Source of the DNA: Methanofastidiosum sp.
GTDB lineage: Archaea > Methanobacteriota_B > Thermococci > Methanofastidiosales > Methanofastidiosaceae
Length of the DNA stretch: 35,765 nt
Direction of reading: 5' to 3'
Assembly: GCA_020854815.1 (NCBI GenBank)
Contig: JAHKLW010000078.1
Location: 1 to 35,765 of the forward strand
Below the pieces are notes generated by a model. The model did not search any database and was not told the DNA's origin. It saw only the letters and a program-made list of their open reading frames with translations. Made by a program: the position numbers and the translations under genes. The number at the start of each line of letters is the position of its first letter. The first letter of the stretch is position 1. Shown here one piece after another: positions 1 to 35,765 of the stretch.

Positions 1-69
1 AGTGACATGATGGTAAAGGAGGCGATGATCAAATTTCTCCTTTATGCAACGGTGCGGCAGATTGAATAA
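1..69 (+). CDS. Possible C-terminal end of an upstream gene (partial)
   Basis: Frame 1 is open from the window edge to a TAA at 67-69 and encodes about 22 residues ending YATVRQIE. It uses CGG, CAG, GTG and GCG codons that are uncommon in the AT-rich genes that follow, so it may come from a gene of different composition, for example a mobile element. Nothing in 22 residues identifies a family. It could also be an open stretch by chance. Confidence 0.25.
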   Translation, partial: SDMMVKEAMIKFLLYATVRQIE

Positions 70-190
70 AGCACTGTTTTTAGAAAAGGAAAAATAGATT
101 ATAGACATAGTTGCCGCAAGCACGAATTATGCAACCATGCAGATTATTAGAAAACATTTATAAACGACTAGTCGTCCTTTATGCAGATTA
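43..190 (+). repeat. Three related short direct repeats (TATGCA..CAGATT)
   Basis: TATGCAAC followed shortly by CAGATT occurs at 43-63 (7 bases between the two parts) and, more compactly, at 128-145. A contracted form, TATGCAGATTA, occurs at 180-190. The last copy sits at the predicted transcription start of the next gene. They could be regulator half-sites or remnants of a mobile-element end. No function is shown. Confidence 0.35.
157..175 (+). promoter_or_regulatory. TATA box with adjoining 12-bp palindrome
   Basis: TTTATAAA at 157-164 is a good archaeal TATA box, and a start about 26 bp downstream would fall near 186. The perfect palindrome ACGACTAGTCGT at 164-175 abuts it and lies between the TATA box and the predicted start. 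That is a usual place for an archaeal repressor operator. The operator role is inferred. Confidence 0.5.
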
Positions 191-204
191 GAAGGTGATT
201 TTGT

Positions 205-714
205 TTGGCTGACGAATGTAAAGACCAGGAGAAAAAAATAGATGCCGTAATGACTGTCATGAATGCATGGGTTTATGGTATAGAAAAGACAGCGAATAGT
301 TTTTTTGGCAAACCTGAAGCATTTTATAGGCAATGGATTATTATTTCAATCCGACCTTTTATATCAAAATGGAAAGAACTTGGGGCAGAATTTAAGTATG
401 ATCTTGAGGGGTTCGATGCTGCTAAGATGTATGTAGATGAAGTTTCTAAAACAGGTTTTATGGAACGAAAAGATCATGAAATCGAAGGCGATAGTGAAAA
501 CTTTATTTATACCGTTCACAAATGTCCATATAATGAACATTGTAACATGTTAGTTACTGATGACAAAGTAGAAAAATTGGCATGTTTAAGGGCGATGGCT
601 ATTATTGGGGCAATTGAAAGTTCAAAACCAGGGGAATCAAAGAAGTGGGAATATAAGCCGCAATTCAAAAATGGCGGTCCTTGTGTTATTGAATTTAAGA
701 AAATTAAGAAGTGA
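205..714 (+). CDS. Conserved-looking protein of unknown function, 169 aa
   Basis: I do not recognise this family with confidence. The start is TTG at 205, supported by GGTGAT at 193-198. The protein is soluble, with no signal peptide or membrane span. It has an N-terminal helical part containing the segment YGIEKTANSFFGKP, and a C-terminal part with cysteines in KCPYNEHCN and LACLRA. The scattered cysteines and overall plan recall small ligand-binding output domains of methanogens (V4R or MetOD1 type), but this is a weak impression. The last four bases overlap a GTG in the pheS frame, and it shares a promoter with pheST, so it is probably co-transcribed with them. The promoter carries a palindrome that may be an operator. 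Confidence 0.7.
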   Translation: MADECKDQEKKIDAVMTVMNAWVYGIEKTANSFFGKPEAFYRQWIIISIRPFISKWKELGAEFKYDLEGFDAAKMYVDEVSKTGFMERKDHEIEGDSENFIYTVHKCPYNEHCNMLVTDDKVEKLACLRAMAIIGAIESSKPGESKKWEYKPQFKNGGPCVIEFKKIKK

Positions 715-719
715 ATTCA

Positions 720-2210
720 ATGCTTTCAAAGCAAGAGAAAATTATTCTGAAGGTATTAGGTGATTTAAAGGGAGAATCTAACCCCGAAGAAATAGCAAAA
801 ATCTCTAAACTTCCTGAAGTTGCAGTAATGAGAACTCTTCTTTATTTATCAAGTAAGGAGCTAGTAATTGTTGATGAAAAAGGTATTTCTACTTTGACAC
901 TTACAAATGAAGGCAAGGCTAGTTTAACAAATGGCCTAATTGAAAAAATATTTATGAAAGGAATTAAAGATAAACTTCCATTAAATGAACTTGGAATTTC
1001 AGAAGAAGAAAAAAACATTGCAATTGGAATGGCAAGAAAAAATGGATGGATTTCTATAGAGAAGATTAATGATTCGATATCATTTTCATTGACAGATAAG
1101 GGCGAAGCTGCATTAAATGAAAAAACTCCTGAAGAAATTGCCTTAGAGGATATATCTAAGAAGAAGATAGTAAATGACAATTTGACTAACGTTCTTGTAA
1201 AGAGAAAACTTGCTGAGAAGAAATTAGAAACTATCCGAAAAGTGTACCTTACTGAGTTGGGCAAAAAGGAGGTATCCAAAGGTCTAGAGATAACAGAAGA
1301 AATTTCAGAATTAACTCCAGATTTGTTAAAAAATCAGAATTGGAGAAATGTTACTTTAAAAAGATTTGATGTTTCATCGGATGTTAAAGTATATTACCCT
1401 TCACGAAAACACTTTGTAAATCAAGCAATTGAATATATCAGAAAAATATGGCTTGAAATGGGATTTAAAGAAATGTCAGGCCCTATGATCGATACGTCTT
1501 TTTGGGTTTTTGATGCGTTATTCCAACCTCAAGATCACCCTGCAAGAGATATGCAAGACACATTCTTTATAGAATCTCCAAGGTATGGAAAAATTGATCC
1601 AATTTTTTCTAATAAAATTTGTGCGATGCATGAACACGGAGGAGAAATAAATTCAAAAGGTTGGGGTTATATTTGGAATAAAAAGATTAGTGAAGAATAT
1701 GTTTTAAGAACTCACACTACCTCTTTATCTGTTAGAACTCTAAGTACTTTAAAACCTGAAGATTTGCCTGCAAAATTCTTCTCAGTTGGCAAGGTATTCA
1801 GAAATGAAAAACTTGACTGGAAACATCTTTTTGAGTTCTATCAGACTGATGGGATAGTAGTTGATGAAGATGCCAATTTTAAACATCTACTTGGTTACCT
1901 TAAACGTTTCTTAAATAAAATGGGGCATTCTAAAATAAGATTTAGGCCTGCATATTTCCCATACACAGAGCCTAGTATCGAAGTTGATATCTATAATAAA
2001 AATAAAGGAGAATGGGTAGAACTCTTGGGTGCGGGAATTTTCAGACCTGAAGTAGTTGTTCCTCTTCTGGGAAAAGATATACCCGTACTGGCATGGGGGC
2101 CAGGATTTGGGAGAATTATGATGGAGTATTACGGATTGACAGATATCCGGCAGAAGTATATGAATGACCTTGATATGATGAAAAAATTACCTATTTGGAT
2201 AAAAGGATGA
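720..2210 (+). CDS. pheS: Phenylalanyl-tRNA synthetase alpha subunit
   Basis: This is the catalytic subunit of the alpha2-beta2 enzyme that charges tRNA-Phe in the cytoplasm. The first ~200 residues are winged-helix-like tRNA-binding domains, as in other archaeal and eukaryotic PheS. From about residue 220 the class II core follows: the GPMIDTSFWVFDALFQPQDHP segment, the motif 2 region GKVFRNEKLDWKHLFEFYQ, GAGIFRPEVV, and motif 3 with GPGFGRI near the end. The length of about 496 aa is normal for archaea. ATG 720 is preferred because GTGA at 711-714 can act as a Shine-Dalgarno. GTG 711, which overlaps the previous stop, is an alternative adding three residues. pheT follows directly. Confidence 0.97.
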   Translation: MLSKQEKIILKVLGDLKGESNPEEIAKISKLPEVAVMRTLLYLSSKELVIVDEKGISTLTLTNEGKASLTNGLIEKIFMKGIKDKLPLNELGISEEEKNIAIGMARKNGWISIEKINDSISFSLTDKGEAALNEKTPEEIALEDISKKKIVNDNLTNVLVKRKLAEKKLETIRKVYLTELGKKEVSKGLEITEEISELTPDLLKNQNWRNVTLKRFDVSSDVKVYYPSRKHFVNQAIEYIRKIWLEMGFKEMSGPMIDTSFWVFDALFQPQDHPARDMQDTFFIESPRYGKIDPIFSNKICAMHEHGGEINSKGWGYIWNKKISEEYVLRTHTTSLSVRTLSTLKPEDLPAKFFSVGKVFRNEKLDWKHLFEFYQTDGIVVDEDANFKHLLGYLKRFLNKMGHSKIRFRPAYFPYTEPSIEVDIYNKNKGEWVELLGAGIFRPEVVVPLLGKDIPVLAWGPGFGRIMMEYYGLTDIRQKYMNDLDMMKKLPIWIKG

Positions 2211-2215
2211 TTAAA

Positions 2216-3874
2216 ATGCCGACTGTTAATTTTGATAAGAATGAATTTATATCTTTGCTAGGAAAGCCAGTTGACGATCAAACATTAAGTGATAGAATAT
2301 CTATGATTGGCACTGATCTTGAAAAAGTAAATCCTGAAATAGTAGTTGAAGTTTTTCCAGATAGGCCAGACATGCTATCAATTGAAGGGTTTGCTAGCGC
2401 ATTGAAAGGTTTCATGGAAATTGAAAAAGGCCCTATTGAGTTCAAAATTCACAAATCTAATTATGAAGGGATCGTTGAGTCTAAAGTTAAATCTGTCAGA
2501 CCTTTTGCAGTTGGTGCAATTGTGAAAGGAATTAAATTTGATGACGATACTATTAGATCATTGATGCAGATTCAAGAAAAACTCCATATTACTCACGGCA
2601 GAAATAGAAAAAAAGTTGCAATAGGGGTACATGATTTAGACACGATTACATTTCCAATTAAATATACGGCTGTGCCTCGAAATTTCTCTTTTATACCTCT
2701 AGAATTTGACAAAAATCTTACGATAGATGAAATACTTAAGACTCACCCTAAAGGAGTTGCATATGCACATCTATTGTCAAAATTTAAAGAATGCCCTATA
2801 TGGATTGATAATAGCGGACAAGTTTTGTCAATGCCCCCAATTATCAATGCAGACCACACAAAAGTAACTGAAAAAACAAAAAATCTATTTATCGATATCA
2901 CGGGAACTCATAGAAAAAGCATTGAATATGCTTTGAATATAATATTGATGGGACTCTTCATTAGGGGTGCAGAGATCTACCCTTTAAAATTGAATGATGA
3001 AGGAAAAGATTGGATTTATCCAAATCTTAATAGAGAAAAAATTGAATTAGATATTTCATATTCTAATAAAATACTTGGACTTAATTTATCTGAAAATGAA
3101 ACTGCAGATTTACTAATGAGAATGAGATATGGAATAGCTTCAATATCTAAAAATAAAATTCTTGTAGAAATTCCGCCATATAGGGCTGATATCTTACATC
3201 CTATTGATTTAGTCGAAGATATATCTATCGCCTACGGATTTGAAAACTTCACACCTGAAATACCCGACATAGCAACTATCGGACAAGAAAATCCTATTGA
3301 GATATTCATGAGAAAAGCAGAAGAACTAATGGTAGGATTTAATTTCTTCGAAGTTAAAAATTACATACTCTCAAACGAAGATGTTTTAATTACTAAAATG
3401 CTCGATAATAAAAGAAAACTTGTAAAGACAAGAAATGCAGTAAATACAGAGTTCGATACTGTAAGGAGCAGTCTGTTACCTTTACTAATAAAAACTTTAG
3501 TTTCGAATTCGCATTACGAGTATCCTCAAAATATATTTGAAGTAGGAATAGTTGTTCCAGATCAAAACTTAATCGAAAAACAGTATCTTTCTTGTGCAAT
3601 ATGTCACCCCAAGGCAAATTTTTCAGAAATAAAGGGAGTATTTAATGGGCTTCTTTCCTCTTTTGGACTTCAATATTCTGTAAAAGAAAAAGAGTATCTT
3701 TATTTTATTGAAGGAAGGTCTTGTTCTCTAGACATCGATGGGGCACATATAGGCAAAATGGGAGAATTAAATCCGGAAGTTTTGTACAATTTTAAATTAG
3801 AAATGCCAGTTGCCGCATTTGAAATAGACCTCTCGACCATATTCGACCTTTTCAGAGAAAAGATACAAGGGTGA
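2216..3874 (+). CDS. pheT: Phenylalanyl-tRNA synthetase beta subunit
   Basis: This is the partner of PheS, with tRNA-binding and editing functions. Family features visible are the N-terminal MPTVNFDK start typical of archaeal PheT, a B3/B4 editing-type region across roughly residues 90-260, and a B5-like region ending in RADILHPIDLVEDISIAYGF near residue 325. The C-terminal class II-like fold has lost catalytic motifs. ATG 2216 is chosen because family members start MPTV and AGGATGAT lies a few bases upstream. ATG 2207 and TTG 2195 are in-frame alternatives that overlap the end of pheS. At 552 aa the protein is full length for an archaeal PheT. Its last 23 bases overlap the end of the convergent minus-strand gene. 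Confidence 0.96.
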   Translation: MPTVNFDKNEFISLLGKPVDDQTLSDRISMIGTDLEKVNPEIVVEVFPDRPDMLSIEGFASALKGFMEIEKGPIEFKIHKSNYEGIVESKVKSVRPFAVGAIVKGIKFDDDTIRSLMQIQEKLHITHGRNRKKVAIGVHDLDTITFPIKYTAVPRNFSFIPLEFDKNLTIDEILKTHPKGVAYAHLLSKFKECPIWIDNSGQVLSMPPIINADHTKVTEKTKNLFIDITGTHRKSIEYALNIILMGLFIRGAEIYPLKLNDEGKDWIYPNLNREKIELDISYSNKILGLNLSENETADLLMRMRYGIASISKNKILVEIPPYRADILHPIDLVEDISIAYGFENFTPEIPDIATIGQENPIEIFMRKAEELMVGFNFFEVKNYILSNEDVLITKMLDNKRKLVKTRNAVNTEFDTVRSSLLPLLIKTLVSNSHYEYPQNIFEVGIVVPDQNLIEKQYLSCAICHPKANFSEIKGVFNGLLSSFGLQYSVKEKEYLYFIEGRSCSLDIDGAHIGKMGELNPEVLYNFKLEMPVAAFEIDLSTIFDLFREKIQG

Positions 3875-4418
3875 GAATTATCCCAGATATTATTGGTATG
3901 GATAGATTATCATTCACTTTTATTAAATATCCTTCTGCAAATGTAGCTGCAAGTGCACCACTTACTGCCATCACTGGGCTAAATAAAAAAAGTCCAATAA
4001 CAAGGCATGATATCAAACAGGCAAAGCTACCTTCTAATGATTTTTTACCATCCATATATTTCTTTTTTCCAAACTTCTTACCTATAATCGCTGAAAAAAA
4101 ATCTCCTATAGAGTTATAGCTTATAGCCGCAATAGCAATATATTTCTCAAAAAGAATAATTGTAAAAAATGAAGAGATAATAAAATAAGTTGCAGCAGAC
4201 AAATCTACTTTTTCGTAATCTCTGACAGTTTTTCCTACGACTTTTGGTATTAATTCATTTCCAAAATTATATCTTAACCTTAAAAATTCTATAAATACAA
4301 AAATAAAAACTAGAATTGACATTCCAAATATAGCATCCTTTTTATCATAGAACATGTAACTTATTGGAATTAACAAACCGATCTCATGGAATATTTTTCT
4401 TTTTAACTCAGAATCCAT
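3852..4418 (-). CDS. Polyprenol/dolichol kinase-like membrane protein
   Basis: This is an integral membrane protein with about five to six hydrophobic spans. A conserved block, GDFFSAIIGKKFGKKK followed by GKKSLEGS, is characteristic of the CTP-dependent lipid kinase family (SEC59/DGK1/VTE5). Known members phosphorylate dolichol, phytol or diacylglycerol. In an archaeon a polyprenol or geranylgeraniol substrate is plausible, but that is inferred. Three in-frame ATGs exist (4445, 4430, 4418). The TATA-like sequences around 4435-4450 place transcription start close to 4418, so the last is chosen, giving a nearly leaderless MDSELKRKIFHE start. It is convergent with pheT, overlapping by 23 bp, and divergent from dtdA. 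Confidence 0.72.
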   Translation of the reverse strand: MDSELKRKIFHEIGLLIPISYMFYDKKDAIFGMSILVFIFVFIEFLRLRYNFGNELIPKVVGKTVRDYEKVDLSAATYFIISSFFTIILFEKYIAIAAISYNSIGDFFSAIIGKKFGKKKYMDGKKSLEGSFACLISCLVIGLFLFSPVMAVSGALAATFAEGYLIKVNDNLSIPIISGIILTLVSFL

Positions 4419-4434
4419 GTCAATCCTCATTAGA

Positions 4435-4450
4435 TTTATAAACATTATAC
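4435..4450. promoter_or_regulatory. Divergent promoter, lipid kinase / dtdA
   Basis: The symmetric TTTATAAA at 4435-4442 can direct plus-strand initiation near 4464, upstream of dtdA. The minus-strand GTATAATG read from 4450 to 4443 would give a start near 4420, next to the kinase ATG at 4418. Distances are counted from the sequence; use of either box is inferred. Confidence 0.45.
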
Positions 4451-4482
4451 GTGGGGGTATTTTTAATGTTTGGGGTAAATAG

Positions 4483-5322
4483 ATGAAACTGATAATAAGC
4501 TCAGAATTAGATACGGCAGGAGAGAATATAAGAGAAAATTTGCTCCAAATCTTTCCGTTTGAAAAACTTGATACTAATTATTTTTATGATAAGAATAAGG
4601 ATGCATTACTTGTAAGACTAAAAAATGAAACAATTTACACGGATTTTCCGGAAACTATTGTTCAAGAAGAAATTAAAGATTATGATTTATCTTCAATTGA
4701 TTCAATATATTTCGCAACTAGACATAAGTCCGTAGCCAAAATACCAACTTTAACATGCCACACTCCAGGAAATTTTGGGAAGGCCGATTATGGGGGGAAG
4801 GATGAATTAGTTTCCCCTTCTAATCCTGTATTTCAAAAAGTAGTATTAAACGAGATTTTTAATTTATCAAAAGATATGGAGATGAAGTTTGAAGTTTCTC
4901 TTGAAGCCACACATCACGGACCTTTAACTGGACTTCCAACAACATTTATTGAGATTGGAAGCGATGAAACTTATTGGGGAATAAAAGAAGCTGGCCAATT
5001 AATCGCTTCAGCTATTTACAAATCTCTTTCATATGCAGAGGATGAAAAATCTTTTAGAATTGCTGCAGGAATTGGCGGTGGCCATTATTGCCCCAAATTT
5101 ACTGAAGTCATGTTTAATACTGATATTGCTATAGGCCATGTAATTGCCAAATATAATACTCCAGTTACAGATTCAGCAATTCACGAATTATTAGAAAAAA
5201 GTGATTCTTTAGAAATTGTTCTTTTAGACTGGAAAGGCATAAAGGAACGGTCAAATTTAAAAGACAAACTTACAATTAAAGATATATCATTTGTTAAAAC
5301 AAGTGATATTGTAAAAGAATAA
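4483..5322 (+). CDS. dtdA: D-aminoacyl-tRNA deacylase
   Basis: This enzyme hydrolyses D-amino acids from mischarged tRNA (archaeal/plant DTD2, GEK1 family) in the cytoplasm. Diagnostic segments are HTPGNFGKADYGG from residue 93, EATHHGPLTGLPTTF from about 141, and GIGGGHYCPKFTE near 198. The histidines and GGGHY are family hallmarks. The length of 279 aa is typical. The start is ATG 4483, with a GGGG-containing stretch at 4472-4475 as a weak ribosome-binding site. It is a single gene between the divergent kinase and the ftsZ cluster. Confidence 0.95.
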   Translation: MKLIISSELDTAGENIRENLLQIFPFEKLDTNYFYDKNKDALLVRLKNETIYTDFPETIVQEEIKDYDLSSIDSIYFATRHKSVAKIPTLTCHTPGNFGKADYGGKDELVSPSNPVFQKVVLNEIFNLSKDMEMKFEVSLEATHHGPLTGLPTTFIEIGSDETYWGIKEAGQLIASAIYKSLSYAEDEKSFRIAAGIGGGHYCPKFTEVMFNTDIAIGHVIAKYNTPVTDSAIHELLEKSDSLEIVLLDWKGIKERSNLKDKLTIKDISFVKTSDIVKE

Positions 5323-5370
5323 GGATTACCACTAAAGAGAAGCATTATAACTATCATTATTAAGCAAAAG

Positions 5371-5380
5371 CTTTATATAC
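5371..5380 (+). promoter_or_regulatory. TATA box of the ftsZ transcript
   Basis: CTTTATATAC, preceded by a purine-rich BRE-like GCAAAAG, predicts a start near 5401. That is just before AGGAG at 5405-5409 and the short leader ORF. A second TATATA at 5389-5394 could give a start near 5417. Confidence 0.55.
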
Positions 5381-5413
5381 TATTAACCTATATAGATTAC
5401 AAATAGGAGTTTT

Positions 5414-5458
5414 ATGTTACCAATAATAAGTAGCTACATTAATATAAGGGGGAGTTAA
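5414..5458 (+). CDS. Possible 14-codon leader ORF ahead of ftsZ
   Basis: ATG 5414 is preceded by AGGAG at 5405-5409 and opens a frame encoding MLPIISSYINIRGS. Its TAA (5456-5458) is immediately followed by the ftsZ ATG at 5459. The ftsZ Shine-Dalgarno GGGGGAG lies inside the last codons, so ribosomes on the short ORF would cover it. This arrangement suggests translational coupling or a leader peptide. A frame this short can also arise by chance. Confidence 0.35.
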   Translation: MLPIISSYINIRGS

Positions 5459-6580
5459 ATGAGATCTGTTATTGAAGATGCCATTGAAAGGGCGGTAACA
5501 GAAAAAGACATTGTTAAAGATCATCGCTATACTTCTGTAGATGAGGAACTTGAAAGAGTACTCAGAGAATCTAGAGCCAAGATTAAAGTTGTTGGAACAG
5601 GTGGAGCTGGCTCCAATGCAATTGACCGATTAATGGAGATTGGAGTAATTGGAGTTGAAGCGATAGCAGTTAACACGGATGCGCAAGATTTATTAGATAC
5701 TAGGGCAGACAAAAAGATTTTGATTGGAAAAGAAGTTACAAGAGGACTTGGAGCAGGCAACGATCCTAAAATCGGAGAAGAATCTGCAAGAGAAGATGAA
5801 AGGACGATAAAAGAAGTGCTCGAAGGGAGTGACATGGTTTTTGTTACTTGTGGATTGGGCGGAGGAACAGGAACTGGTTCTGCACCAGTAATATCTGAAA
5901 TCGCCAAAAAGCTTGGAGCACTCACAGTTGCTGTAGTTACCCTACCTTTCACAGTCGAAGGTCTTAGAAGACAGAGGAATGCAGAAAAAGGACTTGAGAA
6001 ATTAAGGAAAGTTAGTGATACCGTAATAGTAATACCCAACGATAAATTACTTGATATAGCCCCAGGTTTACCCATAAATGCAGCATTTAAAGTTTCTGAC
6101 GATATATTAATACGTGCTGTTGGGGGTATTGCCGAATTAATTACAAAACCCGGATTAGTAAACGTCGACTTTGCAGATGTTAGATCTGTAATGAAAGAAG
6201 GAGACGTAGCAATGATCGGAATGGGGGAATCAGATACAGAAAACAGAGCCAAAGAGGCCATAACTGAAGCATTGAGCAGCCCTCTGATAGATGTGGATGT
6301 AACTGGTGCCAAAGGAGCTTTAATTAATATTACTGGAAGTTCAAACATGAAACTAGAGGAAGCAGAAAAGATCGTAGAACATGTAACAAATGAACTTGAG
6401 CCTGATGCTCAGATTATCTGGGGTGCAATGATAAACGAAGAAGTTAAAAACGGACTTAGAGTCATGGTAGTCCTTTCAGGAGTTAAATCGCCTTACATAT
6501 TTGGAAGAAAAGAAACTGAGATGCTCATTGAAAGCGAAACGCCTGTTAGAGGAATTGATCTTGGCATAGAATACATTTAA
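5459..6580 (+). CDS. ftsZ: Cell division protein FtsZ
   Basis: This tubulin-like GTPase forms the cytokinetic ring at mid-cell. The GTP-binding signature GGGTGTGS is at residues 134-141, with the upstream [14 protein letters not shown] nucleotide-binding segment and VNTDAQDL. The T7-region residues [11 protein letters not shown] follow later. It has the short N-terminal extension common to archaeal FtsZ1. The length of 373 aa is typical. ATG 5459 is supported by GGGGGAG at 5448-5454. The order ftsZ-secE-nusG-ribosomal stalk operon is conserved in Euryarchaeota. minD, 11 kb downstream, belongs to the same general area of cell organisation, but a direct link is not shown. Confidence 0.98.
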
Positions 6581-6581
6581 A
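6574..6581 (+). promoter_or_regulatory. Possible TATA box of secE
   Basis: ATTTAAAA overlaps the ftsZ stop and lies about 27 bp before secE ATG 6605, giving a leaderless transcript. The stronger-looking TTATAAAT nearby is only about 12 bp from the ATG, too close to serve this start. Confidence 0.35.
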
Positions 6582-6604
6582 AAGGATTCTTATAAATTAG
6601 CCTC

Positions 6605-6808
6605 ATGGCAGAGGCTAATTTAAAGAAAAAGGAAAGGGCAAGAAGTTGGATTTCAGAGTACACAAGAGTACTAAAGCTTGCCAAGAAGCCTGGCAGAAAG
6701 GAGTATTCACTTACATCTAAAGTAACTGGAATAGGAATAGTTTTAATTGGGTTAATTGGCTATATATTAAAATTCGTTTCAGTTATAATCCAAAATTTTG
6801 GGGCATAA
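6605..6808 (+). CDS. secE: Preprotein translocase subunit SecE (Sec61 gamma)
   Basis: This is a small subunit of the SecYEG channel in the cytoplasmic membrane. The 67 residues show a basic amphipathic N-terminal half (WISEYTRVLKLAKKP, the conserved surface helix) followed by a single membrane span around residues 44-64. That is the expected Sec61-gamma plan. Its position before nusG is the standard archaeal order. No Shine-Dalgarno is visible upstream, consistent with a leaderless message or read-through from ftsZ. Confidence 0.93.
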   Translation: MAEANLKKKERARSWISEYTRVLKLAKKPGRKEYSLTSKVTGIGIVLIGLIGYILKFVSVIIQNFGA

Positions 6809-6829
6809 ATTCTTTCTACAAAGGCTAAA

Positions 6830-6840
6830 CTTTTTAAATC
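6830..6840 (+). promoter_or_regulatory. TATA box of the nusG-ribosomal protein operon
   Basis: CTTTTTAAATC predicts a start near 6861. This leaves a short leader that contains the GGGTGAG ribosome-binding site and excludes upstream start codons for nusG. Confidence 0.5.
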
Positions 6841-6883
6841 TTTGAGTACCTTTGATTTTATTGTTATCGTGGGTGAGAATATA

Positions 6884-7342
6884 ATGGATGATGATGAAAA
6901 TCCAATCTTTGCATTAAAGGTAGCTGTTAATCAAGAACAGAATGTAGCAAAGATGATAGAGGGAAAAGTAAAAACTAATAACCTTAAAATTTATGCAGTC
7001 TTAGCACCAGAAACCTTAAAAGGTTATGTTTTCATTGAGGCGAGTGATAAAGGGGCTGTAGAAGAAGCCATTCAAGGTCTTCGAAATGTAAGGGGGATTC
7101 TTGAAGGCAAAATTGCCTTTGATGAAATAACTCATTTCTTAGAGGCTAAGCCATCAGTATCTGGTCTTGCAAAAGGTGATATTGTAGAACTAATAGCAGG
7201 ACCATTTAAGGGCGAAAAAGCTAAGATTATAAGAGTAGACAAAGGGAAAGAAGAACTTACAGTTGAACTTCTTGAAGCAATGGTTCCGATACCTGTTACT
7301 GTTAAAGGAGATTATGTTAGAATTATAGAGAAAAAGAGCTAA
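6884..7342 (+). CDS. nusG: Transcription elongation factor Spt5/NusG
   Basis: This factor binds the RNA polymerase clamp together with Spt4 and increases processivity. An NGN domain covers about residues 1-85 (FALKVAVNQEQNVA, and LKGYVFIEA in the core), and a KOW domain follows with KGDIVELIAGPFKGEKAK. The resulting 152 aa is the usual archaeal size. ATG 6884 is preferred over the upstream in-frame TTG at 6842 because GGGTGAG at 6871-6877 is well spaced and the TATA box at 6830-6840 would place the TTG upstream of the transcript. It is followed closely by L11. Confidence 0.96.
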   Translation: MDDDENPIFALKVAVNQEQNVAKMIEGKVKTNNLKIYAVLAPETLKGYVFIEASDKGAVEEAIQGLRNVRGILEGKIAFDEITHFLEAKPSVSGLAKGDIVELIAGPFKGEKAKIIRVDKGKEELTVELLEAMVPIPVTVKGDYVRIIEKKS

Positions 7343-7352
7343 TGGTGATATA

Positions 7353-7832
7353 ATGGGAAAAGAGAGATCTGTTACCTCACTTGTCGATGGAGGAAAGGCT
7401 ACTGCTGGTCCACCTTTAGGGCCCGCCTTAGGGCCACTTGGTATTAATGTAGGAAAGGTCGTCGCCGAAATAAACGAGAAAACTAAAGATTTTCAAGGAA
7501 TGAAAGTACCTGTGAAGATATTTGTTGACGATAAAAAGAACTTTAGAGTTGAAGTCGGTGTACCTCCTGCTTCTGCATTAATTCTGAAAGACCTTAACCT
7601 AGAAAAAGGATCTTCTATGCCATCTTCAAACAAAGTGGGAGATATTAATCTAGATGCACTTGTTAAAATAGCTAAGATGAAAGAACCTTCTTCATTATCT
7701 CCCGATATTTCAGGGGTAGTTAAAGAGATGCTAGGAACATGTGTTTCTATGGGCGTAACTTGTGAAGGTAAAGACCCAAGAGTAGTGCAAAATGAGATAA
7801 ATGAAGGAAAATACGATAATATAATTAAATAA
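7353..7832 (+). CDS. rpl11: 50S ribosomal protein L11
   Basis: This protein binds the GTPase-associated region of 23S rRNA at the base of the stalk. The proline/glycine-rich N-terminal signature GPPLGPALGPLGINVGKVV and the C-terminal RNA-binding domain (PSSNKVGDINLDALVKIA and MGTCVSMGV-type segment) are clear. The length of 159 aa is typical. ATG 7353 has GGTGAT at 7344-7349. It is the first of four stalk-region proteins, with gaps of only a few bases. Confidence 0.98.
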   Translation: MGKERSVTSLVDGGKATAGPPLGPALGPLGINVGKVVAEINEKTKDFQGMKVPVKIFVDDKKNFRVEVGVPPASALILKDLNLEKGSSMPSSNKVGDINLDALVKIAKMKEPSSLSPDISGVVKEMLGTCVSMGVTCEGKDPRVVQNEINEGKYDNIIK

Positions 7833-7844
7833 GGAGGAATTGTT

Positions 7845-8489
7845 TTGAAAGAAGCCGTATTACGAGCGGTGAAGAAGGCGAAGGAAACTTCAAAGCCGAG
7901 AAACTTCACACAGTCAATGGAGATGAGCATAAATCTCCAAGGACTAGACATGAAAAAAACACAAAATCGAATCAAAGAAGACTTTGTTTTACCTAATGGA
8001 AGGGGCAAAGATGTAAAAATTGGGATCTTTGCTTCAGGCGATATGGCACAAAGAGCCAAAAAGGAAAACTTGTCAATATTTGATCAAGAAGATATAGACA
8101 AACTTGCAAAGGACAAAAAGCTTGCAAAAAAAGTTGCAAATAGTCACGATTTTTTCATAGCGCAAACAGATTTTATGACCCTAATTGGTAAATCATTAGG
8201 CCCAATTTTTGCGCCAAGAGGAAAAACACCTGCACCTTTACCTCCAACTGCTCCGCTCGAACCTATATTGAATAAAATGAAAAAGACAGTGAAGATAAAA
8301 AGCTACAACCAATCTGTGATTCACATGTTTGTTGGGTCCGAAAAAATGGAAGATGAAATGTTGGCAGAAAACATTTCAGAAATAATTAAGTTTTTTGAAA
8401 AGAAACTTGAGAAGGGATACGACAACATAAAGTCAATCTACATAAAGACTTCTATGGGACCCGCAGTAAAACTGGAGGATTTTAAATGA
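7845..8489 (+). CDS. rpl1: 50S ribosomal protein L1
   Basis: This is the L1-stalk protein. In related methanogens it also represses its own operon by binding its mRNA; whether that holds here is not shown. It has the two-domain L1 fold, with an N-terminal IKEDFVLPNGRGKDVKIGIFA segment, the middle RGKTPAPLPPTAPLEP region, and a C-terminal IKTSMGPAVKL. The length is 214 aa. The start is TTG 7845 with a strong GGAGGA at 7833-7838, a weak start codon compensated by a good ribosome-binding site. The end overlaps L10 by four bases (ATGA). Confidence 0.97.
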   Translation: MKEAVLRAVKKAKETSKPRNFTQSMEMSINLQGLDMKKTQNRIKEDFVLPNGRGKDVKIGIFASGDMAQRAKKENLSIFDQEDIDKLAKDKKLAKKVANSHDFFIAQTDFMTLIGKSLGPIFAPRGKTPAPLPPTAPLEPILNKMKKTVKIKSYNQSVIHMFVGSEKMEDEMLAENISEIIKFFEKKLEKGYDNIKSIYIKTSMGPAVKLEDFK

Positions 8490-9496
8490 AGGGAAGAGTT
8501 GCAGTTAAAGGGGACATAGCTGGATGGAAAACAGAAGAGGTAAATTCACTAAGAGATATGATTAATTCTTCTCCTGTTGTAGGGATAGTTGATCTTGAGA
8601 ATATACCTGCGAAACAGTTACAAAATATAAGGGAAGAACTGAGGGGCAAAGTTACTTTTAGAATGTCAAAAAATAAATTAATGAAGATTTCTCTTGAAAA
8701 AACTGAAAAGGAACAACTAAAGGATCATATTAATGCCGGAGCAGCTTTCATCTTTTCTAGCGAGAATCCTTTCAAAATTCATCGACTTTTACAAAAATCA
8801 AAAGCACCTGCACCGGCAAAACCAGGTGACATTGCAAAAGCTGATATCATAATCCCTCAAGGAAGTACTGGATTGCCACCAGGTCCACTTGTAAGTGAAC
8901 TTCAAACTCTAGGAGTTCCAGCTAAAATTGACAAAGGTTCAATATCTATTGAGAGAGAGACAGTATTTGTAAAACATGGAGAGGTAATATCCAAAAAAGT
9001 CAGTGAAATTCTTTCTCAACTTAAAATTGAACCAATGGAAGTTGGCGCAAATTTGACAGCTGCTTATGAAAATGGATTATTATTCAAGAAAGATGTTCTT
9101 AGTATTGACGACGTCGAAACTAGAAGCAATATAATAAAGGCATTTTCAAATGCTTTGGCGCTATCATTCGATAGAAGAATATTTACAAAACAGAGTATAA
9201 AGCTATTAATACAACAAGCTACTATCAAATCAAAATCCTTGGCAATTGGTGCAAACATAGTTTCTCCTGAGACCATTGGACCAATAATGTCAAAGAGCGT
9301 TGCCCAAGTTCTCAGCTTATCTAGGTTGTTAGACAGTGCTGCGTTGGACGATGAACTTAAAAATAAGCTCAATGTATCTCACTCAGCAGTTCCTGCCGAA
9401 ACAAAAGTAGCTCAAAATAAAGTTGAAGAAAATAAAGATGATAAAGATAAAGATGGGGAAGCCGGATTAGAAGGTCTAGGAGCCCTATTTGGTTAA
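8486..9496 (+). CDS. rpl10: 50S ribosomal protein L10 (P0)
   Basis: This protein anchors the L12 stalk dimers on 23S rRNA. It shows an N-terminal rRNA-binding domain ([28 protein letters not shown]), an archaeal/eukaryotic P0 insertion domain, helical spine segments for L12 binding near residues 210-300, and an acidic lysine-rich tail ending LEGLGALFG. That same terminal motif is found in L12 just downstream and recruits translation factors. The length of 336 aa is normal. The ATG overlaps the L1 stop. Confidence 0.98.
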
Positions 9497-9513
9497 TTAA
9501 TGGAGGTGTGATT

Positions 9514-9828
9514 ATGGAATATGTATATGCTGCGATGATCCTTCATGAGGCTAAGAAGGAAATAAATGAAGCGAATTTAAACAGTGTTTTAAAAGCTGCT
9601 GGAGTAGCAGTTGATGAGGCCAGAATTAAAGCTCTTGTATCTTCATTGGAAGATGTAGATATTGAGGAAGCTATAAGCTCTGCTTCAATGCCAGTTGCTC
9701 AAGCACCTGTAGCTGCACCAGCAGCAGGAGCTTCAGACCACAAGGCTTCTGGAGAATCAAAGAAGGAAGAAAAGAAAGAAGAAGCAGAAGAATCAGCACT
9801 TGAAGGTTTGGGTGCTCTCTTCGGTTAA
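9514..9828 (+). CDS. rpl12: 50S ribosomal protein L12 (P1)
   Basis: This is the acidic stalk protein present in multiple copies on L10. It has an N-terminal dimerisation domain ([18 protein letters not shown]), an alanine-rich hinge, a charged segment and the terminal EGLGALFG motif. ATG 9514 follows GGAGGTG at 9502-9508; the in-frame GTG at 9508 is part of that ribosome-binding site, so it is not the start. The length is 104 aa. Its last 36 bases overlap the 3' end of rlmE on the other strand. Confidence 0.97.
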
Positions 9829-10437
9829 TTCTGTATCTTCTATTTTTATTTTTCTCTTTTTAAATCCTTTACATATTATGTAAGTTTCACGACTTGACGA
9901 TCTTGAAGATTCTGGTTTTGAAATTTTAACATAATAAAAATCTTTTTTCATATCATCGACCAAGGCTTTTGTAAATTCTCCTTGAAATATTTTTATTAAT
10001 AGATTTCCTTTATACTGTAAAAAATCTGAACATAATCCTAGAGCTCTGTAACAAAGGTCGATAGATTTTTGATGATCCATAGATCTAATTCCTGAAGTAT
10101 TTGGAGCAAGATCGGATATGATTGTATTAAATTCATTGTTAAGTTCCTTTATTCTAGTTATAGTTGAATCTTCAAATATGTCTCCCCGAATGAAATATGA
10201 GTTGGAAAATTTGTCTTTGACTGTTCTTAAATCAATTCCTACAACTAACCCCGTTTCTCCTACCAATGTTGATGATATTTGCATCCACCCACCTGGGGCA
10301 GCACCCAAATCTAAAACGCTATATCCCTTTTTTATTATATTGAATTTTTTGTTTAGTTGAATTAGTTTAAATGATGCTCTAGACTTATAACCCTCTCTTT
10401 TTGCCATTCGGTGATAGCCATCTTTTTGCTGATACAT
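9793..10437 (-). CDS. rlmE: RlmE/FtsJ-type rRNA 2'-O-methyltransferase
   Basis: This SAM-dependent enzyme probably methylates a uridine 2'-OH in the 23S rRNA A-loop. The N-terminal YKSRASFKL and the SAM motif [11 protein letters not shown] are diagnostic. The catalytic tetrad appears intact as K24, D109, K149 and E184. Length 214 aa. The message appears leaderless: TTTAAA at 10461-10466 lies about 26 bp before ATG 10437. The gene runs into rpl12 tail-to-tail, sharing 36 bp. The last ~25 residues are charged and not conserved. Confidence 0.94.
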
Positions 10438-10460
10438 AATAAGTAATATATAAAAACTCT

Positions 10461-10466
10461 TTTAAA
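10461..10466. promoter_or_regulatory. Bidirectional TATA box, rlmE / TPR-J protein
   Basis: The palindromic TTTAAA is centred 24.5 bp before GTG 10488 on the plus strand and 26.5 bp before ATG 10437 on the minus strand. Both distances suit leaderless transcripts. Neither start has a ribosome-binding site, which fits. TATATAAA-like bases at 10447-10453 are a less well-placed alternative for rlmE. Confidence 0.45.
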
Positions 10467-10487
10467 TGTATATTTTTCCCTAGGAAT

Positions 10488-11948
10488 GTGTCAAATCTAC
10501 TTGATTCTGCATCTTATTGGAATTCAAAAGGAATAATTCTTGATAGAATGGGAAAGCATAAAGATGCATTAGAATGTTTTGAAAAGGCAAGGGCCATTGA
10601 TCCACAAGATGTAGACGTAATAACGAATATCGGAATATCATTTGATAAACTAGGAAAACCGGAAGAAGCGCTGAAGTTTTATGAAGTAGCTCTCCAAAAA
10701 AATGAAGACACTAAGACTATTTATAATAAAGGGATATCACTATCAAAGATGGGGAGATACTCTGAAGCTGTTAATTGTTTTAAAAAAGTTCTAAACGAAG
10801 AAAAAAATAACAAAAATGCAATTATTAATCTCGCCATTGCACTCCAAAAAATGGATAGACTAGAAGAAGCCATCTCAATTCTAAAAGAATGGGGTGAGTT
10901 TGACTACATATATACAAGGGCTCATCTAATGCTTGAAAATGGAAAAAAACAGATCGAAGATTCAATAAATCTATTGCAAATGTGTTTGAATGAAAACTCT
11001 GAAAGTATACCCTCTCTGGAGAATATTGCGTATGCTTTAAAGATGATAGGAATGAATGGAGATTCAATAAGATACTCAGAAAATGTTAGGCATCTTTACT
11101 CAGAAAGAAGGAAAGTAGAAGAAAAAATCAAAACTTTAAAAGAACTATTAGTCAATTGTATTTCTAATTATGAAAAAATAGGTGAGACTTTAGTAACAAA
11201 AAAAGATTTAGGTAAAAATTATAACTTTTATAAAGATATCTTTGAGGGACTATATCGAGATATTATATTGATTGACGAGGATTATTCCTCATTTTTGGAA
11301 AATTACGGAAAAAGATCAATATCCTCATCTAATGTGTATATACAAGAGCTTCTACTTAGGACTAACAACTTAAATCAGAGTCTAAATGCATTAAAAATCA
11401 AAATAGAAGAAGGTATAGGGAGGCCAAGTCTTAGGTATATTTTTTATATACTCGATTCATTTGAGAGGAAGAAAGAATCTGAAATTCAGGTATATTTAAT
11501 TAATAATGGAGACATGGATGCTTTTGACATATCTGTGTTAATAGAAAAAAACAAGGATTTGAATATACCAAAGATTGAAGATAAAATAGACTCCCTTAAG
11601 TCTATGGAATATAGATCATACACTATTCATCTTAAACCTAAACACGAAGGAGTATTTGAGATCAATACTTTTTGTAATTATAGAGGAAATGAAATTTATG
11701 AAACTGAGATGATTTATCCATTAGAAATACCTTATTTATCTGATGAGGACTCACTAAATCTGATTTCTTATCTAAAAGTCTTAAGATTGGATATGGATAC
11801 AACAGCAGAGGAAATAAGGAGAAGATGGAAGGAACTGTCTAAACATTACCATCCCGATACAACTCAAGATGAAAAAGAAAAAATCATAAAAGAAAGTATT
11901 CTAAAAGAAATTAACGAAGCTTATGAAGGATTGAAGAACTATTATTAG
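10488..11948 (+). CDS. TPR-repeat protein with C-terminal J domain
   Basis: The N-terminal ~150 residues are tetratricopeptide repeats (WNSKGIILDRMGKHKDALE, ITNIGISFDKLGKPEEALKF, YNKGISLSKMGRYSEAVN). A middle section of coiled-coil and beta-rich character follows (about 200-420). The C terminus carries a DnaJ-type J domain with HPD at residues 455-457 and the helices RRRWKELSKHYHPD and LKEINEAYEGL. J domains stimulate Hsp70 (DnaK) ATPase; TPRs bind proteins. A co-chaperone or assembly adaptor role is inferred. It lacks the G/F and zinc-finger parts of DnaJ, so it is not canonical DnaJ. The start is GTG 10488, apparently leaderless. It is divergent from rlmE. Confidence 0.85.
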   Translation: MSNLLDSASYWNSKGIILDRMGKHKDALECFEKARAIDPQDVDVITNIGISFDKLGKPEEALKFYEVALQKNEDTKTIYNKGISLSKMGRYSEAVNCFKKVLNEEKNNKNAIINLAIALQKMDRLEEAISILKEWGEFDYIYTRAHLMLENGKKQIEDSINLLQMCLNENSESIPSLENIAYALKMIGMNGDSIRYSENVRHLYSERRKVEEKIKTLKELLVNCISNYEKIGETLVTKKDLGKNYNFYKDIFEGLYRDIILIDEDYSSFLENYGKRSISSSNVYIQELLLRTNNLNQSLNALKIKIEEGIGRPSLRYIFYILDSFERKKESEIQVYLINNGDMDAFDISVLIEKNKDLNIPKIEDKIDSLKSMEYRSYTIHLKPKHEGVFEINTFCNYRGNEIYETEMIYPLEIPYLSDEDSLNLISYLKVLRLDMDTTAEEIRRRWKELSKHYHPDTTQDEKEKIIKESILKEINEAYEGLKNYY

Positions 11949-11961
11949 ATTTCGCAACATC

Positions 11962-11986
11962 ATTCCATCAAAATTTCCGATGGAAT
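11962..11986 (+). terminator. 8-bp inverted repeat after the TPR-J gene
   Basis: ATTCCATC (11962-11969) and GATGGAAT (11979-11986) form a perfect 8-bp stem with a 9-base loop. It sits 14 bases after the stop and 6 bases before the next TATA box. It could be a terminator, although no T-run follows, or an operator just upstream of the BRE/TATA of the S-layer-like gene. Confidence 0.4.
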
Positions 11987-11991
11987 AGCAA

Positions 11992-12000
11992 GATATAAAA
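11992..12000 (+). promoter_or_regulatory. TATA box of the S-layer-like gene
   Basis: GATATAAAA is centred about 27 bp before ATG 12023, so the transcript is probably leaderless. Confidence 0.5.
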
Positions 12001-12022
12001 ATTAATTAAAGAACTAACAGGT

Positions 12023-12907
12023 ATGAAATCAAAAATATGTTCAATATTAGTATTGATATTGATACTTCAACTCATTTTCATAAACCCTGCAACATCTGCA
12101 AATGTTCCAAGATCTTTTTTTGTGGATACCACTAACGGTCAACCACAATCAATAATAGTAGTTGGGAAAAATGCAGCGTCTATGGATTCAATATCGGGAA
12201 GCTTAATTATTACAAAAATTCAAGCTGAAGCTTATTATGAAAATTTTGTTTATGTCACCATAACCGGATCGAGAATAGTAGAGGCTTCGAATGAACAATT
12301 AATCACGTTAGATCCTTCAACAATGAGTTTGACTTGGAGAGATGATAAAGGAAACACTGGTATTTTCAGTTATAGCCAATCTATTGAAATAATTAATCTT
12401 AGATTCAATACAACAGATCCAAATAATCTAAAAATTTATATTGCTCAAAATCAAAATCCTTTAAATATATTAACTCCAGATCTTAATAGAAACGTTACTA
12501 TTTCTCCCGATTATTCTCTTGAATTATTGGATAGTAATGGAAATAATCCTGGACTTTATAACTCTGGAGGAAACCTAAGATTCAATGTAATATTCACAAA
12601 ACAACAACCTGGAGCATTTCAACAAGTTAAAGTCAATATATGGGAGCCTGAAAAATTGATAACTAACGATGAAGGATTAATGGAGAACGATGCTAAAAAT
12701 AATAATCTTATACTTGTAGGGGGGCCAGTTGCAAATAGGCTTGTAGCGAATCTAGTTAGAGAAGGAAAATCCAAAGTTGATTGGTATAATTCGCAGGGAG
12801 AGACTGAATACATATCAAATGGTTTATACGGCCGTGACGTGATTATTGTCGCAGGGGCAGATAGGGAAAAGACAAGAGACGCAGTAATTCGATTGATTAA
12901 TTCTTAA
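12023..12907 (+). CDS. Small secreted S-layer-like protein
   Basis: A signal peptide is obvious: MKSKICSI followed by a hydrophobic stretch and a likely cut after ATSA near residue 26. After it, SIIVVGKNAASMDSISGSL resembles the N-terminal S-layer module of methanogens. The C-terminal NLILVGGPVANRLVANL with RDVIIVAGADREKTRDA resembles the C-terminal module (Pfam S_layer_N/S_layer_C type). Only about 160 residues lie between, so it is much shorter than a principal S-layer glycoprotein. It has several N-x-S/T sites. It could be an accessory surface protein. No membrane anchor is visible at the C terminus. The message appears leaderless. Confidence 0.75.
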   Translation: MKSKICSILVLILILQLIFINPATSANVPRSFFVDTTNGQPQSIIVVGKNAASMDSISGSLIITKIQAEAYYENFVYVTITGSRIVEASNEQLITLDPSTMSLTWRDDKGNTGIFSYSQSIEIINLRFNTTDPNNLKIYIAQNQNPLNILTPDLNRNVTISPDYSLELLDSNGNNPGLYNSGGNLRFNVIFTKQQPGAFQQVKVNIWEPEKLITNDEGLMENDAKNNNLILVGGPVANRLVANLVREGKSKVDWYNSQGETEYISNGLYGRDVIIVAGADREKTRDAVIRLINS

Positions 12908-12938
12908 TCACTCTATTCGAAGTCAATATCTATATAGA

Positions 12939-12948
12939 ATTATAAATA
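12939..12948 (+). promoter_or_regulatory. TATA box of the cysteine-cluster gene
   Basis: ATTATAAATA is centred about 28 bp before ATG 12972, giving a leaderless or very short-leader message for the next two genes. Confidence 0.45.
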
Positions 12949-12971
12949 TCTCCATAGGAAATGAAGGGGTT

Positions 12972-13430
12972 ATGATGAAAGAAGTATTAGTACTATATGC
13001 TGGTCAAAAATACAAATGTAAACAATGCGGAGAATGTTGTAGAGTTAGAGGGGTTCCACTTACATTATTTGATATCGAAAGAATCGAAAAGAATACTAAT
13101 AAAGATTTTGCATTGTACGATATTTCTAGAAAAAGATTTGTAATAGAAAAAAGGATTTGGGATAATGGCTGTGTATTTTTAGACGATATGAATTGCACCA
13201 TCCATAAATTTAAGCCCTTGATTTGCCGACTCTTCCCACTAGGAGTTTTTTATAACCCTATATCTGAATCAGATACCCCTCACATATTGAAAAATGGAGA
13301 AAAGGCATACATATATGTCGATGTATCTTGTCCTGGAATTGGAAACGAAGGGGAACCTTTTGACATTGAAAAAATTTTAGAATTGTGCCAGAAAATTAAA
13401 ATTGAAATGGCTTATACATTGAACTTGTAG
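12972..13430 (+). CDS. YkgJ-type cysteine-cluster protein
   Basis: This small soluble protein has the metal-binding signature CKQCGECCR near residues 15-23, plus further cysteines in CVFLDDMNCTIHKFKPLICRLFPLG spaced segments and VSCPG. This is the pattern of the zinc- or iron-chelating YkgJ family. The conserved C-x-I-H...P-x-x-C-R-x-F-P order is intact. The biochemical role of the family is poorly known; a metal or Fe-S centre is expected. Two adjacent ATGs (12972, 12975) are possible. It is followed 7 bases later by the PUA protein, with which it is probably co-transcribed. Confidence 0.85.
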   Translation: MMKEVLVLYAGQKYKCKQCGECCRVRGVPLTLFDIERIEKNTNKDFALYDISRKRFVIEKRIWDNGCVFLDDMNCTIHKFKPLICRLFPLGVFYNPISESDTPHILKNGEKAYIYVDVSCPGIGNEGEPFDIEKILELCQKIKIEMAYTLNL

Positions 13431-13437
13431 GTATTTT

Positions 13438-13902
13438 ATGAAACTCTTAGAAGGGAAAAAACTGGATAATATTAAAAAAACAATAGAAAACTATGGTGGA
13501 ATCTTTGAGTTAAGTGAAAACAATCTATTGGCGATAGTTGGGGATGACGTATTTTTGGTAAACAAACTAATTTATGAAAAGATTCTAGGTGAAAAAATAA
13601 ATGAAAACTTAGTTTCGATTGGGGCACAAATTGGAAAATTCCAAAAAGGTAATTTTTTATTAGGTTTAGAATGCTATCTAATAATGGCATCTTCTTCAAA
13701 AAAATCAAAATTGAATGAAAAAGGTGCTTCTTTATTCTTATATGGGCGGGATGTTTTTGTCAAGAATATAGTCAATCCACCAAAAAAAGGTTATACAATA
13801 GTTTCGAATATAAGAAACGAAGTGATTGGCATTGGTAAATTTGATGGAAAGATGTTGAATAATGTTATTGATAGAGGGTCATATCTTCGAACTCTTGAAT
13901 AA
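13438..13902 (+). CDS. NIP7-like PUA-domain protein
   Basis: The 154-residue protein has an N-terminal alpha/beta domain (residues 1-85) and a C-terminal PUA RNA-binding domain. The PUA part includes ASLFLYGRDVFVKNI, then VSNIRNEVIGIGKFDG. That two-domain plan and size match archaeal homologues of NIP7, a large-subunit ribosome biogenesis factor. A role in rRNA processing is inferred from the family. The ATG lies seven bases after the previous stop with only a weak AGGT-type ribosome-binding site. Confidence 0.72.
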   Translation: MKLLEGKKLDNIKKTIENYGGIFELSENNLLAIVGDDVFLVNKLIYEKILGEKINENLVSIGAQIGKFQKGNFLLGLECYLIMASSSKKSKLNEKGASLFLYGRDVFVKNIVNPPKKGYTIVSNIRNEVIGIGKFDGKMLNNVIDRGSYLRTLE

Positions 13903-13951
13903 TGTTTAGTTTAAAACAATGAATGTTAAATTTGTTACACTAAGGTCATCA

Positions 13952-13960
13952 GATTTAAAA
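13952..13960 (+). promoter_or_regulatory. TATA box of argF
   Basis: GATTTAAAA predicts a start near 13982, leaving a short leader that begins right at the GGTGAT ribosome-binding site (13983-13988). Confidence 0.5.
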
Positions 13961-13993
13961 GGCATTTTTAATTTCTTCATTCGGTGATACTTA

Positions 13994-14911
13994 ATGGTAG
14001 TTAATATGAAAGGCAAGCATCTTGCTTCTTTACATGATCTTACGAAAGAAGAAATATGGCAAATATTGAAAACGGCCGAAACTTTAAAAATTAAACAGAA
14101 AACAGGGGAACGACACGAATTATTATACGGTAAAACTTTAGCAATGATATTCCAGAAGCCATCAACGAGAACAAGGGTGTCGTTTGAAGTTGGAATGAAA
14201 CAATTAGGTGGGCACGCCTTATACTTATCCTCTACAGATCTTCAATTAGGAAGGGGGGAAACAGTGGGCGACACAGGTGCAGTTCTTGCCCGTTACTGCG
14301 ATGGGATAATGGCAAGGGTATTTTCACATGACAATATTATAGAACTATGTAAACATTCAACTGTTCCAGTTATAAACGGTTTATCAGATCTTTTACATCC
14401 ATGTCAATGCCTGGCTGATTTAGAAACAATTCTTGAAAAGAAACAAGAATTTAAAGGACTTAAATTGGCATTTGTCGGCGATGGAAACAACGTTTGTCAT
14501 TCTCTAATGTTTGGATCTGCAAAAGTAGGAATGGATATGACTGTGGTCTGTCCAAAAGGCTACGAACCTGACAAACAAATTGAAAAAATGGCACTAGAAG
14601 ATGGGCTTAAACTTGAGATAACAAACGATCCAAAAGGTGTTAAAGGCGCAGATGTAATTTACACAGACGTATGGGCAAGTATGGGGAAAGACAAAGAACA
14701 TGAAGACAGAGTAAAAGTATTCAAACCTTACCAGGTAAATGAAAAATTAGTTTCACAAGCACAAGACGACTGCATAGTTATGCACTGCTTACCTGCACAT
14801 AGGGGAGAAGAAATAACTGATGAAGTTGTCGATGGTCCACATTCAGTTGTACTTGACCAAGCCGAGAATAGAAACCATGCACAAAAAGCTGTAATGGCAC
14901 TTTTAATGTAA
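13994..14911 (+). CDS. argF: Ornithine carbamoyltransferase
   Basis: This enzyme transfers the carbamoyl group from carbamoyl phosphate to ornithine, giving citrulline in arginine synthesis. The carbamoyl-phosphate site S-T-R-T-R is at residues 57-61, HPCQ at 135-138 and the ornithine-site HCLPA at 264-268. These distinguish it from aspartate carbamoyltransferase. The 305 aa length is typical. ATG 13994 is supported by GGTGAT five bases upstream. It is a single-gene transcript, closed by a clear hairpin/T-run terminator. No other arginine genes are in the window. Confidence 0.98.
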   Translation: MVVNMKGKHLASLHDLTKEEIWQILKTAETLKIKQKTGERHELLYGKTLAMIFQKPSTRTRVSFEVGMKQLGGHALYLSSTDLQLGRGETVGDTGAVLARYCDGIMARVFSHDNIIELCKHSTVPVINGLSDLLHPCQCLADLETILEKKQEFKGLKLAFVGDGNNVCHSLMFGSAKVGMDMTVVCPKGYEPDKQIEKMALEDGLKLEITNDPKGVKGADVIYTDVWASMGKDKEHEDRVKVFKPYQVNEKLVSQAQDDCIVMHCLPAHRGEEITDEVVDGPHSVVLDQAENRNHAQKAVMALLM

Positions 14912-14940
14912 ATAGATTATTAATCTATTAATCTTTTTTT
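14911..14940 (+). terminator. Hairpin and T-run terminator after argF
   Basis: AATAGATT (14911-14918) and AATCTATT (14922-14929) form a perfect 8-bp stem with a 3-base loop, followed by TTTTTTT at 14934-14940. This is a textbook intrinsic-type signal and starts in the stop codon itself. Confidence 0.7.
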
Positions 14941-15002
14941 ATATTTATTTTTTGATTACACCATCTCTTATTCTAACTAAAAAGCATTAAAAATCTAGAA
15001 AA

Positions 15003-15011
15003 ATATATAAA
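15003..15011 (+). promoter_or_regulatory. TATA box of the PRC-barrel gene
   Basis: ATATATAAA predicts a start near 15033, about ten bases before ATG 15044, close to an AAAGGGA ribosome-binding site. Confidence 0.5.
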
Positions 15012-15043
15012 CTCCTATAATAAAAACTGTAAAAGGGATATTC

Positions 15044-15274
15044 ATGAGGATTTCTAAATTATATGGGCTCGAATTGTATAATACAAAAGGCGAGTACATA
15101 GGCATAATTAACGATATTATTCTCGAAGTTAAAGAAGGAGTTGTCTTTGGACTAGCTGTTGGGCAAGAAAAAGGTATTGACAATATTGCAGTCGGATTCA
15201 AAGATGTTTCTGCTATTGGAGACATCGTTATTGTAAGGGCTAAGAAAGAAGATTCAGTAAAGCTTGGAATGTAA
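15044..15274 (+). CDS. PRC-barrel domain protein
   Basis: This is a 76-residue single PRC-barrel domain: the opening ISKLYGLELYNTKGEYIG, then INDIILEVKEGVVFGLAV, and closing VSAIGDIVIVRA. Stand-alone PRC-barrel proteins are widespread in archaea. Some bind FtsZ or SepF and act in division (the CdpB family), but this copy cannot be assigned to that group by eye. GGGP synthase follows 14 bases downstream and is likely in the same transcript. Confidence 0.88.
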   Translation: MRISKLYGLELYNTKGEYIGIINDIILEVKEGVVFGLAVGQEKGIDNIAVGFKDVSAIGDIVIVRAKKEDSVKLGM

Positions 15275-15288
15275 AATAGGTGCTTAAA

Positions 15289-16023
15289 ATGACAGGTAAA
15301 TTAGAAAAATATCTTTTAGATAAATTACAAAATGAAAAACTTCATTTTTCTTTAATTGACCCCGATAGTTTCTCCATAGATGAAGCAAAGAGTGCAGCAT
15401 CAATTTCCGAAGAGGCTGGCAGTGATGCTATATTGATAGGTGGTTCCACTCATACTTTGGGTAATTATCTTGACATCTTGATAGAATCAATTAAAGCAAG
15501 TACAAAACTCCCTGTGATTATTTTTCCAGGAGGTGTTGCACAAGTATCGCCAAAGGCAGATGCAATTTTATTCATGTCTTATATGAATTCAAGAAATCCT
15601 TATTTTATCACAAAATCTCAAGCTCTCGGAAGTTTCCTAGTAAAAAAAACTGGAATTGAACCAATACCCACTGGCTACCTAGTGGTTGAACCAGGTGAAA
15701 CAGTAGGATGGATGGGCGAAGCTGATCTTATTCCTAGAAAAAAACCCCAAATAGCTGCTGCGTATTCACTAGCCGCACAATACTTGGGGATGAGATTTGT
15801 CTATCTTGAAGCAGGATCAGGCGCTCCTGAAACAGTTACTCCTGAAATGGTGGGGCTTGTAAAAAAGATCATTGATATACCTTTAATTGTGGGGGGTGGG
15901 ATAAGATCTCCAGAATCGGCTAAGAAACTTGCTATGGCGGGAGCAGACATATTTGTAACAGGAACTATTATTGAAAAAGAAAAAGAAAAACTTTTTGACA
16001 TTATAAAAGCCATAAAAAATTAA
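15289..16023 (+). CDS. Geranylgeranylglyceryl phosphate synthase
   Basis: This enzyme makes the first ether bond of archaeal membrane lipids, joining geranylgeranyl diphosphate to sn-glycerol-1-phosphate. The TIM-barrel motifs are all visible: FSLIDPDSF, GGSTHTLGN, VIIFPGGVAQVSPKADA, YLVVEPGETVGW, YLEAGSGAP and IVGGGIRSPE with GADIFVTGT for phosphate binding. ATG 15289 is chosen because AGGTG at 15278-15282 is its ribosome-binding site; the in-frame GTG at 15280 lies within that site. The length is 244 aa. The stop is one base from the end of the convergent RNase P RNA. Confidence 0.97.
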   Translation: MTGKLEKYLLDKLQNEKLHFSLIDPDSFSIDEAKSAASISEEAGSDAILIGGSTHTLGNYLDILIESIKASTKLPVIIFPGGVAQVSPKADAILFMSYMNSRNPYFITKSQALGSFLVKKTGIEPIPTGYLVVEPGETVGWMGEADLIPRKKPQIAAAYSLAAQYLGMRFVYLEAGSGAPETVTPEMVGLVKKIIDIPLIVGGGIRSPESAKKLAMAGADIFVTGTIIEKEKEKLFDIIKAIKN

Positions 16024-16024
16024 A

Positions 16025-16329
16025 GTGGGCGGATTATAGCCCATCTTTTGTAATATTGGCATTGAACTAAGCGACCTACCACAAACCTCAGACCAGGTTT
16101 CATCGGTTTTAGTTTGGTCTTGCACCATGTGGGAAGGTATTCCACCGTTTCCTATGTCTTCTCAGTAGTTTTGGAATTTGTTGCCAAATTCCGTCTACAT
16201 CATTTTCATCAGACAAAGGCCGTTTTTTTCTGTTCCTTTACCTTGGATTTCCCCAAGCATCTTTCGACGCCACATCCTGATCAGGTGGATGGAGCTTCCT
16301 CCCTTAAGGGAAGCCAATATTCCGCCCAC
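16025..16329 (-). ncRNA. rnpB: RNase P RNA (archaeal)
   Basis: Read on the minus strand, the two ends pair perfectly as P1: GTGGGCGGA at 16329-16321 with TCCGCCCAC at 16033-16025. Inside are the conserved blocks in the right order: GGAGGAAGCTCC (CR I-like), ACAGAAA, TGCAAGACCAAAC, GGTAGGTCGC and AAAGATGGGCTATAATCC (CR V-like) near the 3' end. About 305 nt fits an archaeal type A RNA. A TATA box on the minus strand at 16351-16360 predicts a start at about 16329, exactly the first P1 base. The RNA processes tRNA 5' ends. Its 3' end meets the GGGP synthase stop. Confidence 0.92.
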
Positions 16330-16350
16330 ACAATAACTTAATAACGTTGA

Positions 16351-16360
16351 AGATATAAAT
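16351..16360 (-). promoter_or_regulatory. TATA box of rnpB
   Basis: Minus-strand ATTTATATCT is centred 26 bp from base 16329, the 5' end of the P1 helix of RNase P RNA. The agreement supports both calls. Confidence 0.6.
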
Positions 16361-16366
16361 TTATTC

Positions 16367-17392
16367 ATGAATATTCTGATGATTGGTGAATATCCTCCAA
16401 AAATTGGGGGTATTTCTACCCACATATATCAACTAAAAAAAGAATTGAGTAAATTTGACCAAGATGTTTTTGTTTTAACTTATTCAAATTGCTTAGAAGA
16501 AAAAGTATATTCTACAAGATTACCTAAGAAGTTTAGGGGAATTTTTTTTATTATATTTGGGTTTTTTATGGGCATTAGTATAATTAGAAAGAATAAAATT
16601 GATTTGATACATGCACATTTTGCCACAACTCCTGGGATACTCGGCCTTTTTTTATCCATTATTACACGAAAAAAGAGAATTTTAACAGTCCATGGGAGTG
16701 ATATCAACGTTTACTTAAAAAAAAGTATTATGGGTCAGTTAGTGAAATTTGTATTGTATAATTATCCTGTTATCATTGCCGTATCTCCCGATCTTGTAAA
16801 AAAATTAGCACCTTTAGTTAGGGGTGATATTATTCCTATTCCCAACGGAGTTGATCATTTGAGATTCTTTCCCGAAGATTCTGAAAAAAAAGGTATAGGA
16901 TTCATAGGAGCCTTAGTAAATGAAAAAAATCCATGGGAGTTTATTGATTTAATTCGAAAGCTTAGGCTAAAAGGGATTATTGAATCAGCTTATATTATTG
17001 GAGACGGTTACTTAAAAAAAGACCTAGTTGAAATATCTAGAGGTCTCGATATTGATTTTTTAGGAGAGATATTCGACGTAGAAAAATATTTGAAAAAATT
17101 TAAGGTAGTTGTTTCAACTTCAAAAACCGAAGGATTTGGGCTTTCTATTCTCGAGGCCATGGCATGTGGTGTTCCTGTAGTTTCTCTAGTAAGCCTGGGC
17201 TCTAAATACCTATTAGGTGATTTGAATTTGGTAGTTCAAGATAAAAATCAATTAACAGATTTAGTAGAGAAAATAATAATAAATCCCGAACTTAGACTTG
17301 AACTTTCCAACAAGGTACTAGAAAAATCTAAGCTATTCTCGTGGGAAAAATGCGCCAGAGGTACTTTGGACGTTTATAAAAAATTTATTTGA
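16367..17392 (+). CDS. GT4-family glycosyltransferase
   Basis: This is a GT-B fold retaining glycosyltransferase acting at the cytoplasmic face of the membrane. The N-terminal MIGEYPPKIGGISTHIYQL is the acceptor-side motif of the family. HGSDINVY and PNGVDHLRF are conserved, and the donor site E-x7-E appears as E255 and E263 in TEGFGLSILEAMACGVP. The sugar and acceptor cannot be told. It could serve surface-glycan or lipid glycosylation, given the archaeosortase next to it. ATG 16367 is preferred by family; an ATG at 16379 is possible. It ends in an 8-bp convergent overlap with the archaeosortase gene. Confidence 0.93.
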   Translation: MNILMIGEYPPKIGGISTHIYQLKKELSKFDQDVFVLTYSNCLEEKVYSTRLPKKFRGIFFIIFGFFMGISIIRKNKIDLIHAHFATTPGILGLFLSIITRKKRILTVHGSDINVYLKKSIMGQLVKFVLYNYPVIIAVSPDLVKKLAPLVRGDIIPIPNGVDHLRFFPEDSEKKGIGFIGALVNEKNPWEFIDLIRKLRLKGIIESAYIIGDGYLKKDLVEISRGLDIDFLGEIFDVEKYLKKFKVVVSTSKTEGFGLSILEAMACGVPVVSLVSLGSKYLLGDLNLVVQDKNQLTDLVEKIIINPELRLELSNKVLEKSKLFSWEKCARGTLDVYKKFI

Positions 17393-17882
17393 ATAATGGG
17401 ATGTATGGATTTATTCTTATTAAAATAAGAAATGAAAAACCTATCCCAAGCGCATATGCCAAAATATCATGTGCAATAAGCCAACTGTAACCTTGTTCAA
17501 AAAGATATATTGTTATGATTAATCTTAATATATTTAAAAATAATAGGATTATTAAAAATAGAAAAAGATATGCGATTTTTTTAGATAATGTTAATGAAGA
17601 CAATACAAATAAAGAAGTAAATATTGCACCTGAAGCTAACCCAATACACCTCTTAGAGATTTCATAATTTCCCACAGCAATAAATTTCTCAGATACAATA
17701 AGTGGCTTTTGTATATCTAAAAGTGCTACCCCTTCCTTAACAGCTTCAGCTGTGAATATCCTGATTGGAGTATAATCACTTATAACATAAAGAAATATGG
17801 ATAGTATCATTCCTTTAATAAAAAATATTAGCTTGTTATAATTGGCTTCCCCATATTTCTTAATTATGTTATCTTTTATCAT
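17385..17882 (-). CDS. Archaeosortase/exosortase-family protein
   Basis: This integral membrane protein of 165 residues has about five to six spans. The putative transpeptidase triad is in the usual order: C79 in SKRCIGLASG, R120 in LFLNILRLI and H138 in LIAHDILAYALG. Family members process C-terminal sorting signals of surface proteins in place of sortase. No protein in this window has a recognisable archaeosortase C-terminal tripartite signal, so its substrates must lie elsewhere. The message appears leaderless (minus-strand CTTAAAA at 17912-17906). It is convergent with the glycosyltransferase gene. Confidence 0.82.
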   Translation of the reverse strand: MIKDNIIKKYGEANYNKLIFFIKGMILSIFLYVISDYTPIRIFTAEAVKEGVALLDIQKPLIVSEKFIAVGNYEISKRCIGLASGAIFTSLFVLSSLTLSKKIAYLFLFLIILLFLNILRLIITIYLFEQGYSWLIAHDILAYALGIGFSFLILIRINPYIPLFK

Positions 17883-17905
17883 TGATTTTTCAATAATAAA
17901 TATTG

Positions 17906-17912
17906 TTTTAAG
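17906..17912 (-). promoter_or_regulatory. TATA box of the archaeosortase gene
   Basis: Minus-strand CTTAAAA is centred about 27 bp from ATG 17882, fitting a leaderless message. Confidence 0.4.
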
Positions 17913-17957
17913 TTTTTCCTTATTAATTTTGTAGATTTCGTAATAATCAGGGATAAT

Positions 17958-17966
17958 TTTATATAT
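17958..17966 (+). promoter_or_regulatory. TATA box of minD
   Basis: TTTATATAT predicts a start near 17988, just before GGGGGAG at 17994-18000. A second TATA (TTTATAAAT, 17982-17990) would start too late for the TTG at 18006. Confidence 0.45.
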
Positions 17967-18005
17967 TAATTTACTATTTACTTTATAAATAAAGGGGGAG
18001 TTTTA

Positions 18006-18776
18006 TTGGGAGAATCGCTAGTCATATCTTCAGGAAAGGGAGGAGTGGGGAAAACAACAATTTCGGCTAATTTGGGTATAGCTCTTTCTGAGATTGGACT
18101 TAATGTTTTAATTTTTGATGCAGATATTACTATGGCTAATCTTGAGCTAATATTTGGAATGGAAGGACTGCCAAAGACTATCCAAGATGTACTCGAAGAT
18201 AAAGCAAGACCTCAAGATATAGTATATGCTGGCCCCGGCGGTGTAAAAGTCGTCCCTGCAGGCCTATCGCTAAGAAGGCTAAAAAAATCCGATCCTGATA
18301 AAATTAATGAAATATTTAAATATTTTGTAGAAAAAGTTGATTTGTTAATAATCGATGGGCCCCCAGGTCTCGAAGTAGATGCAGTGACTTCTATCGCAGC
18401 ATCACAAAATATGCTTTTGATTGTAAATCCTGAGATTACCTCGTTATCCGATGCATTGAAAATAAAACTTGTAGCAGAGAAATTAGGCACAAGAATTCTT
18501 GGGGTTATCGTAAATAGAGTTAGAGGAGACCCAACAGAAGTTTCAGGGCCTGAAATAGAAGCAATACTTGAACTTAGGATAATTGGTAATATCCCAGAAG
18601 ACCAAATAGTAAAGAAATCAACAACTCTAGGAAAACCTTTTGTAATATTGGACCCAAAATCTCCGGCCTCACTAGCTATTAGAGAGATTGCTAAAAAAAT
18701 TGCGGGAAAGAAGGTGGAATTTGAACCCTCTACAAAATCCATGAATAAACTAATGGGAGGGCTATTTGGGAGATGA
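18006..18776 (+). CDS. minD: MinD/ParA-family ATPase
   Basis: This is a deviant-Walker P-loop ATPase with KGGVGKTT at residues 11-18, the switch segment DADITMANLELIFGM, and IIDGPPGLEVD as the Walker B region. It resembles archaeal MinD proteins, which act in spatial organisation of membranes and motility structures; archaeal MinD does not simply copy the bacterial Min role. The C-terminal end MNKLMGGLFGR may be an amphipathic membrane-targeting helix. The start is TTG 18006 with a strong GGGGGAG site. A small membrane protein gene follows four bases after the stop, so the two are probably co-translated. Confidence 0.93.
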   Translation: MGESLVISSGKGGVGKTTISANLGIALSEIGLNVLIFDADITMANLELIFGMEGLPKTIQDVLEDKARPQDIVYAGPGGVKVVPAGLSLRRLKKSDPDKINEIFKYFVEKVDLLIIDGPPGLEVDAVTSIAASQNMLLIVNPEITSLSDALKIKLVAEKLGTRILGVIVNRVRGDPTEVSGPEIEAILELRIIGNIPEDQIVKKSTTLGKPFVILDPKSPASLAIREIAKKIAGKKVEFEPSTKSMNKLMGGLFGR

Positions 18777-18780
18777 AATT

Positions 18781-18984
18781 ATGGCATTGTTAGATATAAT
18801 GGTTAATAGCTGGATTATAATTTTTATTATAGCCATAGTCAGTATAATAATCAATGTAATCTTAGGGGTTAAGGTTTATATGCAAAGAGAAGAGCTCGAT
18901 AGATTACGCGGTGGCAGATTGTCTCGTGAGGAACTTGAGATATTAAGGGCACGTCTTGCTAGAATAAAGAAACTATCTAAATAA
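18781..18984 (+). CDS. Small single-span membrane protein next to minD
   Basis: The 67-residue protein has one membrane span (IIIFIIAIVSIIINVILGV) followed by a basic, arginine-rich amphipathic helix (REELDRLRGGRLSREELEI). I do not recognise a family. ATG 18781 has GGGAGATGA just upstream; it begins four bases after minD ends, so coupled expression is likely. A membrane partner or anchor for MinD is a reasonable inference from position only. Confidence 0.72.
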   Translation: MALLDIMVNSWIIIFIIAIVSIIINVILGVKVYMQREELDRLRGGRLSREELEILRARLARIKKLSK

Positions 18985-19081
18985 TTTTATTATTCTTCCT
19001 CAAACTAGTAATATTTCTACCTATAATTACAAAAATTAATTACTAATTCTAAACATTAAAAATACTTATTGTTAATCAATA

Positions 19082-19124
19082 ACTACCAAAAGCTTTATAT
19101 AGTTATTAAATCATAATTGGTAGT
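19082..19124 (+). promoter_or_regulatory. Promoter with inverted repeats flanking the TATA box
   Basis: CTTTATATAG at 19093-19102 is the TATA box, predicting a start near 19124. ACTACCAA at 19082-19089 and its exact complement TTGGTAGT at 19117-19124 flank it, the second arm lying at the start site. This is a plausible operator pair for the giant surface protein gene. Confidence 0.5.
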
Positions 19125-19148
19125 GGATATTCATAACTTGGTGGAACA

Positions 19149-22100
19149 ATGAAAAATTCCAATTATTCATATTTGCTAAATGTATTTTTATTATCGATAT
19201 TCATTATCAGCGTTGTTGCAACCCCTGTCTTGGCACAAGGTGTAATATCTGGGAGAGTAACCGATACCAACGCAACACCACAAGGAATCAGTGGTGTTAT
19301 AGTTGACGCTTATAAGGCAAACGATACCAATGCTTGTCCAACGATAAAAGGAATGGCAACAACTGATGTCAACGGTACTTATTATATATATCCATTAGAA
19401 TATGGTAAATATGCAATAAGAGCTTATGCACCAGGTTATTTATCAAATTCTACATTAGCAGATACCTGTATTTCGTCATGTTCTCCAGATTTTAATTTAA
19501 CACTTCAGGATACAAATGGGATTGTAATAGGGCATGTATATGAGCCAGATGGAATAACTCCTATCGAAGGTGCAACTGTAAAAGCTTATTATCCTGGTAC
19601 AGAGAATGTATTAGCAAGTTCTTTAACATCTGCGGACGGTAATTATACTCTTTCTAATCTTGGTGGCATATATGATATTGAAGCCTCAGGAATAGGGTGG
19701 CTTCCAAAAAAAATGACTATAAACGTACCTCATCCTTTGGGACTAATCATCCAAGACTTTGTTCTTTTACCTGGGCCTTATTACGATCCTGACGCGGTAT
19801 TCATGGGGTGGATAGAAATTGGAGATCTCACAGTTGTAGGAGATTACACTATACTACTTAAAGACCTTCAAAGAAGACACCCAATAATGCCGCCGGAAAG
19901 GGGTATCTTGGAGGTATATAGAAAGGGAACAATGGTAATACAACAGGTTGTCGTGCCTGGAGATACATTATTCATTGATGAAATTATTAAAATTAAGGTA
20001 AATGAAATTAATGATCATGAAAACGCTAATTATTTTGGAAGATACAAACTTAATATCACTGTGACTAGGAGAAAGGAGCCTGAATTGTCTATTAATTTGA
20101 CCAATCTTTATAGGGGAGAGATAGATGACAAAGATAGAACTTTTTTGAGGGGAAGCAAGGAAGGCATTAAAACAGTACTTTTAGGAGATACTGATATCAA
20201 CGCAAGTTCAGGGTCTGTTGAGTTTGATGACAATAATTATAATTTCAATGTTTCTGCAATAAATGGAAACATTCAATATGTATTTAATTTTAAAGAAGTG
20301 AACGGCTCATTCGTTCAACCGGGGCATCTATATAAAGGAGACATTGTTACTATAGGGAAAGATACCACGTGTAAGAATATTAGGCAACTTGTTATTTATG
20401 AGATGAATGGGAACTCGGTAATTTGGGCACCAATAATACATTCCATAATGAAACCAGAAGATTTTGATTTTGAAACAGAAAATGAAATTGAGAAACCACA
20501 GTCAGATACTAACTTCTGGTATGTAACTGAGATTGAGAATACTGGAGACATACCTGCAAAAAATGTTAAAATCCATGTAACAGCAAAAGATTTTATTTTT
20601 CTGAGTGGAAATAACTGTTATTGTGGTTCTGATAAAGAAGCATGTCTTGAAATAAAATCAATGGAACCTGGGGAAAAAAGACTGATAGTGTTTAAATTTA
20701 AAGCTCCTCAAACTGATTACTTGAAAGTATCACCTATCCAGATTGATTTGTCCTATCAAATGGCTTATTTTAATGAAAAAGAACAGGAAGTAATACAAGA
20801 TTATTCAAAAAGCGATAAAACTTTGATAACTATAGTTCCAAAACAACCAGAATTTCAGATTACAAGAAATATTGTTAAAGAAAAACTTTTTGTCGGAGAA
20901 ACAACTGATGTTGAAATCAGAATAAAGAACACTGGAGATATACCGGCTACAAAAATAAAATTAATTGATTATATTCCTGATGGATTTGAATTAATCGATG
21001 GTAGCGCAACAATGAACATCGATAAGATGGCAAAAAATGAAACATTCACTTTAATCTATAAAGTAAAAGCTCTTGAAATGGGAGAATTCGATTTCAAAAC
21101 TGAACTACTTTTTGAAGATGAAGCCGGAAAAAAATACAAAACTACTTCAAAAATTGAACCAGTTTCAGTTAGCAAGGAATTTCCAAGACTTGAGATACTC
21201 AAGAAATTGGATAGAGTTACAATATCCAGAGGAGATTCCGTTATTGTAGTTTTAGTTGTAAGAAATACTGGAAATAAGATTGCAAGAGATGTGCAGGTTC
21301 TTGATTTTGTTCCCGAAGGATTCAGACTGATTGACGATCCAAAAACAAAAAGAATAGAATATACTATCGCTGAATTAAAACCGGAACAAGAAAGAATGTT
21401 TAAGTATATTATAACTGCATCTTATCCGGGAGAATATAAAATAGGCGACACAAAATTATTGTATTACGATCTTGAGGGCCACAGCTTTGAACATATAGCA
21501 TCTGGTACCTCGGTAAGAGTTAATGGCGAGCCCAAAATAACAATATCCAATATTCAGTATTTTAATGAAGATTATTCTTTTGCGGATTACAAATATGTTG
21601 ACATTGTCTTAACTTTAACAAATACAGGGGATGGACTTGCAAAAAAAATAAGTTATATCAATGCTATTTCTGGAGATATAGAGCTCATTGACGGTCAATT
21701 AGGGGGATTTCTAGATGATCTAAAACAGGGCGATTCAAAGACAACTAAATTCACAGTTAGAGTGCTTCAAGAAAACAAAGATAAGATATTCACAATTAAT
21801 ACTTCTTCAGAATTTGAAGATATAGCTGGCAAGAAAGCCAAATCTGAAGTATCCACAAATATTACTATTGGCGGAAGAACTCCAAATATAAATCTGATAA
21901 GACAAGAATCTGATTACAAATCAGACGTAATTAGAATTGGGCATATTATACCTGTAGTAACAATAATCGCTAACTCAGGCGACGGAGATGCTAAAAATGT
22001 TAGGATTGAAGATAGAATCCCTTCAAATTTTCAAGTAACAACAGGTATTAACTATTGGGGTGGCCAATTAAAACCTGAGGAGAGGGTAACTTTAAGATAT

Positions 22101-24092
22101 ACTTTAGTGCCTTCCCAGGGAGGAGAATATCAAATTGGCCAAACTTTATCGACATATGAAGATGAGTGGGGAGTCAAGGGAACAAAATCATTGTCTCCAA
22201 CCCTAGTCACAGTTTGGGGCCCTTCAATCTCTAGAGTTATCTCTATCAATGAAATTCAAGAAGATGAAACAATAAAGATAACTTATACAATTAAAAACTG
22301 GGGAAAGGACGATATTTATGAAGTAAAAATATTTGAAGCTCTACCTCAAGGATTTGAAATAATTTCGGGAGATAAGGAAATAATAATTGGAGAAATTAAA
22401 GCAGGAGTTGAAGTATCAAGAGAATTACAGGTAAAAGCTACAAAATCTGGAGCATTTATCTTAGAAGATTCGAAATTTTACTGGAAAAATGTTTTTGAGG
22501 AATTAAAATCTTTTGACATTGAAAGAACAACTATAAGTGTCAAAGCTAAAGCGGCACCTCAAACTAGTCTACCCAATGTTCCTCAATCAGTAACTCAAAC
22601 AATACAAGATATTAAGTCATCACCATATGCACCTTTTATTTTAATTGCAATCATTGTATTACTTTTGTCAGTAGTGGGGTACGCAGTTTATAAATCAATG
22701 AGATCAAAGGGGCCATCGACTAAATCTCTCGCATCAAAAAACGGTAAACCGCCACTTGAGCCACAGACTGACAAAAAAGTAAAAACTAAATCTAGAAAAG
22801 GATTCAACTTATTATCAAAACAAAAAGAAAATGCAGTCAAACCTGACCAAAAGTCACCTGTAGCTGGATTCGAAACTCAGGCCAAATCATTAACCAAAGA
22901 GTCAAAAAAAGAGAAGAAAATTTTTGGGCTATTTTCTAAAAAAGAAAAATTACCAAATAGAGAAAAAGCACCCACACCAGTATCTCCAAGTCTTGAAGTT
23001 GAAAATAAATTTAAAGAATTTGTAACACGTGAAGAAGATAAAAATAATATAACAAAAGATCAAACTGGTCAAGAATTACTTGGTAAAAGAGTCGCACCTC
23101 CTGCGATAAAACAAAAACAAAAGAGTAAATTTTCATTATTTTCAAAGAAAAGTGAGGGAATACCTCAAGATACAAAGTCGTTTACGCTGTCTCATTTATA
23201 TAAATCCCAAGAAAATAAAGATAAAAAGGAACAACTAAGAAAAGAATTAGAATCAGTAAGTATTTTAGAGGAAGATCCACCTACATTAAAAGAGAAATTT
23301 AAAAATAATAATGGGAGATTAGAAGCAAAATTCTCTTCATCAAATAATCCGATAACAGAGGAGACAATAGAGGCAAGATCGCCGAGAGTGGAATTTAGAC
23401 CTCCTGAGGAAATAAGAAAAGAACTTGAGGAGCTTAAATCAACATTACAAGATAAGGAAAAAATAGAAGCTCTTGATCCATTAGAAATAGAATCTATGAG
23501 GTCTGATATTTCAAAGACTCTAGAAGAGATAGAAATAAGACAAGAGAAGATTGCAAGAGAAGAGCAAAGAGAAATTTTGGAGGAGTCTTCCCATATAGAG
23601 CTAATGGATAGAAAAGAACTTGATGAATTTCAGACAAAAATATTAAATGAAATTAATGAGATTGAATCTAAGAAACATATTGATTTTGAAGAAGAACAAT
23701 TGAAAGAGGTAAAGGGGAGGGTTGTACCCAAGAATGTTAATTTAGAACTTCCGCCGTCTGTAGAAAGAGCATACAAAGAATTCAAACAAAATAAGAACAA
23801 TGGTGAACCTGAAAATCCATTCAAAGAAGGGGGCAATGGGCCAATTAAGAAGACTAGTTCTTGGACAAATAACTTTAAACACAACAACACTTCGCCAGAA
23901 ATACCTTCTTCAATAAGGGAATTACTAGAAAAAAGACCCTCGAGTAATAATGATACATACACCACAACACCAGATATAAAAGAGATTATTAAAGGGAAAA
24001 AGGAAACTACAGACAGGTTCTATTCTAAAAATTCTACATCAATACCAGAACCAAAAGAAGTAATAAAAGGTAAGAAAAAGAATCAAAGATGA
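19149..24092 (+). CDS. Giant surface protein with Ig-like repeats and large cytoplasmic tail
   Basis: The 1647-residue protein starts with a signal peptide (cut near ALAQ, residue ~29-30). Two carboxypeptidase-regulatory-like beta domains follow at about 30-110 and 120-195. A region of beta character then leads to six tandem conserved-repeat (DUF11/CARDB-like) domains. Their N-T/S-G or N-W-G motif lies near residues 464, 594, 706, 825, 942 and 1050, usually with a following PxGFELIDG-like segment. One membrane span is at about 1160-1182. After it come about 460 residues of Lys/Glu-rich cytoplasmic tail with a coiled-coil part (about 1415-1560), three F-x-L/G-x-S-K-K/Q motifs and two terminal KEIIKGKK/KEVIKGKK motifs. 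ATG 19149 has GGTGG upstream. Surface attachment with an intracellular connection is inferred; ligands are unknown. Confidence 0.9.
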   Translation: MKNSNYSYLLNVFLLSIFIISVVATPVLAQGVISGRVTDTNATPQGISGVIVDAYKANDTNACPTIKGMATTDVNGTYYIYPLEYGKYAIRAYAPGYLSNSTLADTCISSCSPDFNLTLQDTNGIVIGHVYEPDGITPIEGATVKAYYPGTENVLASSLTSADGNYTLSNLGGIYDIEASGIGWLPKKMTINVPHPLGLIIQDFVLLPGPYYDPDAVFMGWIEIGDLTVVGDYTILLKDLQRRHPIMPPERGILEVYRKGTMVIQQVVVPGDTLFIDEIIKIKVNEINDHENANYFGRYKLNITVTRRKEPELSINLTNLYRGEIDDKDRTFLRGSKEGIKTVLLGDTDINASSGSVEFDDNNYNFNVSAINGNIQYVFNFKEVNGSFVQPGHLYKGDIVTIGKDTTCKNIRQLVIYEMNGNSVIWAPIIHSIMKPEDFDFETENEIEKPQSDTNFWYVTEIENTGDIPAKNVKIHVTAKDFIFLSGNNCYCGSDKEACLEIKSMEPGEKRLIVFKFKAPQTDYLKVSPIQIDLSYQMAYFNEKEQEVIQDYSKSDKTLITIVPKQPEFQITRNIVKEKLFVGETTDVEIRIKNTGDIPATKIKLIDYIPDGFELIDGSATMNIDKMAKNETFTLIYKVKALEMGEFDFKTELLFEDEAGKKYKTTSKIEPVSVSKEFPRLEILKKLDRVTISRGDSVIVVLVVRNTGNKIARDVQVLDFVPEGFRLIDDPKTKRIEYTIAELKPEQERMFKYIITASYPGEYKIGDTKLLYYDLEGHSFEHIASGTSVRVNGEPKITISNIQYFNEDYSFADYKYVDIVLTLTNTGDGLAKKISYINAISGDIELIDGQLGGFLDDLKQGDSKTTKFTVRVLQENKDKIFTINTSSEFEDIAGKKAKSEVSTNITIGGRTPNINLIRQESDYKSDVIRIGHIIPVVTIIANSGDGDAKNVRIEDRIPSNFQVTTGINYWGGQLKPEERVTLRYTLVPSQGGEYQIGQTLSTYEDEWGVKGTKSLSPTLVTVWGPSISRVISINEIQEDETIKITYTIKNWGKDDIYEVKIFEALPQGFEIISGDKEIIIGEIKAGVEVSRELQVKATKSGAFILEDSKFYWKNVFEELKSFDIERTTISVKAKAAPQTSLPNVPQSVTQTIQDIKSSPYAPFILIAIIVLLLSVVGYAVYKSMRSKGPSTKSLASKNGKPPLEPQTDKKVKTKSRKGFNLLSKQKENAVKPDQKSPVAGFETQAKSLTKESKKEKKIFGLFSKKEKLPNREKAPTPVSPSLEVENKFKEFVTREEDKNNITKDQTGQELLGKRVAPPAIKQKQKSKFSLFSKKSEGIPQDTKSFTLSHLYKSQENKDKKEQLRKELESVSILEEDPPTLKEKFKNNNGRLEAKFSSSNNPITEETIEARSPRVEFRPPEEIRKELEELKSTLQDKEKIEALDPLEIESMRSDISKTLEEIEIRQEKIAREEQREILEESSHIELMDRKELDEFQTKILNEINEIESKKHIDFEEEQLKEVKGRVVPKNVNLELPPSVERAYKEFKQNKNNGEPENPFKEGGNGPIKKTSSWTNNFKHNNTSPEIPSSIRELLEKRPSSNNDTYTTTPDIKEIIKGKKETTDRFYSKNSTSIPEPKEVIKGKKKNQR

Positions 24093-24097
24093 CCTTA

Positions 24098-24112
24098 TTC
24101 GATTAAATTATA
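24098..24112 (+). repeat. Target-site duplication, left copy
   Basis: TTCGATTAAATTATA is repeated exactly at 25142-25156 on the other side of the element. Confidence 0.85.
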
Positions 24113-24113
24113 G

Positions 24114-24138
24114 TGTGTAATCTGCTAAAAATTTCGCC
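24114..24138 (+). repeat. Left terminal inverted repeat of the IS
   Basis: It begins TGTGTAATCTGC and matches the complement of 25117-25141 at all 25 positions. The transposase stop codon lies inside it. Confidence 0.93.
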
Positions 24139-25084
24139 TGTTATCAAATGATGATTTTTCTTCCTCCTTATCTACCAATTCCATAAAGTTGCCCAGTACT
24201 ACTGGCTCAAGCTTTCGCCAGAAAGCTTTCTCTGGTGTTTCAAGATTGTCCCAGTCTAAACTCATGTGCGGTCTTATCTCGTTATACCAATGCACGAACA
24301 TTTCAAATGATTCAAATCCGCTTCGATGTCGCTTGTACAGGTGAAACCATTTCTCTACCTTGCCGTTTGTCTGTGGGTGGGCTCGTCTGCAGAGTATATG
24401 CTTGATGTCATAGGATTTACAGAATTCCTCAAAGCTGTGGGAAGCATTTCCACACTTGTCCCGCCTATTGGCATAAAATTCAGAGCCTCTATCCGTTATT
24501 ACTTCATGAAATTTCATTACATGCTCGTATTTATGGAAAGCCTCTTTGAGAAGTGATATGGCAATTTCAGCGCTCTGGCGCTTAAATTCTCCTCCTGAGA
24601 GTATTTTCCGGCTTGCGTCATCTAAAACAACGCATACTGAGGTCCCGTTTACTCCTGTTGACCAGTCCATATGCACTGTACTAAGAGGATACGTTCTCTC
24701 AAACCTAATCCAATCCTTTTTTCTTACCCTCTTATTTGGATTTTCTACCGATATTCCCATCTCCCTAAGCATTCTATTTACAAGCATGTTGTCTATTGGC
24801 GTGCCCCTCTTTTTACGAATGTATTTGGCAATTGCTGGTGCGCCTGACCTTGTCACTTCCCATACATTTTGTATTTCCCTTCTAAGATTGGCAGGATAAA
24901 CTCCATATGGATATCTGCCAGATCTATTTATCTTTGGCATGTCGTTTGTACGCTCGTATTCCTTTACTATCTGCTGCACTCGGCGCTGACTTACGCCAAA
25001 TTGTTTTGCAACTAGCTTTGTGGGTAGTTTGTAATCCACTACCCGCATCACTATCGTTTTTGCCTTCTCATCGTCTAGCTTCAT
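24125..25084 (-). CDS. IS481-family transposase
   Basis: This is a DDE recombinase of 319 residues. A helix-turn-helix lies at the N terminus (VAKQFGVSQRRVQQIVKEY), followed by an integrase-core (rve) domain. The catalytic residues appear as D in VHMDWS, D in VITDRGSEFYA and E in HPQTNGKVEKWF. The C-terminal YNEIRPHMSLDWDNLETPE is typical of the family. The reading frame is uninterrupted, so the element may be active. The start is ATG 25084 (MKLDDEKAK). A related but diverged copy of its end lies at the right edge of the window. Confidence 0.95.
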   Translation of the reverse strand: MKLDDEKAKTIVMRVVDYKLPTKLVAKQFGVSQRRVQQIVKEYERTNDMPKINRSGRYPYGVYPANLRREIQNVWEVTRSGAPAIAKYIRKKRGTPIDNMLVNRMLREMGISVENPNKRVRKKDWIRFERTYPLSTVHMDWSTGVNGTSVCVVLDDASRKILSGGEFKRQSAEIAISLLKEAFHKYEHVMKFHEVITDRGSEFYANRRDKCGNASHSFEEFCKSYDIKHILCRRAHPQTNGKVEKWFHLYKRHRSGFESFEMFVHWYNEIRPHMSLDWDNLETPEKAFWRKLEPVVLGNFMELVDKEEEKSSFDNRRNF

Positions 25085-25116
25085 GTTTATATTAGAAAAA
25101 TCATGATTTAAAGCTA

Positions 25117-25141
25117 GGCGAAATTTTTAGCAGATTACACA
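25117..25141 (-). repeat. Right terminal inverted repeat of the IS
   Basis: It is the exact complement of 24114-24138. Its outer end is 23 bp upstream of the pcn TATA box. Confidence 0.93.
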
Positions 25142-25156
25142 TTCGATTAAATTATA
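25142..25156 (+). repeat. Target-site duplication, right copy
   Basis: This is an exact copy of 24098-24112. Removing the element and one copy restores a short spacer between the surface protein gene and pcn. Confidence 0.85.
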
Positions 25157-25163
25157 CGAAAAT

Positions 25164-25173
25164 CTTTTATAAC
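25164..25173 (+). promoter_or_regulatory. TATA box of pcn
   Basis: CTTTTATAAC predicts a start near 25195, six bases before ATG 25201. The IS end is 23 bp upstream, so any upstream control element of pcn would have been displaced by the insertion. Confidence 0.5.
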
Positions 25174-25200
25174 TATTTTTGTAAACTTATTCGTGCTTTA

Positions 25201-25950
25201 ATGTCCCGCTTTGTATCTCAGAATATTACAAATATTAAACCTGTAATTGAGTCAATATCCGAACTGACAGGTGAATGTTTGTTTACAATAAACAAGAAAG
25301 GGATTTTCATTGAAGGGACAGATCCTTCCCTCATCTCAAAAGTTGAATTTTTTATACCTTCCAATACTTTCGATAAATTTGAAATGGATGTGGAAGAATC
25401 AGTAGGGATTAATATAGATTCTTTTGCTAGGATATGTAGAAGGGCGCATACTGGAGAATCAATGATAATTGATATTAATTCAAAAGCAGGCAAGATTGAA
25501 CTAACGATGAAAAGCGATTTTAAAAGAAAATTTGAATTTACTTTACTTTCCACTACAAATTTTAATATCCCTCTTTTAAATCCAAAATATTCTACTTTCA
25601 TTGAAATAGATAGCAAAGTCTTTAGGGATATAATAAAAGACATGGCTGTTATAGGTGGGACAATTCTTTTTTCAGTCCATAAAAATAATATTTCTATCTT
25701 ATCTGAAGATTACACTTCAAAAGCGCTGGCAGAAATATCTTCAGAATCAAAATCCATAAAAAAATTTGAAGCCAAATCTATCCAACGTTCGAAGTATAAT
25801 CTTAACTATATTTTGAGCTTCTTAAATGCATTTTCAATTTCAGATTCTCTTAAAATATCTGTCGGGGGAACTAAACTCCCACTGAAACTCGAATATCCAC
25901 TAATTGATGAAGGTCGGTTTACCCTATACCTTGCTCCAATGGAGATATGA
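25201..25950 (+). CDS. pcn: DNA polymerase sliding clamp PCNA
   Basis: PCNA is the homotrimeric ring that tethers replicative polymerases and other DNA enzymes. The 249-residue length and two-domain plan fit. Family segments include LTGECLFTINKKGIFIEGTDPS, the interdomain loop region, and the C-terminal GGTKLPLKLEYPL followed by GRFTLYLAPMEI, which carries the partner-binding tail. ATG 25201 is close to the predicted transcription start. The stop overlaps the trmG10 ATG (ATGATG). Confidence 0.95.
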   Translation: MSRFVSQNITNIKPVIESISELTGECLFTINKKGIFIEGTDPSLISKVEFFIPSNTFDKFEMDVEESVGINIDSFARICRRAHTGESMIIDINSKAGKIELTMKSDFKRKFEFTLLSTTNFNIPLLNPKYSTFIEIDSKVFRDIIKDMAVIGGTILFSVHKNNISILSEDYTSKALAEISSESKSIKKFEAKSIQRSKYNLNYILSFLNAFSISDSLKISVGGTKLPLKLEYPLIDEGRFTLYLAPMEI

Positions 25951-26948
25951 TGAAACTTTTATTTTTCTTGTCGGGGGGAAGTACTCTATTCTCTAAAGAA
26001 GAAGTTATTTCTCTGCTAAATTCTTATGAGATAAAATATGAAATAGCATATAGTGAGGGGCAATTGTTAATTTTGGACGCTAATATATCCAATACGGATT
26101 TTCTTTTCAGACTAGGATTGACCCATTTTGTATTAGATATCCTCTCTGATTTTGTAATTGATGAAAAAATTGATAGAATTCTATCAGATATTCAATGGAA
26201 TTCTCAACTCAACTTTGACAGACCTTTTAAAGTAAGAGTTAAAAATATAGAGAAGAAGAAATATGGTAATTTAGAGCTTCTTATTGCAAGGTCCATATCA
26301 AAATTCTTTGAAGATAAAATCAAAGCAGATTTAACAAATCCAGTGGACGAAATAGTTGGTTTAGTTTCTAATAATAAACTGTACATAGGCAAAAAAATCT
26401 TTGAGAGAAACAAAAAAGATTTTAATATAAGAAAGCCACAGTTGAGACCATTCTTTTCACCCACTTCAATAGACCCCCGTATTGCAAGAGCAATGATTAA
26501 CATTTCAGGGGCTCAAAGAGAAATATTAGATCCATTCACGGGAACTGGCGGAATCCTAATCGAAGCTGGACTCATAGGTCTTGATACGTATGGTCTTGAT
26601 ATTGAGGAAAAAAGTGCATTAGGAACAAAAATGAATCTTTTGAATTATGGAATAAAAAACTTTGACATTAGAGTGGGAGACGCAAGGAAAATATTTGAAA
26701 CATTTGGGAGAGGTTTTGAGACCATAGTTACAGATGCACCATATGGGCGTTCAACTAAAATAGATAAAGATAAGGAGAAGATGTACAGAGATTGTTTCTT
26801 TTCAATACTTGAATCATTCCAAAAACGATGTGTAATTGGGCTCGATAAGGAATATCCTTTCGATGAAATAGGATTTCACATCGAAAACATCTATAGCTTT
26901 AGGGTGCACAAAAGTCTTACTCGATATCTCCATGTCTTAACACGATAA
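25947..26948 (+). CDS. trmG10: tRNA (guanine10-N2)-methyltransferase TrmG10
   Basis: This SAM-dependent enzyme makes N2-methyl and N2,N2-dimethyl guanosine at position 10 of tRNA. It has an N-terminal THUMP-type RNA-binding region (about residues 50-160) and a methyltransferase domain with LDPFTGTGGILIEAGL near 194 and the catalytic DAPYG in VTDAPYGRS near 262. The length is 333 aa. It overlaps pcn by four bases, so the two are co-transcribed. ATG 25947 or 25950 can serve as start. Confidence 0.92.
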   Translation: MMKLLFFLSGGSTLFSKEEVISLLNSYEIKYEIAYSEGQLLILDANISNTDFLFRLGLTHFVLDILSDFVIDEKIDRILSDIQWNSQLNFDRPFKVRVKNIEKKKYGNLELLIARSISKFFEDKIKADLTNPVDEIVGLVSNNKLYIGKKIFERNKKDFNIRKPQLRPFFSPTSIDPRIARAMINISGAQREILDPFTGTGGILIEAGLIGLDTYGLDIEEKSALGTKMNLLNYGIKNFDIRVGDARKIFETFGRGFETIVTDAPYGRSTKIDKDKEKMYRDCFFSILESFQKRCVIGLDKEYPFDEIGFHIENIYSFRVHKSLTRYLHVLTR

Positions 26949-27001
26949 TTAACTAATTGTAACTGATTAAAGCCAATAATTTTTATAATTATAATATTAA
27001 G

Positions 27002-27018
27002 AATAATATAATATTATT
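27002..27018. terminator. AT-only inverted repeat between convergent genes
   Basis: AATAATAT and ATATTATT form a perfect 8-bp repeat with a 1-base centre. It lies in the 167-bp spacer between trmG10 and atwA, which point towards each other. In such AT-rich sequence it may be chance; a termination role is only suggested by place. Confidence 0.25.
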
Positions 27019-27115
27019 GTTATTCAATAATTAAATAAATCCTTTTCAAAATCGTGTATTTTGAAATCTAAATAATGAAAATCCAATTAAAATAAAGGAT
27101 ATAAAAATAGATAAT

Positions 27116-28726
27116 TTATTCTTTCTCAGATTCTTTAGCGGAGATCATTCTTTCTTTTATATCCTCAGGTTCGCCTATGAATACCACTTTTCCATCTTTC
27201 ATGAATCCGGCTCTATCACAAACATCAACTATAAAATCTGAGTCATGAGTTACTATTAAAAATGTTTCACCCAATACTTCTCTTGCTTTTCTTATGGACT
27301 TTGCTACAATTTTCCTTGTAAAAGGGTCCATTGTGCCGGTAGGTTCATCGAGGATTACTATTCTTGGTTCTTTGATTAATACTTGGGCCAATGCAACTCT
27401 GTGCTTTTCTCCGACTGACAATGCATCAGGCATTTTATTTAATATTTCTTCCAATTCCTTTGGATCTTCAAAGCCAACTCCTTCAAGAACTGAAATAACC
27501 TTCATTTTTCCTAATTCTTTTGGCAGTTTAATTCCTATTGAGTCAGTAAGATTCTGAAGTACATTTTTATCAGGATAAAGAGCATATTCCTGATGAAGAA
27601 TCCCCATGTAAAGCATTGCTTTTCCTTTTCCCAAGAATCCAGGCTCTTTCATATCTACCCATTCATCACCAATTCTGATGTTTAGTTCACCTTCAGTAAA
27701 AGGGGTTATACCAGCAATCATTCTTGAAACAGTAGTCTTACCTGTTCCACTCTTTCCCACTAGGCCAAAAATCTCTTTTTCGTTAATTGAAAAAGTAACC
27801 CCATCAACAGCCTTTACAACTCCACGGGATATTGAGTAATAGTATTTTTTTACATCCCACAGTTCGATTATACTGCTACCAATTCCTGGGAACCTTACTT
27901 TTTCTTCGGGCAATAGTTTTGCCATGAATGCATTAACAACATCTTTGGAATCGCCCTCTTGGATTATTTTTCCGTTTTCAAGCCATACAGCTTTTTGTGC
28001 CAATAATTCAATTGCCTCAGGCCAATGGGATGTGACAATTAAAGACATACCTTGTTTAACTGCATCTAGTAATGCATTATGAACTGTGCTCGCAGTTAAA
28101 GGATCCAAAGTTCCAGTTGGTTCATCCGCTAGAAATAACATTGGATTAATGGCAAGTTGTCTGGCAAGAACAATCCTCTGCTTTTCTCCACCAGATAAGT
28201 CTCTTGCGATATGTGTCATTCTCTGGACCATATTTACTTTTTGTAACAGTTCTATTATTTTAGGTATTACCATATTTCTTGGTGTTTCAGTATCTCTGAA
28301 AGCATCCTGCATATTCTCCATTACTGTCTTTTCACCGTAAAGAGAAAAGGTACGCTGCAACATAATTGCAGTTCTTTTTCTTATTGGATTAAAAAAAGGT
28401 TTATCTTCCCAGAAATCTACTTTCTTTAAAATCATTTTTTCATTACATTTGGTACACAAAGTGTCTTTTTTACTTGGGGAATCAATTTTCATACACTTAG
28501 GACAATAAGAAACATTGTAGAATACTTTACCTTCTGTGGGTTTATATCCTCTGGTACCTCGCAATATGTTGATGAGAACAGATTTACCGCTACCACTTTT
28601 TCCCAATAATCCTAGAGATTCTCCTTCTTTTACTTTGAAGGATACGTTATCAAGGATCTTCTTACCATCATATGTAATTGATAAATTTTCAACTTCTAAT
28701 AGATATTCGCTCAAGTTAATCCCCAT
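27116..28726 (-). CDS. atwA: Methyl-coenzyme M reductase activation component A2
   Basis: This ATPase helps reduce the nickel of coenzyme F430 so that methyl-coenzyme M reductase becomes active. It has two fused ABC ATPase domains. Domain 1 has Walker A GKSGSGKS at residues 42-49, signature LSGGEKQR and Walker B LFLADEPTG. Domain 2 has GKSGTGKT at 324-331, LSVGEKHR and IVILDEPTG. A CxxC...CxxC zinc-ribbon insert (C75, C78, C91, C94) in domain 1 is typical of the A2 family. The length of 536 aa is full. ATG 28726 is given; TTG 28714, preceded by GGGGATT, is an alternative. It is divergent from mcrB. Confidence 0.95.
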   Translation of the reverse strand: MGINLSEYLLEVENLSITYDGKKILDNVSFKVKEGESLGLLGKSGSGKSVLINILRGTRGYKPTEGKVFYNVSYCPKCMKIDSPSKKDTLCTKCNEKMILKKVDFWEDKPFFNPIRKRTAIMLQRTFSLYGEKTVMENMQDAFRDTETPRNMVIPKIIELLQKVNMVQRMTHIARDLSGGEKQRIVLARQLAINPMLFLADEPTGTLDPLTASTVHNALLDAVKQGMSLIVTSHWPEAIELLAQKAVWLENGKIIQEGDSKDVVNAFMAKLLPEEKVRFPGIGSSIIELWDVKKYYYSISRGVVKAVDGVTFSINEKEIFGLVGKSGTGKTTVSRMIAGITPFTEGELNIRIGDEWVDMKEPGFLGKGKAMLYMGILHQEYALYPDKNVLQNLTDSIGIKLPKELGKMKVISVLEGVGFEDPKELEEILNKMPDALSVGEKHRVALAQVLIKEPRIVILDEPTGTMDPFTRKIVAKSIRKAREVLGETFLIVTHDSDFIVDVCDRAGFMKDGKVVFIGEPEDIKERMISAKESEKE

Positions 28727-28758
28727 TTATTGTTTATGTTGATGTTAAATCATCTAAC

Positions 28759-28768
28759 TATATTTAAG
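28759..28768 (-). promoter_or_regulatory. TATA box of atwA
   Basis: Minus-strand CTTAAATATA is centred about 26 bp before 28737, giving a leader of about 11 nt to ATG 28726. The mcrB TATA box has the same CTTAAATAT core. Confidence 0.5.
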
Positions 28769-28775
28769 TTTTTGG

Positions 28776-28783
28776 ATTCGAAT
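28776..28783. promoter_or_regulatory. Palindrome ATTCGAAT by the atwA promoter
   Basis: This 8-bp palindrome lies directly upstream of the atwA TATA box. Its GATTCG (28775-28780) also forms both half-sites of the inverted repeat in front of mcrB. A shared regulator is inferred. Confidence 0.35.
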
Positions 28784-28832
28784 ATAAATTCATAAATATT
28801 TCCTTGATTATCAACTTATAAATAAGTATATT

Positions 28833-28853
28833 TATTTTCAAGTTTTGAAAATA
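28833..28853. promoter_or_regulatory. 9-3-9 inverted repeat between atwA and mcrB
   Basis: TATTTTCAA and TTGAAAATA form a perfect 9-bp inverted repeat around GTT. It sits in the 406-bp spacer between the divergent atwA and mcrB promoters, about 70 bp upstream of the atwA TATA box. It may be a binding site. The remainder of this spacer (about 28855-28985) is AT-rich with no gene that I can see. Confidence 0.4.
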
Positions 28854-28989
28854 CTACTTTTGCTTCCTTAAAAGACATTAATGCACAAAATAGAAAAATA
28901 TTAATGAGACGGTATCAAAAAACAATATAAATTATAGAAACTATCAAGATTATTACCATTTTTATTTTTAATTGAATAAATATTAATAT

Positions 28990-29006
28990 CGAATCAATTA
29001 GATTCG
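28990..29006 (+). promoter_or_regulatory. Inverted repeat CGAATC-n5-GATTCG upstream of mcrB
   Basis: CGAATC (28990-28995) and GATTCG (29001-29006) are exact complements around AATTA. The repeat ends 21 bp before the mcrB TATA box, a usual place for an archaeal activator or regulator. The half-site recurs at the atwA promoter. Confidence 0.45.
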
Positions 29007-29027
29007 TTACTTTACTAAATAGAAACA

Positions 29028-29037
29028 CTTAAATATT
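29028..29037 (+). promoter_or_regulatory. TATA box of the mcr operon
   Basis: CTTAAATATT predicts a start near 29058-29060. The transcript would begin at or within the first leader hairpin and have a leader of about 75 nt before mcrB. Confidence 0.5.
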
Positions 29038-29055
29038 ATTTGTATGAGGTATCTC

Positions 29056-29078
29056 TGAAGTCCGTTTAATGGACTTTA
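29056..29078 (+). promoter_or_regulatory. First hairpin of the mcr leader
   Basis: AAGTCC (29058-29063) pairs with GGACTT (29071-29076). A G-U and a U-A pair extend the stem to eight. The loop is seven bases. It lies at the predicted 5' end of the mcr mRNA, where a stem can protect against decay. Confidence 0.45.
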
Positions 29079-29091
29079 AGAATCTTGGACA

Positions 29092-29114
29092 TGATATCCT
29101 GTTTTTGGATATCA
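29092..29114 (+). promoter_or_regulatory. Second hairpin of the mcr leader
   Basis: TGATATCC (29092-29099) pairs with GGATATCA (29107-29114), a perfect 8-bp stem with a 7-base loop. The stem ends five bases before the Shine-Dalgarno GGAGGA (29120-29125). It is placed to affect ribosome access to mcrB. Confidence 0.5.
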
Positions 29115-29132
29115 AAAAAGGAGGAATACTAT

Positions 29133-30461
<1,329 letters not shown>

Positions 30462-30472
30462 GAGGAGTAATA

Positions 30473-30790
30473 TTGAAAATTAGGCCCGAGATACAGATAT
30501 TCCCATTTAAATTGATTTCAAAAGAAACTGCCGATAAGATCACCGATGAACTCACTAGGTTTGACTTTGTCACAAATGTTTCAGTTCATGGACCTTCCAT
30601 AAATTCAAATGAAAATGAGAATTATATGGTTGGATGGATATGGATTGAAGTAGAGGACAACAATGAAGATGTCCAGAAAATTATAAAAGATGTTTGTGAT
30701 GAATTTCTGCCTTTTGGATACAACATTGAAATAGGCAGATATACAAAATATAAAAAAGGAGTATCTGACTATATAAAGGGTCTAAATTAG
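30473..30790 (+). CDS. mcrD: Methyl-coenzyme M reductase operon protein D
   Basis: This is a small accessory protein encoded in mcr operons, thought to help assembly or F430 handling but not part of the final enzyme. The family pattern is recognisable in [20 protein letters not shown] and in [23 protein letters not shown]. At 105 aa it is shorter than many McrD proteins (commonly about 140-170). The missing part appears to be at the C terminus, or internal. The start is TTG 30473, after GGAGGA. mcrC, often next in the operon, is absent here; mcrG follows directly. Confidence 0.9.
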
Positions 30791-30801
30791 GAGGAATAAT
30801 T

Positions 30802-31575
30802 ATGGGATATAAAGCACAATTTCACCCTGGAACATCAGATCCATCAAAAAACAGAAAAAAATATATGGATCCTGAATACAAACTCCAAAAGATAAGATCA
30901 GTATCCGATGAGGATGTTGTTAGAGTTCTTGGCCACAGACAGCCTGGAGAGGACTACAAGAGCGTTCACCCACCATTAGAGGAAATGGGAGAACCAGAAT
31001 GCCCTATAAGAGAACTCGTAGAACCAACACCCGGTGCAAAAGCAGGAGACAGAATTAGATATGTTCAGTTTACTGACTCCGTTTACTTTGCCCCAATATC
31101 TCCTTACCAGAGATCTTGGATGTACTCATACAGGTACAGAGGTATGGACAGTGGAACACTTTCTGGAAGACACGTAGTAGAAGCAAGAGAAAGAGACGTT
31201 GAAGCAATTGCTAAAGAGCTTATTGAATCTGAAACATTTGATGCCGCTAGAACAGGAATTAGAGGAAGAACAGTCCACGGACATGCTCTAAGACTTGATG
31301 AAAATGGAATCATGTTTGATGCTATGCAGAGATATGTTTTTGACAAGAGTGCAGGAGAAGTAAAGTACGTAAAGGACATGGTTGGAGAACAAATACCAGC
31401 CCCTATATCTGTTGGTAAGCCACTATCTGAAGATGAACTTAAGAAAAGAACAACAATCTACAGAGCAGATGGTGTTACAATAAAGCAAGATGAAGAAGTT
31501 CTTCAGATGGTACAGAATGTTCACTGGGAGAGATCCTTCGGTGGATTCGAGCCATTTAAGGAGGCCAAGTTTTAA
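30802..31575 (+). CDS. mcrG: Methyl-coenzyme M reductase gamma subunit
   Basis: This is the gamma subunit of the methane-forming enzyme. The N-terminal [20 protein letters not shown], the central [20 protein letters not shown] and the C-terminal [14 protein letters not shown] are family hallmarks. The length of 257 aa is normal. ATG 30802 follows GGAGGA. Codon use shifts to more C-ending codons than in nearby non-mcr genes, as expected for a very highly expressed protein. Confidence 0.98.
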
Positions 31576-31588
31576 GGAGGGGATATGA

Positions 31589-33250
31589 ATGGTATATAAA
31601 GATGAAAAACATAACTTTATGCAAGCAATGAAAAAGAAATTCGAGGAAGCTCCTGACAAGAAAAATACAAAATACTATGTATATGGTGGATACAAGCAGA
31701 ACAAGAGAAAAGTCGAGTTCTTTGACTCAGGTCAGCAAATTGCTAAAGAAAGAGGAATACCTGGATACAACCCATCAGTAGGTATGCCACAAGGTCAGAG
31801 AGTATTAATGCCTTACCAGCTTTCACACACAGACACTATAGCTAACATGGATGACCTTCACTTCGTAAACAATGCCGCTATGCAACAGGCATGGGACGAT
31901 ATGAGGAGAACAATCTTGGTAGGTCTTGACTCACCACACAACATTCTCGAAAAGAGGCTTGGAAAAGAGGTTACTCCAGAAACAATTAACCACTATCTTG
32001 AAGTAGTAAACCACGCTATGCCTGGTGCAGCCGTCATTCAGGAACACATGGTTGAAACTGACCCAAGATTAGTAAAGGACTCTTACGTTAAAGTATACTC
32101 TGGAAATGATGAGTTAATCGATGAAATTGACTCAAGATTTGTCATAGACATTAACAAAGAATTCCCTGAAGCCCAAGCAGACCAGCTTAAGAAGTCTATT
32201 GGAAAATCAATCTGGCAGGTAGTTAGAATTCCAACAGTTGTTGGAAGAGTCTGTGATGGAGGAACAGTTTCCAGATGGAGCGCAATGCAGATCGGTATGG
32301 CCTTCATTGGTGCATACAACTTATGTGCCGGAGAAGCCGCAACTGGAGATTTCGCATACGCTGCAAAGCACGGTTCAGTCATACAGATGTCTGACATGAT
32401 GCCAGCTAGAAGAGCAAGAGGTCCAAACGAGCCCGGTGGGCTTATGTATGGAATAGTATCAGACTGTGCACAGTCCATGGCAAAATACCCAGATGACCCA
32501 GCAAGACATGCTCTTGAAGCAATCGCACTTGCAGCTTTAATTTACGACCAGATATACCTTGGATCATACATGTCCGGTGGTGTCGGATTCACACAGTATG
32601 CAACAGCAGCATACACCGATAACATCCTTGAAGACTTTGTGTACTGGGGAATGGAACACGTAAAGGACAAGTACGGAGACCTTGCAAAACAGAAACCAAG
32701 TGTAAATCTCATAAACGATATCGGAACAGATGTTGCTATGTACTGTCTAGAGCAGTATGAACTTTACCCAGCAGTTATGGAAACACACTTTGGTGGCTCT
32801 CAGAGGGCTACATGTATCTCTGCAGCAGCCGGGTGCAGTGTATCCATGGCAACAGGTAATGCTCAAGCTGGTCTTTCAGCATGGTACCTTGCATGTAACA
32901 TACACAAGGAACAGATGGGAAGATTCGGATTCTACGGATACGACCTTCAGGATCAGATTGGTGCTTCAAACACCTTCTCATACAGATCTGACGAAGGTTT
33001 AGCAGCTGAGCTTAGGGGAGGTAACTACCCAAGCTACGCAATGAACGTAGGTCACCAGAGTGCATACACCGGTATTGTTGCAGCAGCACACTCCGCAAGA
33101 GGAGATGCCTGGGCACTTTCACCACACATAAAGGTCGCATTCGCTGACAGGTCACTGCCTTTTGACTTCGCAAACATTACAAAGGAGTTCGGAAAGGGTG
33201 CCATGAGGGAATTCGTCCCCGCTGGAGAAAGAGACCTTATTATACCATAA
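31589..33250 (+). CDS. mcrA: Methyl-coenzyme M reductase alpha subunit
   Basis: This is the catalytic subunit holding coenzyme F430. Compared with the Methanothermobacter enzyme, the axial nickel ligand Gln is Q151, the methyl-His position is H261, the methyl-Arg position R275, the methyl-Gln position Q405 and the thioglycine position G450. The active-site [15 protein letters not shown] is intact. The position of S-methylcysteine (Cys452 there) is isoleucine, I457, in [12 protein letters not shown]. The length of 553 aa is normal. ATG 31589 follows GGAGGGG. It ends the operon and is followed by T-rich terminator sequence. Usually a marker for lineage placement. Confidence 0.99.
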
Positions 33251-33254
33251 ATTA

Positions 33255-33290
33255 AAAATTTATTTTTTCTTTTCTTATTTTTTAATTTAA
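33255..33290 (+). terminator. T-rich terminator of the mcr operon
   Basis: Several T-runs (TTATTTTTTCTTTTC, then TTATTTTTTAATTT) start within about 12 bases of the mcrA stop. Archaeal RNA polymerase terminates at such U-rich tracts without needing a hairpin. Confidence 0.6.
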
Positions 33291-33363
33291 TTTCCATGAG
33301 CATTGGCATCACATACAATTTTTTCTGTCTATTCTTAAGATATCTTTTGACAATAGATGAGAT

Positions 33364-33390
33364 TTTCTTCTTGAAGAAAGAGTTATAAGA
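33364..33390 (+). promoter_or_regulatory. Promoter of the MFS gene with adjoining palindrome
   Basis: GTTATAAGA at 33382-33390 is a TATA box predicting a start near 33412. TTTCTTC (33364-33370) and GAAGAAA (33373-33379) form a perfect 7-2-7 inverted repeat ending just before it, over the BRE position. It may be an operator controlling the transporter. Confidence 0.45.
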
Positions 33391-33441
33391 ACTTAAAATG
33401 AAGATTGTTGAAATTTACAAAGAGGCCGTAGAGGAGAACCA

Positions 33442-34593
33442 ATGAAAAATGAAAAAGAAAATAAAAAAGAGCTGCATGTATTTTCATTAGCTTCTTTCTT
33501 AAACGATTTGGGCTCTGATATGATTTATCCAATATGGCCTTTGTTTGTAACTGTTTTCTTAGGCGCAGATGTAATTGTCTTAGGACTTATAGATGGTATA
33601 GGTGATGCTTTAGTTTCAATTTCTAGCGCATTTTCAGGATACCTATCTGACAAATTCAGGAAAAGAAAAATATTTATCTGGACTGGCTATTTCTCATCAG
33701 GAGTGGCTAGATTAGGATACGCCATTTCGCCAATTTGGTTTTATCTCATTCCTTTTAAAGCGTTAGATAGAGCTGGTAAAATCAGAGGTGCACCACGAGA
33801 CGCAATGATCGCAGAGCTGTCCTCAAAAGAGAATAGAGGAGCAAACTTTGGATTTCTCAGAGCAATGGACAACTTAGGCGCAATTGCCGGAATTACTTTA
33901 TCCATATTATTCTTTAAATATCTTGGATTTAGAAATCTTATTCTATTGGCATCTATACCTTCATTTTTCTCAGTTCTGATAATATATATTTTCATAAAAG
34001 AGAAAAAATTTGACATTCAGAAAAGAAACTTTTCATTAAATTTATTTGACAATAACTTTCGATTGTTCGTATTTGTAAATGGATTATTTGCATTAGGAGC
34101 TTTTAGCTACTCATTCTTTTTACTATATGTCAAAGATATTGGATTTTCAATATACACAGTTCCAATATTCTATTTGATTTTTACAATATCAAGTACAATT
34201 TTTTCTTATCCCTTTGGAAAAATGGCAGATAAGATTGGAAGAAAAACGATATTAAGAATTTCATATTTGTCTTTTGCTTTTGTTTGTGGCAGTCTTATTT
34301 TTACAAGAACTTTTATGGGAGTAATAGTTATTTTTTGCATTTACGGCCTTTACAAAGCAGCCATTGAAGTATCTCAAAAAACATTAGCTTCAGAAATTTG
34401 TCCTAGTGATTATAGGGCAACTTCTTTAGGATCTTTTCAATTTATTACTGGCCTAATGGCTTTTCCCGCTTCTTTTATTGCAGGCATATTATGGAAGACA
34501 TTAGGTATGAACTATCCTCTTTATTTTTCGCTATCTTTATCTTTGATTTCTTTCTTTTTAATTAATCTTGTAAAAGAACAAAAGAAATGCTAA
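33442..34593 (+). CDS. Major facilitator superfamily transporter
   Basis: This is a 383-residue membrane protein with about 12 spans. The loop between spans 2 and 3 has the MFS signature as YLSDKFRKRKIFIWTGY, and the second half repeats it as GKMADKIGRKTILRISY. The segment RGAPRDAMIAELSSKENRGA is shared by a group of uncharacterised or drug-exporter MFS proteins. The substrate cannot be told. ATG 33442 has GAGGAG just upstream. It is a single gene with its own promoter, unrelated in function to the mcr operon as far as can be seen. Confidence 0.9.
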   Translation: MKNEKENKKELHVFSLASFLNDLGSDMIYPIWPLFVTVFLGADVIVLGLIDGIGDALVSISSAFSGYLSDKFRKRKIFIWTGYFSSGVARLGYAISPIWFYLIPFKALDRAGKIRGAPRDAMIAELSSKENRGANFGFLRAMDNLGAIAGITLSILFFKYLGFRNLILLASIPSFFSVLIIYIFIKEKKFDIQKRNFSLNLFDNNFRLFVFVNGLFALGAFSYSFFLLYVKDIGFSIYTVPIFYLIFTISSTIFSYPFGKMADKIGRKTILRISYLSFAFVCGSLIFTRTFMGVIVIFCIYGLYKAAIEVSQKTLASEICPSDYRATSLGSFQFITGLMAFPASFIAGILWKTLGMNYPLYFSLSLSLISFFLINLVKEQKKC

Positions 34594-34601
34594 TTAGATA
34601 A

Positions 34602-34610
34602 TTTTATAAA
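34602..34610 (+). promoter_or_regulatory. TATA box of tfs
   Basis: TTTTATAAA predicts a start near 34632, at the GGTGA (34632-34636) ahead of ATG 34644. Confidence 0.45.
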
Positions 34611-34643
34611 CCACATTTATTCCTTCATTTTGGTGAATAGATA

Positions 34644-34952
34644 ATGGAATTTTGTCCCAAATGCGGTACTCTTTTGCGTGTTAAAGAAGGCAAGTACACT
34701 TGTAAATGTGGCCATCAGCAAGAAATAGATGAAAATAATAGATTTGAACATTCTGAAAATAAATTGTCTGAAGATGAAGTTGTTATAATTGAAGAAGGTA
34801 ACTTAGCAATGCCCAAGATTAAAGAAGAATGTAAGAAATGCCATAACAGAGAAGCTTACTGGTGGATGCTCCAGACAAGAAGTGGAGATGAACCAGCAAC
34901 AAAATTTTATAGGTGCACAAAGTGCAATTATACTTGGAGAGAATACGATTAA
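34644..34952 (+). CDS. tfs: Transcription factor S (TFIIS-like)
   Basis: This factor rescues stalled archaeal RNA polymerase by stimulating transcript cleavage. It has an N-terminal zinc ribbon (CPKCG near residue 4, CKCGH near 20) and a C-terminal zinc ribbon (CKKCHNREAYWWMLQ, then YRCTKCNYTWREYD). The acidic hairpin RSGDEPAT carries the D-E pair inserted into the polymerase active site. The 102 aa length is typical. It faces the L13e gene tail-to-tail across a shared hairpin terminator. Confidence 0.97.
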   Translation: MEFCPKCGTLLRVKEGKYTCKCGHQQEIDENNRFEHSENKLSEDEVVIIEEGNLAMPKIKEECKKCHNREAYWWMLQTRSGDEPATKFYRCTKCNYTWREYD

Positions 34953-34959
34953 AAAAAAT

Positions 34960-34987
34960 ATAGAGGATCTAAGTAATGAGCCTCTAT
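34960..34987. terminator. Hairpin terminator between tfs and L13e
   Basis: ATAGAGG (34960-34966) and CCTCTAT (34981-34987) form a 7-bp stem with a 14-base loop. On the minus strand it is followed by eight Ts (complement of A-run 34951-34958), so it suits L13e best. On the plus strand it can also serve tfs. Confidence 0.55.
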
Positions 34988-35012
34988 GATTATCCTTTTT
35001 ATAGAATATTGT

Positions 35013-35564
35013 TTATTCTTTCTTGGCCTTTTCTTTCTTAGGAGCACTCTTTTTTGCCGCTGGCTTCTTTGTTTCTAATTCTTTAGCTTCAGTCTTTACT
35101 TCTGTGGTCTTTTTCTTAGGAGCACTCTTTTTTGCCGCTGGCTTCTTTGTTTCTAATTCTTTAGCTTCAGTCTTTACTTCTGTGGTCTTTTTCTTTGTAG
35201 ATTCTTTTTTTGATTTTTCAGTTTTTACTTCTTTTGCTTTGGATTCTTCTTTTTTGCTGGAAACTTTTTTTAGAGATAGTTTCTTTTTTACTTTTTCAGG
35301 TTTTACATTTTCTTTAACTTCTTTAGCCTGCTTTTGGGCATCGACTTTCCTCTGTTTCTTAGTTTCTATATTTTTATTCACTAAGTCTTTTAAGAGATTT
35401 ACATTACCCTCGCGAACAGTGCCTCTTCTAAAGTCTAAAATTATGCCAAGAGAATTTGCACGATTAACTGAAACATTGGCTTCTCTTAACTCTCCTAAAG
35501 AGAATCCTCTGCTGTTTTTTTCTTTTGTAATATTCTTACTATGAGTCATTACCTTTGGATTCAT
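35013..35564 (-). CDS. L13e-type ribosomal protein with lysine-rich tail
   Basis: The N-terminal ~60 residues (SRGFSLGELREANVSVNRAN then LGIILDFRRGTVREGNVNLL) match the conserved core of eukaryotic and archaeal large-subunit protein L13e, GRGFSxxELxxA...DxRR. The remaining ~110 residues are a Lys/Ala/Glu-rich tail resembling histone-H1-like tails, with a 26-residue exact duplication. In a cytoplasmic protein such tails usually bind nucleic acid. ATG 35564 is supported by AGGTGATT. Length 183 aa against roughly 80 for archaeal L13e, so the tail is an extension. L13e is patchily distributed in archaea and not usual in methanogens. Confidence 0.72.
   Translation of the reverse strand: MNPKVMTHSKNITKEKNSRGFSLGELREANVSVNRANSLGIILDFRRGTVREGNVNLLKDLVNKNIETKKQRKVDAQKQAKEVKENVKPEKVKKKLSLKKVSSKKEESKAKEVKTEKSKKESTKKKTTEVKTEAKELETKKPAAKKSAPKKKTTEVKTEAKELETKKPAAKKSAPKKEKAKKE
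35034..35195. repeat. Perfect 78-bp tandem duplication in the L13e tail
   Basis: Bases 35034-35117 are repeated exactly at 35112-35195 (period 78 bp, 26 codons). The identity extends to synonymous positions, so the duplication is recent or is held identical. Confidence 0.93.
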
Positions 35565-35585
35565 AAAATCACCTTTACAAAATTA

Positions 35586-35593
35586 TTTATAAA
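35586..35593 (-). promoter_or_regulatory. TATA box of L13e
   Basis: TTTATAAA, symmetric, is centred about 26 bp from ATG 35564. The start prediction then falls at the ATG itself, although a good AGGTGATT is also present; a slightly earlier start would include it. Confidence 0.4.
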
Positions 35594-35624
35594 TATCTTA
35601 AAAGAGTTTCTGTGATACGAAGAT

Positions 35625-35765
35625 TGTGTTATCTGGTAATTATTTCGCTTCATAGTTTTCTACCTCCTTTTCTAAAAGTTCCATGAAGTTTCCAAGTAAC
35701 ACTGGCTCGAGCTTTCGCCAGAAAGCTTGCTCTGGTGTTTTGAGATTGTCCCAGTCGAGGCTCAT
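35625..35765 (-). mobile_element. End of a second IS481-type element (runs off window)
   Basis: TGTGTTATCTGG at 35625 begins a copy of the IS end that matches the 24114-24138 repeat at 20 of 25 positions. The transposase end follows. Orientation is the same as in the copy at 24114. Only the left 141 bases are in the window, so the other end and target duplication cannot be checked. Confidence 0.88.
35640..35765 (-). CDS. IS481-family transposase, C-terminal part
   Basis: The last 41 codons, reading MSLDWDNLKTPEQAFWRKL and ending in TAA at 35640-35642, align with the C terminus of the transposase at 24125-25084 (MSLDWDNLETPEKAFWRKL) with scattered differences and a different tail (EVENYEAK). 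It is cut by the window edge. It reads towards L13e on the same strand. Confidence 0.9.
   Translation of the reverse strand: MSLDWDNLKTPEQAFWRKLEPVLLGNFMELLEKEVENYEAK

Follow-up and report, generated by a model that had tools for sequence, protein, structure and literature searches.

A giant surface protein with a long charged cytoplasmic tail, encoded beside minD in Candidatus Methanofastidiosum, as a possible envelope-anchored scaffold

HubP and FimV are bacterial polar landmarks that combine a single membrane span, an envelope-binding outer part and long cytoplasmic regions (PMC12918733), and the cytoplasmic region is described as recruiting clients of the ParA/MinD family (PMC12918733; PMC8789113). 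The positioning of FimV needs its outer Ig-like domain (PMC12918733). What the known activators of ParA/MinD ATPases, proteins unrelated to one another, have in common is a short peptide with positive charge that is attached to another interaction domain (PMC7993993). Among the archaea, FleN/MinD-like ATPases have been connected with type IV pili (PMC4858521), MinD4 has been hypothesised to act like a landmark, and HVO_0596, the operon partner of Haloferax MinD2, is diffusely located and can be deleted without a phenotype (PMC11588486); according to a study from 2024, clear MinE-like partners of the Haloferax MinD proteins had not been identified (PMC11621097). Here we describe a locus of an uncultured methane-making archaeon (Candidatus Methanofastidiosum) in which minD, a small membrane protein and a giant surface protein with a long tail are neighbours.

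The giant gene occupies positions 19149..24092 on the + strand of the window, that is, of the whole 35,765-nucleotide stretch of DNA analysed, and its 1647-residue reading frame starts with ATG and has no internal stop. A possible frame error was checked: the frame is open in nine full-length sequences of the genus, and the tail belongs to the protein. All features of the giant lie on the same strand. Hydropathy reveals only two hydrophobic segments, one (aa 6-30) marking a signal peptide (aa 1-30, 19149..19238) and the other a span at about aa 1161-1182. Between them Pfam places two carboxypeptidase regulatory-like domains (aa 33-101, 19245..19451, PF13620; aa 128-194, 19530..19730, PF13715/PF13620) and about six Ig-like domains of the DUF11/CARDB/TRAP-beta type (aa 436-1140, 20454..22568), with PF01345, PF05753 and PF07705 above their cut-offs (PF01345 95.9 bits against 24.6; PF07705 49.3 against 22.7). 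In the AlphaFold2 model an all-beta ectodomain, with pLDDT mostly between 70 and 90, leads into one long membrane helix (aa 1161-1184, 22629..22700). The original prediction of Ig-like repeats and two carboxypeptidase-like domains outside, followed by one span, is borne out by the Pfam matches and by the agreement of hydropathy with AlphaFold2; a second membrane span was looked for and none was found. With a signal peptide, a single C-terminal anchor span and these domain memberships, the giant is a DUF11-type archaeal surface protein. The TRAP-beta match was also considered as a sign of a translocon component and rejected, since it overlaps the DUF11 region and is read as a shared Ig fold. 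The ectodomain, used as query in a structure search, matched only generic multi-Ig assemblies (TM-scores below 0.2), which says no more than that it is a string of Ig-like domains.

The tail behind the span comprises 463 residues (aa 1185-1647), among them 76 Lys, 67 Glu and no Cys, in agreement with the original description of a charged tail of about 460 residues. Its first two blocks of 40 residues carry net charges of +9 and +5, and its middle is acidic. Since the span is followed by a basic stop-transfer segment with a charge of +9 over 40 residues, in a protein with a cleaved signal peptide, the tail is almost certainly cytoplasmic. AlphaFold2, applied to ten sequences, predicts that most of the tail is disordered, including the basic membrane-proximal region indicated by the charge profile (aa 1185-1340, 22701..23168; pLDDT below 50 over most of it). 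The predicted folded parts are a confident helical hairpin with pLDDT up to 94 (aa 1420-1509, 23406..23675), coiled-coil-like as foreseen, and a beta-hairpin with a helix, KGRVVPKN...LPPSVERAYKEF (aa 1518-1550, 23700..23798), near-invariant in the ten sequences. Isolated short helices are predicted exactly at IRELLE, KEII and KEVI amid disorder, and in these models they have what would be the usual look of helical docking motifs on a flexible arm. A search for solved structures or phage families resembling the tail found none.

The order has four families, denoted here f1 to f4, f1 being the genus Methanofastidiosum. The giant is present in all ten genus genomes searched, that of the window included, in nine of them at full length and in one split over two contigs. 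Pairs of genus sequences are on average 76-91% identical through most of the ectodomain; for the tail the figure is 41-72%, with near-invariant islands in it: KKEGIPQ..K.FSLSHLY, VAPPAIK, KGRVVPKN..L.LPPSVE.AYKE, ENPF, SW(T)NNF, IPSSI(R/K)ELLEK and the two KE(I/V)IKGKK at the end. All segments are under purifying selection (median dS 0.9-1.8). For the whole tail the mean dN is 0.25 against a median dS of about 1.6, with dN of 0.10-0.20 in the islands; dN is 0.08-0.15 in the ectodomain, with a mean of 0.08 for the Ig part. Both the cytoplasmic location of the tail and its functional constraint are thus well supported.

A profile search over 115 genomes of the phylum found the giant family only in f1, f2 and f3, where every member has one span and, wherever complete, a charged tail. 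The relatives in f2 and f3 are built in the same way, but their tails are shorter, at about 110-240 residues. The original statement that most archaeal surface proteins of this type end with a short anchor therefore stands for the distant Thermococcales homologues, which are short-tailed, and not for these two families. In a maximum-likelihood tree the giants split with 100/100 support into f1 plus f2K (f2 proteins ending KGKKKKKEE) and f3 plus f2S (f2 paralogues ending SYENVS). Some f2 homologues contain in-frame stops, namely a minD copy with TAG (G010:C54:626-1353) and f2S giants with TGA (L126, L128), which may reflect assembly error, decay or recoding.

Two short motifs are repeated in the tail. 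The three basic aromatic copies that had been announced as F-x-L/G-x-S-K were found as KGFNLLSK, KIFGLFSK and SKFSLFSK (22803-22820, 22923-22940 and 23130-23147, with Phe at aa 1219, 1259 and 1328), but the pattern is better written K-x-F-x-[LF]-F-S-K and does not occur in all members: seven of the ten genus sequences have it three times, the others less exactly, and one (G005) has no exact copy. Matches of the FxLFSK type number three in the tail against 0.08 expected from shuffled tails, and the motif was not seen in the f2 and f3 tails examined. The other repeat consists of three putative docking-motif copies: IRELLEK (aa 1589-1595, 23913..23933), conserved in 10/10 sequences with a predicted short helix, and the two KEIIKGKK-like motifs expected at the very end, KEIIKGKK (aa 1611-1618, 23979..24002) and KEVIKGKK (aa 1636-1643, 24054..24077), both supported by conservation and a genome search.

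The general form of this second motif, [IVP][KRH][ED][IVL][IVL][KRE], matches the window tail three times against 0.03 expected from shuffles (0.01-0.03 per tail over the tails shuffled). In f2 proteins a single copy stands at the very C-terminus (PKEVLKGKKKKK), an f3 protein has four (VHELLR, VRDILR, IHEIIK and PRDILK; shuffle p < 0.001), and most relatives in these two further families carry [IVP][KR]E[IVL][IL]K. The motif was defined on the window protein and then sought in the relatives, and because its residue classes were widened once the relatives had been seen, the p-values are somewhat optimistic. Strict matches are absent from about 9,000 residues of other window proteins, and KE..KGKK-type sites, sought elsewhere in the 1.95-Mb genome as a hint of a shared partner, gave none. 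Neither repeated motif is a product of chance. Judged from the sequences, KxFxLFSK is confined to the genus, and the KE[IV]IKGKK-type motif is of much greater age. The original suggestion that the tail binds partners in multiple copies is partly upheld: the motifs are repeated and conserved as expected of multivalent docking, but the FxLFSK copies, lying in the basic membrane-proximal disordered region, might just as well contact the inner face of the membrane.

Upstream of the giant gene lies minD (18006..18776, + strand), which encodes a 256-residue archaeal MinD-type ATPase (TIGR01969 minD_arch, 305.2 bits against a cut-off of 201.75) with the deviant Walker A motif KGGVGKTT and a C-terminal amphipathic membrane-targeting tail, NKLMGGLFGR. 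Between the two genes, reading of the sequence and a profile search identified a small single-span membrane protein of 67 residues (18781..18984, + strand), which is missing from the list of open reading frames because of its length. It is predicted to consist of an N-terminal membrane helix followed by an almost invariant, basic, cytoplasmic C-terminal helix, RLRGGRLSREELEILRARLARIKKLSK. Recovered with E-values of 1e-34 to 1e-40 in 10/10 genus genomes and one genome of f2, it always lies at minD; it is 48% identical to the f2 copy. In f3 and Thermococcales, small single-span reading frames of unrelated sequence fill the same place after minD; tried as homologues, they gave no convincing profile match and were left as analogous. 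A putative archaeal TATA-box-like element, TTTATATA (19095..19102, + strand), recognised by eye upstream of the giant gene, suggests that this gene has its own promoter, and with 164 bases between the small frame and the giant gene co-transcription with minD would not be necessary.

The search for homologues with a MinD neighbourhood confirmed this neighbourhood as a conserved feature of the genus and of f2: wherever the locus is visible in genus genomes, and in the f2 genome, the genes follow one another as minD, small protein, giant. Synteny in the genus extends over the whole block (OTCase, GGGP synthase, glycosyltransferase, minD, giant, PCNA, methyltransferase), so the weight of the minD linkage rests on the f2 case, where MinD is 53% identical and the flanks differ, the downstream gene being pelota. 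There minD and the small protein are followed by the N-terminal half of a giant, 45-66% identical to a tail-bearing f2 protein; the tail-bearing f2 contigs stop short of minD. The f1 plus f2K giants are MinD-linked, and those of f3 plus f2S adjoin a KaiC-like ATPase in 4/4 visible cases, one f2S member lying downstream of a VirB11/TadC pilus operon. A type IV pilus locus of f2 (VirB11-like ATPase, TadC proteins), pieced together from several f2 genomes (L048, L174, L046), runs on into genes for a paralogous tailed giant, a coiled-coil protein and two KaiC-like ATPases.

Two further observations concern the immediate surroundings. A short archaeosortase/exosortase-family protein of 165 residues (17385-17882), kept in the genus, is encoded beside minD on the opposite strand. 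About 20 bases past the stop codon of the giant gene, between it and PCNA, sits an IS481-family element (24114-25141) with a transposase (24125-25084, - strand) and 48-nucleotide inverted ends that are 88% complementary (TGTGTAATCTGC...); it is absent from the orthologous loci, where PCNA directly follows the giant gene.

Across the order, the giant occurs in 16/16 genomes of f1 to f3 and in 0/5 of f4. The distribution of minD_arch above cut-off (14/16 and 0/5, the other two being a contig-cut and a frame-broken copy) and of the pilus secretion ATPase (14/16 and 0/5) is similar, and two other genes depart from this pattern, FtsZ being found everywhere and SepF in part of f4. The f4 genomes are incomplete MAGs, and the absence of giant, minD and pilus ATPase from them may be a single evolutionary event.

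Considering what is observed directly (the architecture, the single span, the conservation, the motif repetition, the gene order and the co-occurrence), the simplest reading that joins the facts is that of an envelope-anchored docking arm for a MinD-type ATPase. The Ig-like stalk and the carboxypeptidase-like domains would lie in or under the cell coat, one helix would cross the membrane, and inside the cell the long disordered tail would act as a flexible arm with several docking sites. As client, the neighbouring MinD is the best candidate, along with the 67-residue protein. MinD would attach to the membrane by its amphipathic C-terminal tail and could be captured or stimulated by short basic helical peptides, for which the KE[IV]IKGKK-type copies at the end of the tail, the basic helix of the 67-residue protein, or both, are candidates. 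The giant might in this way tie MinD-dependent positioning, possibly that of the co-occurring type IV pilus, to a fixed site in the envelope. In the sister clade of tailed giants a KaiC-like ATPase takes the genomic place of MinD. Direct binding of MinD, a role of the 67-residue protein as a membrane-bound ATPase activator and the positioning of pili are what we infer from these facts. MinD is a plausible direct partner of the giant. That the giant is an envelope-anchored scaffold whose tail docks MinD and perhaps other clients is proposed tentatively, with a chance that we put somewhat below even. It is doubtful that the giant is a coat-spanning landmark, unrelated to HubP, whose repeated cytoplasmic motif captures MinD while the 67-residue protein plays the part of MinE at the membrane, with a KaiC-like ATPase in place of MinD in the sister version.

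Part of the same evidence can be read differently. Since the motif occurs in f3 despite the linkage to KaiC, it need not be MinD-specific, and the tail might dock other cytoplasmic partners, linked to cell division, the chromosome or the ribosome, with minD adjoining only as part of a conserved housekeeping block. The synteny of the whole block, which makes the neighbourhood within the genus weak evidence by itself, and the presence of FtsZ in the same window point in this direction. However, minD, the small protein and the giant stay together in f2 despite different flanks, and the presence and absence of the giant tracks minD_arch over the four families. Mimicry of the FtsZ C-terminal peptide, sought in the tail, was rejected because FtsZ here ends DLGIEYI or KYGIDDLFS, unlike the tail motifs. 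We consider such partners in place of MinD unlikely. A link to the type IV pilus-like secretion machine, with the giant as its accessory, assembly platform or adhesin and the tail contacting pilus ATPases (VirB11-like, KaiC-like), is favoured by an f2 paralogue directly downstream of a VirB11-like ATPase/TadC operon and upstream of KaiC-like genes, and by the co-occurrence of the pilus ATPase with the giants; but the pilus locus of the genus is elsewhere, with no giant within the stretch examined around it, and the MinD-linked clade is separate from the pilus-linked one, which leaves this explanation very improbable.

The charge of the tail raises another question, namely whether it is mainly a polyelectrolyte that adheres to membrane or nucleoid and stabilises the giant without a specific partner. 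The basic aromatic copies resemble known membrane-binding segments such as MARCKS-type domains, and together with the strong positive charge after the span (+9 and then +5 per block) they would suit such a function. Nevertheless, the tail is acidic in its middle, those of f2 stay acidic until the shared terminal motif is reached, and the best-conserved islands (KGRVVPKN, LPPSVERAYKEF, SWTNNF, IPSSIRELLEK, KEIIKGKK) are sequence-specific and not merely basic. A tail that works mainly in this manner, with the K-x-F-x-L-F-S-K copies attached to the inner leaflet and the Lys-rich end to anionic surfaces and with no specific partner, is improbable.

The architecture is real, conserved and unusual, and it comes with a newly seen gene partner, the 67-residue protein. 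The trio suggests that the giant links the cell coat to the positioning machinery, and it supplies two concrete candidate partners of MinD and a short motif, so that the question of how archaea mark places on the envelope can be tested with purified parts. A literature search for work that brings together an archaeal surface protein, MinD and a cytoplasmic tail found none, and to our knowledge a giant that captures MinD would, if true, for the first time connect an archaeal cell coat across the membrane with positioning of the MinD type.

Among known systems, the DUF11/CARDB S-layer-like proteins of Thermococcales, of about 700 residues, share the signal peptide, the tandem Ig-like domains and the one C-terminal span, with 31% identity over two Ig domains, but their tails are short and carry RPGGLPKK, whereas the giant has a 463-residue tail, other motifs and minD as its neighbour. 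RPGGLPKK is a conserved motif among the Thermococcales examined; at the single locus inspected there (L173:1498-6861) the surface homologue of about 700 residues clusters with a prenyltransferase-like toroid protein and a CetZ-type tubulin. Like HubP and FimV, the giant combines a single span with a long cytoplasmic region; it differs in that its tail is of mixed charge and not simply acidic, its Pfam hits include neither a LysM-like envelope-binding domain nor the C-terminal TPR domain of FimV, and its C-terminus is disordered. No homology to HubP/FimV was detected; the giant is analogous to these proteins, not homologous with them, and is not a member of their family. It may likewise recruit clients of the ParA/MinD family from a polar position; what the genomes show in this respect is the linkage to minD. 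With the activators MinE, ParB and PomX the giant shares short, positively charged, helix-prone peptides in or on flexible regions, here KEIIKGKK and KEVIKGKKK at the disordered basic C-terminus; the known activator peptides are N-terminal, whereas those of the giant are C-terminal and repeated. As in Haloferax, an archaeal minD is followed by a conserved partner gene, but in place of HVO_0596 the partner here is a single-span protein, followed in turn by a giant surface protein.
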